This document shows, piece after piece, positions 1 to 53,852 of a stretch of 53,852 nt of DNA. The notes beneath the pieces are model-generated. The model saw only the letters and a list, made by a program, of their open reading frames with translations. It searched no databases and was not told the DNA's origin. Numbering within the stretch: position 1 is the stretch's first letter; the number at the start of each line of letters is the position of its first letter. Origin of the DNA: Akkermansiaceae bacterium (GTDB lineage Bacteria > Verrucomicrobiota > Verrucomicrobiia > Verrucomicrobiales > Akkermansiaceae); NCBI GenBank assembly GCA_028822935.1, contig JAPKCM010000032.1, forward strand, positions 1 through 53,852, written 5' to 3'. A program made the translations under genes and the position numbers.

Positions 1-3
1 GGC

Positions 4-687
4 ATGAGAAGACAAAGTGAACTGCTCGGCGTGGCGCGCTCTTCGGTAGACTACGGACTGGTCGTGAACAGGAAGCGTCTGCAGCGCTTGCGTCGCGAAA
101 TGGGAATCGCAGCCATTTACTGCAAGCCACGCACGAGTATCCCCGATGACGGACACCGCAAATACCCCTACCTGCTGCGAAATCTCGCGGTGGAGCGTCC
201 AGATCAAGTTTGGTGCACCAATATCACCTACTTGCCAATGCCTGGCGGACACGCCTACCTGTGCGCGGTGATGGATAGGTATTCGCGCAAGGTTCTGGGC
301 TGGGCGGTTTCCAACACCATGGAAACCGGGTTATGTCTTGAAGCTTTGGAAAAAGCCCTCGTCGCTACGGGCCGCACCCCTGATATTTTCAATACCGATC
401 AAGGATGTCAGTTCACATCGGCAGAGTGGACCGGACGCTTGCTGGATCTTGGTATTCAAATCAGCATGGATGGCAAAGGCCGTTGGATGGATAACGTCTT
501 CATTGAGCGTCTGTGGCGCAGCGTGAAATACGAGGAAATCTAGCTTTTCGAACATCCCACAGTCATCGAACTCTACGCCGGGCTCGAGAAGTGGTTCGAG
601 CGGTATAACACTTGGCATCCGCACGAAGCCTTGGGCAACCAAACTCCAGCATTAATCTACACCCCACCAACCAGAAAGACGGTATGA
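4..687 (+). pseudogene. IS3-family OrfB transposase, inactivated
   Basis: The product resembles the DDE integrase-core transposase of IS3 elements, which cuts and joins DNA ends. The visible core has 'WCTNITYLP', 'FNTDQGCQFTS' and 'NVFIERLWRSVKYEE'. The second Asp and the Glu of the DDE triad are present, but the first Asp (normally in a D-I-T-Y context) is Asn. A TAG at 541-543 interrupts the frame after 179 codons; the same frame then continues with a typical C-terminus ('WFERYNTWHPHEALGNQ') to TGA at 685-687. Near the N-terminus 'LLGVARSSVDY' is followed almost at once by 'VNRKRLQRLRREMG'. In intact relatives these are separated by roughly 50 residues, so an internal deletion is likely. 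Confidence 0.85.
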
Positions 688-784
688 GCGAGACCTCATC
701 AGAGCATCAATCCGCCGATCCGCCTACGATGATTGATTACCACTCTCTTGCACCCCGCCACTATAGCTTAGCTTAGCTCCTCAG

Positions 785-809
785 TGGCCGGACTTTCGGG
801 TCCACCTCA
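785..809 (+). repeat. Candidate right terminal inverted repeat of the IS3 remnant
   Basis: The sequence ends in a 'TTTCGGGTCCACCTCA' motif, which resembles the outer ends of some IS3-family elements (TGAGGTGGACCC... on the other strand). It lies about 100 bases after the transposase stop, the expected place. The partner repeat is not in the window, so this is a resemblance rather than a demonstrated pair. Confidence 0.45.
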
Positions 810-865
810 CAAGAGTGCAATAACCTTGCCAGAGGTTGGCAAAAATTTAACAAGTTGCCAATCAT

Positions 866-1393
866 ATGAATAATAAAACCATCTCCTTTTTTCTCCTTCT
901 CAATTTCATCGGCATCTGCGTATTGGGAGCTTTTTTGACTCTCCAGCATCAAAAAAATCAGGGCGCTTATCTTCCTGGATCTTCTGATCTTTCCGTCAAT
1001 GCCAAACTCTCTTCACTCGAACAGCCTCTCGCTAACATCACTTCAGAAATTGAGAAACTGAACGCCACCGTGCAACGCTTTAGCACCTCTTCCGTGCAAT
1101 ATGACTTCCTCAAACGCGAGATGGATCACCTGGCCGTCGTCGATCAGACCATCGGTGTTCAAACTCAGGCCACAGCAGCATCCAAAACCGAGAAAAATGC
1201 GGCACAAGTCGACGAAGCAATCGGAAAGCTCAGCAACCTCTCCCAGCATGTCAAAAGCCAGTTACAAACCCGTCGGAAAACGATGCTCCAACTGATTTCC
1301 GGTTTGGAAAAAGAACTCGCTGAGATTTCCGGTAGTTCTACCGAAGAGATTCCAACGACACCAACCCCCGCAATTAAGCCCCCCTCAGAATAA
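866..1393 (+). CDS. Membrane-anchored coiled-coil protein of unknown function
   Basis: I do not recognise a family. The 175-residue product has one N-terminal hydrophobic segment (about residues 7-27, 'FFLLLNFIGICVLGAFLT'). After it comes a Leu/Glu/Lys-rich heptad-like stretch (about 45-158) consistent with a coiled coil, and a Thr/Pro-rich C-terminal tail. The likely topology is a short cytoplasmic N-terminus with the coil in the periplasm. No good ribosome-binding site precedes the ATG. It begins just after the IS remnant and converges on the phosphatase gene, so it appears to be a single-gene unit. Its promoter region may have been reshaped by the IS insertion (inference). Confidence 0.6.
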   Translation: MNNKTISFFLLLNFIGICVLGAFLTLQHQKNQGAYLPGSSDLSVNAKLSSLEQPLANITSEIEKLNATVQRFSTSSVQYDFLKREMDHLAVVDQTIGVQTQATAASKTEKNAAQVDEAIGKLSNLSQHVKSQLQTRRKTMLQLISGLEKELAEISGSSTEEIPTTPTPAIKPPSE

Positions 1394-1478
1394 ACATAGA
1401 GGAACCCAGCTGGTGATCTATGGTAATTCAACTTAGATTTTTCACTTCCTCAACGATGGTAATGAGGGTGCCGCGGGA

Positions 1479-3068
1479 CTAATTACCGACACCTTTGGCG
1501 GAAGACAGCTCGCTCAGCTTTAAAGTGTGGCTACCGGCGACTTCGTTATCGATGTTGATGATGCTATATTTGATCTGAGGATCTTCCGATGTCGTATCAA
1601 ATTCCAAAAATCCATAGGAGCAGTTCTCGTTGTAGCCTATGAGAAACTCGGAGCCCTTGGCGTTTTCCATGAGGCCGTGAGTGTGGACGTTGGTGAGACG
1701 GGAGCTCATGACCTCGTAGAGGCTGTAGCCGTTGGGCCGCGTGATCCGTCGAAGATCGGAGCGGTGTCGATCGGCCGCCATGAGGAGGACGCCGTTGATT
1801 TTATGTTCGGCGAGGAACGAGAAGATTGCTTTCCGTTCTTTCGGGTAACCATCCCACGTGTCCTTGCTGCCAGGCTTGACGCCGGGGCTCCAGGGGACCG
1901 AGGAGGCGAGGACTTTGAAAGTCCCGGTAGACGACTTCAAGGTGTCGAAGAGCCACTTTTTTTGGATCTTTCCCAACATGGAACCGCCTTTCAAATCGCG
2001 GTAGTAACGGCAATCGAGCATGATAAAATGAACGTCACCGATGTGGAAGTCATACCAACATCCGGGCTGCTTCGCGCCACCCCCGTAAGCGGGGTTGTTC
2101 CAATTATGGGTGAAGGTCTCCCAGACGGGAAGCTTCCATGCGGGCTTATCGATGTCCGGTCCGGGAACACAGTCGTTCATCCCGAAGTCGTGATCATCAT
2201 AGATTGTGAAGATGCTGGTGGAGGCGACAAGTTGTTTCCATTCCGGCTGGCTCTGGCGTCGATAGTAGCAGTATTTCTGCGTGAGTTGATGTTCGGGATC
2301 ATCGATATAGACGTTGTCGCCCAGAAGTATTACTGCGGCTGGATCGCGCTTGCCGATGGTGGTCCACATGCGCTCGTATTTTGGGGTGAATCCAGCGCCG
2401 CCTCCGAAGGCGATGCTAAAGCAGGTCGGCTTGCCTTTTGGTGAATAAGTCCGGAAGCTTGCCGGTGATCCGACGGCTTTGCCCTTCACGTGGAGGCTAT
2501 ACTGATATTCTTTGTCGGGAGAGAGCCCCGACACAGTGATGGTGCCCGTGTAGTCCGCGTGTGCGGAAGTAGTCGTTTTTTCGGTGAAGCGCTTGGCTTG
2601 TCCCGTCGGCTTAATGACAACCTGAACTTCAATCTCGGTGGCGGTCCGCACCCAGAAACTTGCCGAGGTATCCGTGACCGAGGTCAGCATAGGACCGTGC
2701 AGCAATTGTTGCGGCTGTCCTTCGGCCCATTTCTTGAACCCGTCGTAGTCGTAGAGCGGCTTTAGGATATCACGCGGTCCGGCGTAGAGGCGGCTCATGG
2801 GTAAGCTCTGCTCCACAGACTGCTTGGCGTAGTCGAAGGCGGCGGCGGGATCCCCGTTCTGGCATGCCGCCATCGTGAGGACGAAGAGGCGCTCGGCCTC
2901 GCTGATCGGACTGTTCATCTTCTTCGGATCCTTCGCCACTAGTTTGACAGCGTCCACGGTTTGCCCTTTGGCCAAAAATCTTACGGAATTTCGCCCAGGA
3001 TCGTGCTGGGCAAGGGCGGAGAAAGAAAGAGTTGTCAGGATCAGGAGGGAAATTTTCAGGGAATTCAT
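1479..3068 (-). CDS. Secreted PhoD-like (alkaline phosphatase D family) metallophosphatase
   Basis: A signal peptide (residues 1-20, ending 'SFSALA') points to export. Residues about 120-210 form the beta-sandwich domain that precedes the catalytic domain in PhoD-like proteins ('HGPMLTSVTDTSASFWVRT'). The metallophosphatase domain follows, with metal-ligand motifs 'LLGDNVYIDD' (about 249-258), 'YDDHDFGMND' (about 290-299) and 'MAADRHRSD' near residue 442. Members hydrolyse phosphomonoesters or phosphodiesters using Fe/Ca-type metal centres; the substrate here is not known. The length (529) is normal. Residues 30-120 are an extra N-terminal helical region. The gene stands alone and is convergent with the upstream plus-strand gene. 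Phosphate regulation is plausible, but I did not identify a PHO box. Confidence 0.85.
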   Translation of the reverse strand: MNSLKISLLILTTLSFSALAQHDPGRNSVRFLAKGQTVDAVKLVAKDPKKMNSPISEAERLFVLTMAACQNGDPAAAFDYAKQSVEQSLPMSRLYAGPRDILKPLYDYDGFKKWAEGQPQQLLHGPMLTSVTDTSASFWVRTATEIEVQVVIKPTGQAKRFTEKTTTSAHADYTGTITVSGLSPDKEYQYSLHVKGKAVGSPASFRTYSPKGKPTCFSIAFGGGAGFTPKYERMWTTIGKRDPAAVILLGDNVYIDDPEHQLTQKYCYYRRQSQPEWKQLVASTSIFTIYDDHDFGMNDCVPGPDIDKPAWKLPVWETFTHNWNNPAYGGGAKQPGCWYDFHIGDVHFIMLDCRYYRDLKGGSMLGKIQKKWLFDTLKSSTGTFKVLASSVPWSPGVKPGSKDTWDGYPKERKAIFSFLAEHKINGVLLMAADRHRSDLRRITRPNGYSLYEVMSSRLTNVHTHGLMENAKGSEFLIGYNENCSYGFLEFDTTSEDPQIKYSIINIDNEVAGSHTLKLSELSSAKGVGN

Positions 3069-3162
3069 GCGAGGGATTATCTTGGGGGTCGAGTAGAAAT
3101 GTTATCGTCGGAAGAACAGCGGATTTGACGGGTAGAGGAACTGGAAGAACTATAATCAGCGT

Positions 3163-3816
3163 CTACTCTCGCAATCTAGATCGAAGATCAGTGACTTGGT
3201 TTTGGAGGTCGGCGAGTTGCGTCTCGATTCGCGTTCGCCAGTCGTCGTCATCTTCAATCGCCGACACCGGGGACTGTTCGTGAGACGGCGCGCCGACCGG
3301 GTCTGCTTCGGAAGGCTCCGAAAGAAGATGCCTGAAAGTTTCGACCCGGCGTCCGGTGCCCACGGGAACGCGCCTGACGAGTGGACCGTGTGGATACTCG
3401 ATGAACCAAGTGAGCGTTTCCTCGATCTCATCGAGAGAGTTGAAATGGTGCATGCGTTCGGTGCGCTGATTGATCTCACCGGAGGATTGCTCGCCCCGGA
3501 GAAGGAGGACGGTGAGAACGGCCTGCTCGCTGTCCTGCATGCTTAGGACGCTGGGCAGGGCGTGTTCATACTTCGGAGTTCGCCCACCAAGGATCTTCAC
3601 AATCAAGTACTTTTGCGAGAGGCCTCGGAGAGCGTCTTCCACCACTTCGCTACTGAGGAAGGTTACCGGTTCACGGCTCGAGGTCTGGTTGCAGGCGAGG
3701 ATGAGAGAGTTGAGAGTGAGCGGGTAGGAGCCAGGTGTCGTAATCTCTTTCTCAAGCAAGCAGCCAAGGACGCGGGCTTCTTCGAAGGTCAGCTGAATGT
3801 CAGGGAAGTGATCCAT
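3163..3816 (-). CDS. yceH: YceH/UPF0502 (DUF480) family protein
   Basis: The 217-residue product matches the YceH family closely: 'LTFEEARVLGCLLEKEIT' at the N-terminus, then 'LILACNQTSSREPV', and in the second repeat 'LTVLLLRGEQSSGEIN'. Structures of this family show two winged-helix-like domains. The cellular role is unknown, and DNA or protein binding is only inferred from the fold. The C-terminal 30 residues ('WRTRIETQLADLQNQVTDL') look like a short coiled coil, a common family addition. The gene lies 94 bases upstream of the phosphatase on the same strand and could be co-transcribed with it. The assigned ATG fits the family N-terminus. Confidence 0.88.
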   Translation of the reverse strand: MDHFPDIQLTFEEARVLGCLLEKEITTPGSYPLTLNSLILACNQTSSREPVTFLSSEVVEDALRGLSQKYLIVKILGGRTPKYEHALPSVLSMQDSEQAVLTVLLLRGEQSSGEINQRTERMHHFNSLDEIEETLTWFIEYPHGPLVRRVPVGTGRRVETFRHLLSEPSEADPVGAPSHEQSPVSAIEDDDDWRTRIETQLADLQNQVTDLRSRLRE

Positions 3817-4803
3817 GGTCGGTGTTGGAAGAGTAGGAGAATCAAATCAGCTGTCCCGCCTATTATGGTGGCGAATGAAATCGCCTCCATGCAGGTTGCC
3901 CAACAGTCCTACCACTTCCTAGAGAGCTGGAACGCCAATGGCACTGTTCTCTACATCGGAGATGGCCTGCTACTGCTGCGCCCCTCTTTCTCCCATTCAG
4001 ATCCCCTCAACGACGTGCCCAAGCCCAAAAGCAACTTTCCAGCAATTCAACTTGAGATCATTACCATCGTCGCAAGCAGTTTAGGCTCACTGCCCGTTTT
4101 AATCACGAGGTGGCAGCACAACATCCCGTGGCCCACGAGGCTGGCTTGGTTCTGTCAGAGGCGCAGCCCACACACCAGATGTCTGGAGAATAATGTTGGA
4201 AACAGGCTCTTCCCCATCTTCTTTTTCACTCATCAAAGTGAAGACTAGGACGCACTTTGGGAGTCTGAAAGCCAACCCTCACCGCAGCAGAAGTTCCTTG
4301 TTGGCTGGTCAATCTTCCCTTTTGGTTTGGCCCATCTTCTAACGCAGATTGCTTGTCGTTTTCGTGATCATTCATGGCATCCCCCCCGGCGATGACTACG
4401 TTCAGGTTCTCAAAGACTCCTGACTCCGCTCGCAGAGATCCCAAATAGCCGCTGCCAAAACAATTCTTGGCATGCCGAGAAGGAGGACTACCATCTGGGG
4501 TCATGAATTTGCGTCTTGAAACGCCCTGCGGCCGAAGGCACCCGGATTTTTCACCTGATTCTCCGTCTCACCATTCCCGTTTTCCCAAATCTTGGCTCAA
4601 TTCCAGCACCTCTTCCCCCTGCCTCTCTTTCTCCAACCCCCACAACGGCGCATCCAAGCGCCCTATCCAAAAAGAAAAATCCTAGCAGTGCAAGCAGATC
4701 ATAATCTGCTCGAATTCGTGATCCGCACGCCCAAAGAACCCTTTCAGGTAGCAATCAAGCACGTAATGCACGCTCGTTCCAAGATCGAAGAAAGGAAACG
4801 GTC
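3817..4803 (+). other. Long intergenic stretch without a recognisable gene
   Basis: About 990 bases between divergently oriented genes (yceH leftward, the DUF1549/1553 gene rightward). Open frames in it show no family resemblance, no convincing ribosome-binding site and low-complexity Pro/Ser-rich translations around 4550-4700. A plus-strand frame reading through from yceH antisense DNA to 4248 is judged spurious. It must contain the promoters of both flanking genes. The remainder may be decayed coding DNA. Confidence 0.5.
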
Positions 4804-7737
4804 ATGAAAATTTTGTCCCTTTCATTTTGCGTCCTCGCCGCTCCCTTGCTCAAAGCAGAGGAATACTTCACGTCGAAGGTTGAACCTCTCTTAAAGGAGC
4901 GATGCTTCGAGTGTCACTCCCACGAGACGGGGAAAATGAAGGGAGGGCTCTCCTTGGACTCCAAAAGCGGCTGGGTCACAGGAGGCGACAGTGGACCGGC
5001 GATCGCTCCGGGAAAACCGGACGAAAGCCTCTTGATCCAAGCCATTCGCTATCAGGATAAGGATTATGAAATGCCTCCCAAGAAGCAGCTCCCCGATGCC
5101 GAAATCGAGATCCTCGTCAATTGGGTAAAGCGGGGTGCGCCCGACCCACGGGAGACAACGAGACCGCCGCTCCCCAATTCTGATTGGTGGTCGTTACGGA
5201 AGCTCGTCGCGCCGGAGCTGCCCGGCGGAGAGCATCCAATTGATGCCTTCATCAGACATAAATTGACCGCATCAAAACTCGAGCCGACCAAGCGGGCAGA
5301 TCAAACGACGCTCGCGCGACGACTCTTCGTTGATCTCCATGGTTATTTGCCGACCCCGGACGAGACCGAGTCATTTGTGAACGATGAAGATCCGCTGGCC
5401 TACGCGAACCTCGTCGATGAACTCCTCGTTTCTCCCCGCTATGGCGAGCGTTGGGCGCGGCACTGGTTGGATACGATCCACTTTGCGGATTCGCACGGAT
5501 GCGAGCACGATGTGAAGCGACCGAATGCCTGGAGATTTCGGGACTATGTCATCGAGCGCTTGAATGAGGATGTGCCGTGGGATCGATTCGTCCGGGAACA
5601 ACTGGCCGCGGATGTCTTCTTCCCTGAGGAGCCGCAACTGACCGCCGGCTTGGGATTCATCGCGGCGGGCCCCTTGGAGGCGAGTCGGGCGGGAACGGCT
5701 CCGGTCACCTTCGATTACCTTGATCGGGACGACATCGTGATGCAAACGATGGGAGCCATCGTAAGCACAACCGCGAGTTGTGCCCGCTGCCATACCCACA
5801 AGTTCGACCCGATCACCCAGGAAGATTATTACTCGTTGCAGGCGGTTTTCGCCGGAGTCGGAAAAGGCGATATCGAATACGAAACCTCCACAGAGGTCAT
5901 GATGCTTCGCAAAGAAATGGAGAGCTTGGTCGCGGCGGCTGAAAGTCGGAACGCGAGTGTCCTTTTTCAGAGCAAGGATACCGCGATTATCAGTCAGTGG
6001 ATCTCTGATCGGAAGAAGAATCTCGTCGAGTGGAGTATCCTAACACCCGAAGTGTTTATGGCCTCGGGCGGGAGCAAACTGACGAAACAAAAGGATCACT
6101 CCATTTTTGCCGACGGCCCAATGGCAGACCAGGAAACTTACACCGCGACTGCGCAGGTTGACTTAAAGCGCCTCACCGCCGTCAGAGTGGAAGTGATGAA
6201 GGACGAGCGACTGCCGATGGGCGGGCCGGGAAGGGCTGGAAACGGCAATCTTCATTTGGCCGAAGTGGACTTGCAATGGTTTGCGACCGGATCTGACACT
6301 TCGGTCCCGCTAAAAATCGCGCGCGCCTCGGCTGATTTCGATCAGGAGGGCTGGACCTCGGCACATGCGATCGACGGTGATCCAGTCACCGGGTGGGCCA
6401 TCTTTCCGAGGATCAATGAATCGCACCACATCGTGTTCGAGCTCGCCAAACCCATCGATCTTGCAACTGGTGGCAGGCTCGCGGTCACGCTGAAACAACT
6501 GCATCCCCCGAAACACCTGATCGGTCGCTTTCGCCTGTCCGCGACCGATGCGGAAGGCGGGGCTGCGCAGATCTTGCCTTCGGAAGTAATCGAGGGGCTC
6601 AAGAAGCCAGAGGCCCAGAGAACCGATGGAGAAAAAGTCATCCTAGCCGCGGCCGCCTTGGAAACTTACGCAAAAAAACGACTCGGCACCTTGCCACCCA
6701 AGGCCACCGTCTACGGCGTTTCTTCCTCATGGTCGCATGCCAAGAAACTGGCTGCTCCACAGGAGCCCAAGGTGGTCCACCTCCTGCGCCGCGGTGATAT
6801 CGACAAGCCTGTTCGCGAAATTGCACCAGGTGCGATCTCCGCGATCGGCCCCCTCCCCGGTCGCTTCGAACTTCCCGATCCGAAGAACGAATCGGCAAGA
6901 CGGGCGGCCCTCGCCGACTGGCTGATCCACGAGGATAACCCCCTCGCCTGGAGAAGCATTGTAAACCGGGTGTGGCACTACCACTTCGGTCGTGGTCTCT
7001 GCGATACTCCAAACGATTTTGGTAGAATGGGAAGTCAGCCGAGCCATCCCGAATTGTTGGACTGGTTGGCCGTTTGGTTCCGCGATGAAGCGAAAGGCTC
7101 ATTGAAGGAATTGCACAAGCTGATCCTGACCAGTGAAACTTGGCAGCAGGCCAGTCAGGTGCCACCCAACGCGCAGGACTCGGGCAATCGCCTCTTGTGG
7201 CGTATGAACCGACAGCGCATGGATGCCGAGGTGTTTCGTGATTCGATTCTCCGCCTGTCGGGGCGTCTCGACCTGAGTATGGGTGGGCCGGGAATTGAGC
7301 AGTTTAAAAAATCGCAAGGACCGCAAGCGACCCCCTCCTTGGATTACTCGATTTATGATTGGAATTCGCCCGGCGCTTCCCGCAGGAGCATCTATCGCGT
7401 GGTTTGGCGTGGAATCTCCGATCCCTTCATGGAGGCCCTCGATTTCCCGGACTTGGGATTACTGGCACCCAAGCGTGGTTTCTCGGTGTCAGCACTTCAA
7501 TCCTTGGCCGTTTTCAACAATGACTTTGTCCTCCATGGAAGTGAGTGGCTCGCGCAGCGGGTCGAGTCGGAAGGGGGCGATTTGAATGAACAAGTGCAGC
7601 GCGCCGTTCGCCTCGTGTGGCTCCGTCCCCCTTCCGCCAGCGAACAAGTAGAATTTACCAATTACGCGCGAAAGCACGGATTGCGCGCCTTTTGCCGTGT
7701 CCTTTTAAACAGCAATGAATTCCTATTTATCGAATGA
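4804..7737 (+). CDS. Secreted cytochrome-c-like DUF1549/DUF1553 protein (PSCyt family)
   Basis: Domains in order: signal peptide (1-18), planctomycete-type cytochrome C domain (about 21-115) with heme motif C34-F-E-C37-H38, DUF1549 (about 125-335), a middle region of about 300 residues with a beta-rich, lectin-like look (about 430-590), and DUF1553 (about 695-965). A second CxxCH motif lies at 326-330 within the DUF1549 part. The family is expanded in Planctomycetes and Verrucomicrobia and usually sits beside DUF1501 genes. It is suspected to take part in oxidative degradation of complex or sulfated polysaccharides, but no reaction is proven. The stop codon overlaps the start of the next gene (ATGA), so the two are translationally coupled. 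The length of 977 is normal. Confidence 0.9.
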   Translation: MKILSLSFCVLAAPLLKAEEYFTSKVEPLLKERCFECHSHETGKMKGGLSLDSKSGWVTGGDSGPAIAPGKPDESLLIQAIRYQDKDYEMPPKKQLPDAEIEILVNWVKRGAPDPRETTRPPLPNSDWWSLRKLVAPELPGGEHPIDAFIRHKLTASKLEPTKRADQTTLARRLFVDLHGYLPTPDETESFVNDEDPLAYANLVDELLVSPRYGERWARHWLDTIHFADSHGCEHDVKRPNAWRFRDYVIERLNEDVPWDRFVREQLAADVFFPEEPQLTAGLGFIAAGPLEASRAGTAPVTFDYLDRDDIVMQTMGAIVSTTASCARCHTHKFDPITQEDYYSLQAVFAGVGKGDIEYETSTEVMMLRKEMESLVAAAESRNASVLFQSKDTAIISQWISDRKKNLVEWSILTPEVFMASGGSKLTKQKDHSIFADGPMADQETYTATAQVDLKRLTAVRVEVMKDERLPMGGPGRAGNGNLHLAEVDLQWFATGSDTSVPLKIARASADFDQEGWTSAHAIDGDPVTGWAIFPRINESHHIVFELAKPIDLATGGRLAVTLKQLHPPKHLIGRFRLSATDAEGGAAQILPSEVIEGLKKPEAQRTDGEKVILAAAALETYAKKRLGTLPPKATVYGVSSSWSHAKKLAAPQEPKVVHLLRRGDIDKPVREIAPGAISAIGPLPGRFELPDPKNESARRAALADWLIHEDNPLAWRSIVNRVWHYHFGRGLCDTPNDFGRMGSQPSHPELLDWLAVWFRDEAKGSLKELHKLILTSETWQQASQVPPNAQDSGNRLLWRMNRQRMDAEVFRDSILRLSGRLDLSMGGPGIEQFKKSQGPQATPSLDYSIYDWNSPGASRRSIYRVVWRGISDPFMEALDFPDLGLLAPKRGFSVSALQSLAVFNNDFVLHGSEWLAQRVESEGGDLNEQVQRAVRLVWLRPPSASEQVEFTNYARKHGLRAFCRVLLNSNEFLFIE

Positions 7738-9137
7738 AACGTAGATCATTTTTGTGGGATGTTGGAGGAGGCATGGGCGGTGTCGCGATGGCACAGATGC
7801 TGACGCGTGATGCCTTGGGAAGCCCCAAACCTGAGTTAAACGGTGGCATTCATCATCCGGCCAAGGTCAAGCGCGTCATCCAGCTCTTCATGACCGGCGG
7901 GGCGAGTCCAATGGACACCTTCGACTACAAACCGGCACTCGAAAAACTGCACGGACAGAAGTTGGGCCCGAAGGAAAAGCCGGAGGGCTTCACCGCGATG
8001 CCCGGAGCCTTGCTGAAGAGCCCCTTCGAATTCAAACAGCACGGGGAATCGGGTCGCTGGGTGAGCAGCGTGTTTCCGCACCAGGCGAAGTGGGTCGATG
8101 AAATGGGATTTCTGATGGCGATGAAGTCGAAGACCAACGTTCACGGACCGGGGACCTACATGATGAATTCCGGCTTCCTGCTGCCGGGCTTCCCCTGCCT
8201 TGGAGCATGGACCTCCTATGCCCTTGGCAACCTGACCGACAACCTCCCGACCTTCGTCGTCCTGCCCGATTCAAAAGGGCTCCCTTACAATCAGCGAGGT
8301 CCCTTTTCCTCGGGCTTCCTCCCGGCGGTCCATCAAGGAACTGTCATCAAGGCCGGTGGCTCGAATCCGGTGCCCAACCTTTTCGCCAAAGAGCGCTTCG
8401 ACTTTGCAAATCCAACTGCCGAACGGGACGGACTCGCCTTGCTTCGTCAGATGAACACGGGTCACGCAAGCAAACGTGCCGACGACACCCGCCTGGAATC
8501 GCGGATTCGTTCCTACGAGCTGGCGGCAAAGATGCAGCTCTCCGCACCTGAAGCCTTTGACTTGAGAAAGGAAACGGAGCTCACCCGAAAGTCTTATGGC
8601 CTCGACGACAAGGTGACCGAGGACTTTGGAAAGCGCTGCTTGCTGGCACGCCGCCTCTGCGAGCGAGGAACCCGTTTCGTGCAAGTCTGGAGTGGACCGC
8701 AAGGAGCGGTGAAGAACTGGGACAACCATGGCAGCATCTCCAAAGAGTTGCCGCCAATCGCCGCCAGCGTTGACAAGCCGATCGCGGCACTGATCGAAGA
8801 CCTGAAGGGCCGCGGCCTCTTTGAAGACACCCTTCTTATCTGGACCACCGAGTTTGGACGCACTCCGTTTGCGCAAGGAGGAGACGGACGGGACCATAAC
8901 GGTGGAACCTTCGTGACCTGGATGGCGGGGGCGGGAATTAAGGCCGGCTCATCCTACGGACAGAGCGACGATTGGGGCTACCAGACCTTAGAAGGCACCA
9001 CCTACTGCTACGATCTGCATGCCACTATCCTGCATCTCATGGGAATCGACCACGAGCGCCTGACCTTCCTGCAAAACGGAATTGATCGCCGCCTCACCGA
9101 CGTCCACGGGCATGTCGTTCATGACATTCTCGGATGA
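7734..9137 (+). CDS. DUF1501 family secreted protein (sulfatase-like fold)
   Basis: The 467-residue product begins 'MKRRSFLWDVGGGMGGVAM', a twin-arginine-like export signal common in this family. It continues with the DUF1501 core: 'QLFMTGGASPMDTFDYKP' near the start, 'PGAL..SPF.F', and late 'TTEFGRTPFAQGG.GRDHN' with 'WMAGAGIKAGSSYG'. DUF1501 proteins share the alkaline-phosphatase/sulfatase superfamily fold, and their substrates are largely unknown. The ATG overlaps the stop of the upstream DUF1549/1553 gene, forming a two-gene operon. This pairing is the standard arrangement, so the two proteins probably act together in the periplasm or outer membrane (inference from context). Confidence 0.9.
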   Translation: MKRRSFLWDVGGGMGGVAMAQMLTRDALGSPKPELNGGIHHPAKVKRVIQLFMTGGASPMDTFDYKPALEKLHGQKLGPKEKPEGFTAMPGALLKSPFEFKQHGESGRWVSSVFPHQAKWVDEMGFLMAMKSKTNVHGPGTYMMNSGFLLPGFPCLGAWTSYALGNLTDNLPTFVVLPDSKGLPYNQRGPFSSGFLPAVHQGTVIKAGGSNPVPNLFAKERFDFANPTAERDGLALLRQMNTGHASKRADDTRLESRIRSYELAAKMQLSAPEAFDLRKETELTRKSYGLDDKVTEDFGKRCLLARRLCERGTRFVQVWSGPQGAVKNWDNHGSISKELPPIAASVDKPIAALIEDLKGRGLFEDTLLIWTTEFGRTPFAQGGDGRDHNGGTFVTWMAGAGIKAGSSYGQSDDWGYQTLEGTTYCYDLHATILHLMGIDHERLTFLQNGIDRRLTDVHGHVVHDILG

Positions 9138-9205
9138 TATTTAGTGAACCCCTTAACATCTCTCTTTTTGATCATTCTGATTGTGGCGTATTGACTCTTG
9201 ACCCC

Positions 9206-9985
9206 TCACTTCCCCGGAGCTTTCACGGTCGGCACCACCAACTGACGAGCCCAGATATTGCGATAGCGAACCGGGTTACCATGGTCCTGAAGTTGAAGTC
9301 CGCCTGCCCCTTGCTTCCCGCCTTCCTGAACCGCGAACTGTGTCACGATCCCGTTGTGCAGCACCGTGATCGACCCGCGCTGAATGACTTTCCCGTCTGC
9401 TTCCTTTTTCTCACGGATGCAAATGATGTCATAGGTCTGCCATTGACCCGGTCCACGGCTGGCATTCACCAAGGCAACACTCTTTTTGTAAAGCGAGGAA
9501 GCCTGTCCATCGGGATAGGTATCGTTGTGAAATGAATCGAGCACCTGCACTTCAGGATAACCGCCGATAAAGACCCCGCTGTTTCCGCGCCCCTGGCTGT
9601 TCCCCTTCACCTCCGCAGGCGTGCACCACTCAATATGCCATTGGCAATCTCCTTCCACCTGGTCCCGGGTTTGGATCACGCCAGTCCCTCTTGCCACCTC
9701 CATGCGTCCGTCCTTCACGACCCACTTCGCGGCATCATTTCCGTCTTTCCCTTTGCCTTTCCACTTTGAAAGGTTCGTGCCGTCAAAAAAGACAATGGCA
9801 TCAGAAGGTGCTGTACCAGGCTTGACGGCAGTCGTATGACCCGGAGGGGTAATAACAGCCGGACGCTCGGCTTGAACCTTCTCCTTACTCCATCGACCGG
9901 CATTAGAAACAGAAGCCGGTTCCTCGGCATGAAGCGGGGCAAGACTGGCAAAAAGCGTGGCGGTAAAGAGTCGGCGATAATTCAT
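9206..9985 (-). CDS. Secreted 3-keto-disaccharide hydrolase domain protein (DUF1080)
   Basis: A signal peptide (about 1-20, 'LFASLAPLHA') is followed by a DUF1080 concanavalin-like domain. Key stretches are 'IVFFDGTNLSKWKGKGKDG', 'VKDGRMEV', 'GRGNSGVFIGG.PEVQVLDS' and the closing 'LQDHGNPVRYRNIWAR'. Characterised members hydrolyse 3-keto-disaccharides or bind sugars in the periplasm. The 259-residue length is typical. It converges with the DUF1501 gene with only about 70 bases between stops. A second, divergent paralogue lies upstream at 10524-11276 with the same orientation. The two are separated by a group II intron remnant. Confidence 0.9.
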   Translation of the reverse strand: MNYRRLFTATLFASLAPLHAEEPASVSNAGRWSKEKVQAERPAVITPPGHTTAVKPGTAPSDAIVFFDGTNLSKWKGKGKDGNDAAKWVVKDGRMEVARGTGVIQTRDQVEGDCQWHIEWCTPAEVKGNSQGRGNSGVFIGGYPEVQVLDSFHNDTYPDGQASSLYKKSVALVNASRGPGQWQTYDIICIREKKEADGKVIQRGSITVLHNGIVTQFAVQEGGKQGAGGLQLQDHGNPVRYRNIWARQLVVPTVKAPGK

Positions 9986-10072
9986 GGCGGGGAAGGAATG
10001 GCTAATTTTTAAGTTAAAGTCTCAAAGACAGCTTTTTATTACGTCCAGACTTACCCCCGCTTTTCAGAGAAA

Positions 10073-10334
10073 ATCGGGTAGACGGTAGGTTCGAACTACC
10101 GTTCCCACACCACCGGTCATCCGGGTTTGCCTTCGGCTAAGCTGAAATGACTTCGTGGGGATGGAGATGTTTTGTCGCACGGCGGTTCCAATTCGCCACT
10201 TGTTACCCTTGGCTCCCTTTCGGGCCGTCTGGGTAACAGGCGATCGAAGGGAGATAACATGCACGAAGGGCTGCCCTCGTTTCTCAAGTTCGTGGTCCAG
10301 CTCATCGAGCAGGATGTTGGCCAATAGCGGACAA
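10073..10334 (-). mobile_element. Degraded group II intron remnant (reverse-transcriptase scrap plus 3' end)
   Basis: On the minus strand, 10334-10262 encodes 'CPLLANILLDELDHELEKRG', which matches the segment just before the catalytic YADD box of group II intron reverse transcriptases. The YADD box and everything after it are missing. Further on come an 'GGAACCGCCGTGCG' stretch and 'CCGGTGGTGTGGGA', as in bacterial domain V. The 7-bp/7-nt hairpin at 10082-10102 and the terminal 'CTACCCGAT' (ending at about 10073) look like domain VI and the intron 3' end. Domain V appears to be interrupted by about 60 bases. The 5' part of the intron is not seen. The element cannot splice or encode an enzyme. 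It sits between two DUF1080 genes without breaking either. Confidence 0.55.
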
Positions 10335-10523
10335 TGGAGCGGAGTGAGATAGACAGCCACAGGGTGAACGGAGACTGAGGCCTCCAGAGGAGGAGGAGGA
10401 GGCCGAGCCAAACCACCTTGAAAGCATTCTCACCTTTGCTGGCCAGGCGTGGCTCAGCCGGAATAAGCCCTGACTATTTGAACGGGGCGGGACGCCCCAG
10501 CTCCTTTGGTCAATAACCTCCGC

Positions 10524-11276
10524 CTATGGCAGCACGCGAATACGAAGGTTCTTAAATTCAATCGGAGAGCCTTCTGACTCAAGACAGAGGTAACCATCCG
10601 CAGGATCACAGTTAGTGCCTCCTGAGACCTCTTCGCCATTCACCCAGAGACGGACTTCGCCATTGATGGCGCGGATGTAGTAGTGGTTCCACTCGTTGAT
10701 GCCCTTGGTGAGATTCTTGGTCGGGAAGCTGCGTCGACCATTCGGCGCCACAGGTGGAAAAGGCTTCATCTTGGCGGGTCCCGTTGGGAAAACATCACCG
10801 TGCGAGGTGAACCAATCCGACGGCTCGCCCTTTTGTTTTTCCCAATTGGTTTCATAGCCAAGATCAAGGACTTGAACTTCGATGCCATCCGGGAGAGCGC
10901 CTTTTCCGGCGGCAAGCTTATCGATCGAAGCCTGACTCGCCCAGACGAAGACCCCTGAATTTCCGGCATGCTTTTTATGCTTCCACTCGCACACCATTTC
11001 AAAATTCTTAATTTGCTCCTTCGAGCGAATCACCCCGACAGGCTTGCCGGTGCAGTGAACCACTCCGTCTTTCCAGGTCCAGGTGTCAGGCTTGCAGTTC
11101 ACATTGATAAAATCAGCCTCAGTGAGATCCCGCCATCCTTGGCCGGTGCCATCGATCACCGCCTTCTTTATCGCTGGAGCGGCTTCCCCGTGGTGATCAG
11201 AAAAACTTTGATTCGTGAAAAGAGCGAAACCCAATCCGGTCAGGGAAAGGAGGGTGAGAAATGACGAGCGATTCAT
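10524..11276 (-). CDS. Secreted 3-keto-disaccharide hydrolase domain protein (DUF1080), second copy
   Basis: The product has 250 residues with a signal peptide (about 1-26). The DUF1080 domain shows 'WTWKDGVVHCTGKPVGVI', 'HAGNSGVFVWAS', 'PDGIEVQVLDLGYE', 'INEWNHYYIRAINGEVRLW' and the final 'GSPIEFKNLRIRVLP'. Compared with the copy at 9206-9985 it has a longer insert after the 'EVQVLD' strand and no sugar-lyase-like extension. The two are clearly diverged rather than a recent duplication. It belongs to the same presumed secreted carbohydrate-use block. The stretch between the two copies (9986-10523) holds the group II intron remnant and no gene. Confidence 0.9.
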   Translation of the reverse strand: MNRSSFLTLLSLTGLGFALFTNQSFSDHHGEAAPAIKKAVIDGTGQGWRDLTEADFINVNCKPDTWTWKDGVVHCTGKPVGVIRSKEQIKNFEMVCEWKHKKHAGNSGVFVWASQASIDKLAAGKGALPDGIEVQVLDLGYETNWEKQKGEPSDWFTSHGDVFPTGPAKMKPFPPVAPNGRRSFPTKNLTKGINEWNHYYIRAINGEVRLWVNGEEVSGGTNCDPADGYLCLESEGSPIEFKNLRIRVLP

Positions 11277-11520
11277 ATTTATCGTTTAGTTGAATAACGA
11301 AACTTAATCGATGAACCCCAGAGGGCAATCACCAATGAGACCAAGTCGCAGGAAAACGAACGCGAATAAAACGAACCGAGTGAATTTTGGCTTTCCTTCT
11401 AAAATGGGTTCAAAAGTCATTCGGATCAATTCGCCTGATTCACACTCAACTCTCTTTTCAGAAAGCTCTTTGCCTTCCCTCTGGACCTCTCCATTAAGTC
11501 GCATTAGCTTGGCTCCGATG

Positions 11521-12630
11521 ATGGTGAGCAAGATCGACCGCTACCTCACCCGACAAGTTCTGGTGAGCACCCTCTTCGCGGTGATGGTGCTCAGCATGGT
11601 GCTCATCCTCGGAAACGTTTTTAAGGAGGTTCACGATCTCCTCGTGAATAAAAGAGCACCGATCTCTTTTGTGGCAATCTTCATTCTCCAACTCCTGCCC
11701 TACTCCCTCGTTTTCACCATTCCCTGGGCCTTCCTTGCCGCCGTCTTGCTTACCTTTGGCCGACTTTCGTCCGATCAGGAAATCACCGCCCTCCGCAGCA
11801 GCGGGATGAGTCTTTATCGCATCGCCACTCCGGTCCTCCTTCTCGGTCTTGGATTCTCTTCCATTTGTCTCTGGCTCAATGCCACTCATGCCCCCCGAGC
11901 CAAGGCTGCGATCAAGATGCTTCTCTACGATGAGATCAAAAATGATCCCCTTCGCCTTCTCGACCCCGGCGTCGTCCAGTCTCGCTTGAAGGGTCAAAAA
12001 ATCTACATCAACGAGCGAGAGAGCGAGCAAACTCTGGGAGGCTTCCACGCCTACCAACTCTCAACCAACGATCGAAACGCCCCTCCTCTCGGCTACCTTT
12101 ACTCGAACCGGGTCACTCTTGACACCGAATCAAAGGAGCAGCAATTCGACCTCCAGCTCAACACGGGCTACGGCGAAATTTACGACAAGAAAGGAAACCT
12201 CCAGCAGTTCTTTGCCGACAAAGCTGAACCCTGGGTCCTGACTTATCCCCTCCGGGGACGGCAGCTCAAACCAAACACCCTCGACAACCAGGAGATCGCA
12301 GAAATCCTAAGGAATCCCCCGCCCGAGATCGCTCCCGAGAGACTCCCCATGTATGCCTTCGAACGGGACAAGCGCTTCGCCTTTTCCCTCGCTCCCCTCG
12401 CTCTTGCCTTTGTCGGAATCCCACTAGGAATGAACTCGCGTCAGAAGGAAAACTCATCGGGAATTGTGATGAGTATCGTCATCGCCTTTGCTTATTTCCT
12501 TCTTCTGATTCTGGCCGAAGAAACCCGCGCCGATCACCTTACCCTTTCCCAGTCACTCCTTTGGCTCCCCAATATTCTCGGGGTCTTCTTGGGACTCTGG
12601 TTCCTTCATCGGGCATCCCTGAAGAGCTGA
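11521..12630 (+). CDS. LptF/LptG (YjgP/YjgQ) family permease
   Basis: The product (369 residues from this ATG) has the family layout: three N-terminal membrane helices, a periplasmic beta-jellyroll of about 170 residues, then three C-terminal helices. Typical stretches are 'KIDRYLTRQVLVSTLFAVMV', 'GRLSSDQEITALRSSGMS' and, before the last helices, 'FAFSLAPLALAFVGIPLGM'. LptF/G form the inner-membrane part of the lipopolysaccharide export ABC machine with LptB and LptC. Only one such gene is here, so whether it acts as LptF or LptG is unclear. An in-frame ATG directly precedes (11518), and the frame is open back to 11311, but that longer N-terminus is polar and unlike the family. Confidence 0.87.
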   Translation: MVSKIDRYLTRQVLVSTLFAVMVLSMVLILGNVFKEVHDLLVNKRAPISFVAIFILQLLPYSLVFTIPWAFLAAVLLTFGRLSSDQEITALRSSGMSLYRIATPVLLLGLGFSSICLWLNATHAPRAKAAIKMLLYDEIKNDPLRLLDPGVVQSRLKGQKIYINERESEQTLGGFHAYQLSTNDRNAPPLGYLYSNRVTLDTESKEQQFDLQLNTGYGEIYDKKGNLQQFFADKAEPWVLTYPLRGRQLKPNTLDNQEIAEILRNPPPEIAPERLPMYAFERDKRFAFSLAPLALAFVGIPLGMNSRQKENSSGIVMSIVIAFAYFLLLILAEETRADHLTLSQSLLWLPNILGVFLGLWFLHRASLKS

Positions 12631-12851
12631 GGAATGGCGAGGAAATTAATGAGTTGTTTGCGCGAAGAGGTCGGGCCTGTCAATGAGGCTGACTTTTATC
12701 TGTGTAATGAACTACTCAAAGGAAAGTCGAACGAAAGTGACGGGCTTGAGATCGAGTGCAGTCGACTTATTTATTCTTAAATTGTTCCTAATTGACCCTT
12801 CTCTCAAACCTTGCCTTGCCGAGTGACTAAGGCCGGTCTTAGTCTGGGTCC

Positions 12852-14720
12852 ATGAAAGGAAAAGGCGGTCGAAAACTTCGCTCCGTATACCGCTCCTTTA
12901 AAGAATGGTTCGCTGAGACCCCCCTACAGATCTTCCCCTTTCGATCCTCTTTAAAAGGCTACTCGCGCGAAACGGCCAAGTTTGATCTCAAAGCTTCGGT
13001 CAATGTCGCCCTCCTCGCCATTCCGCAAGGGATGGCTTACGCCGCGATCGCCGAGCTTCCGATTCTCTACGGCATCATCTGCTCGGCCGTTGCTTCCATC
13101 GTCGCTCCTCTCTTCGCGAGTTCCCGCCAAACCATTCTAGGTCCTACCAATGCGACCTCGCTCATGGTCTTCAGCTTCTTCGCCGCACAGGGCCTGGCGA
13201 TGGAAGAAAAACTCGCCCTCATGCCCCTGCTCGTCCTCATGGTGGGGATCATTTGTCTGATCGGAGCTCTTTTAAAAACGGCCGATCTATTGCAGTATAT
13301 TAGTCAGAGCGTTCTTGTCGGCTACATCACGGGAGCCGCGATGCTCATCATGATGAACCAAGGGAAGCATCTCTTTGGCGTGGCTGACACCGTACAATCG
13401 GCGAGTAATTTTTTTGGTATGCTCGACAGTTTGTTAGCGGTGTCGTCATCGTTTCTTTGGCAACCCGCTCTTCTCGGAGGAGCCACCCTGCTCATCTACT
13501 TTGCCATCTCGCGCTTCCTCCCAACCCTCCCAAATTTTGCGCTGACCCTGTTTCTCGTCGCTCTGGGTTCTGCCATCGCCGCCAATTTTCTTCCCGGATG
13601 GTCCGAAACCGTCCCCAACTTTAAGGCATACGCCCTCAACGATCTTCAGCCGAAATTCCCCACCCCTTCTGAAAACGGTATCTTTAATGATATTTCCACC
13701 CTGATGAGCGTGGCTCTCGCCATCGCCTTTCTCGCCTCACTTGAGAATACCGTAATGTCAAAGTCTATCGCCTCCCGCACCGGGCAACGGGCAGAAATTA
13801 ACCAGGATATGCTTTCCGTCGGAATGGCCAATATCGCCTGCGCCTTCACCGCCGCCATGCCCGCTTCCGGATCTCTCACCCGTTCCGCACTCAACTACGA
13901 ATCAAAGGCCCGAACCGGTGTGGCCTCCCTACTCTGCGGGTTTTTCTGCCTCATTGCTGTATTCGCCTTTGCCTTCATGGCCCCTAACCCGGTGTCCTTT
14001 GTCCCCAAAACGGCCCTTGCCGCTCTCGTGGTGGCCGTCGCGGCATCCCTTATTAAGTGGAAAAATATCCGCATCTGCCTCCTCTCCACTCCCGATGATG
14101 CTGTCGTCCTCGTGATTACCTTCGTCACGGCCCTCATCGCTCCGCTTTATGTCGCGATCTTCTTCGGCGTGGCGCTCTCCATTTTCCTTTTCCTACGAAA
14201 GGTCTCCAAACCTCATCTCGTGGAATACGAAATCTCCGACGAAGGTGAACTCCGCGAGCTGGACAATAAGAAGGCCCGCCCGATCCCCGCGATCTCGATC
14301 GTCCACGTCGAAGGCGCACTTTTCTTCGGAGCCAGCGAACTCTTTCGGACCCAAATTCAGCGACTCGTCGTTGATCCCAATCTTAAAGTCATCATTTTAC
14401 GACTCAAGAACGCGCATCACCTCGACGCCACCAGTGTGATGGCGATGCGCGATCTCATCCGATTTGTCCGATCCCAAGATCGCCACCTCATCGTTTCGGG
14501 GGCTACGAGAGACGTCTATAAGGTCCTCAAAAGCTCGGGCGTTTTGGAAACTCTCCAGAAAGGCTGCCGCCGCGAAGAAGGCGAAACCAACCTCTTTTTC
14601 TACGCTCCCAGCAACCCAAACATCTCCACCCGCGACGCCCTCATCCGTGCTCAGGATCTGCTGGGCACGAAGAAAGCCGATGTGAAGATCTTCTACGACC
14701 CCTCTCACGATAAGGCTTAG
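12852..14720 (+). CDS. SulP family anion transporter with STAS domain
   Basis: The 622-residue protein has the SulP/SLC26 layout. Residues about 45-440 are a multi-helix membrane domain, with the signature 'ASVNVALLAIPQGMAYAAIA' near the start and 'ASRTGQRAEINQDMLSVGMA' plus 'MPASGSLTRSALNY' in the later half. A C-terminal cytoplasmic STAS domain follows (about 478-590, 'ISIVHVEGALFFGASELF'). Members carry sulfate, bicarbonate or organic anions. The substrate cannot be read from sequence. Sulfate uptake or export would fit the neighbouring DUF1501-type genes, but this is only an inference. The ATG is supported by the family N-terminus. Confidence 0.92.
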   Translation: MKGKGGRKLRSVYRSFKEWFAETPLQIFPFRSSLKGYSRETAKFDLKASVNVALLAIPQGMAYAAIAELPILYGIICSAVASIVAPLFASSRQTILGPTNATSLMVFSFFAAQGLAMEEKLALMPLLVLMVGIICLIGALLKTADLLQYISQSVLVGYITGAAMLIMMNQGKHLFGVADTVQSASNFFGMLDSLLAVSSSFLWQPALLGGATLLIYFAISRFLPTLPNFALTLFLVALGSAIAANFLPGWSETVPNFKAYALNDLQPKFPTPSENGIFNDISTLMSVALAIAFLASLENTVMSKSIASRTGQRAEINQDMLSVGMANIACAFTAAMPASGSLTRSALNYESKARTGVASLLCGFFCLIAVFAFAFMAPNPVSFVPKTALAALVVAVAASLIKWKNIRICLLSTPDDAVVLVITFVTALIAPLYVAIFFGVALSIFLFLRKVSKPHLVEYEISDEGELRELDNKKARPIPAISIVHVEGALFFGASELFRTQIQRLVVDPNLKVIILRLKNAHHLDATSVMAMRDLIRFVRSQDRHLIVSGATRDVYKVLKSSGVLETLQKGCRREEGETNLFFYAPSNPNISTRDALIRAQDLLGTKKADVKIFYDPSHDKA

Positions 14721-14847
14721 AAAGCAGATTTTCGAGAAACGATCTGCCCACCGTTGGGGTAATATTGCTCAAAGAGAGATAAAAGTTACTCCTAGGAACA
14801 ATGCTCTGCTTTGAGTCAGTGGCCCTTCAGTCGCCTTAGCGAACGAA

Positions 14848-17473
<2,626 letters not shown>

Positions 17474-17510
17474 CAAAAAAACGGAGCTCCCAAAAGAGCA
17501 CCGCTTTTTA
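17474..17510 (-). terminator. Rho-independent terminator of the bactofilin gene
   Basis: On the minus strand an imperfect hairpin (arms at 17482-17489 and 17496-17503, GCTC/GAGC core with one mismatch, then CGG/CCG) is followed by a run of T at 17480-17474. It begins about 25 bases after the bactofilin stop codon. Confidence 0.6.
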
Positions 17511-17529
17511 AAATTCTTCAGTGAAGAGC

Positions 17530-17850
17530 TTAGCCGCCGATCTGGGTGCGGCCGGTGAGGCTGGCTCCCTCTTCCATGCTGAGCATCTTGGTTTTGATGT
17601 CGCCATTGAGAATGGACTTCCCTTTGAGTTCACAGCGATCAGAAGTAATCGTGCCCTCGACTCGACCGTAGAGTTTGACTTCGCCCGCCTTAACGTCGCC
17701 TTTGATATTAGCGTTCTCGCCGATGGTCACCTTGCCCTTGTCGGAGTGGATTTCACCGTCGATTTTACCATCGATGATCATGTCGTTCGAAAACTTGATC
17801 GAGCCAGTGATCTCGATTCCCTGAGAGAGGACGTTGGTTGCGTTTGCCAT
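17530..17850 (-). CDS. Bactofilin (polymer-forming cytoskeletal protein)
   Basis: The 106-residue product is a bactofilin domain: repeating short beta strands with regularly spaced Gly and hydrophobic residues ('GIEITGSIKFSNDMIIDGKI', 'GKVTIGENANIKGDVKAGEV', 'VEGTITSDRCELKGKSIL'). Bactofilins form nucleotide-free filaments that organise cell shape, peptidoglycan synthesis or polar structures. The chosen start (M-A-N-A-T-N) fits the family. The frame is open to an ATG at 17916, but the extra 22 residues are unlike bactofilins and would run close to the divergent thiH start. It has its own terminator, so it seems to be a single-gene transcript. Confidence 0.88.
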   Translation of the reverse strand: MANATNVLSQGIEITGSIKFSNDMIIDGKIDGEIHSDKGKVTIGENANIKGDVKAGEVKLYGRVEGTITSDRCELKGKSILNGDIKTKMLSMEEGASLTGRTQIGG

Positions 17851-17944
17851 TTCAGGGGGAATTCCAGCAGCTTGAGTATAAGGTGACAATTCAAAAAATC
17901 GTAATCTTTTTGACAAAGAGGCCTACAGGCATGATCCCTCCCGC

Positions 17945-19084
17945 GTGAGTTTCGCAAGCCAGTTCGAGCACTTAATGGAGGAACCGACCTCTTTGATGCG
18001 ACGCTTCGCACAGTTGATCGCTCCTTGCTCGAAGGGGCAACTGGAGGCTCGCGCCAAGCAAAGCCAGCAAATCACCCGCCGGCACTTCGGCAAGACGATG
18101 CGGCTTTTCGCCCCCCTCTACCTTTCGAACGAGTGCGTCAATAACTGCAAATATTGCGGTTTTTCCCGCGACAACCCCATTTTTAGAACGACTCTCACGG
18201 TCGATCAAGTAGTGACCGAAGCTCAGCACCTACATTCTATGGGATTCCGAAATATCCTGCTGGTTGCCGGTGAGCATCCCAAATTTGTCTCGGACGGCTA
18301 TCTCCAGTCCTGCCTCGATGCGATCAAGGACTTCGTCCCCACCATCGGGATCGAGGTCGGCCCCATGGAGGACGATCAATATGGCGAACTCGTCTCCCAC
18401 GGCGCGGAGGGCCTCATTGTCTACCAAGAGACCTACCACCGGGAAACCTACGAAACTCTCCACACCGCAGGGCCGAAAAAGAACTTCGACTGGCGACTCG
18501 ATTGCCCCGAACGGGCCTACGCCGGCGATTTCCGGAGGATCGGAATCGGAGCCCTCTTCGGTCTCGCTGATTGGCGTCACGAAGCCATCGCTCTGGCGAC
18601 GCACCTCGACTACTTGATGCGTCATTGCTGGAAGGCCACTTTCAATGTCTCCTTTCCCCGCATGCAACCTCACGCGGGAAATTACGAATACACTCCCGAT
18701 CCCAAGCTCTCGCTCAACGATCGCGATCTTGTCCAGCTCATCACCGCCTTTCGTCTCTGTTTTCCTCAGGTCGGCATCACTCTTTCAACCCGCGAACCTG
18801 CGAGTCTTCGCGACGCCCTCTTCCCGCTCGGCGTCACCCACATTTCCGCAGGTTCCAACACCGCCCCCGGCGGATACACCGGAGCGGGCGACGATGATCT
18901 TCACCTCACCGTCAAAGGCCGCCGCGTCGAGATTGAAGAAAAGGATGCTGCAGGCTGCTCCCGTGCAACAGGACAGTTCGAGATCGACGACGAACGCCCG
19001 GTCGGCGACATTGCCAAGGTCCTCCGTCAAAAAGGATTTGATCCAGTTTGGAAAGACTGGGACGCAGCCATCCTCACAAAATGA
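17945..19084 (+). CDS. thiH: 2-iminoacetate synthase ThiH
   Basis: A radical SAM enzyme of thiazole synthesis that splits tyrosine to 2-iminoacetate and p-cresol. The Cx3Cx2C cluster motif is C64-V-N-N-C68-K-Y-C71 followed by 'GFSRDNP'. The C-terminal half has the biotin/thiamin-synthesis-associated region ('ITLSTREPASLRDALFPLGV', 'SAGSNTAPGGY'). The length (379) is normal. The start is GTG; no strong ribosome-binding site is visible. The gene overlaps thiS by four bases (19081-19084). thiG, which normally pairs with these two, is not in the window. No TPP riboswitch was recognised in the 94 bases before it. Confidence 0.93.
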   Translation: MSFASQFEHLMEEPTSLMRRFAQLIAPCSKGQLEARAKQSQQITRRHFGKTMRLFAPLYLSNECVNNCKYCGFSRDNPIFRTTLTVDQVVTEAQHLHSMGFRNILLVAGEHPKFVSDGYLQSCLDAIKDFVPTIGIEVGPMEDDQYGELVSHGAEGLIVYQETYHRETYETLHTAGPKKNFDWRLDCPERAYAGDFRRIGIGALFGLADWRHEAIALATHLDYLMRHCWKATFNVSFPRMQPHAGNYEYTPDPKLSLNDRDLVQLITAFRLCFPQVGITLSTREPASLRDALFPLGVTHISAGSNTAPGGYTGAGDDDLHLTVKGRRVEIEEKDAAGCSRATGQFEIDDERPVGDIAKVLRQKGFDPVWKDWDAAILTK

Positions 19085-19281
19085 TGACACTCACTATCAA
19101 CGGCAAAAACCACGAAGCAGCCGATGGGCTAACCATCGTAACCCTGCTCGAATCGCTGGGCTTCGGTAACAAGCCCGTCGTTGTCGAACTCAACGCCGAA
19201 GCGCTCTCCCCCTCCGAGTTTGAACGAAGGCTCAACGATCGTGACAAGCTCGAGCTCATCACCATCGCCGCTGGAGGTTAG
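19081..19281 (+). CDS. thiS: Thiamine biosynthesis sulfur carrier ThiS
   Basis: A 66-residue ubiquitin-like protein ('LTINGKNHEAADGLTIVTLL', ending 'ITIAAGG') with the C-terminal Gly-Gly that becomes the thiocarboxylate sulfur donor for thiazole synthesis. The ATGATG start overlaps the thiH stop; either ATG is possible. The stop codon at 19279-19281 overlaps, on the opposite strand, the stop of the clpB relic. Confidence 0.93.
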   Translation: MMTLTINGKNHEAADGLTIVTLLESLGFGNKPVVVELNAEALSPSEFERRLNDRDKLELITIAAGG

Positions 19282-19426
19282 GCGAATGCCAACGCTCCAT
19301 CTTGAAGCGAAACTTTGATCGTATCTCCTTCCGCAAAGGTTCCTTCGAGGAGATCGGGACTGAGCGGAGCGCGAGTTGTTGGGCACTTTGAAGAGCCTCT
19401 TGAAGTTTTGTGGTAATCTTGTTCAT
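19278..19426 (-). pseudogene. clpB: clpB relic: start and end of the gene fused by a large deletion
   Basis: From the ATG at 19426 the minus strand reads 'MNKITTKLQEALQSAQQLAL', the N-terminal start of the ClpB disaggregase N-domain. In another frame the same strand reads 'PLSPDLLEGTFAEGDTIKV' and ends 'SLQDGALAFA' plus TAA at 19280-19278, which is the ClpB C-terminus. ClpB is about 860 residues, so roughly 2.4 kb has been removed, leaving 149 bases (not a multiple of three). The junction lies near 19370-19376. The remnant cannot encode a chaperone. Whether the genome has another clpB is not visible here. Confidence 0.8.
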
Positions 19427-19520
19427 TGCTTTAATCCTAAAACTATGACGAGAAATAGTAACTTTTTGTTCACTAAAAATGAAGCCTCATTTTGTAATGG
19501 CCGGCGTGTTAGCTTGAGGC

Positions 19521-20288
19521 ATGAAAGATGTTCGTTGGGTCATCAAAGTTGGACTGTGGCTCTTCGGAGGCTTCTCCTTATTCGCACTTGGCATGAACCT
19601 TGGAGTCAGCCTAAAGAAATCAACCGGGAAAAATCACGAGAACCCAAGCGACCTCCAAATGTTAGCAAATCTCACCGGATCGAATTACTCATTCGCAGAA
19701 GTCATCAAACAAACCAGCGGAGTCCTAGTCCTCCCCTACGAACCTGCAAATGAAGCGCATCTGGCCATCCACTCAGCAGTCACACACGCCAGTGAATTGG
19801 TAAGAAAGGAACTGAGCCAAGTCAACTCCCCCATCCGAACTAAACGCCGCATCAACGAGGCCTCCCGTTTTTTCGAAGACGCCCTCCTTACCCAGCTCGA
19901 CTCGCTCCCGAACTTCAGCTGCCAAATCCCCAAGACCAGCGAAGGAAAAGAGCAACGATCCGGCTATCCCGATCTCAGAGTCGAACATCTCCCCAGCGGA
20001 ACCGTAGCCTATCTCGACCCAAAGCTCTTCGAAGAAACATCGATCAAATCGAGCTTTCGCACCTTCTACTTCGAACCAAGCAAGCAAATCAAAGTCACTG
20101 AAGATGCCCTCCATCTCCTTGTGGGCTTCCCGCACGATGGGCGCGCCCGCGAGTGGACCTTTGCGACCGCGGAACTTGTCGATCTCGCGGATCTACAGGT
20201 CAATCTCAAGGCGGAATTCTCGGCCTCCAACCGTGATCTCTATCACCAGGAAGACGAGAAAGGCTTAACCTCTAAAGGCCAGCTTTAG
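19521..20288 (+). CDS. Membrane-anchored protein with possible PD-(D/E)xK nuclease fold
   Basis: I do not recognise a named family. Residues about 7-29 are a single membrane segment ('VIKVGLWLFGGFSLFALGMN'). The rest is soluble. Residues 149-168 read 'YPDLRVEHLPSGTVAYLDPK', which fits the PD...(D/E)xK pattern (P150-D151, then a hydrophobic strand and D166-x-K168). A helical E79 region lies upstream and 'TEDALHLLVGF' downstream. This suggests a restriction-endonuclease-like fold, but activity is unproven. The 3' end overlaps the murJ 3' end on the other strand by 24 bases. The 94-base stretch before it is the former clpB promoter region. Confidence 0.6.
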   Translation: MKDVRWVIKVGLWLFGGFSLFALGMNLGVSLKKSTGKNHENPSDLQMLANLTGSNYSFAEVIKQTSGVLVLPYEPANEAHLAIHSAVTHASELVRKELSQVNSPIRTKRRINEASRFFEDALLTQLDSLPNFSCQIPKTSEGKEQRSGYPDLRVEHLPSGTVAYLDPKLFEETSIKSSFRTFYFEPSKQIKVTEDALHLLVGFPHDGRAREWTFATAELVDLADLQVNLKAEFSASNRDLYHQEDEKGLTSKGQL

Positions 20289-22223
20289 TTCACGCACACT
20301 GGTCACCTTGAGCGCAAGCACGCCGAAGGCATAGACCACGACTCCCAACCCAATCAAGAAGCTCATCCCGATGACTTTTTGCCAAAAGGCTTCACTCATC
20401 CAGGGGGTGAGAATGGGTCGAGCAAACCAAAGAGCCACCGCCATGACACTGCTGGCAATCACCATTCCAATGAGCCGCCGCCAGTTTTCGCGCTTGAGAT
20501 TCACGAAGTTACGAAGGCCAAACCAAAGGAGGAAGACATTGACCCAAGCAGCTACCGAAGTGGCAAAGGCGAGACCGACGTGCCCATAGAAAGGAAAGAG
20601 TGCGAGACTCACGACAATATTTACAAGCACCGTAATTCCCGCCATCCACATCGGGGTTTTGGTATCCTCACGCGCAAAGTAACCAGGCTGGAGCACTTTG
20701 ATCAGGACATAACCAGGAAGGCCGATAGCAAAGGCCCCAAGCGCTCGGCCGGTCTGAAGCGAATCGGATGCCGTGAAATTATCCCGCTCAAAGAGAACCG
20801 ACATGATCTCGACCGGAATCACCATCAGCGCGATAGCCGCCGGAACCGTGACGATCATCGCCAGCTCAAGTCCACTCACCATCGTCTTCGAAGCGGTTTC
20901 TTCCTCCCCTGATTTCAAAAGACGGGTAATCTCAGGAAGCAAAACCATCCCAAAGGCAATCCCGATCATCCCGAGAGGAAGCTGATAAACCCGATCCGAA
21001 TAATAGAGATAGGAAATGGCCCCCTGCTGAAAGGAGGCGATCACCCCGCTGATGAATAGGTTAATCTGCTGAATTCCAGCCGCAATCACACCGGGCCCCA
21101 TCAGAATGAAGAGCCGTTTCATTCCATCATCGAAGACCGGTTTTTTGAGGGCAATCGGAAGCCCTGCCCGACGACAAACCGCCCAGAGAACGCCCAGCTG
21201 GACCACGCCTGCAATCGCAACACACCACGCCAGCACCTCCCCTTTCGCATCGGTAAACTGCACCACCCCAAGGAGCCCAATTAGGAACACGACATTCAAA
21301 AGGACCGGCGAAAAGGCGGGAGCGGCAAACTTTTTCAGAGTCGTCAGAACGCCACTGAGATGGGCCACCAGTGCCATGCAGAGCAGGTAGATAAAGGTGA
21401 TCTTTGAAAACTTCACCGTGAGATCAAACGCCCCGGGATCATTACGAAAGACCTGAAACTTTCCTGACCCGCTCACGGAGCCGGAAAGAATAGCGTAATC
21501 GTGATCTTCAGGGAGAGGAATCCGGAGTGAGCCATCTTGAAAATTCCAAGTTCCAGCGGTGAAGATCCGGGACTTCACCTCCTCTTCTAGTTCCCCCTCC
21601 TTCACCTCGCCTGGGCGGTCCAAGGCATCGTCGAGGACGGACTCGATCATCACCGTTTCGCCCACCGCTTGGGTGTCACCTCCAAAGAGTTCTCCGAGCA
21701 CCTTCCCCACCTCTGGATCTCCGCGTTCGATCAAGGATAGATCATGGAACTTCACCGCCGAACCTTCACTCGATTCAAAATAAACGGCACGTGCCCCCCG
21801 AAGCGTGACTTCAAATTGCTGGGGAGTATCTGAAAGAGACGTATCAACTTTAGAAAGGAAGCCCGGCACCACCGCGAACATGACAAAAGCCATGACCGGA
21901 ATGAGGAGGACAGTCAGCACTCCTAGAACCAGGAAAAGGACCGAGAAGGCATTGTTCGCAAAACCCATCGCTGACTGAGTTCCTCCCTCAACGACTCTCT
22001 TTCCAAAGAGGGGCACAAAGGCAGAATTGAAGGCCCCCTCGCCAAAGATTCGACGGAACATGTTCGGGAAACGAAACGCCGCAAAGAACGCATCAGCGAC
22101 CACCGTGGCACCAAGAAAACGAGCGATGAGAATATCACGAGCAAATCCCAAGATTCGGCTCATCAAAGTGAACCCGGAAATCGTCATCAGAGAGCGGAGC
22201 ATCTGAATAGAGAATGGCGACAC
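20265..22223 (-). CDS. murJ: Lipid II flippase MurJ (MviN) with an inserted domain
   Basis: MurJ moves lipid-linked peptidoglycan precursors across the inner membrane. Family stretches include 'SRILGFARDILIARFLGA', 'FRRIFGEGAFNSAFVPLF' and 'FAAPAFSPVLLNVVFLIG'. The protein has 652 residues where about 510-530 is usual. The excess is an acidic, polar block at about 124-266 between membrane helices 3 and 4, the place where normal MurJ has only a short periplasmic loop. The block contains beta-like strands ('FEVTLRGARAVYFE', 'AILSGSVSGSGKFQVF') and no membrane helix. The remaining 11-12 helices look intact. Its 3' end overlaps the upstream convergent gene. Confidence 0.93.
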   Translation of the reverse strand: MSPFSIQMLRSLMTISGFTLMSRILGFARDILIARFLGATVVADAFFAAFRFPNMFRRIFGEGAFNSAFVPLFGKRVVEGGTQSAMGFANNAFSVLFLVLGVLTVLLIPVMAFVMFAVVPGFLSKVDTSLSDTPQQFEVTLRGARAVYFESSEGSAVKFHDLSLIERGDPEVGKVLGELFGGDTQAVGETVMIESVLDDALDRPGEVKEGELEEEVKSRIFTAGTWNFQDGSLRIPLPEDHDYAILSGSVSGSGKFQVFRNDPGAFDLTVKFSKITFIYLLCMALVAHLSGVLTTLKKFAAPAFSPVLLNVVFLIGLLGVVQFTDAKGEVLAWCVAIAGVVQLGVLWAVCRRAGLPIALKKPVFDDGMKRLFILMGPGVIAAGIQQINLFISGVIASFQQGAISYLYYSDRVYQLPLGMIGIAFGMVLLPEITRLLKSGEEETASKTMVSGLELAMIVTVPAAIALMVIPVEIMSVLFERDNFTASDSLQTGRALGAFAIGLPGYVLIKVLQPGYFAREDTKTPMWMAGITVLVNIVVSLALFPFYGHVGLAFATSVAAWVNVFLLWFGLRNFVNLKRENWRRLIGMVIASSVMAVALWFARPILTPWMSEAFWQKVIGMSFLIGLGVVVYAFGVLALKVTSVRELKLAFRG

Positions 22224-22413
22224 CCCGCCTTGATCTCAAGACATTGCGCAGCTTTGGAGTTGCGAAAGAATAAAAGGAGCATTTTCGAACCGAGATCAGG
22301 TTCGACAGCAAGGCAGGATTTTCTTTGTGTAGCGGGCTATTCAGAGAGAATCTGAACGAAGGTGGCGCTCCTGAGATTAAGTGGGAATAACACCTCAATC
22401 TTTGAGCGATTCC

Positions 22414-22912
22414 TTAAAAAGGCCACCAGTTCCGGCGCACCTTTCTCTTATACTTACCGTCGCCCACGCTCAGAACCTCCACCCTAACTTGGACAAGACC
22501 TTGTTTCTTAAAGCCCAGCTTACCCGCCGCTCTTGGAGTGACATCAATGATCCGTCCAGGAATGAAGGGCCCACGGTCGTTGACCCTGAGTTTGACCGAC
22601 TTGCCGTTCTCCAGATTCGATACCTTCACCCGACAAGGGATGGGGAGAGTCTTATGGGCTGCCGAAAGGGCAAAAGGCTTCACCTTCTCCCCAAGAGAAG
22701 TATCTCCACGAACCAACCCGAAGTACCTGCTCTCATCATACCACGAGGCCTCGCCTACCTCATCGTATCGAAGCGCATCGTCAACCGACATCGGCTGGTA
22801 ATACTGTCCCCTGATGGTATAGCCAAATTGTTGGTATCCCTTGTAACCGCCCCCTCCACATGAAGTGAGGAAAGCGGCGAGGAGCAGGATGAGAGGAAAA
22901 AAATCGTTTCAC
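22414..22912 (-). pseudogene. RlpA-like (double-psi beta-barrel) lipoprotein, frameshifted in the signal peptide
   Basis: The body is an RlpA-type double-psi beta-barrel: 'GEASWYDESRYFGLVRGD', 'PIPCRVKVSNLENGKSVKLR', 'VNDRGPFIPGRIIDVTPRAA'. Such proteins bind or cleave peptidoglycan glycans at the septum. The body frame has no usable start before an in-frame TGA. In the other frame a GTG at 22912 starts 'VKRFF', and one T fewer in the seven-base run at 22897-22903 would join it to 'PLILLLAAFLTSC', a textbook lipoprotein signal with Cys anchor. So either one base was gained or the read has an extra base. A shorter product from the ATG at 22791 (125 residues) would lack export. The GTG directly follows the HU stop codon. 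Confidence 0.75.
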
Positions 22913-23230
22913 TTAGCCTATGCGGCTTTCCAATTCGGGAAGAGTGCGTGCGACTTTTTCTTTAAGCGCTTTCCCGACTTGAAACTTTACCACAGCCCGG
23001 TCTGGGATAGGAATCGTCTTATCCGGATCCTTCGGATTTCTCCCGGGCCGCCCCCTCGCTATCTTTGTTTCAAATGTCCCGAAATCTCTCACTACAACAT
23101 TGTTAGCATTCGCCAACTCTCTTGTAATGATTTCTAAAACAAGGTGAAACATCTTAGACGACATCGTCTGGGTCAGACCCAAACGATCGCTTACTTCTTG
23201 AATAATTTCTTTTTTTGTAAAGTTAGGCAT
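22913..23230 (-). CDS. HU/IHF family DNA-binding protein
   Basis: A 105-residue HU-type protein: helical N-terminal half ('KKEIIQEVSDRLGLTQTMSS', 'LVLEIITRELANANNVVVRD'), then the beta arm 'FGTFETKIARGRPGRNPKD' with the RxGRNP motif at the tip that inserts a Pro into the minor groove. It bends and compacts DNA. The C-terminus is about 10 residues longer than usual. The stop codon abuts the GTG of the RlpA-like gene, so the two are probably one transcript. HU-type versus IHF-type cannot be decided from sequence. Confidence 0.93.
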   Translation of the reverse strand: MPNFTKKEIIQEVSDRLGLTQTMSSKMFHLVLEIITRELANANNVVVRDFGTFETKIARGRPGRNPKDPDKTIPIPDRAVVKFQVGKALKEKVARTLPELESRIG

Positions 23231-23238
23231 TCCTAAAA

Positions 23239-23267
23239 TCTTATGCTTGCGCAGGCACCCTAGTCAA
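23239..23267 (-). promoter_or_regulatory. Candidate sigma-70-type promoter of the HU gene
   Basis: On the minus strand TTGACT (23267-23262) and ATAAGA (23244-23239) are separated by 17 bases. Transcription would start only a few bases before the ATG at 23230, giving an almost leaderless mRNA. An alternative -35 (TTGACA, near 23283-23278) with a weaker -10 would give a 25-base leader. Confidence 0.35.
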
Positions 23268-23635
23268 AATTGCCCTTTTGTCAAAAGGTCGCCTACACCT
23301 AATTTTTGATTCAAGGCGTCACTCCCATGGAAAATTCTCATTCAATTTCCAGAAACTCTTGACAGACAAAATTCTTCTTTTTCTCTTCAATAGATCCGCA
23401 CGCTAGTAAATGGCTCTAGGAACCGATCCGCTTAGGGATGATCCAAATCCCTCTCTCTCACCCTGGAAAAATCGATTTCAGCAGATGGGAATCACACTAT
23501 TTAACGTGCCAAATTTATCATTCATCATTAGAAGTTCATTAAGTATATTTTATCATGGCCCCTATATCGGAGACCAAAATCATCTAATTCACTCGCCAGC
23601 TCACTCCAAAAAGTTAGCGTTTCACTCGCTAAATA
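23268..23635. other. Intergenic region between HU and mutY genes
   Basis: About 370 AT-rich bases between divergent genes. Apart from the candidate HU promoter boxes next to it, I see no gene or structured RNA. The mutY promoter should lie here but is not clear. Confidence 0.4.
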
Positions 23636-24643
23636 ATGGATAAAAAAGCAACCACCAAGGGACCACTCTCAAAGCGCCCCGCATTTCGAAAGGCTCTCAT
23701 CAAATGGTTTGAACAAGGTGGAAAATTTTATCCTTGGAGAGCAACTGACAATCCATGGGAGATTCTAGTCTCCGAGATCATGCTTCAGCAGACCACCGTA
23801 AGTTCCGTAATCGCTAATCGGAGATTCGAGCGCTTCCTCGAAGAGTTCCCTGATCTGGAAACAATTTCCAAGGCTCCAGAAGATCAACTCCTTCGCGCTT
23901 GGGAAGGACTCGGATACTACAACCGGGTCCGAAATCTTCAACGCGCAGCCGTTGCAGTCCTCTCCGACCACCACGGCGCCTTCCCTAAGGATGCCGCTAC
24001 CCTCGAATCCCTTCCCGGAATCGGAAAATACACCGCCGGAGCAGTGTCGTCATTCGCTTTCAATGAGCCAGCCCCCATTGTCGACGCGAACATCGCCCGG
24101 GTTTTGGCACGCCTTTTCAATTACCACAGCCCGATCGATTCCACCGCAGGCATTCGCCAACTTTGGGAATGGGCCGAATCTCTCTTGGACCGAAAGCATC
24201 CTCGTATCTTCAACTCGGCCATCATGGAATTGGGGCAGACTTACTGCTCTCCCAAGAGCCCTGATTGCCAATCATGTCCGGTCCGGAAGTTCTGCCTCTC
24301 AACCTCTCCCGAGTCCCTTCCCCTGAAGAAGCCCCGAAGGAAAGTGGTAAGAATCGACGAGCATGCGATCTTTTTCGAAAAAGATAGATCCATTCTACTC
24401 GCGCAAGAATCAGGCGCCCGAAGGAAAGGTTTTTGGCGCCTCCCATTGAGAAGCGAAGAAGAAGTAGCACACCTCGAACCCGAAACTAAATTCACTTACG
24501 GCATCACCCACCACCGGGTAACGCTCTATCTTTATCGCAACGAGGTCACTCCGGCATCTGCGGAAACCTTTGTTCCGCTAAGCAAACTCGATTCGCTCCC
24601 CATCGCCTCCCCCATTCGCCGCGCGATCGAAGCGAGTCTTTAA
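23636..24643 (+). CDS. mutY: A/G-specific adenine DNA glycosylase MutY
   Basis: MutY removes adenine mispaired with 8-oxoguanine. The 335-residue protein shows the catalytic Glu47 in 'VSEIMLQQTTVSSV', the helix-hairpin-helix 'LPGIGKYTAGA' (126-136), the catalytic Asp150 in 'IVDANIARVLARL', and the 4Fe-4S cluster motif C204-x6-C211-x2-C214-x5-C220. Residues about 230-335 form the NUDIX-like 8-oxoG-sensing C-terminal domain, somewhat shorter than in E. coli. The stop codon is 16 bases from the convergent L,D-transpeptidase stop. Confidence 0.95.
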   Translation: MDKKATTKGPLSKRPAFRKALIKWFEQGGKFYPWRATDNPWEILVSEIMLQQTTVSSVIANRRFERFLEEFPDLETISKAPEDQLLRAWEGLGYYNRVRNLQRAAVAVLSDHHGAFPKDAATLESLPGIGKYTAGAVSSFAFNEPAPIVDANIARVLARLFNYHSPIDSTAGIRQLWEWAESLLDRKHPRIFNSAIMELGQTYCSPKSPDCQSCPVRKFCLSTSPESLPLKKPRRKVVRIDEHAIFFEKDRSILLAQESGARRKGFWRLPLRSEEEVAHLEPETKFTYGITHHRVTLYLYRNEVTPASAETFVPLSKLDSLPIASPIRRAIEASL

Positions 24644-24659
24644 AACTTTCTTAGATCCA

Positions 24660-25253
24660 CTAAAGCCCAAGTTGCTCCTGCAAACTCTGGGGCACAATCT
24701 CAACAGGGGTTCCAATCCTTGTCTTCCGATAGATTAAAGGCTGTGCCTTTTGGTAGGCCCGAATGCATCCAAAGCTACTCCGGGTCCTCTTCTTAAACTT
24801 ACCGACATGCATGCCCACGCCATCCCAAGTAAGCCGCATCCAATAGGGCATTGCAATCCCCTCATAGACGCAGCCCTCAGGCACCTCTCCTGAATGCTCC
24901 CAGGATTTCTCGACTACAACTTTTCCTGTCGCCTCATTGACATATTTCCCGTAGCGGTTGGACCTCTTGCTTTCAATCCGCTCCAATACCTCAAATATTC
25001 CTTGCGGGGTCTCTTTTCCGGGCACTCCCGTGGCGACATCTGTTTCCAGGACAGCCGCTCCTCTTCCATTCAGAAGCCACGCTTTCTGATCCCATAGAGA
25101 AATTTGTATCTTGGTCTCCTTCTCAGAAGTCGCCCGATATTTCATCCACTTCACCCGATAGCCCGGCTTGTTCGACTCACTCGCCCCACATGAGACAAGA
25201 ATGAGCGGAATCAAAAATAGAAGAAGTCTCATAGGCGCTGAGACTAGCCGCAA
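24660..25253 (-). CDS. L,D-transpeptidase (YkuD) lipoprotein
   Basis: A lipoprotein signal ends in 'LILVSC' with Cys22, so the enzyme is probably anchored in a membrane facing the periplasm. The YkuD domain covers about 45-190, with the active-site region 'VGMHVGKFKKRTRSSFGCIR' (His, then S-x-G-C-I-R with the nucleophilic Cys). Such enzymes make 3-3 cross-links in peptidoglycan or attach lipoproteins to it. Two ATG codons (25253 and 25232) could start the gene; the second leaves a tighter signal peptide. The gene is single and converges with mutY. Confidence 0.9.
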   Translation of the reverse strand: MRLVSAPMRLLLFLIPLILVSCGASESNKPGYRVKWMKYRATSEKETKIQISLWDQKAWLLNGRGAAVLETDVATGVPGKETPQGIFEVLERIESKRSNRYGKYVNEATGKVVVEKSWEHSGEVPEGCVYEGIAMPYWMRLTWDGVGMHVGKFKKRTRSSFGCIRAYQKAQPLIYRKTRIGTPVEIVPQSLQEQLGL

Positions 25254-25314
25254 AAATCAGATCTTTTGAAACCAAAAAATGAGACCCTTCCAAAGAATTC
25301 CTTCAAGTGAGCCC

Positions 25315-27618
25315 TTACTCAGCGGTGATCACCCAGCGAATGTATCCATTGGGAAGTCCCCCTGCGGGAGCAAGAGCCTTTAATTGGCCTCCTGTATCGT
25401 TGATGACAACTCCAGCAGAAGACCAGTTCACCATATCTGTGGACCATTCAGCGGAATAACTAATCCCCGGGGCCATCGAACCCGCAGGAACCGCCAAGCA
25501 AAGACTCTCCCCTTCCTGGGCGAGCGAGAATGAGGCGACACCATCATCTGCATGAATCGGACTCGTCCCTAAGGCATATTCCTCCCCGTCACTGAGGCCA
25601 TCTTGATCGAAATCATCATCGAACGCACCTGCTGCCGGGTAGGTCAGCTCGGCCCAGTGATCAAAATTAGTCAACGGCGAAGACCCTCGTACTTCGATCT
25701 CCTTTACCGGACTCCAAGCGAAGGAAAATCCCGCAATAATTGGTCTGACGCGCAGATTGTAAGTTTCCCCCATTTCCAAATTCACCCCAAGGCCCTCCTT
25801 ACTGAAGCCGACCTGCTGATCAGCCGCATTCACGATCGCGGACAGCGAAGCCGTCGCAATCTCAGTTTTTTTGAAGATGATGCCATCGATGAAGATTCCA
25901 ATTGGAAATTGGGGTCCCTGACCGACAAAGTTGAAGCCAGTTAGCCCATCAGATTCATAACTATGAAAAAAACGAATGCGAAGACTATCAGAGACCGGAA
26001 GCTGGACTACCTCCATAGAAAAAAAATCGTCGAAATCTTGATTGATACCGCTAACTCGCGAATTCGATTTCATCCACGATACTCCTCCATCGGTTGAGAA
26101 TTCCACATCCATGTGGGTGGTATTTGTCATTATACCTCGGCGATACTGGTATTCCATCTTGGATTCGTTGGTCGTCGCATAATTATGATCTAGCTCAAAA
26201 TATTCAGGCACATTATTTTGTGCCGCAAATGCCAACCGGAATGACCTTGTTCCTTCAAAAAACTCATCTTTGATGCCATTATCTGATTTCCACTCGTGCG
26301 CAGCCATGAGGTCATAACCAATATTAGTACCATCGATGATCTGAGGGTTTAATTCCGCTCCTTCAACCCCGATTAGCTCCCCACGCTGTGAAACCTCGAA
26401 CTCAACTTGATCTGCCCCTCGAACCGGCCCGAAATAATAGTTGGCTCCTGAAACAGGGGGCGACTTTACTCCCACGAGTTCGAGATCCAAAAGAACATTG
26501 GGATCGATGATCGTTACCGTGTAAGAATGGCTCGACGGTCCCCCACCCTGAATATTATCGACGGTAACCTCATAGGTGACATCCTTTGAAAAATCGTCCG
26601 TTAATCCACTGGGCACCCAGGTAATCGTGGCGTCGCCATAGATTTTTTCGTCACCCCCACCCGCTGAGCCCTCACCACTTCCACCCTGACTATTGTGAGG
26701 AACCCCCATACTTTGAGCCACCACCTTCAAAATCACTGGACCATTTGGCCCCGTCATCGTCACCATTGCCTGCGAGAAATCTGCACCAGGATAGCTTAGC
26801 GACCACAAGTCGGACAAGATCGGTGCAGGACAGAAACCATCATTAGGCCACGCCACGAACTTTTCTTCGCGATCGGAGAAATCACCAATTATATAGAGAA
26901 CATTGGCTCCTGGGCGCTTCAGAGAGCCATTTCCATCAACAATAGTTGGAATGTCCCCCGTAGCCATATGTGCTGAAGCGGTGAAAAGCATCCAGCGACG
27001 GTGACCCACATAGCGGTTGAAGAGATTATCTGTGGTCGTTCCGGGTTCATTCATGTAGGCATCGATCGCTCCAGGCCCCCACAATCGGCCCGCAAGGTTG
27101 GAATAAAACGCAGCATTCCACGCGGCTGCGGTGAAACCCTCCCACATTGGGTCCAATGCGTGGGTGAGTTCAAAACCTGGCCTTTCATCTGAGCCACCGT
27201 ATTTCTGAATATCAAACACCAGCGCTGCCGCTCGTGCCGCCTCAGATTTAGTGGTTCCAGCGGGGGCCATCCAAAGATCTTCCTCTTCGCTGAACACTTC
27301 CTTTTCTTCAAAAGAAATGTCAGCGCGGAGACCGACTAAGGCGCGGTAGAAGTTGACACGACGCTGAACGTCTTTGGTGAATTCAGCAGGAGGAGCAGTC
27401 ACAGAAAAGTTATCCAAGTTAATAGCCCCATCCCAACGATTCTCATACCCTTCGGAGGCCTGATAATAGCGGTGCCAGAACGCCACGACATCACTGCGCA
27501 AATAACGATTCACCTTGAGCATCGTCGCCTCTTCACTCGCAAAAGACGACCCAATCACTAAAAGGAAACCACCGAACAATAGCCCCTTTTTTAAAAATCC
27601 CCCCAGATGAACTATCAT
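25315..27618 (-). CDS. Large secreted protein with CAP/SCP-like domain
   Basis: The 767-residue protein has a signal peptide (about 1-28). Residues about 80-270 resemble the CAP (cysteine-rich secretory/SCP) superfamily in the way bacterial members do: 'QRRVNFYRALVGL', 'LTHALDPMWEGFTAAAWNAA', 'GPGAIDAYMNEPG' and 'NRYVGHRRWMLF'. The middle carries beta-rich domains of an Ig or jellyroll type. Near the end 'DDDFDQDGLSDGEEYALGTS' is a calcium-binding-like repeat typical of Verrucomicrobiota secreted proteins, followed by a beta domain ('SYSAEWSTDMVNWSS'). No catalytic function can be assigned. It stands alone, 60 bases downstream of rsmE on the same strand. Confidence 0.7.
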   Translation of the reverse strand: MIVHLGGFLKKGLLFGGFLLVIGSSFASEEATMLKVNRYLRSDVVAFWHRYYQASEGYENRWDGAINLDNFSVTAPPAEFTKDVQRRVNFYRALVGLRADISFEEKEVFSEEEDLWMAPAGTTKSEAARAAALVFDIQKYGGSDERPGFELTHALDPMWEGFTAAAWNAAFYSNLAGRLWGPGAIDAYMNEPGTTTDNLFNRYVGHRRWMLFTASAHMATGDIPTIVDGNGSLKRPGANVLYIIGDFSDREEKFVAWPNDGFCPAPILSDLWSLSYPGADFSQAMVTMTGPNGPVILKVVAQSMGVPHNSQGGSGEGSAGGGDEKIYGDATITWVPSGLTDDFSKDVTYEVTVDNIQGGGPSSHSYTVTIIDPNVLLDLELVGVKSPPVSGANYYFGPVRGADQVEFEVSQRGELIGVEGAELNPQIIDGTNIGYDLMAAHEWKSDNGIKDEFFEGTRSFRLAFAAQNNVPEYFELDHNYATTNESKMEYQYRRGIMTNTTHMDVEFSTDGGVSWMKSNSRVSGINQDFDDFFSMEVVQLPVSDSLRIRFFHSYESDGLTGFNFVGQGPQFPIGIFIDGIIFKKTEIATASLSAIVNAADQQVGFSKEGLGVNLEMGETYNLRVRPIIAGFSFAWSPVKEIEVRGSSPLTNFDHWAELTYPAAGAFDDDFDQDGLSDGEEYALGTSPIHADDGVASFSLAQEGESLCLAVPAGSMAPGISYSAEWSTDMVNWSSAGVVINDTGGQLKALAPAGGLPNGYIRWVITAE

Positions 27619-27677
27619 ATTTTATTAATGTCATTTTAAACACCTGAAATCAAGAGATTTTAGATAAATTTAATACT

Positions 27678-28421
27678 TCAAGATATCCGAGCGTCGCCTT
27701 CGAAGTATCCGAAAATATTACTTAAGATAAAGAATGCTGCAGTTTCAACACGTAGCACCAACTTGCCTAAGCTTACGAAAGAAAACCCTTCTGCCTTGGC
27801 GAGGTCATATTCCACTGTTGATAAATCGCCTTCTGGACCAACGAGGACCCTGATGGATGAGATGTTTCCAATTACCGAAAGGTACTTACACAGAGGAACG
27901 GCACAATCTTTGAGCGCGCCCACCAACTCTACTTCTGCAAACTCTCGATTTCTCATCCAATCCAAAAAGTGCTGTGGTTCAAGCACTTCCGGAAGCCAAT
28001 CCTGCCCACACTGTTTACTGGCTTCGAGAGCCAAGCGATTCCACTTCGATCTTTTTTTCTCAAGATCCTTGGCTTCGATGCGCACCATCCCTTGCTCTGT
28101 AATGAGAGGTTGGATACGGGAGACTCCTAATTCAACCGCTTTTTGAATGATTAAGTCGAAGGTTTTCCCCTTCGGAATTCCCACTGCTAACTCCACCTGG
28201 AGCCCGGGATCAGACCTTTTCACGTCGCCCAAAAGCTCCAGTTGAACGTTATTCGAACCAAGAGCAATGATCCGCGCCCCAGCATGATGCCCTTGACCAT
28301 CAAAGATTTCAACGACATCTCCCACCTGCTTGCGCATCACTCTTCGACAATGGTGCGCCTCCTCATCCTTCAAAGAAAAAGGTGACTGCCACTTCGCAGG
28401 AGAAATCCAAAACCGGTCCAT
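27678..28421 (-). CDS. rsmE: 16S rRNA m3U1498 methyltransferase RsmE
   Basis: A SPOUT-class methyltransferase that modifies U1498 in 16S rRNA. The 247-residue protein has the PUA-like N-terminal part ('DEEAHHCRRVMRKQVGDVVE') and the knot domain with 'LAVGIPKGKTFDLIIQKAVE', 'RIQPLITEQGMVR', 'SKQCGQDWLPEV', 'VLVGPEGDLSTVEYDLA' and the closing 'LGKLVLRVETAAFF'. It lies 11 bases downstream of dnaJ, so it ends a grpE-dnaJ-rsmE operon, a gene order also known in other bacteria. Confidence 0.95.
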   Translation of the reverse strand: MDRFWISPAKWQSPFSLKDEEAHHCRRVMRKQVGDVVEIFDGQGHHAGARIIALGSNNVQLELLGDVKRSDPGLQVELAVGIPKGKTFDLIIQKAVELGVSRIQPLITEQGMVRIEAKDLEKKRSKWNRLALEASKQCGQDWLPEVLEPQHFLDWMRNREFAEVELVGALKDCAVPLCKYLSVIGNISSIRVLVGPEGDLSTVEYDLAKAEGFSFVSLGKLVLRVETAAFFILSNIFGYFEGDARIS

Positions 28422-28432
28422 TGCCCGAAATC

Positions 28433-29590
28433 TTACAGGTCAAAGAAGCCTTTGGCTTTCTCAAAAAAAGATTCCTGCATCGGTGAATTTTTATCCCCAA
28501 TCGATTCCGTAAATTCTTTGAGCTTCTCCTTCTGCTCTCGATTCAGCTTGGTGGGAACTTCGACCTGAACTTCAATATTGAGCGATCCCTTACCACGACC
28601 GGAAAGGCTGGGCATTCCCCGATCACGAAGTCGGAAAGTTGTCCCGCCCTGGGTCCCCGCTGGAACTTTAATGGTGGCACTTCCAGTCAAAGTCGGAACT
28701 TCTAGCTCCCCACCCAGGGCTGCTGTCGAAAATGGCAAGGGGATCTCACAGAAAAGCTCGTCACTTTCGCGCTGAAAGACTTCGTGCTCTTTTAGATGGA
28801 GAAAAACATAGAGGTCACCTGCAGGACCGCCGCGAAGACCCGCGTCTCCTTTTCCAGTGGAACGAAGTCGGGTGCCATCGTCGACTCCCGCTGGGATTCG
28901 GATGGAAACACGCTCGGCTTCCTGCCTGCGGCCTTCACCATCGCAATCACCACAAGGATCTGAAATCACTTGACCCGCGCCCCGGCATTCCGGACAGGTG
29001 CTTTGCTGAATAAAGATGCCCGCTTGACGCGCAACCGCGCCACGTCCGCCGCAAGTGGTACAGATCTTCGCTCCCCCACCCTTACTCTTTGATCCGGTTC
29101 CTGAGCATTTGCTACAAGAAGCGGATTTTTCAATCTCCAGTTCCTTTTCAACGCCGTTGGCAGCCTCCTCAAGCGTGATCTCAAGATCATAGCGAAGGTC
29201 ACTCCCGCGCTTTTGCCCTGACGAGCCTCGTCCTCCCCGACGACCTCCGCCGCCGCCTCCGAAAAGATCATCGAACATACTTCCGCCGCCGCCGCCGCCG
29301 AAGACCTGGCTAAAGATATCCATCGGATCGTGGAATCCACCACGTCCACCACCGCCGCCACCACCTTCAAATGCGGCATGGCCATAACGATCATAAGCGG
29401 CTCGCTTGTCCTCATCGCCAAGCGCTTCGTAGGCCTGACCGATCTCCTTAAATTTTTCCTCTGCTTTGGGATCATCAGGATTCTTATCCGGATGATGCTT
29501 CATCGCGGCCTTCCGGTAAGCTTTCTTGATGTCACCTTGAGAAGCCTCCTTAGAAACTCCCAGGACCTCGTAATAATCTTTTTCAGCCAT
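28433..29590 (-). CDS. dnaJ: Chaperone protein DnaJ
   Basis: A full-length type I J-protein (385 residues) and cofactor of DnaK. It has the J domain with H33-P34-D35, a long Gly-rich region (about 76-130), the zinc domain with four CxxCxGxG-type repeats ('CSKCSGTG', 'CTTCGGRG', 'CPECRGAG', 'CGDCDGEG'), and the C-terminal peptide-binding domain ('[14 protein letters not shown]'-like sequence, '[12 protein letters not shown]'). Its start overlaps the grpE stop (TAATG). dnaK is not in the window. Confidence 0.97.
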
Positions 29591-30195
29591 TACTTGGAGT
29601 CCTCAGATTGGGGTTCAGGAGCCTTGGCGACAATAACACCCGCAGCTCGAATCAAACGATCATGCAGAGTGTATCCCTTCCGCTTCACAAACAGGATTTC
29701 ACCCGCCTCGGCACCTTCCTTCTCTTCCTCCGCAACCGCGTCATGCAGATTGGGATCAAAAACTCCCGTAGTAGATACTTCTTTGAGACCTTGGGCTTCG
29801 AGAAAATCATCGAGCTGGCCCTTCACCATCGCCATCCCTTTATAAATCATGGAGTCTTGCTCCTTCTCTGCCATTTGTAGGCCCATCGAAAAATTATCAA
29901 AAACCGGAAGAAGCTCTTCAACCAAACCCGCCCGCGCAAAGCGTAAATCCTCGGAGCGCTCACGTGCCATGCGCTTTCGGTAGTTTTCTAGGTCAGCGGC
30001 AGTCCGCAACGCTGTCTCTCTCCATCTCTCGGCCTCTTGCTCAGCTGTCAGGGGAGATTCTTCCACGATTTCAGCTTCCTCTTCCGAGTTTCCGATCGGA
30101 GTTTCTTCCTGCTGTTCCTCCGAAAAATCGGCCTGCCCATCAGTTTGGGCGACACCTTCTTCAATCACTTCAGGTTCCTGAGAGCTTTCTTGCAT
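29590..30195 (-). CDS. grpE: Nucleotide exchange factor GrpE
   Basis: GrpE releases ADP from DnaK. The 201-residue protein starts with an acidic, Glu-rich tail (about 1-50). The coiled coil follows ('[20 protein letters not shown]') and then the C-terminal beta domain, with '[14 protein letters not shown]' and '[18 protein letters not shown]'. It is the first gene of the grpE-dnaJ-rsmE unit. No CIRCE heat-shock operator was recognised in the 24 bases between it and the upstream gene, so its promoter may lie within that gene's 3' end or the operon may begin further upstream. Confidence 0.96.
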
Positions 30196-30219
30196 GGCCG
30201 AACCAATAGCGAGCTTCTC

Positions 30220-32787
30220 CTAATCGTCAACTCCAACGTGAATCAGGAAGCTTTCAGAACCAAATTTTACTCCAGCGAGATTCACAGGTTCATGAAGGGC
30301 AGGACCACTAATTTGAAGCCCCTTCTCCGACTCTCTTGCAAGAAAACCCGGAAGGAGTTTTCCATAGCCGTCTTCCACCCAACCCGCTTGCGGCATCATC
30401 GTCGTTGTTTCGTAATCAGGATGAGGAATCGAATAGCTCAGCACGCGCCCCTTCTTTACCAGTCCTGTCTGAAGGGACTGACTGGAGGCACCTTCGAACA
30501 CCAAATATTGGATCCTTTTTCGGCGAAGCTTCGCAAGAAGGTCAGCACGCTGGGTCCGCAAAATCACGAGATCAATCCGCTCGCGGGAAATAATGGAAAG
30601 GAAATCCTCATCGCTTCCCTCGCAGAAGGCCACTCGGGCATCGGTCAACTGAGGCCACAAAACCCCGAGAATTCCGCACTCCTCGGCACCTTCCTGCCAA
30701 TCGATCAGGATGCGTTTTTTACGGCCCGATAAATTCACCTGATTCAGCTGGAGGGCATTGGCCCGCATTTGCTTTCCGTTTTCATCATCAGCCCAGCATC
30801 GTGCCATCATGTCACTCCATCCATTCGGAAGATCCGTGAGAACTTTGGGCTCTTGACAACACGACGACTTCATTTCGTGGGACCGGGCCGCAACCGTCTG
30901 AGTCGAGAGACGATGAAATTCCTCAGCCAGCTTCGGTCCACCGAGTTCACTCACATCTTGCGCTTCACCATAGGCCACCGTGATCCCGTAAGGAACCTTG
31001 CGGGGTCCCTTTTTGAGAAACTTACTTCCTTCAAACGACCACATCGATCCCCACAGGCCATCCATGTAGGCTGCCACGACCGGACATTTTGCTTTCCGGG
31101 CAATCACTTCAAAACCCCGCTTAATTTCCGAAAGCCCACCTGTTCGGGAAAGCTGACCCTCGGGAAAAATGCAGACCACGTCCCCTTCTTCGAGGGCCTC
31201 TTTGGCCACCCGGATCGCCTCTTTCGCCTTCGTGGGAGAAACCGGCACCGTTTCAAACAAGCGGACCGCTTTTCCGATAATCTTGCGATCAAAACAGGTA
31301 TCGAACATCAAAAAACGAATCGGACGCGAGCAGGCCGCCGAGAGCACGATTCCGTCGATGTAAGTCAGATGATTGGCGACAAGAAGAACGCCTCCCTTCT
31401 CAGGAATCTTTTCCTCTCCAATCGTCCGAATCCGATAAAACGATTTAAAAATTCCCAGCCCTAGAAGCCGCACAAAATCCTTGGGCAAAAGCCGGGCCAC
31501 GTAAACCGTCACCACCAAACAGGCACCACTCACCAGCAAGAACTGCGCCCATACCGGAAGAAGCATGCCCAGCACCAGCTGCAGGACCACCGCTAATGCA
31601 CCACCCAGATTGATGCAGAGGTTTGAAGCCGATAACACCAGCCCCCGCTCGTTCTCCGACGCCCCGTCTTGCAGATAAGCATTCAGTGGAACCAAGAAAA
31701 TCGCGCCACCCAAGCCCGTGAAAGCGAGACAAACAATGCGCAGACCGTCGGCTGAAATCGCAAACGCCAGGAGGAAGGTCGAAAGCGCCATCAAACCGCC
31801 ACCGAGCACCACCAGTCCCATCTCATTGCGCTTCCGGCAAATCCAACTCACCAGCAAACTTCCCACCACGATTCCCACCACCACCGGCGTCCAAAGAACG
31901 GCAGTCTGATAACCCATCCCCACTGTTCCCCCGCTCTTCTCTTGCGCAATTTGGATAATGAGCAGCTGCAGGAAACCTCCAAAACTCCAGAAAAAGGCAA
32001 TCCCCAAGGTCGCACGCCACAGCCCCTTCTGCGCTTTCAACTTCGCCAGATCGACAAAGTGTCGAAAGGCCACCTTTCCCGAGTAAGGCCCTGCGCCCTT
32101 CGCCTTGGTCGGCTGAATCATATAAGAAAAAGCGAGCGAGACCACCGCACCGATGAGGACCCACAAAACCGGCACCAGCGCCGCCTCCCAAGGTCCTTTC
32201 CCCAGCGCGACCCCCCAGGAATCAAACCACAGGCTCCCGACAATTTGCCCCACCAGAATCGCCAAGATCACCGTTCCCTCCATCACTCCATTAGCAAACC
32301 CAAGCTTTCTTGATCCCACCAGCTCCTTCACCACCCCCATCTTCGCCGGACTCAGTAAAGCCGATTGCGATCCTAGTAAGAAGAATGCAAACATCGTGAT
32401 TCCAAGTGCGATCGCGGCATTATCTTCCCCGGATCGCACCCCTAGCCAAAGGGCCGATGCCATCACTAACAACACCACCAGCTGAAACCAAGACGACCAG
32501 CGAATCACCCGGTGCTTTGCAAAATGATCCCCCAGCCACCCCGCACTCGGTGCGAAAAGGATAAACGGAAGCACCAAAAGCGCCGCCAAAGCATATTGAA
32601 CCCCCTCAAAGGCCAACCCCATTTTATAGAGGGCCACTCCAAGCGGGATCAGGAGAAATTTCGCAAAATTGTCGTTGAAGGCATTCATCGTCTGCATCCC
32701 GACGAGACCATAAAACGACCGCCATTCACGCTTCCCTGGATTCACGTCCGATTCATTCACCGGCTCACCATGCACAACTTTGCTCAT
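30220..32787 (-). CDS. MFS (LplT-like) transporter fused to a PlsC acyltransferase and a C-terminal ligase-like region
   Basis: Residues about 25-435 are a 12-helix major facilitator domain similar to lysophospholipid transporters ('NAFNDNFAKFLLIPLGVALY'). Residues about 450-640 are a PlsC-type acyltransferase with N-H473-x4-D478 ('NHLTYID') and 'FPEGQLSRTG' (541-550). The last 200 residues resemble only the beginning of an AMP-forming acyl-ACP synthetase. In fused Aas/LplT proteins an entire ligase of about 500 residues follows, so this one is shortened. The probable role is uptake and re-acylation of lysophospholipids in the inner membrane. It precedes grpE by 24 bases on the same strand. 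Confidence 0.85.
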   Translation of the reverse strand: MSKVVHGEPVNESDVNPGKREWRSFYGLVGMQTMNAFNDNFAKFLLIPLGVALYKMGLAFEGVQYALAALLVLPFILFAPSAGWLGDHFAKHRVIRWSSWFQLVVLLVMASALWLGVRSGEDNAAIALGITMFAFFLLGSQSALLSPAKMGVVKELVGSRKLGFANGVMEGTVILAILVGQIVGSLWFDSWGVALGKGPWEAALVPVLWVLIGAVVSLAFSYMIQPTKAKGAGPYSGKVAFRHFVDLAKLKAQKGLWRATLGIAFFWSFGGFLQLLIIQIAQEKSGGTVGMGYQTAVLWTPVVVGIVVGSLLVSWICRKRNEMGLVVLGGGLMALSTFLLAFAISADGLRIVCLAFTGLGGAIFLVPLNAYLQDGASENERGLVLSASNLCINLGGALAVVLQLVLGMLLPVWAQFLLVSGACLVVTVYVARLLPKDFVRLLGLGIFKSFYRIRTIGEEKIPEKGGVLLVANHLTYIDGIVLSAACSRPIRFLMFDTCFDRKIIGKAVRLFETVPVSPTKAKEAIRVAKEALEEGDVVCIFPEGQLSRTGGLSEIKRGFEVIARKAKCPVVAAYMDGLWGSMWSFEGSKFLKKGPRKVPYGITVAYGEAQDVSELGGPKLAEEFHRLSTQTVAARSHEMKSSCCQEPKVLTDLPNGWSDMMARCWADDENGKQMRANALQLNQVNLSGRKKRILIDWQEGAEECGILGVLWPQLTDARVAFCEGSDEDFLSIISRERIDLVILRTQRADLLAKLRRKRIQYLVFEGASSQSLQTGLVKKGRVLSYSIPHPDYETTTMMPQAGWVEDGYGKLLPGFLARESEKGLQISGPALHEPVNLAGVKFGSESFLIHVGVDD

Positions 32788-33251
32788 TCTATTAAATTGA
32801 TTATCACAAGGATTTCATCGTTTTAAATGATTCTCTCCCTATTTCAAACATTTAAGCAGCCTCAGCACACATAGAAAGAACAGAGATCAGCCTCTTCATC
32901 TCCAGCTGCTTCGTTCTATCCGCAATTTGAAAAATCCTCTCTCGCCTGCCTCGGAACCGCCTTCGTCTTCCTCACAGCTATCGCGGTCTTCATCAATTCA
33001 TGCCTGACAAAAACGGGTAAAAATCTAGCCTCACAGATCCCTCCGGAGGCTAGGAAGTAAACCGCAAACCGCAAACCGCTAATCGCCAGGATCGAATCAA
33101 CACCCAAACTCCTTTTCCGATGCCCACCCTCTTATCAGCTTCGAAGCAAGTTGCACTTGGCAATTCCCCCACTCTGGGCCTATTTTATCGCCCTCTTGGC
33201 AAGGGAAATGCTTCAAGGCATTCGCCCCCTTCCCGAAACCTACTTTTTGTT
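32788..33251. other. Intergenic region before gltB, with a possible small-protein relic
   Basis: Between divergent genes. In the plus frame 32938-33060 a membrane-like segment ('CLGTAFVFLTAIAVFINSC') ends at a stop codon, but no start codon follows the upstream TAG at 32872-32874, so it looks like a relic or chance frame. A short direct repeat (AAACCGC three times) lies at 33060-33080. The gltB promoter should be here. The frame from 33120 runs into gltB without a family-like N-terminus. Confidence 0.3.
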
Positions 33252-36200
33252 ATGAGCTCTTATCACTCCAAGCACACACCCGACTCGACCGGAACCCTAC
33301 ACCAATGGGATAACGAGACCGCGAACTGCGGCATGGGCGCGATCGCACATCTCAAGGGAGAAAAAACCTACCAAATCATCGATTATGCAATCACTTCCGT
33401 CTGCAACATGACCCACCGGGGTGCCGTCGATGCGGATATGAAGACAGGTGACGGCTCAGGAATTCTCAGCCAAATCCCACGTCCCCTTTTTGCCAAAGCG
33501 GCCGCTCAATTCGGATACTCCGGCTCAGCCGATGACCTTGCCGTCGGCGTTTTCTTTCTCCCGGGCGATGACACTGCAGGCTCGTCTCAAATCAAAACCT
33601 TCGTTGAGTCCACCCTCGCAAAGCGCAACATCCCTTTCATCGGATGGCGCGAAGCCCCCGTCAATCCCGACGAACTCGGAAAACTCGCCCAGGACACTCA
33701 GCCCGAAATCCTTCACCTCCTCGCCTCCAAGCCAAGTGACTGGGACGGCGATCATTTCGAACGACAGCTCTTTTTAGTCCGACGCGAGATCGAAAAGGAG
33801 TTTGAGGACGTAGCAGACTTCTATATCCCGACCCTTTCCGGACGACTTATCAGCTACAAGGGCCTCGCAATGCCTGCGACCCTCAGAGCGTTCTACAGTG
33901 ACTTGCAGGACTCCGATTTCCAAACAGGGATCTCTCTCTACCACCAGCGTTTCTCCACCAACACTTTCCCGGCTTGGCCTCTCGGACAGCCCTTCCGCAT
34001 GATGTGCCACAATGGCGAAATCAACACCGTGCGAGGCAACCGAAACTGGATGGCCTCCCGTGAAGAATTCTTCGAGTCTGACATCTGGGGAGGCGATGTT
34101 GATCTCCTCAAGAATCTCATGCGAGCGGGCGAATCCGATTCCTCCTCTCTCGACCACGCGCTCGAGCTCCTCGTCCTCTCGGGCCGCCCGATCGAGCAAG
34201 CCATGTGCATGCTCGTGCCTCCCGCTTTCCGCTACGATCAGGACATCTCCGAATCTGTCCGCGGCTTCTACAACTATCATCGATCCTTCTCCGAGCCTTG
34301 GGATGGCCCCGCCGGACTCGTCTTCACCGATGGCATCAAAATCTGTGCCGGACTCGACCGAAACGGTCTCCGTCCCAGCCGCTACACCCTCACTCAAGAC
34401 GGCCTCCTGTATATCGGATCCGAATCCGGTGCCGTTGTCCTTCCTGATGAAAAGGTGATCCGTCGTGGACGCCTCGGACCAGGGCAGATGATGTCCGGAA
34501 ACACCGAAACGGGTGAATTCCTCACTGACAAGGAGATCAAAGAGAAGCTCGCCGCTCAAAAACCTTACGCCAAATGGGTCGACGAAAATCGCGTTGAACT
34601 GAAGAACTTTGTTTCCAACGAGCCACACGTTCCTTCGGTTGATTTCGATAAAGTGGAGCTCTCCCGCCACCAGGTCACCCAAGGCGTCACCGCCGAGGAT
34701 CTCGACATGGTGTTCCCTCCCATGATCAAAGGTGCTCAGGAAGCGGTTTTCTCAATGGGCGATGACATCCCTCTCGCTCCCCTTTCCCGCTATCCGCGTC
34801 TCCTTTTCACCTACTTCAAGCAGCTCTTTGCCCAGGTCACCAATCCTCCGATTGATCCCATTCGCGAATGGGCCGTCATGACTCTGGGTGCCGGACTTGG
34901 ACCGGAGCAAAATCTCCTCTCGGAAACTCCCGGACACGCGCGCATCTTGCAGTTAGATTCTGCCATCCTTTTCGAGCAGGAACTGGACGCGATCACCCTC
35001 CGCGATGAGCACAGCTTCCGCTCCCTCGTGATCGATACCACTTGGGCAGCATCCGAAGGTGGCGATGGCCTCAAGAAGGCACTCGAAGCTATTTGTGCTC
35101 AAGCCGAAGAAGCAGTCGATGCCGGATCTGAAATCCTCATTCTCTCCGATCGCGCCACCTCGGCCGCCCGGATTCCTATTCCTTCGCTTCTCGCCATCGG
35201 TTCGGTTCATCACCATTTGAACCGTTGCCGCAAGCGTCTTCGCTGCTCCATCGTCGTCGATACCGGCGAAGCCCGTGACACCCATCAAATCGCCTGTCTC
35301 TTCGGATTCGGTGCGACCGCCGTCTGCCCCTATCTCGGATACGCAACAGTTCGAAACGTCGTCGCCCATGACGTCAAAGGAAAGCTGGAGGGCATCTCTC
35401 CTGAAAAGGCGATGGCCAACTACCGCAAGGCCCTTGAAAAAGGCCTCCTCAAAATCATGTCGAAGATGGGAATCTCGGTTCTCAACTCTTATCAAGGAGC
35501 TCAAATCTTCGAAGCCCTCGGCATTGGAAAGGAAGTCGTCGACTTCGCCTTCACCGGCGCACACTCCCGCATCGGTGGAGTGGGCTTTGCTGAGATCGCC
35601 GAAGAATCACTCATCCGCCACCGGGCCGGCTGGGAAATCGATCCTGAAGCAGGCAAGACGCTCGACCTCGGAGATCCGGGTTACAATCGCTACCGCAAGT
35701 CCGGTGAGCGCCATGCCATCACCACTCCCATCATTAAGAACCTCCACACCTTTGTCCGGGACAACAAGAAAGAAGACTACGACGAATACGTCAAAGCCTC
35801 GCTGGACAACAACCCGATCACCATCAAGGACCTCCTTGAGTTCAAGGTTCCCGCCTCTGGCGTCCCACTCGATGAAGTGGAGCCTGCCGAGGAGATCGTG
35901 AAGCGTTTCAGCACCGCGGCCATGTCCATGGGAGCTCTCTCTCCCGAGGCTCACGAAACTCTCGCCATCGCGATGAACCGCATCGGCGGAAAGTCCGATT
36001 CCGGTGAAGGCGGAGAAGATCCTCGTCGATTCAAGCCTTACGCAAATGGTGACCTTGCCCGCTCTTACATCAAGCAGGTTGCCTCAGGCCGCTTCGGAGT
36101 ATCTGCGAACTATCTCGTCAACTGCGATGAAATCGAAATCAAGATGGCCCAAGGTGCCAAGCCTGGTGAAGGTGGACAGCTTCCTGGTCATAAGGTCAAT

Positions 36201-37844
36201 CGCCTCATCGCCCGCCTGCGGAACACCCAACCCGGCGTCCAGCTCATCTCGCCTCCACCTCACCACGACATTTACTCAATCGAGGATCTTGCCCAGCTCA
36301 TTCACGACCTGAAAGAGATCAACCCAAAGGCAAAGGTCACCGTCAAACTCGTCGCCGAGTCTGGCGTCGGCACCGTCGCTGCCGGAGTCGCGAAAGCGAG
36401 CGCCGATAACATCCTCATTTCAGGACACGACGGCGGAACCGCAGCCTCCCCTCTTTCCTCAACCAAACACGCGGGTCTCCCTTGGGAGCTCGGCATCTCA
36501 GAAGCCCATCAGGTTCTCATGATGAACAAGCTTCGGAATAACGTCACCTTGCGAACCGATGGCGGCCTCCGCACCGGACGCGACGTCATCATCGCTGCCA
36601 TCCTGGGAGCGGAGCAGATGAACTTCGGAACCATTGCCATGATCGCGATGGGCTGTGTCTACGTGCGCAAGTGCCACCTCAACAACTGCCCCGTAGGAGT
36701 TGCCACCACCGACCCGAAGTGGCGCGCAAAGTTCAAAGGAACTCCCGATCACGTCGTAAACTACATGATGGGCGTCGCTACTGAAGCGAGAGAGATCATG
36801 GCCAGTCTGGGTGTTCGCACCATCAACGAACTCGTCGGACGTCCGACCCAGTTCCTCGAGCAACGCATCGTGCCGGATCATCCGAAGGCCAACACCATCG
36901 ACCTCTCAGCCGTCCTCGCAGATAAAGCCGACGCCGACACCGTGCGGACATGCACCGAAGAGCGCAACGACGGCATCCACAAGCCAGCCCTCGACCTTGA
37001 GATCCTAAAGAATCTTGCCGCCCACACCGGAACAACCGGGGACGAAAACCCCACCGGCCCTCTCTTGGACCGTGATCCCTTTACGAAGGAATATAATGTC
37101 GTGAACACGGATCGAAACATTGGCACCCGCACCTCGGGCCGCGTTGCTGAGATCTATGGCGACACCGGTCTCCCACAGAACTCCATCAATCTCACCTTCC
37201 GCGGGTCAGCGGGACAATCCTTCGGCACCTTCCTCTGCCAAGGACTCAACCTGACCCTCATCGGCGAAGGAAACGACTACGTCGGAAAAGGAATGGCCGG
37301 TGGTGAAATCATCGTCCGCCCGCCTGAGAATATCTGCCCTGACTTTGTCGCGGGTAAGAACTCCATCGCCGGAAATACCTGCCTCTACGGAGCGACCGGA
37401 GGACGACTTTTCCTCAATGGACGTGCTGGTGAGCGCTACTGCGTGCGAAATTCTGGTTCCACCTCAGTCTGTGAAGGAGTCGGAGATCACGGTTGCGAAT
37501 ACATGACCAATGGTCTCGTCGCCATCCTCGGACTCACCGGGAAGAACTTCGGTGCCGGAATGTCGGGCGGAACTGCCTATGTCTACGACATCGATGGAAA
37601 ATTCCAATCCCGGCTCAATCCCGAGATGGTCGTGGCCCTTCCGGTCAAGCGCGAGCAGGACGTCGCTGAGCTTAAAGGACTCATCGAACTTCACGCCGAG
37701 AAAACCGATTCTGTTCGAGCCAAGGAAATCCTGAAGAATTGGGAAGCCAAGCTCCCCAAACTCATTCGTGTCATCGCCAAAGAGAAATACGACCTTGAAC
37801 TTGCCGAACAGCAGCACGAAGACGCCGATGGTGTCATGGCCTAG
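33252..37844 (+). CDS. gltB: Glutamate synthase (GOGAT) large subunit
   Basis: This enzyme makes two glutamates from glutamine and 2-oxoglutarate. Cys26 in 'NETANCGMGAIAHLKG' should become the N-terminal nucleophile after removal of a 25-residue propeptide, as in other GltB proteins. The class II amidotransferase domain spans about 26-420. The central and FMN-binding synthase domains follow, with 'GAKPGEGGQLPGHKV', 'SPPPHHDIYSIEDLAQLI', 'ISGHDGGTAASPLSS' and the 3Fe-4S cysteines in 'CVYVRKCHLNNCPVG'. The C-terminal beta-helix (GXGXG) domain is complete. The 1530 residues are full length. A longer start at 33120 adds 44 polar residues unlike the family. No gltD lies next to it. Confidence 0.96.
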   Translation: MSSYHSKHTPDSTGTLHQWDNETANCGMGAIAHLKGEKTYQIIDYAITSVCNMTHRGAVDADMKTGDGSGILSQIPRPLFAKAAAQFGYSGSADDLAVGVFFLPGDDTAGSSQIKTFVESTLAKRNIPFIGWREAPVNPDELGKLAQDTQPEILHLLASKPSDWDGDHFERQLFLVRREIEKEFEDVADFYIPTLSGRLISYKGLAMPATLRAFYSDLQDSDFQTGISLYHQRFSTNTFPAWPLGQPFRMMCHNGEINTVRGNRNWMASREEFFESDIWGGDVDLLKNLMRAGESDSSSLDHALELLVLSGRPIEQAMCMLVPPAFRYDQDISESVRGFYNYHRSFSEPWDGPAGLVFTDGIKICAGLDRNGLRPSRYTLTQDGLLYIGSESGAVVLPDEKVIRRGRLGPGQMMSGNTETGEFLTDKEIKEKLAAQKPYAKWVDENRVELKNFVSNEPHVPSVDFDKVELSRHQVTQGVTAEDLDMVFPPMIKGAQEAVFSMGDDIPLAPLSRYPRLLFTYFKQLFAQVTNPPIDPIREWAVMTLGAGLGPEQNLLSETPGHARILQLDSAILFEQELDAITLRDEHSFRSLVIDTTWAASEGGDGLKKALEAICAQAEEAVDAGSEILILSDRATSAARIPIPSLLAIGSVHHHLNRCRKRLRCSIVVDTGEARDTHQIACLFGFGATAVCPYLGYATVRNVVAHDVKGKLEGISPEKAMANYRKALEKGLLKIMSKMGISVLNSYQGAQIFEALGIGKEVVDFAFTGAHSRIGGVGFAEIAEESLIRHRAGWEIDPEAGKTLDLGDPGYNRYRKSGERHAITTPIIKNLHTFVRDNKKEDYDEYVKASLDNNPITIKDLLEFKVPASGVPLDEVEPAEEIVKRFSTAAMSMGALSPEAHETLAIAMNRIGGKSDSGEGGEDPRRFKPYANGDLARSYIKQVASGRFGVSANYLVNCDEIEIKMAQGAKPGEGGQLPGHKVNRLIARLRNTQPGVQLISPPPHHDIYSIEDLAQLIHDLKEINPKAKVTVKLVAESGVGTVAAGVAKASADNILISGHDGGTAASPLSSTKHAGLPWELGISEAHQVLMMNKLRNNVTLRTDGGLRTGRDVIIAAILGAEQMNFGTIAMIAMGCVYVRKCHLNNCPVGVATTDPKWRAKFKGTPDHVVNYMMGVATEAREIMASLGVRTINELVGRPTQFLEQRIVPDHPKANTIDLSAVLADKADADTVRTCTEERNDGIHKPALDLEILKNLAAHTGTTGDENPTGPLLDRDPFTKEYNVVNTDRNIGTRTSGRVAEIYGDTGLPQNSINLTFRGSAGQSFGTFLCQGLNLTLIGEGNDYVGKGMAGGEIIVRPPENICPDFVAGKNSIAGNTCLYGATGGRLFLNGRAGERYCVRNSGSTSVCEGVGDHGCEYMTNGLVAILGLTGKNFGAGMSGGTAYVYDIDGKFQSRLNPEMVVALPVKREQDVAELKGLIELHAEKTDSVRAKEILKNWEAKLPKLIRVIAKEKYDLELAEQQHEDADGVMA

Positions 37845-37908
37845 TTTGCCCCTATTCTTTTACGGCACTCTACCTCCATAGGATAGCGCTCTCAAAGCTA
37901 CCCCTAAT

Positions 37909-38334
37909 AACAAAAAAACTATCGTCATCACTGTATTCCTAGCGTCTTCATCTGGCACATATGGGCGGGAAACTTTTATACAGACGCGGGCTTTTTCTGG
38001 CGTCCCACATTACGCTACTACCCTTTCGTTCGCCGAATATTGCGGAGACGAAGACATTCTTTCCATGACGTGAAGCTACAGCCTGACCACCACCGGATCA
38101 GGAGGCGTCAAGACAGGCTTGTGGAGCGATTACGCCGGAGCCGGTGCAAATAATGTAGATATCGCTGGAACCACTTACTCTGATATTGGCACTGCCAGTG
38201 GCATTGAAGTTGGCACTTCTTCTGGGACTGTTTCAGGTTACCTAACTCTGACAATCGTCGCAATTCCTGAGCCTTCTTCAGCTCTTCTTAGCATGGCTGG
38301 ACTCGTGGCATTCGACCTTCGCCGTCGTCGCTAG
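37909..38334 (+). pseudogene. Decayed PEP-CTERM exported protein gene
   Basis: In one frame the DNA reads a signal-peptide-like 'KKTIVITVFLASSSGTYG' without a start codon. It continues 'FSGVPHYATTLSFAEYCGDE', hits TGA at 38071-38073 where relatives would have Trp, and ends 'IPEPSSALLSMAGLVAFDLR' plus RRR and TAG. The end is a clear PEP-CTERM sorting signal (P-E-P, hydrophobic helix, Arg tail). The middle resembles beta-sandwich PEP-CTERM proteins of the choice-of-anchor type. With both the start and a codon lost, it is a pseudogene. The last 71 codons form an open frame after the TGA but lack a start and signal peptide. Confidence 0.75.
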
Positions 38335-38355
38335 AATCCTCGTTCCTTTTTAATC

Positions 38356-38396
38356 AAAAGCCGCTGCTCGTCATCACGACAGCAGGGGCTTTTTTG
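38356..38396. terminator. Terminator hairpin shared by the PEP-CTERM relic and tyrS
   Basis: An inverted repeat (AAAAGCC at 38356-38362 with GGCTTTTT ending near 38395, plus inner GCTGC/GCAG pairing) is followed by T on the plus strand. On the minus strand it lies just after the tyrS stop and is followed by a shorter T-rich stretch, so it may act both ways. Confidence 0.65.
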
Positions 38397-38408
38397 ATTC
38401 TCCGAAGA

Positions 38409-39587
38409 TCAGGAAAGCCGAATGCTTTGCTTCTTGCTGAGGCGGAAAATTTGTCCTGCTTCACCAGCAAAGATCGCTTGAGGCTCGGTGAGCTTCTCTC
38501 CATCAAGCTGCACTGCTCCCGTGGTGATGAATTGCTTACGGAGTTCGCCATTGGACTTCTCTATTCCGAAAACCTCTTTGAAGACCACCGAAGCCGCTTC
38601 GATGATTGTTTTCCCATTCAAATCAGAAGACGCAAGCTCAGGAAGATCCGCCGCATCGAGATCACGTTTGGAGAAACGAGTATCCCAATCTTCACGAGCT
38701 TCTTTACCAGCTTCTTCATCGTGATAACGAGAGGTGATTTTTTGTGCGAGCGTCTTCTTGGCCTCCATCGGATGAAGTGATTCGTCACGAGCTTCACCAA
38801 GGAGAAGAAGGTAATAGCGATCCATGAGTTCATCGCTAATGCTCATGAGCTTGCCATACATTTCGTTCGGCTCTTCGGAGACGCCCACGTAGTTGTGAGA
38901 GCTCTTCGACATTTTTTTCGCGCCATCAAGGCCTTCGAGAAGCGGCATCAACATCACCACTTGCTGGGACTGGCCTTCCTCCTTCTGAAGGTCGCGACCT
39001 ACAAGAATATTAAAAAGCTGATCAGTGCCTCCGATCTCCACATCAGATCTTACTTCCACCGAATCCCAACCCTGCATGATAGGATACTGGATTTCGTGCA
39101 GTCGCACCTCCTGCCCTTTCGCCACCCGCTCTTTGAAATCTTCACGCTGAAGCATCTGCTGCATTGTGACCCGGGCATTGAGCTTCAAGACCTCCTCGTA
39201 AGTCATGGTGCGAAACCATTCTCCATTGAAAACTACCTCGGTCTTCTCACGATCAAGAATCTTGAAAGCCTGCTCGGTGTAGGTTTCGGCATTCGACAAG
39301 ACCTCCTCGCGCGTCAGCGGCGGGCGGGACGTACTACGTCCGGTTGGATCCCCAACCGTCGCTGTGAAGTCACCGATGATCAGAACAGCTTGATGTCCCA
39401 GCTGCTGGAATTGCCGAAGCTTCTCCAGGGGAACGGTGTGACCCAGATGGATATCGGGCGCGGTCGGATCCACCCCTAACTTGATCCGGAGAGGGCGATC
39501 TTCTTTAAGCTTATCCGAGAGCTCCTTCTCGGAAAGAACCTTGGCGGTGCCACCGACGAGTTGGGCCAAAGCATCTTGATGACTCAT
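38409..39587 (-). CDS. tyrS: Tyrosyl-tRNA synthetase
   Basis: A class I synthetase charging tRNA-Tyr. The 392-residue protein has the HIGH-type motif as 'PDIHLGHTVPLEKL', the 'KMSKS' loop within 'GAKKMSKSSHNY', 'GGTDQLFNILVGRDLQ' and a C-terminal S4 RNA-binding domain ('KQFITTGAVQLDGEKLTEPQ'). This start (M-S-H-Q-D-A) fits the family. A longer frame to 39683 would add 32 residues and overlap the divergent membrane-protein gene. The shared hairpin at 38356-38396 lies just beyond its stop. Confidence 0.95.
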   Translation of the reverse strand: MSHQDALAQLVGGTAKVLSEKELSDKLKEDRPLRIKLGVDPTAPDIHLGHTVPLEKLRQFQQLGHQAVLIIGDFTATVGDPTGRSTSRPPLTREEVLSNAETYTEQAFKILDREKTEVVFNGEWFRTMTYEEVLKLNARVTMQQMLQREDFKERVAKGQEVRLHEIQYPIMQGWDSVEVRSDVEIGGTDQLFNILVGRDLQKEEGQSQQVVMLMPLLEGLDGAKKMSKSSHNYVGVSEEPNEMYGKLMSISDELMDRYYLLLLGEARDESLHPMEAKKTLAQKITSRYHDEEAGKEAREDWDTRFSKRDLDAADLPELASSDLNGKTIIEAASVVFKEVFGIEKSNGELRKQFITTGAVQLDGEKLTEPQAIFAGEAGQIFRLSKKQSIRLS

Positions 39588-39681
39588 ATGAGCTGGATAC
39601 AAGCGGGCTCGGACACTGAGATCAAGTGCAGGCTTCCCTTTCCCTCTTCCTTTTTCTTTAGAATCGCTTATCGAAGGCGGC

Positions 39682-40284
39682 ATGTCTGCTGATCCTTATG
39701 CTTCTCCGGAGACTTCTGCGGCATCGTCAACTCCTCCACCCATTGCCCAGAAACCATCGCGCCTCATTGTTTTTGGAATCCTACACATCGTTGGCGCCGT
39801 CATTGGCTTCGGTGGCCTCATCGTCAATTTTGCACAGGGAGATCCCAAAGACGCCTTTGTCAAAGTCCTTGAGCGGCCGGGAATTGATGCCACTTTCAAT
39901 CAGGAAGCACTCAATGCTTTGGATCCTATCGTTAAGTATAATCAACCACTGGTCATTGGCAGTTTCATTGTTGCAGTCTTCCTCCTCCTTAGCGGGATCG
40001 GTCTCATGAAGTCCACAACTTGGTCTTTGAAGTTCTCGAACATCTATTCAGCCCTTTCCCTCATTTTAAAAGCGATCATTCTAGTTCTCGCCGTCGTAGT
40101 TTTGCTACCCGCCTACAACGAATTCTTTGATCTTGTCACAGGAATGGAACCAAGCAAGCAAGAGAAGGTGAGAATCATAATGATCGGCGGACTCTTCTTT
40201 CCCCTCATCATCATAATCTACCCCATCCTCAGCTTCATCCTTCTCAACAAGAAGGTCGTAAGAGATCACCTTGGGGTTTCCTAG
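39682..40284 (+). CDS. Predicted membrane protein with four helices
   Basis: No family is recognised. The 200-residue product has a Pro/Ser-rich cytoplasmic N-terminus (about 1-26) and four hydrophobic segments ('LIVFGILHIVGAVIGFGGLI', 'LVIGSFIVAVFLLLSGIGLM', 'ALSLILKAIILVLAVVVLLP' and 'IGGLFFPLIIIIYPILSFIL'). A polar loop of about 40 residues separates helices 1 and 2. It is divergent from tyrS with about 95 bases between the starts. Confidence 0.75.
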   Translation: MSADPYASPETSAASSTPPPIAQKPSRLIVFGILHIVGAVIGFGGLIVNFAQGDPKDAFVKVLERPGIDATFNQEALNALDPIVKYNQPLVIGSFIVAVFLLLSGIGLMKSTTWSLKFSNIYSALSLILKAIILVLAVVVLLPAYNEFFDLVTGMEPSKQEKVRIIMIGGLFFPLIIIIYPILSFILLNKKVVRDHLGVS

Positions 40285-40300
40285 GGGAGCACAAAAATAA

Positions 40301-40334
40301 GAAAGCCGCTCTTTCCTGGGAAAGAACGGCTTTC
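40301..40334 (-). terminator. Terminator of tRNA-His
   Basis: On the minus strand the arms GAAAGCCG and CGGCTTTC, with inner TCTTTCC/GGAAAGA pairing, form a strong hairpin directly after the tRNA 3' end. It is followed by TTATTTTT at 40300-40293. Confidence 0.8.
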
Positions 40335-40340
40335 AAAAAA

Positions 40341-40417
40341 TGGGGCGACCGACGGGGCTTGAACCCGCGACAACCGGAATCACAATCCGGGGCTCTACCA
40401 ACTGAGCTACGGCCGCC
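40341..40417 (-). tRNA. tRNA-His (anticodon GTG)
   Basis: The minus strand folds into a standard cloverleaf: acceptor GCGGCCG/CGGTCGC, D-arm GCTC...GAGC, anticodon arm CCGGATT-GTG-ATTCCGG and T-arm CGGGG TTCAAGC CCCG. A 5' extra G (G-1) faces C73, the identity element of tRNA-His. The 3' CCA is encoded. The transcript is followed by its own hairpin terminator. Confidence 0.95.
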
Positions 40418-40797
40418 ATCTGATAACGTGCGAAAGCTAGCTCCCCTTGGTGGATTTGTTCAAGTGGAAAAAAACGTTTCCTCCACCCAAGGTGTGTTTG
40501 GCCTAGAGCGGGCTGCCACGCGTGGAATTGCTAATTTCAACCCCCTGATCGAGTTTTTCGGCTCATTCCCACCGCCAAGCGGCACATAGGATAGCCTTCT
40601 AGGCCCTCTGTCATGGGCACGAGCTAAGAAATTCAAAGGAGTTTGGGTGAGGGGGAATTTAAAAAAATGATTTGGGATTTATTACGGGATGCGTCCGGTG
40701 TTGATTAAGCTAAAATTACTACTCGAGCAGGAGTTCTCAAAAAAATTGAAAATTAGGCTCCGGGGATTTTTTCAGGAAGCTCTAATTATTACGACCC
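40418..40797. other. Intergenic region between tRNA-His and the carboxypeptidase gene
   Basis: About 380 bases with no recognisable gene. The tRNA promoter should lie in the first 50 bases. AT-rich sequence with short A-runs fills 40660-40797 just after the end of the carboxypeptidase gene, but I see no clear hairpin terminator there. Confidence 0.4.
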
Positions 40798-42495
40798 CTA
40801 AAAGGGATTCGAGTTGGACTCGACAACGATCCTCGCAAATCGACTCGATTCCGGTAAGGGCACACGATACTCGTCGACATAAGATCCATCGGCTCGCTGG
40901 GTGTCCACAATCTTTATGACTCCGTTCAGGCTGGAGCCATCGAGAGGCTCCCGAGCCCAGGTGGTGAGGTTCGAGGAAAACTCCACGAAAAATTGCAGAT
41001 CTTCCGTATGTTGATTGGTCTGGAAGGTGAGAGCGATCGAGGATCCTGGGGTTTGGGCAAGTGGAGCAATCTGGAGCGGGGAAGAATCTCTCTGCTTGGG
41101 ATCGAGGGCGAAGGCATACTCGGCCAGGTTGTTGATGCCGTCTTGATCTGGATCATCTTCCAGGGCCGCGATCGCCGCTTCTCCCGGTCCAAACTGCTGA
41201 TCTTGCCAGTCGTTGTAGGAGAGGTCGGGCTCGGATGTCGCAGGGAGATCAAAATAGGTGACCAAGGCCGCAGCTTGAGCGCGACCCAATGCCACATAGT
41301 CAGGACCGGTGATCCACTCGTTGTCCGTGATCCGGCGGAAGAAATGCCCCTCGTGAGTGAGGGCCATGACTGACTCTCCCCAATTGTTCCAGAAGTAGGA
41401 TTCGATGAAGGTGCAGGCGTTGAGTTGGGAAAACTGGGGGGCTCCATTGGCAAACAGCGGGGTCGCGGCGGCAAAGGCATCAATGTAGTCCTGTTGGATC
41501 ACTTCGAAGGCCGGTGAGATCGAGGGGGATAGGTGTTTGAAGAAAAAAGTGTCGCTAAAGTTTCCTCGGGTGGAATGGAGATTGAGAGCGAGTGTGATCG
41601 GGTTGGAACTGGCCATGCGTTCGTCAACATGCCCCTTCACCGCTTCCACTTCCGGAGTTCGGATCCCGCACCATTCCGATTCGAGATCAAAGCCCTTGCT
41701 GTCCCATCGGGTTTTTCCCAGGTGCACGCCATCCACGTTGAGCAACGGAAGGACATCGAACAAGCAATGCTCGCGTAGTTGACGTCCTAGGGGGGAGTCT
41801 TCAAGGATCTGTTCCAAAAATCCCAAGAGGCAGTGGGTCGAGGTGACTTCCCCGGCGTGGGCACGCGAGTGGATCCAAACCAGGTGCTTCCCGGAGTTGG
41901 GGTAACGGGGGGTTTCGACCGTGACCAAGGGGAGGTTTCGTCCCTGGGTGGAGGTTCCCAAGATGCGGGAGTTTGCGTAAGGCGATGACCGCATCATCGT
42001 CGACACCTCATTGAAAGTCTCCTCGACTCCGAGTGGGTGAAAAAATGCTAACTCGATTTTCTGAATTCCCGGGACGATATTGAGGACGATGGAATTGCTA
42101 TTCGGAGCTTCCAGCGCATTGAGTCGCCGCCAACTGCTAGTGGTGGGATCGAGGATCCGCAGAAAGGGGCGCGGATTTTCGGCGTGGTCGATGTTGAGGT
42201 TGATCGAGCGCCCAGAGACTCCGTCCATGGTGAAGCGAAACCAGTATTTGCGTGATCCGATTTCCCCGGGTTCAGTGTAAATGCTGAGATTGAAATTTCC
42301 CGTGGAAGGGGAGAATACGGCCCGAAGAGACCCGTTGTCATAGTCGGAGTCGAACGTGATGCCATCCACCGTCGAGGTAAGTTTGTTGACTTGCCCGAAG
42401 GTCAGTGAAAGCAATGCCGAATAAAAGAGGCTCACCCATATCGTTAGCAAAAATCGATGCGAGGTGTGAGAGAAAGATGGGTAGAGTGAATACAT
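40798..42495 (-). CDS. Secreted M14-family zinc carboxypeptidase
   Basis: The 565-residue protein (from this ATG) has an N-terminal hydrophobic export signal (about 14-34). An N-terminal beta domain of about 120 residues, as in cytosolic-carboxypeptidase-like M14 enzymes, precedes the peptidase domain. Zinc ligands are H213 and E216 in 'SRAHAGEVTS' and H307 in 'LNLHSTRGNF'. The likely catalytic Glu is E382 in 'ALTHEGHFF'. The C-terminus has a Verrucomicrobiota-type tail 'DPDQDGINNLAEYAFALDP' and a beta domain. It should trim peptides or modified side chains outside the cytoplasm; the substrate is unknown. The frame is open 81 bases further upstream to 42576. Confidence 0.82.
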   Translation of the reverse strand: MYSLYPSFSHTSHRFLLTIWVSLFYSALLSLTFGQVNKLTSTVDGITFDSDYDNGSLRAVFSPSTGNFNLSIYTEPGEIGSRKYWFRFTMDGVSGRSINLNIDHAENPRPFLRILDPTTSSWRRLNALEAPNSNSIVLNIVPGIQKIELAFFHPLGVEETFNEVSTMMRSSPYANSRILGTSTQGRNLPLVTVETPRYPNSGKHLVWIHSRAHAGEVTSTHCLLGFLEQILEDSPLGRQLREHCLFDVLPLLNVDGVHLGKTRWDSKGFDLESEWCGIRTPEVEAVKGHVDERMASSNPITLALNLHSTRGNFSDTFFFKHLSPSISPAFEVIQQDYIDAFAAATPLFANGAPQFSQLNACTFIESYFWNNWGESVMALTHEGHFFRRITDNEWITGPDYVALGRAQAAALVTYFDLPATSEPDLSYNDWQDQQFGPGEAAIAALEDDPDQDGINNLAEYAFALDPKQRDSSPLQIAPLAQTPGSSIALTFQTNQHTEDLQFFVEFSSNLTTWAREPLDGSSLNGVIKIVDTQRADGSYVDEYRVPLPESSRFARIVVESNSNPF

Positions 42496-42576
42496 GAGCC
42501 CGCGTCCAGAATAGTTGGATTTTCTTATGGAACTACAAAAATGCCCTTTTTCTCCAGCGCGCCGGGATGAATTCAC

Positions 42577-42894
42577 CTGAGACGTTACGTTTTACAGGAA
42601 AGAGAGGCACCACAGGATGCCGAGATCCGGCTTAACCAAGAGGCGAGTTTCTTTTCGATGAGGTCACCTTGCGTTTTCTCATAATGAAGGTGGTGGCCTT
42701 CGCTATTTTTGATAATTGACTGAAGGGCGACTGCAAGCGCCCGTTTGACTCGGAATCGATCAAGTTATTGAACATGTCGATTTTCAGCGGATCTGCGCCA
42801 TGTCAAAGAAAAATCTCTCTTCCCTAGCCTTAAGCTACTCTATATCAACAGATTAACCATAAGTTGACGCGGATGCGTAGCCAATCCCAAATTC
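42577..42894. other. Intergenic region between the carboxypeptidase and ABC ATPase genes
   Basis: About 320 bases with no recognisable gene. A small hairpin (GGGCG...CGCCC) followed by GTTT lies near 42725-42748 and might be a weak terminator. The partner permease expected beside an ABC ATPase is not here. Confidence 0.35.
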
Positions 42895-43785
42895 CTAGCC
42901 GGATGGCGCCTTGCTATATTCCAGATAAACATCCTCGAGCGAACGCCGAACGGGTGTCACTTCGGACACTTCGGCTCCGGAATCCACCAAGGCCGCAACG
43001 ATTTCGGACACCTTCGTCTCTAAAGGAAAAACAATCCGCCCCCCGGGCATCGGCTCTCCTTGGAACCGCTTGATCACTTCATCCCGCACATGGACCGGTT
43101 CGGCCTGAATTCGAAGACCCAGACGATCATCCCTCAAATCATTGACCCGCCCCTGAAAGACGTGCTCCCCTCCTCGGATAATAGAAACCCGGTCACACAT
43201 CAGTTCGACCTCGGATAGGAGGTGCGAATTAAAAAGAACCGTCAAACCGCGCTCTTCCCGCAAAGACAGGATGAAATCACGGAACCACTTAATCCCCTCG
43301 GGGTCGAGCCCATCGGTCGGCTCGTCCAGAAGCAAGACTTCAGGCTCCGGGAGAAGCGCCTGCGCCAAAGCCAGCCGTTGACGCATCCCATGGGAATAGG
43401 AGCCCACTTTTGAATTGATGCGATCCGAGAGGCCCACCTTTTCGACAATCTCCCGCGCTCCTTTCTCATCAAAAGGGCCACTCAAACCGACGAGAATCTT
43501 AAGATTCTGCCAGCCGCTCATGTAGTCGTAGAACGCTGGAGCTTCAAAAATTGCGCCGACCTTCCTGAGAGCTGCCGTATGATCCTTGAGCACCGAAACA
43601 CCTCCTACCTCGACCTCGCCTCCATCAGCGGACACCATTCCCAAAATGATTCCCACGGTCGTCGATTTCCCCGCCCCATTGTGACCGAGTAATCCGTAGA
43701 TTTCTCCTTTCTCGACCTCGAAGGAAACGCCTTTCAACGCTTCCTCTCCTACGAAACGTTTTCTGAGATTGCTAACGCGTAGCAT
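42895..43785 (-). CDS. ABC transporter ATP-binding protein without adjacent permease
   Basis: A 296-residue ATPase of the exporter/ABC-2 type: Walker A 'GLLGHNGAGKSTTVG', Q-loop region 'AIFEAPAFYDYMSG', signature 'YSHGMRQRLALAQALL', Walker B 'VLLLDEPTDGLDPEG' and H-loop 'LFNSHLLSEV'. The C-terminal 90 residues are the usual extra domain of this group. I start it at the ATG at 43785, 4 bases after the prepilin stop. A GTG at 43797 would overlap the prepilin gene. No membrane subunit follows within the window, so the partner must be elsewhere. It is the last gene of a minus-strand operon. Confidence 0.9.
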   Translation of the reverse strand: MLRVSNLRKRFVGEEALKGVSFEVEKGEIYGLLGHNGAGKSTTVGIILGMVSADGGEVEVGGVSVLKDHTAALRKVGAIFEAPAFYDYMSGWQNLKILVGLSGPFDEKGAREIVEKVGLSDRINSKVGSYSHGMRQRLALAQALLPEPEVLLLDEPTDGLDPEGIKWFRDFILSLREERGLTVLFNSHLLSEVELMCDRVSIIRGGEHVFQGRVNDLRDDRLGLRIQAEPVHVRDEVIKRFQGEPMPGGRIVFPLETKVSEIVAALVDSGAEVSEVTPVRRSLEDVYLEYSKAPSG

Positions 43786-43789
43786 GGGT

Positions 43790-44311
43790 TCAATCACGGG
43801 AACTGGTTTTAAAATTAATTTTGCTGGAGACCGATTGATCGGAATAGAGGAAATTTACCCCATTCTTCTTACCGTGGTAGGCTTCTTTGTCGAAAATAAG
43901 AGGAATCATCGCACTATCGGCTCTCGCCCCCATCAAGGTCAGTCGGGTCCGACGAAGATTGCTCAGGTTCTCGTTCCAAAAATAGGATGAACCCGACTCC
44001 TTAAAATGCTCGTGATCCGAGGGACATTTGAAAACGAATTCATCGCCTCCAAGGTAGGGCAACAATTCAACTTCCAGGACCGCCGCGTCTTCAGACTTGG
44101 CCTTTCTCCCGATAAACCATGGCGGCATAACATCGTTGTGGTCGAAAAGGTAGCCCTCAAGTCCTACTCCCAAATCCCTGAGCTTGCTCATACAGGTCAC
44201 TCCCTGCGCCTTGCGTTTCACACTCATCCCTACGGGAAAGACAATCCCGGCCAAAGCAGCGATGATCACGATAACGATCAAGAGCTCGGTCAGGGTGAAT
44301 CCTCGCTTCAT
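43790..44311 (-). CDS. Prepilin-type (type II secretion/pseudopilin-like) protein
   Basis: The 173-residue product starts 'MKRGFTLTELLIVIVIIAAL'. Cleavage by prepilin peptidase after the first Gly would leave methylated Phe at the new N-terminus. The C-terminal part has the Verrucomicrobia/Planctomycetes pseudopilin look ('CMSKLRDLGVGLEGYLFDHN', 'YLGGDEFVFKCPSDHE', 'NFLYSDQSV'). Such proteins are numerous in these phyla, and individual roles are unclear. The ATG at 44311 lies 4 bases after the upstream stop. The frame is open to 44347, but those 12 residues are not prepilin-like. Confidence 0.85.
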   Translation of the reverse strand: MKRGFTLTELLIVIVIIAALAGIVFPVGMSVKRKAQGVTCMSKLRDLGVGLEGYLFDHNDVMPPWFIGRKAKSEDAAVLEVELLPYLGGDEFVFKCPSDHEHFKESGSSYFWNENLSNLRRTRLTLMGARADSAMIPLIFDKEAYHGKKNGVNFLYSDQSVSSKINFKTSSRD

Positions 44312-44315
44312 GAAA

Positions 44316-44927
44316 TCAAAGAGATCCTCCAGGGCGGGCAAAGCCATTCAACATCTCGCCAAACGCATCCATCAGGGGAGCCAAATCCATCTTCGTCTCC
44401 GCACTGGCATTTTGGTAGTATGCCGCAAGTCCCTCTTTCACGATGCGATCAATGACCTCCGGATCTTCCTCCTTGAGTCGGACCAAGTCCTCGCCTCCCT
44501 GGCCTTCCATATCCCGGAGTGATTTTTCCACGAGCCGCTGGCGTTCTTTGGGATCCATTTTATCAAATGCTTCCATCATCCGCTCCATCGACTTTGTTAA
44601 CGTGAGTTCCAGGAAGTAAATACGCTCGGAGGGGTTGAGTCGTTGAAAGAGCTTAAGGCCCGCACGCGAATCTTGCAGCCGCTCTCTTTCCCTCAGATCA
44701 AGCCGATTGAAAACCTCGGCGATTTGCTCAAGTCTCCCGCGCCTGCCATCCGCATCGCCGGCATCGCTCATATCGGACGACCAATCGTCGAAGTTCGATT
44801 CCTCGATCATTTCAGCCACGCGGGCTGCGGTCGCCTTTCGATCCGACGCCCATGCTGAAACTCCCCAAACGGCAAGCCACAGAGTGGAGATAACGAGGAG
44901 GCCGATCAGAATAGGTTTCTTCTTCAT
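44316..44927 (-). CDS. Membrane-anchored helical protein of unknown function
   Basis: No family is recognised. The 203-residue product has one N-terminal membrane segment (about 6-26, 'ILIGLLVISTLWLAVWGVSA'). The rest is a highly charged, helix-rich region with repeated D/E-P-K/R-E-R motifs ('RLDLRERERLQDSRAG', 'FDKMDPKERQRLVEKSLRD'). It resembles anchored periplasmic scaffold proteins. It sits in an operon (histidine-kinase relic, this gene, prepilin, ABC ATPase) with 4-base gaps downstream, so co-expression with the pilin and ATPase is likely. Confidence 0.65.
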   Translation of the reverse strand: MKKKPILIGLLVISTLWLAVWGVSAWASDRKATAARVAEMIEESNFDDWSSDMSDAGDADGRRGRLEQIAEVFNRLDLRERERLQDSRAGLKLFQRLNPSERIYFLELTLTKSMERMMEAFDKMDPKERQRLVEKSLRDMEGQGGEDLVRLKEEDPEVIDRIVKEGLAAYYQNASAETKMDLAPLMDAFGEMLNGFARPGGSL

Positions 44928-44978
44928 GAAGCTTTCTCGAAACTAAGCGGACTTCGAAAAAGCGCAACCTCGGGAAAT

Positions 44979-46060
44979 CTACGAAGGTGGAAGTTTCAAG
45001 AGCACGCTCAATCCACCCTCAGATCGATTAGACGCCGTGATGCGACCTTTTAGGCTCTTAATGCAGGTCTTGCAATTGCCAACCCTAGCCCGGCGCCTCC
45101 GGCCTCGCGGGTCCTCGCGATGTCCGGACGAGTAAAAGGCTCAAGTATATGCTCCAGCCAGTCATCAGAAATACCCGGCCCACGGTCACACACTTCAAGC
45201 TCGATCATTCCGTTGCGCTCCCGCACCACGATTTCGATTTCTTTTGCATAACGCACCGCATTTCGAACGACATTCGAGAGCGCCCGCCGCAGCAAATCTT
45301 CATTGGTCACCAACTTCAGAGAACCAGGAATACTTAGTTGAATATCCTCACCCGCTCCCTCACGCGAAATCACCTCGGAGCAAAAGGCTTCCAAATTAAT
45401 ATCAGTCACCGCCAGACTCTTGGGCTGGATTGAGGCTTTGGAAAAATCAAGCAGCCCATTCACAAGCTGCGATAGCTCTTCCACTTCACCCCAGACGGTC
45501 TCGAGCTTCTTTCGATCATCCGCATTGAGTTGGTTCTCCAGAACTCCAAGTCCCATCCGAATCCGAACCAGCGGCGAACACAGCTCGTGAGCAATATCCC
45601 CAAGAAAACGCTTCTGACCAGAACCCAAGTCATCCAGCTTCCCCGCCATCTTTTGTAAAGAGCGACTCAACTGGCCAATTTCATCCAAACGGCTCGTGGT
45701 AATCTCGACTTCAAAATCTCCTTCAGCAATCGATTCCCCGCCCTTCGTGAGAATCCCAAGACGCCGGGTCACGCGATAGATCCAAGGCACCCAGACCAAA
45801 AGGGTCAATATTCCTGCCGCTGTCACAGCCCAAACCACCGGCTTCCAAGTAAAAAACAACGAACTCCCTTCTTCCTCTCGAATCAGTAAAATAATCGACC
45901 GCTCCCACTCATCAGGATCTTCCTGAAGTTTCATGCGAACTCCAGCCACGTGACCCGCAGGCAATGTTACGATATCAAGAAACTCAGGCTCGCTCTTGGG
46001 CGCTTCCGGCCAGCCACGATGATCAGGAACCAACTCTTCGAAGAAATCACGCTCACGAGG
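44979..46060 (-). pseudogene. Sensor histidine kinase, 5'-truncated and frameshifted
   Basis: The minus strand encodes part of a periplasmic sensor region ('RDFFEELVPDHRGWPEAPK'), a membrane helix, a HAMP domain, the H-box 'FLGDIAHELCSPLVRI', the N-box 'RRALSNVVRNAVRYA' and the G-box 'CDRGPGI'. After 'GAGLGLAIA' the frame ends early ('RPALRA', stop at 45050-45052). One base more in 'GCAAGACC' would give the normal end 'CIKSLKGRITASNRSEGGLS' down to TAG at 44979. At the 5' end the first membrane helix is missing. Beyond about 46060 the frame is antisense to a peroxidase fragment. No response regulator is nearby. The downstream genes remain in the same operon orientation. Confidence 0.75.
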
Positions 46061-46063
46061 GGG

Positions 46064-46558
46064 CCTCCAGGAGTTGGTGGATTCGACCTCGCAGCGCTTA
46101 ACATGCAGCGCGGTTGTGACCATGGCCTACCCGGCTTCAATGATGCCCGTCGTGACATGGGAATCCGCCCCCTGCGAGACTTCAGACGCCTCACCCGGGA
46201 TCGCGACACTCTCGAAGCCCTGGAATCAGTCTACCAAAACGTCGATCAACTCGACCTCTGGGTCACCGGCCTCTGCGAAGAAGATGTCCCCGAATCCATG
46301 GCGGGAAGAATCTACCATGAGCTCATCGTAGAACAGTTCACCCGCCTCCGTGATGGCGACCGTTTCTACTACGAAGCCGCCCTTCCCGAGGAACTGGTTC
46401 GCCTCGTGAATGACCAGACCCTCGCTCGAATCATCCGTCGAAATACCGAAATCGGCGATGAGCTTCCCGACAATCTCTTCGTCATCGGCGGCGATCGACG
46501 TCAGCGCGAACAAGACCGGGAACGCAGCAGAGTCCCCCGTAGCTCTACCAGACGATAG
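46064..46558 (+). pseudogene. Animal-type heme peroxidase, C-terminal fragment
   Basis: The plus frame reads 'FDLAALNMQRGCDHGLPGFN', 'VDQLDLWVTGLCEEDVPES', 'LIVEQFTRLRDGDRFYYE' and 'TLARIIRRNTEIGDELPDN' to a stop at 46556-46558. These are the conserved C-terminal blocks of animal heme peroxidases (peroxinectin/lactoperoxidase-like, also found in bacteria). The catalytic distal and proximal His regions, some 300 or more residues upstream, are missing. The first half of the frame is antisense DNA of the kinase relic, so the gene is truncated at about 46064. The usual Arg of the L-N-x-Q-R-G-R motif is Cys. The fragment cannot be an enzyme. Confidence 0.8.
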
Positions 46559-46662
46559 CTCTCCCGCAAAGATGGCATCCCCATCCCCGCTACTCCTGCC
46601 GCCCCGGTGATCCACTGCACAAGAGAAGGCATCATCTGGTCCTTCATTTTAAGAAGCTCCTC

Positions 46663-46746
46663 CTAGGTAGGCACATGCCCTTCCCGTTTCGACTTCTTAA
46701 TTCCAGCCTTCAGGCCGACTTTTTTGGGCCGATCAATTTTCGCCAT
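46663..46746 (-). other. Possible small-gene relic between the peroxidase fragment and the peroxiredoxin-like gene
   Basis: From the ATG at 46746 the minus strand reads 'MAKIDRPKKVGLKAGIKKSK' and ends at TAG (46665-46663) after 27 codons. If read through the TAG, the frame continues 'EELLKMKDQMMPSLVQWITG' to near 46560 and then enters peroxidase antisense DNA. A strong AGGAGG lies just before an in-frame ATG at 46647. This could be two small genes, or one small gene split by a nonsense change and cut by the rearrangement. No family is recognised. Confidence 0.3.
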
Positions 46747-46766
46747 CGGAAAAAGGCTCTCAAAAA

Positions 46767-47705
46767 TCACGAAGTAAACAAGCCTTCCACATCCGGAAGG
46801 TCAGCAGCGGAAGCGGCTTTTTGCCCCTTAATAATTTTCCCCTCCTTCACGAGAAAGGCTCCCGGCATCTGAAGTCCGTCGCCCGCCAGGTGCCCGACGC
46901 CACAGCCTTTAAAAACAGCGACAAATCCTCGATACCAAACACGGGGACCAAAAAGTTCAAGAAAAGTCCCCTTTCCGAGGCCAAAAGCTCGGTAGAGATC
47001 GCAGCAGGGATCAGAGATCCGCGAGACCCGGCCACTTCCCACATATTGGGTTTCTTCCCCCTCCTGCAACATGTGCACAAGAACCAGGTGGGCTCCCTGA
47101 GAATCGGCATTTTTCTGCATTGTCTCCAGTTTTCGCAAAAGCTGGCGCGTGAAGGTGCAGCCAAAGTGTCGCAAAAAGACAATCGCGAGAGTCTGCTTCT
47201 CCGAGGCTTCCTGGAGTGATTCCCCCGAATGCAATTTGAAGGACTTCATCGCTGTCTCCAGCCCCATAGGTTCACCATTGACCGGACGACCGACGGCGAG
47301 GCAGCCCGCATGCCACAGGATAATACCAAAAGGAATGAGCCAAATTAGATCATTAAAGAGAATCATCCAGCCGGCAGCCCAGGGAAGCTCGCCCTGTGAA
47401 GCAGCCCAAGCAAAACCCAGCGGACCCAAGAGTTTCCCTAAAAAGCCCACAAGGATAATTGGCCAGTGCTTGAGGGGAGCCACCGAGACACAAAGATAAC
47501 CAATGCCATAAACTCCGACGATCATCCCGATGCACTGCCACAGGAAAGGATAAGCGGGCTGCTCCATCCCCAAAATACGAAACCACTCACCCGGCCAGCC
47601 GACAGCCCAAATCCCAAAGAGGATATTGTAAACGCCCGCAAGACGTAGCAGCGGGACCATCCAGAATGGCACCTGGCAGCTGCGTCTGGTGCAATGATCT
47701 TCCAT
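46767..47705 (-). CDS. Four-helix membrane domain fused to a peroxiredoxin-like (AhpC/TSA-2) domain
   Basis: Residues about 15-135 hold four membrane helices ('LAGVYNILFGIWAVGW', 'CIGMIVGVYGIGYLCVSVAP', 'IILVGFLGKLLGPLGFAWAA', 'ILFNDLIWLIPFGIILW'). Residues about 155-312 are a thioredoxin-fold domain of the AhpC/TSA-2 type: 'VFLRHFGCTFTRQLLRKLE', 'LVLVHMLQEGEETQYVGSG', 'DLYRAFGLGKGTFLELFGP' and 'MPGAFLVKEGKII'. The active-site-like motif is C183-x-x-T, so only one of the two usual Cys positions is kept, as in one-Cys members. Redox function is inferred. It is divergent from fabH with about 95 bases between. Confidence 0.75.
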   Translation of the reverse strand: MEDHCTRRSCQVPFWMVPLLRLAGVYNILFGIWAVGWPGEWFRILGMEQPAYPFLWQCIGMIVGVYGIGYLCVSVAPLKHWPIILVGFLGKLLGPLGFAWAASQGELPWAAGWMILFNDLIWLIPFGIILWHAGCLAVGRPVNGEPMGLETAMKSFKLHSGESLQEASEKQTLAIVFLRHFGCTFTRQLLRKLETMQKNADSQGAHLVLVHMLQEGEETQYVGSGRVSRISDPCCDLYRAFGLGKGTFLELFGPRVWYRGFVAVFKGCGVGHLAGDGLQMPGAFLVKEGKIIKGQKAASAADLPDVEGLFTS

Positions 47706-47801
47706 TAGGCAGGATAACCCGCTTTTTCAGAGCCGCAAGTTGGCGGCAGAGATTCTTTTTCAAGACTTGCGGGTCAGAGGTTCCTACTCTTCACTTTGCT
47801 C

Positions 47802-48788
47802 ATGCCCAACGCTGTGACGATCGCCGGAACCGGGAGCTATCTCCCCGAGAAAGTGATGACCAATGACGATCTCTCGAAAATTGTCGACACCAACGATGAA
47901 TGGATTTTCAGCCGCACCGGAATCAGGGAACGTCGCATTGCGGCCGAAGGCGAATTCAGCTCTCACCTTGCCACCAAGGCTGCCGAAAAGGCCCTCGAGC
48001 AATCTGGCATCCCCGCCGAAGAGATTGATCTCATTATCGTCGCAACAATTACGCCCGACACCCTCACTCCGGCCACCGCTTGCTACGTGCAGGAGAATCT
48101 TGGAGCAAGTAAAGCGGTCGCCTTTGATATTTCGGCAGCCTGCTCTGGCTTCCTCTATGCCATGAAAATTGCAAAGCGGATGATCGAGACCGGTGCCTTT
48201 GAAAATGCCCTGATCATCGGCGCGGAAAAACTCTCCGCCTTCGTCAACTGGAATGATCGCACCACTTGTGTCCTCTTTGGCGACGGTGCAGGCGCCGCAG
48301 TTCTTAGAAAATCGGAAGAAGGTGAAGGCCGCATTCTCGCCACAGACATTGGCACTGATGGCCGCCAGACCCATCTTCTCAACATTCCAGGAGGCGGATC
48401 CGCTTGTCCCACCACCATCGAAAACGCCGCCGAAGGACTGGCCGCCCTTTCAATGTCAGGAAAAGAAGTTTTCAAACATGCCGTCACGCGCATGAAGAAT
48501 TCGGCCAACGAAGTCATCGCCCGCGCCGGCCTTAAGCCCGAGGAAATTGCCCTCGTGATCCCGCATCAGGCCAATGTGCGTATCATCGATGCCATCGCCG
48601 CCCGACTCGACGTCCCCAATGATCGCGTCTTTGTGAACCTCCATAAATACGGAAACACCTCGGCTGCAGCCATTGCCATTGCCCTCGACGAAGCCAACCG
48701 TACGGGCAAGATCAAACCAGGTGACAAAATCGTAATGGTCGCCTTTGGAGCAGGCCTCACGTGGGCCGCCGCCGCGATTGAATGGTAA
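47802..48788 (+). CDS. fabH: Beta-ketoacyl-ACP synthase III (FabH)
   Basis: FabH starts fatty-acid synthesis by condensing acetyl-CoA with malonyl-ACP. The 328-residue protein has the full Cys-His-Asn triad: C114 in 'DISAACSGFLYAM', His in 'VIPHQANVRIIDAI' and Asn in 'LHKYGNTSAAAIAIAL'. It also has the start-type motif 'NDEWIFSRTGIRERRIA'. The ATG at 47802 fits; a TTG two codons earlier is possible. No plsX, fabD or acpP is adjacent, unlike many bacteria. The POT transporter gene follows at 67 bases on the same strand. Confidence 0.95.
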   Translation: MPNAVTIAGTGSYLPEKVMTNDDLSKIVDTNDEWIFSRTGIRERRIAAEGEFSSHLATKAAEKALEQSGIPAEEIDLIIVATITPDTLTPATACYVQENLGASKAVAFDISAACSGFLYAMKIAKRMIETGAFENALIIGAEKLSAFVNWNDRTTCVLFGDGAGAAVLRKSEEGEGRILATDIGTDGRQTHLLNIPGGGSACPTTIENAAEGLAALSMSGKEVFKHAVTRMKNSANEVIARAGLKPEEIALVIPHQANVRIIDAIAARLDVPNDRVFVNLHKYGNTSAAAIAIALDEANRTGKIKPGDKIVMVAFGAGLTWAAAAIEW

Positions 48789-48855
48789 TTCTGCAGTCTC
48801 GGTGATTGACCCAGCGCCCTGAGTTGGTGAAATGGGCTAAACCAACCGTAACATT

Positions 48856-50703
48856 TTGAGCCAAGAGATCCGCACCACTCCTTCCGACACCTCGGGCATG
48901 CCAACGGGCATCCCCTACATTATTGCCAACGAAGCTGCTGAGCGCTTCAGCTTCTATGGAATGAAGGCAATCCTCTCGATCTTCATGGTCCAATACCTCT
49001 GGCTCATGGGCGATGCCCCGACCGAGCAGATGTCACAAATCGTCGCCAGTGAGAACTACCACAAGTTCAATAAATGGGTCTATGCCACCCCCTTTCTCGG
49101 CGCTCTTCTCGCTGACATATTTTTTGGGAAATATCGCATCATCATGTGGCTCAGCGTTGTTTATTGCGTGGGCCATGGCTGCCTTGCAGTCATGGGAATT
49201 TCCGGTTCCGCCGGATGGTGGCTCTTCGCCGGCCTCGCCCTGATCTGCCTTGGATCCGGAGGTATCAAGCCCTGCGTCTCTGCCCACGTCGGAGACCAAT
49301 TCGGACCGAACAACCAAAATCTCCTCACCAAGGTCTTCAACTGGTTCTACTTTTCAATCAACCTTGGCGCCTTCATCTCGATGCTCGCGACACCATGGTT
49401 TCTTCAATGGTATGGCCCGCACGTCGCCTTCGGTATCCCTGGAATCCTCATGGCCCTTGCCACGTTCTGTTTCTGGTTAGGCCGAAATAAGTTCATCCAC
49501 ATCCAACCCAAACCCCGGGAGTTTAAAAGGGAACTTTTTAGCAAGGAGGGAATCCGGGTCATCCTAAGGCTCCTCCCCCTCTACTTCTTCGTTGCCTTCT
49601 TCTGGGCGCTCTTCGATCAGACCGGTTCTTCTTGGATCTTCCAATCGCAGGATATGGACCGACACCTCATTATCGACTGGCTCCCCTCCCAAATCCAATC
49701 GATCAATTCCGTCCTCATTCTTACGCTTGTTCCTCTTTTCACCTTCGTCGTATACCCCGCGTTAGGAAAAATTATTAAGCTCACCCCGCTTCGTAAGATT
49801 GGTGCCGGACTCTTCATCACCGTTCTCTCTTTCGCTGTCATCGCGCTCATTCAGGTTTCCATCTCAAACGGAGCCACCCCAAATATCGGCTGGCAGTTCT
49901 TCGCCTATCTGATTTTGACCTGTGCCGAAATCATGGTCTCTATCGTTTGCCTCGAATATTCCTACACTCAGGCTCCCCGGAATCTCAAATCATTCATCAT
50001 GGCGATCTTCCTCCTCTCGGTCTCCTTCGGCAATCAGATCACCGAATTCGTCAATTCCTTCATTCAGGTCGAGGACCCCGTTGTCACCTTCGCTGCTGAA
50101 CTTTCCGATGGCGAATATGCCCATCCCGGATTCGATAACGAAATGAATACCACCGACGACATCATCGTCACCCGCAAGGAAGGAAAAACTACCAAGCGTC
50201 AACTACCCGATGAGGAGACCCTCGACCGCGCCGCTGACATCATCACCCTCTGGTCTGAGAATAACGACCTCACTCTACCCACTACCGCGGAAGCTCTCCC
50301 TCTTCTCTCAAGCCTCACCGATCAGTGGGGATCTAAGATAACCTACACCCGCCTCGCTAGTCGAACGGCCCGCATCTCCAGCCCTGGACCTGATAAGAAA
50401 TCCGGAACCCAATGGGATATAGGCTACATCATGGGAGCTCCAGATAAGAGCTCCGGATCAGAGAAAAAGAGCGATCGTAAGACCTGGCTCGAAAAGCGAA
50501 AGGAACAACTCGGTGTGGTCGATGAAGTCACCGCGGCAACTTCACCCATCACTAAATCTACATACACCGGCGGCCAACCCAAGCTTGAAGGCCCGGCTTA
50601 CTACTGGTTCTTCACCGGCCTCATGCTCGCTGCCGCCCTCCTGTTTGTGCCCTATGCCATTTTAACTAAGGAACGAAGCTACCTGCAATCCAGCGAATCA
50701 TGA
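48856..50703 (+). CDS. POT-family peptide/proton symporter with a large inserted domain
   Basis: The membrane part matches proton-dependent oligopeptide transporters: 'IPYIIANEAAERFSFYGMKA', 'GALLADIFFGKYRIIM', 'GSGGIKPCVSAHVGDQF' and 'FYFSINLGAFISM'. Just before the last helix (about 579-602) sits a polar insert of about 170 residues (405-578). Part of it (about 455-526) resembles the calcium-binding C-terminal domain of GspG-type pseudopilins: 'LTDQWGSKITYTRL' then 'ISSPGPDKKSGTQWDIGYI'. The insert should face the periplasm. The start used is TTG; an ATG 14 codons later (48898) also fits. The stop overlaps the tatD start (ATGA), so both are coupled. Confidence 0.88.
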   Translation: MSQEIRTTPSDTSGMPTGIPYIIANEAAERFSFYGMKAILSIFMVQYLWLMGDAPTEQMSQIVASENYHKFNKWVYATPFLGALLADIFFGKYRIIMWLSVVYCVGHGCLAVMGISGSAGWWLFAGLALICLGSGGIKPCVSAHVGDQFGPNNQNLLTKVFNWFYFSINLGAFISMLATPWFLQWYGPHVAFGIPGILMALATFCFWLGRNKFIHIQPKPREFKRELFSKEGIRVILRLLPLYFFVAFFWALFDQTGSSWIFQSQDMDRHLIIDWLPSQIQSINSVLILTLVPLFTFVVYPALGKIIKLTPLRKIGAGLFITVLSFAVIALIQVSISNGATPNIGWQFFAYLILTCAEIMVSIVCLEYSYTQAPRNLKSFIMAIFLLSVSFGNQITEFVNSFIQVEDPVVTFAAELSDGEYAHPGFDNEMNTTDDIIVTRKEGKTTKRQLPDEETLDRAADIITLWSENNDLTLPTTAEALPLLSSLTDQWGSKITYTRLASRTARISSPGPDKKSGTQWDIGYIMGAPDKSSGSEKKSDRKTWLEKRKEQLGVVDEVTAATSPITKSTYTGGQPKLEGPAYYWFFTGLMLAAALLFVPYAILTKERSYLQSSES

Positions 50704-51500
50704 TCGATTCCCATTGCCACCTCGGTTCTCACAAATTCTCTCCTGAGGAAATCCCCCAAATCATCGCGAATGCCAAAGATCATGGCATCACGCGCATGAT
50801 CACCCTTGCCACCAGCGAGGATGACATTTTAACAAATCTTCACCTGGCCCGGACCTACCCCGAAGTCCACGCCTGCCTCGGTATTCATCCCTGTGATGTG
50901 CATGAGACGCGCGATGACTTCGAATCTCTCCTCAGCCCCCACCTCGATGACCCCAAGGTCGCAGCCCTCGGAGAGACCGGCCTCGATTATTTCCATCCCG
51001 CCCCAGAAGGATGGACCGATGAAAACTACCATGCCCGACAGCGCGATTTTCTGCGTCGCCATTTCCAACTCGCCAGGAAGCACGGCCTCAATATCGTCAT
51101 CCATACTCGCGACAAAAGAGGTTCGGCCAGCTTCGATGACGCCCTCGAAATCTACCGCGAGTTCCACGAATCAGTACGGGCAGTTTTCCACTGCTTCCCG
51201 GGCCCCTTCGAACAAGCCGAAAAAGTCATCTTGCTGGGAGGTCTCATTTCCTTCACCGGAATCGTAACCTTTAAAAATGCCCGTCAAGTGATAGAGACCG
51301 CCCAAGCCTGCCTCTCCGGCAGCTTCATGGTAGAGACCGATTCTCCTTACCTCACACCAGTTCCTCATCGAGGAAAACGCTGTGAGCCCGCCTTCACTAA
51401 ATTCACGGGAGAGCGCATTGCCGAGCTGCGAAATCAAACAATTGAAGAGGTATCGAGGGAAACAGACGATGCTTGCTGCTGTTTTTTTCGCGTTACTTAA
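50700..51500 (+). CDS. TatD family metal-dependent hydrolase
   Basis: A TIM-barrel metal hydrolase of the TatD type (DNase/peptidase-like). Metal ligands are visible: H5 and H7 in 'MIDSHCHLGSH', Glu in 'ALGETGLDYFH', His in 'IVIHTRDKRGSASF', His in 'AVFHCFPGPFEQA' and Asp in 'MVETDSPYLTPVPHRGKRC'. The length (266) is normal. The last residues 'DACCCFFRVT' end early after a run of seven T (51484-51490). With one T fewer the frame would read 'FFALLKTNQGK' and run to 51558, closer to a family-like end. The body is intact either way. The start overlaps the POT stop by four bases. Confidence 0.9.
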   Translation: MIDSHCHLGSHKFSPEEIPQIIANAKDHGITRMITLATSEDDILTNLHLARTYPEVHACLGIHPCDVHETRDDFESLLSPHLDDPKVAALGETGLDYFHPAPEGWTDENYHARQRDFLRRHFQLARKHGLNIVIHTRDKRGSASFDDALEIYREFHESVRAVFHCFPGPFEQAEKVILLGGLISFTGIVTFKNARQVIETAQACLSGSFMVETDSPYLTPVPHRGKRCEPAFTKFTGERIAELRNQTIEEVSRETDDACCCFFRVT

Positions 51501-51602
51501 GACAAATCAGGGAAAAGCGAGCGCTCTTCAAGGGAACCGACCGAAGTAGTTCGTTTTAGAATCTATTTCACAAATCCAAAAGATTATCCTATACTGCCCA
51601 TC

Positions 51603-52028
51603 ATGAAAGCAAACTTCATCCCGCTGCTCGCCCTCTTCCCACTTGGCTTTTTAGCCTCCTGTAACTCGCCGAAGCAGACCCCTGCAGCTCCGCCTCTCGG
51701 TGCTCCAATGTCAGAAAATCCCTACGGTGTGCCGCAGATAAACCCTTATGGCGCGCCCGGAGCAAACCCCGCTTACACTCCGGAAGCGGAAGCACCCTAT
51801 CAGCCGATCAATCCTCCTGCAGGAATCGCTCCCTACAATCCGGCCACCAACGTCCCAATAGCACCGGCTCCAGCCGCTGGAGCTCGGACCCACACCATTG
51901 TCAAAGGAGAATCCCTTTGGGGAATTTCCCGAAAGTATGGCGTCACCATTGATGGACTTCGTCAGGCAAACAATCTCACGGGCGACACCATCATCGAAGG
52001 ACGGGCACTGACCATCCCTGCAAACTAA
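51603..52028 (+). CDS. LysM domain lipoprotein
   Basis: A lipoprotein signal ends in 'LGFLASC' (Cys20). A Pro/Ala/Asn/Tyr-rich linker follows (about 25-90, with repeated N-P-Y-G and A-P-Y-x-P motifs). The C-terminal LysM domain (about 94-139) reads 'HTIVKGESLWGISRKYGVTI' and binds peptidoglycan N-acetylglucosamine chains. The linker can span from the membrane to the cell wall. No catalytic domain is attached. The gene has its own terminator and no close operon partner. Confidence 0.92.
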   Translation: MKANFIPLLALFPLGFLASCNSPKQTPAAPPLGAPMSENPYGVPQINPYGAPGANPAYTPEAEAPYQPINPPAGIAPYNPATNVPIAPAPAAGARTHTIVKGESLWGISRKYGVTIDGLRQANNLTGDTIIEGRALTIPAN

Positions 52029-52055
52029 CGTTCTTTATCTAATATCTTCAATTAA

Positions 52056-52088
52056 GGCGGGTGGGCTTCGGTCAGCCCGTCTTTTTTT
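52056..52088 (+). terminator. Rho-independent terminator after the LysM lipoprotein gene
   Basis: Arms GGCGGGT (52056-52062) and GCCCGTC (52075-52081), with G-T wobbles, enclose a 12-base loop. Seven T follow (52082-52088). It sits 28 bases after the stop codon and directly before the next gene. Confidence 0.85.
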
Positions 52089-52091
52089 ATC

Positions 52092-53045
52092 ATGAAAGTA
52101 ATTCTCATCTCCCTCCTTCTTGGCTCACTGCTCACAGCGAAGGAACCTCCAGATCCCCAACTGCTCATCGAACAACTCTTCGAGCAACGCGAACCCAAAT
52201 CCTTCGAAGAAGCCTACAAAAAAGCAATCGCCGGCGGCGTGCCCATGCAAACTCTCGTCGAAGCTAGATTTCTTTATATTGTCGACACCGGTAACAACAC
52301 CGATCTCGCAGCTTACGTCCCGGTTCTTGAAGAACAGGCCCGCAAGTTTTCACTCGATGACTCCATCGCTTTTGCCGTGCCCGAAGATTTTCTCGCCATC
52401 GTGGAATATGCCAAAGCCATCGCGGCTTTCGAAAAAGACGATCGCTCCACCTTCAAAAAACACATCACGGAAGCCTTCTGGTTGTCCCCTACCCAATCCG
52501 TAATCTTTGGAAAACTAGTCGATGAAGTGCGCCTAAAAGACGCCATGGAAAAACTGAAGATCGACATGAACCGCACTCTCGTTTCACAAGATCCAGCGAA
52601 GCCTTCGAAGCCACTCAAGGAACACCTTGGAGAGAGCAAGGTCATCCTCTTACACTTCTGGTCTCCATGGGCACGTGAGTCGATGGAGAGCATGGAGGAT
52701 TTTTTTCTTACCGCAAAGGAGCTCAAAAAAAATAAAATTTCCGTCGTCTCGGTCCTTCTTTCTGGAGCTCCGGAATCACGTGCCGATGGTGATGATTTCA
52801 TCAAAGAGAAAAAGACCGCCAGCGCCGCTTCATGGTTAGTCGATTCTTCAAAGGGAGCCATGGAATCACTCCTTCGCATTCAGGCCTTTCCTACCGTAGT
52901 TCTCTTATCCAAGGAGGGAAAAGTGCTCTTCAACGGTCATCCGGCAAGCGATACTTTTTGGCGCGAATTAAAAAACATCGAAGCCAAGATCGAGCAACCA
53001 CCAGCGCCTGTTAGAGAGGAACTACCGACTCTCGAAACGGAGTGA
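52092..53045 (+). CDS. Secreted thioredoxin-fold (TlpA-like) protein lacking both active-site cysteines
   Basis: A signal peptide (about 1-16) leads into an alpha-helical region (about 20-165) with little resemblance to known domains. A thioredoxin-like domain follows (about 170-300). The catalytic W-C-x-x-C site is replaced by 'FWSPWARESMES' (W193-A-R-E-S197). Before the cis-Pro strand the usual 'FPTVVLLSKEGKVLFNG' is kept. Redox exchange is therefore unlikely; a binding or chaperone role is more plausible (inference). It starts 4 bases after the preceding terminator, so transcription must begin inside or just before the hairpin, or depend on readthrough. Confidence 0.75.
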   Translation: MKVILISLLLGSLLTAKEPPDPQLLIEQLFEQREPKSFEEAYKKAIAGGVPMQTLVEARFLYIVDTGNNTDLAAYVPVLEEQARKFSLDDSIAFAVPEDFLAIVEYAKAIAAFEKDDRSTFKKHITEAFWLSPTQSVIFGKLVDEVRLKDAMEKLKIDMNRTLVSQDPAKPSKPLKEHLGESKVILLHFWSPWARESMESMEDFFLTAKELKKNKISVVSVLLSGAPESRADGDDFIKEKKTASAASWLVDSSKGAMESLLRIQAFPTVVLLSKEGKVLFNGHPASDTFWRELKNIEAKIEQPPAPVREELPTLETE

Positions 53046-53125
53046 ATCATGCTCCCACAAGAGGCTCGGAGTGTTTCATAAAGAAAGATTAACCTTGATC
53101 TTTTATAAAATGTTCCGCTCTTTAG

Positions 53126-53852
53126 ATGGCAGCTACATTTAAAAAGACAATGCGTATCATTCAACCCCCTACTCCTCAAGAACTACAAGTCCTCTCGGTC
53201 TTGTGGAACGAGGGTCCAAGTACGGTGGCATTCGTACATGATTTTCTTTATGGTGACACTCTCGCTTACACCACCTCTCTCGCAGTCCTCAGAAATCTTG
53301 AAAAGAAGGGATTGGCTTCACGTCGCAAAGAAGGGCGCGCTCACATTTACGAATCAGAGGTAGATCGCTCAGTTGTTCTTGAGCCAAAACTAAAAGAACT
53401 CATACAATATCCTTTCGGAGGAAGCCTCGGTGAGGCTATGCTCTCCTTGATCTCGATTGGCGTATTAACGCCGGAAGAGAAGTCCGCACTCACGCGGACT
53501 CTTAAAAAGCATAAAGCCATGCCAGCCAAAAAGAAGACCACAAAAAAGAAAGCTGCCAAAAAAGCAGCTCCCAAGAAGCCCGTTAAGAAAGCCGCCAAGA
53601 AAAAGGTAGCAACGAAAGCGGCAAGCAAGCCTGCCAAAAAGGCGGCTAAGAAGAAAGTAGCTAAGAAAGCCACCCCTAAAAAGGTCGCCAAAAAAGTTAC
53701 CAAAAAGAAAGCAGCTAAAAGAGCAGCCCCTAAAAAGGTCGCCAAAAAAGCTACCAAAAAGAAAGCAGCTAAAAAAGCGGCCCCTAAAAAAGCAGCCAAG
53801 AAAAAGGTAGCCAAGAAAGCCGCACCTAAAAAAGCAGCTAAGAAAAAGGTAG
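53126..53852 (+). CDS. BlaI/MecI-type regulator fused to a histone-H1-like tail (runs off the window)
   Basis: Residues about 13-80 are a BlaI/MecI winged helix: 'PTPQELQVLSVLWNEGPSTV', 'AYTTSLAVLRNLEKKGLASR' and 'EGRAHIYE'. Such repressors control beta-lactamase-type and heme-peptidase genes. Residues about 85-128 include a helix pair that could be the dimerisation part. From about residue 130 the protein is almost only Lys, Ala, Pro, Thr and Val in short repeats (KKAAPKK, AKKKVAKK), like bacterial H1-type histones. The frame is open to the last base, so the C-terminus is missing. Partner genes such as an M56 peptidase would be expected further right and are not visible. Confidence 0.85.
   Translation, partial: MAATFKKTMRIIQPPTPQELQVLSVLWNEGPSTVAFVHDFLYGDTLAYTTSLAVLRNLEKKGLASRRKEGRAHIYESEVDRSVVLEPKLKELIQYPFGGSLGEAMLSLISIGVLTPEEKSALTRTLKKHKAMPAKKKTTKKKAAKKAAPKKPVKKAAKKKVATKAASKPAKKAAKKKVAKKATPKKVAKKVTKKKAAKRAAPKKVAKKATKKKAAKKAAPKKAAKKKVAKKAAPKKAAKKKV
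53520..53852 (+). repeat. Lysine/alanine-rich coding repeat array
   Basis: Short repeated units encoding A-K-K-K-V/A-A-K-K-A and A-A/T-P-K-K fill the end of the window and continue past it. Two copies of about 60 bases (starting near 53671 and 53728) are almost identical, which makes this a candidate site for repeat-number change. Confidence 0.8.

Follow-up and report, generated by a model that had tools for sequence, protein, structure and literature searches.

A BlaI/MecI-type repressor gene of Akkermansiaceae with a histone-H1-like tail that is probably also made as a separate protein

The last gene of the DNA analyzed here (the window: 53,852 nucleotides, i.e., contig C17 in an assembly of 156 contigs and 4.59 Mb) joins a BlaI/MecI-type repressor head, in frame, to a lysine/alanine-rich tail that resembles histone H1. 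From sequence comparison with related genomes, we conclude that this is probably one gene with two products, namely the BlaI-H1 repressor at full length and, translated from an internal start codon, the H1-like part as a free protein. We estimate the probability of this reading at roughly 0.7. The elements involved are as follows:

50700-51500, + strand: TatD-type nuclease neighbour (PF01026; 44 of 81 loci)
51603-52028, + strand: LysM protein neighbour (PF01476; 45 of 81 loci)
52092-53045, + strand: thioredoxin-like neighbour (PF13905; adjoins the fusion in 52 of 81 loci)
53084-53103, + strand: candidate operator dyad before the head, with 6-bp arms (dyad inspection, no control set)
53126-53518, + strand: BlaI/MecI-type winged-helix head, in frame with the tail, starting at 53126 or 53150 (PF03965, Foldseek, orthologues)
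53451-53480, + strand: RNA hairpin P1, with a UCUC/GAGA outer stem and an inner stem of 5-7 bp (covariation, folding)
53481-53500, + strand: RNA hairpin P2, 7 bp in the window genome (folding; weaker support than P1)
53501-53518, + strand: A-rich stretch before the internal ATG (base composition)
53519-53521, + strand: internal ATG, the proposed start of the free H1-like protein (kept Met; stand-alone starts)
53519-53852, + strand: first 111 codons of the histone-H1-like Lys/Ala repeat tail, continued on bases 64-170 of contig C119

In the window, the frame is free of stop codons from 53126 to 53851, i.e., for 242 codons up to the contig end. Contig C17 stops within the Lys/Ala tail, and contig C119 opens with the same repeat; the two share an exact overlap of 55 bases, and the stop codon lies on C119. 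The joined open frame encodes at least 277 residues, with a tail of 146 residues; more repeats than counted here may lie across the join. The original prediction had looked to the sequence past 53852 for the tail length, and this is where the tail now ends. As for the start of the head, the positions used in relatives are closer to 53150 than to 53126. The tail from the Met at 53519 is made of Lys, Ala, Pro, Val and Thr, plus one Ser and one Arg; of its 146 residues, 72 are Lys and 45 Ala and none is acidic, giving a net charge of +73, as befits the H1-like character ascribed to it. The curated model NF038053, which is named for Burkholderia-type proteins, scored 20.7 bits on the tail, below its cut-off of 80.

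The fusion is widespread. Orthologues of the head (E <= 4.1e-22) were found in 83 of 145 genomes of the family, including the window genome, and in 8 of 16 genera, in open frames of 133-311 residues; 22 further genomes gave weaker matches only. Because six of the 83 are single-contig assemblies (G019, G036, G048, G082, G098 and G131), the fusion is not an assembly artefact. The first set of loci comprised 81, i.e., the window and 80 of the other 82, two having been fetched later. A Lys-rich tail follows the head in all of them but G139, which is cut off at the junction by the end of its contig and was left out of the alignment of 80 orthologues; the tail of G088 is short and mixed. Thus, Lys/Ala-tailed BlaI proteins are indeed found in relatives. 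A stop or frame break between residues 125 and 135, which had been named as the finding that would undo the prediction, occurs in none of the 80. Sixty-six of these genes are complete and 14 end at a contig break, which indicates that the tail repeat breaks assemblies.

The length of the tail varies quickly, as had been anticipated from its repeats: behind heads that are 95-96% identical in nucleotides we found tails of 92 versus 154 and 159 residues. This supports a fast turnover of repeats as in chlamydial Hc2, the size of which reportedly varies with the number of lysine-rich pentamers (PMC2848022). In G090 (L099) the tail seems to switch frame late, continuing as a Lys/Gln/Leu/Arg/Pro repeat.

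The gene order TatD - LysM - thioredoxin-like - fusion recurs among the 81 loci, in counts where antisense shadow open frames mask some neighbours; the genes downstream of the fusion vary from genus to genus. PADLOC returned no defence system. In six of eight loci of genus g10 (e.g., L094), the fusion lies instead beside an enzyme of about 950 residues that resembles pyruvate phosphate dikinase and in G010 has a Lys/Ala-rich N-terminus. Genus g3, with 20 nearly complete genomes, has no head match at E <= 1e-12, the thioredoxin-like gene is absent from three g3 genomes tested for it, and an H1-like match from three tested for that. Lastly, G250 (L186), which is assigned to family f2, carries the locus in its Akkermansiaceae-family version; the thioredoxin-like neighbour there shows 95% identity over 100 residues, and this locus reflects either mis-binning or transfer.

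The assignment of the head is borne out by both profile and structure. Residues 16-127 match Pfam PF03965 (Penicillinase_R) with 71.3 bits against a cut-off of 22.6, covering profile positions 2-114 of 115. In a Foldseek search with the AlphaFold model of the head, ranks 1-12 in the PDB are all MecI and BlaI (E 6e-6 to 7e-5), with MecI 1okr/1sax at the top and BlaI 1sd4/1xsd lower down. The mean pLDDT of the model is 74.3, with 77-93 over residues 11-90 (by block); the C-terminal dimer helices are predicted with a pLDDT of only 43-57 from residue 91 onward. The head is under purifying selection at the protein level, with an amino-acid identity of 0.74-0.80 at a synonymous difference of 0.36-0.53, and is 79% identical in an Akkermansiaceae MAG.

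Its surroundings differ from those of a classical BlaI. A neighbouring M56 peptidase, which the original prediction had thought possible, does not adjoin the fusion in any of the 14 genomes covered by the M56 profile search; the neighbour clusters of the 81 loci were compared without an M56 model. The M56 family is present in 13 of these 14 genomes, and its 24 matches all lie at least 80 kb from the fusion or on another contig, in which case the assemblies do not give the true distance. The window genome also encodes a canonical pair elsewhere, i.e., a second, tail-less BlaI on contig C120 that adjoins an M56 gene. Many members of the BlaI/MecI/CopY family are likewise orphans without an M56 partner. 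At what we take to be the position of the Asn-Phe cleavage pair of BlaI/MecI in the alignment, the head has Ser-Leu. The classical BlaI operator is TACA-n-TGTA, and this motif, with a spacing of 1-3, was absent between -200 and +30 of the head in all 81 loci. Dyads similar to or longer than that at 53084-53103 precede the head in some relatives and not in all, and none of them fits TACA-n-TGTA. In relatives these dyads are near a recurring CTTGAC/CTTGA element that is -35-like; G006 has a perfect dyad with 11-bp arms, and in some g10 genomes two dyad arms are about 35 bases apart.

We turn now to the internal ATG. A Met opens the tail in 72 of the 80 aligned orthologues, the others having Leu (five), Ala, Lys or Arg, and no second Met occurs in any of the 80 tails. 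The codon directly after this ATG is GCT in 67 of the 72; it is CCA in the window genome. Tail length follows the presence of the codon. The median is 128 residues with the ATG (54-176, n = 58 complete genes) and 35 without it (24-116, n = 8; Mann-Whitney p 1.1e-5), six of the latter eight belonging to one genus, so that few independent events are involved. G015 and G034 are exceptions, with longer tails of 116 and 70 residues and no Met. A long separate H1-like gene that might compensate was not detected in seven of the eight genomes without the ATG, and G023 gave a weak match, in a search insensitive enough to miss the known tails of G010 and G067.

In the sister genera g9, g12 and g14 there is no match to the head at the orthologue level. 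The thioredoxin-like gene was sought in 23 genomes (three of them from g3) and found in 19, all from g9, g12 and g14. In 16 of these 19, the next gene encodes a stand-alone Lys/Ala protein of 118-247 residues, which begins with MAAKKK or a near variant (MPKK, MATKKK, MPAKKK, MAKKK). The gap between the two genes is about 180-360 bases, too short for a head. As to the other three, the contig of G060 ends past the thioredoxin-like gene, and in G072 and G032 no such gene lies within the fetched stretch. On longer stretches of G009 and G014, TatD, LysM, the thioredoxin-like gene and the H1-like gene all follow one another in this order. In 13 of the 16 stand-alone genes, no possible start precedes the codon that opens M(A/P).KK in its frame; an earlier start is possible in G041, G050 and G080. 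Four g9 leaders end in AGCC-ATGGCAGCAAA, like AAAGCC-ATGGCTGCAAA in the fused genes. In a tree of TatD, most fused rows are separate from g9, g12 and g14, and the fused label requires four changes; G067 and G015 form long branches, and g3, which lacks the gene, and the outgroup f6 fall on the fused side. This tree is without five outgroup rows for which no sequence was extracted.

A related arrangement is seen outside the family. Ten loci of families f3 and f6 were fetched, a subset of those listed. Eight of them (seven f3, one f6) encode a related head, then a linker that differs in length and sequence from that of the Akkermansiaceae family, then a Met and a Lys/Ala tail, i.e., Met opens the tail in all eight intact tailed genes fetched. 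In G163, AAGGAG ends nine bases upstream of this ATG. In the other two, the head is broken by a frameshift (G154) or the tail is lacking (G146). None of the eight loci has TatD, LysM or thioredoxin neighbours. Five relatives from other families (G258, G233, G295, G213 and G260) have no tail.

Judged by its start and its stand-alone counterparts, then, the tail has the look of an independent gene. With this, the original prediction stands as regards the BlaI head, the H1-like tail and their fusion, and gives way on two points: the M56 neighbour, and the view of the tail as a mere appendage, given that sister genera have it as a separate gene and that the fused genes retain a start codon and a constrained leader. 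Its suggestions that the protein spreads from operators or tunes nucleoid structure are, for now, conjectures.

The constraint on this leader was seen in synonymous sites. In g7 and g13 (37 genomes), the synonymous difference is 0.51-0.55 over codon columns 14-98, 0.32 over columns 99-116 and 0.18 over columns 117-134; past the Met, it is 0.25 in the first codons and 0.48 in the later tail. For the same regions, g1 gives 0.47-0.57, 0.43, 0.31, 0.12 and 0.37, i.e., the strong part is shorter and codons 99-116 are hardly constrained. In g16 the values are 0.49 and 0.23, then 0.28, 0.16, 0.00 and 0.28, with the fall beginning already at codons 56-98. In 10-codon windows, the end of the head reaches 0.12 in g7 and g13, 0.25 then 0.17 in g1, and 0.09 in g16. 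Mann-Whitney tests on codon columns gave p values of 2e-11 (g7 and g13), 7.5e-6 (g1) and 0.002 (g16), which are guides, as the columns were treated as independent though they are not. The same test showed no fall in the six g10 genomes without the ATG (p 0.70). As a control, the neighbouring TatD, LysM and thioredoxin-like genes were compared within the same genera (6-27 genomes each; no TatD for g1); their values are 0.31-0.70 in every 20-codon window, and they show no fall. Thus, the sites are constrained in four genera, and in two of them the constrained part reaches about 105 bases (about 35 codons) before the ATG.

Within this stretch lies P1, some 68 to 39 bases upstream of the ATG and inside the coding sequence of the head; P2 follows it in many species. 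P1 was assessed in 72 sequences, 68 of them distinct, against 500 shuffles. Its cells are paired in 82.9% of cases versus 77.8% in shuffles (reached by 0 of 500), changes on both sides of a pair occur in 44 cells versus 16.0 (0 of 500; 3-21 in slid controls), and its covariation is 0.191 versus 0.103 (0 of 500). Six pairs have both-sided changes versus 3.6 in shuffles, a value equalled by eight of 500. Partners slid along the alignment are paired in 37-57%. The strongest covariation (columns 9-36, 15-30 and 18-27) links third codon positions. The two pairs at the inner end of P1 do not form in 42 and 44 of the 68 rows. P2 is paired in 84.7% of cells in one register in g1, its register shifting between species. 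For P1 and P2 together in g1, three of five measures beat every shuffle, and the other two are ordinary (70 and 155 of 500). With all 72 rows RNAalifold retained only the four outer pairs of P1; for g1 it predicted P1 plus a pairing of the 5' arm of P2 with bases just past the ATG. The window RNA at 53448-53524 folds far better than its shuffles (z -3.97, 0 of 200). In the stand-alone genes the leaders are mixed, and no P1 common to them was found.

Other candidates for the stretch were considered. Rfam gave three sub-threshold matches, including FourU at 53429-53489, which score 15.7-17.6 bits where the gathering scores are 44-60; a known RNA family was set aside on this basis. By eye, with no statistic, an alternative-frame leader peptide or an antisense gene was discarded, the frames not being visibly conserved; nor was an internal promoter recognised by eye.

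Around the internal ATG, the RNA from -30 to +12 shows less structure than its synonymous shuffles do in 18 of 18 g7, 21 of 21 g13 and 15 of 19 g1 sequences, in both g10 and all three g11 sequences with the ATG, and in five of seven f3 and the one f6 sequence; the counts are 0 of 11 for g16, one of two for g8 and 0 of 1 for G250. No trend of this kind is seen where the ATG is lacking (g10 three of six, g11 0 of 1, g15 0 of 1). The result depends on the window chosen in g1 (five of 19 for -18 to +18, two of 19 for -36 to +21) and g16 (two of 11 and seven of nine), while g7 and g13 stay complete in all start windows. The fraction of A in the 30 bases before the ATG is 0.37-0.53 in the groups that have it versus 0.21-0.29 in heads (g1: 0.40 versus 0.28); the g10 sequences without the ATG are also A-rich there (0.41 versus 0.24). 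A Shine-Dalgarno sequence was not seen at the internal ATG in the fused genes of the Akkermansiaceae family. The leaders of the stand-alone genes are A/C-rich, and at the usual spacing a clear Shine-Dalgarno is not seen in them either; its lack in the fused genes is therefore no argument against an internal start.

Taken together, these data suggest the following scheme. Initiation at the upstream start would yield the full-length BlaI-fold repressor with its Lys/Ala tail, which would be expected to bind as dimers of the BlaI type, the two basic tails of each dimer holding it on DNA non-specifically. Ribosomes starting at the ATG at 53519 would yield the tail alone, i.e., a free H1-like DNA-packing protein parallel to what sister genera make from their stand-alone gene at this locus, and both products would be made. 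The leader of the free protein, consisting of the hairpin and the A-rich stretch, would be written in the synonymous positions of the last codons of the repressor. A shorter mRNA may have its 5' end at P1, or P1 may keep the ribosome site open; in either way it might set the ratio of the products. The dyad at 53084-53103 may be an autoregulatory operator through which the head represses its own promoter. A more elaborate version of this scheme, which we regard as tentative and rather less likely than not to hold in full, is a dual-coding chromatin switch: the structured leader in the repressor's last codons would set the balance between tethered repressor and free H1-like protein, the head would control its own promoter, and nucleoid packing would be coupled to a specific regulon via one mRNA.

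The best-surviving alternative to two products is that there is a single one, a BlaI repressor whose H1-like tail gives it a tighter hold on DNA, with the Met as a relic of the fusion. This would agree with the uninterrupted frame of all 80 aligned orthologues, with the missing Shine-Dalgarno, and with six g10 members, G015 and G034, which retain head and tail without the Met. A relic, however, would not constrain synonymous sites on both sides of itself in four genera, nor preserve ATG-GCT in 67 of 80 genes or a covarying hairpin, and we consider this explanation improbable.

Somewhat less probable still is that the constraint reflects a DNA or RNA element that serves something else, e.g., a protein-binding site, a small RNA or an internal promoter for downstream genes, unconnected to translation of the tail. 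That in g7 and g13 both P1 and the constraint extend some 105 bases upstream, beyond what a ribosome site needs, and that the stand-alone leaders have no common P1, would fit such an element; against it, the constraint runs through the first codons past the ATG and fades in the later tail, is not seen in the six g10 genomes without the ATG, and is accompanied by downstream genes that differ among genera and by no match at an Rfam gathering score. Lastly, that only the free H1-like protein matters, the head being a weak or decaying regulator left in frame, is very improbable: 16 genomes of g9, g12 and g14 do have no room for a head at the locus, but the heads are under purifying selection, persist in 83 of 145 genomes, and are kept in frame across linkers of different length in f3 and f6.

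Lys/Ala stretches were also noted in other proteins of the family. On contig C138 of the window genome (L043:1450-3336, +) a sigma factor, presumably of the housekeeping sigma-70 type, has an N-terminal Lys/Ala/Pro repeat tail beginning MAKKKTAAKKAAP. L237 (G008) and L244 (G009) encode zinc-finger proteins with N-terminal Lys/Ala tails of about 200 residues, which from their motif we take to be DksA/TraR-like. H1-like tails thus seem to be present on several transcription proteins of the family. L044:1252-1722 (-), L204:5216-5554 (-) and L250 encode small proteins in which a Lys/Ala stretch precedes a C-terminal domain that we assume to resemble DUF2934.

If the two-product reading is correct, this is a nested gene whose leader lies in the synonymous codons of another protein, and a sequence-specific repressor is tied to a general DNA-packing protein via one frame. 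Read as a single open frame, the locus would be taken for one repressor, and a histone-like protein that is openly encoded in sister genera would be missed. The natural losses of the ATG are ready controls.

The components of this gene are of known kinds, i.e., a BlaI-family head, an H1-like tail and a proposed internal start, and it is their combination that is described here; in the titles and abstract openings found by searches of open-access papers, we recognised no report of a BlaI head joined to an H1-like tail. The head is a BlaI/MecI/CopY-family domain, with the same domain at full length (PF03965) and the same winged-helix fold. It misses three features of the classical BlaR-BlaI circuit, namely an adjoining M56 gene, a TACA-TGTA operator and the Asn-Phe pair, in place of which it has Ser-Leu; unlike the classical proteins, it carries a long basic tail. 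Chlamydial Hc2 (PMC2848022) and Pseudomonas AlgP (PMC9239181) are reported to be lysine-rich and H1-like, as is the tail; here, the H1-like part stands in frame behind a repressor, and alone in sister genera. Mycobacterial HupB/MDP1 (PMC5676037, PMC5974015) likewise reportedly joins a C-terminal tail, described as eukaryotic-like or disordered, to a DNA-binding head. In that protein the head is HU, whereas here it is a winged-helix repressor.

Internal in-frame starts occur in bacterial genes such as those for CheA, IF2 and ClpB, and the short form of AerR reportedly also arises from one. The AerR isoforms (PMC6199135) are a bacterial example of two proteins from one frame. In contrast to internal starts of the AerR type, the short product proposed here resembles a separate gene, which sister genera have on its own at this locus.
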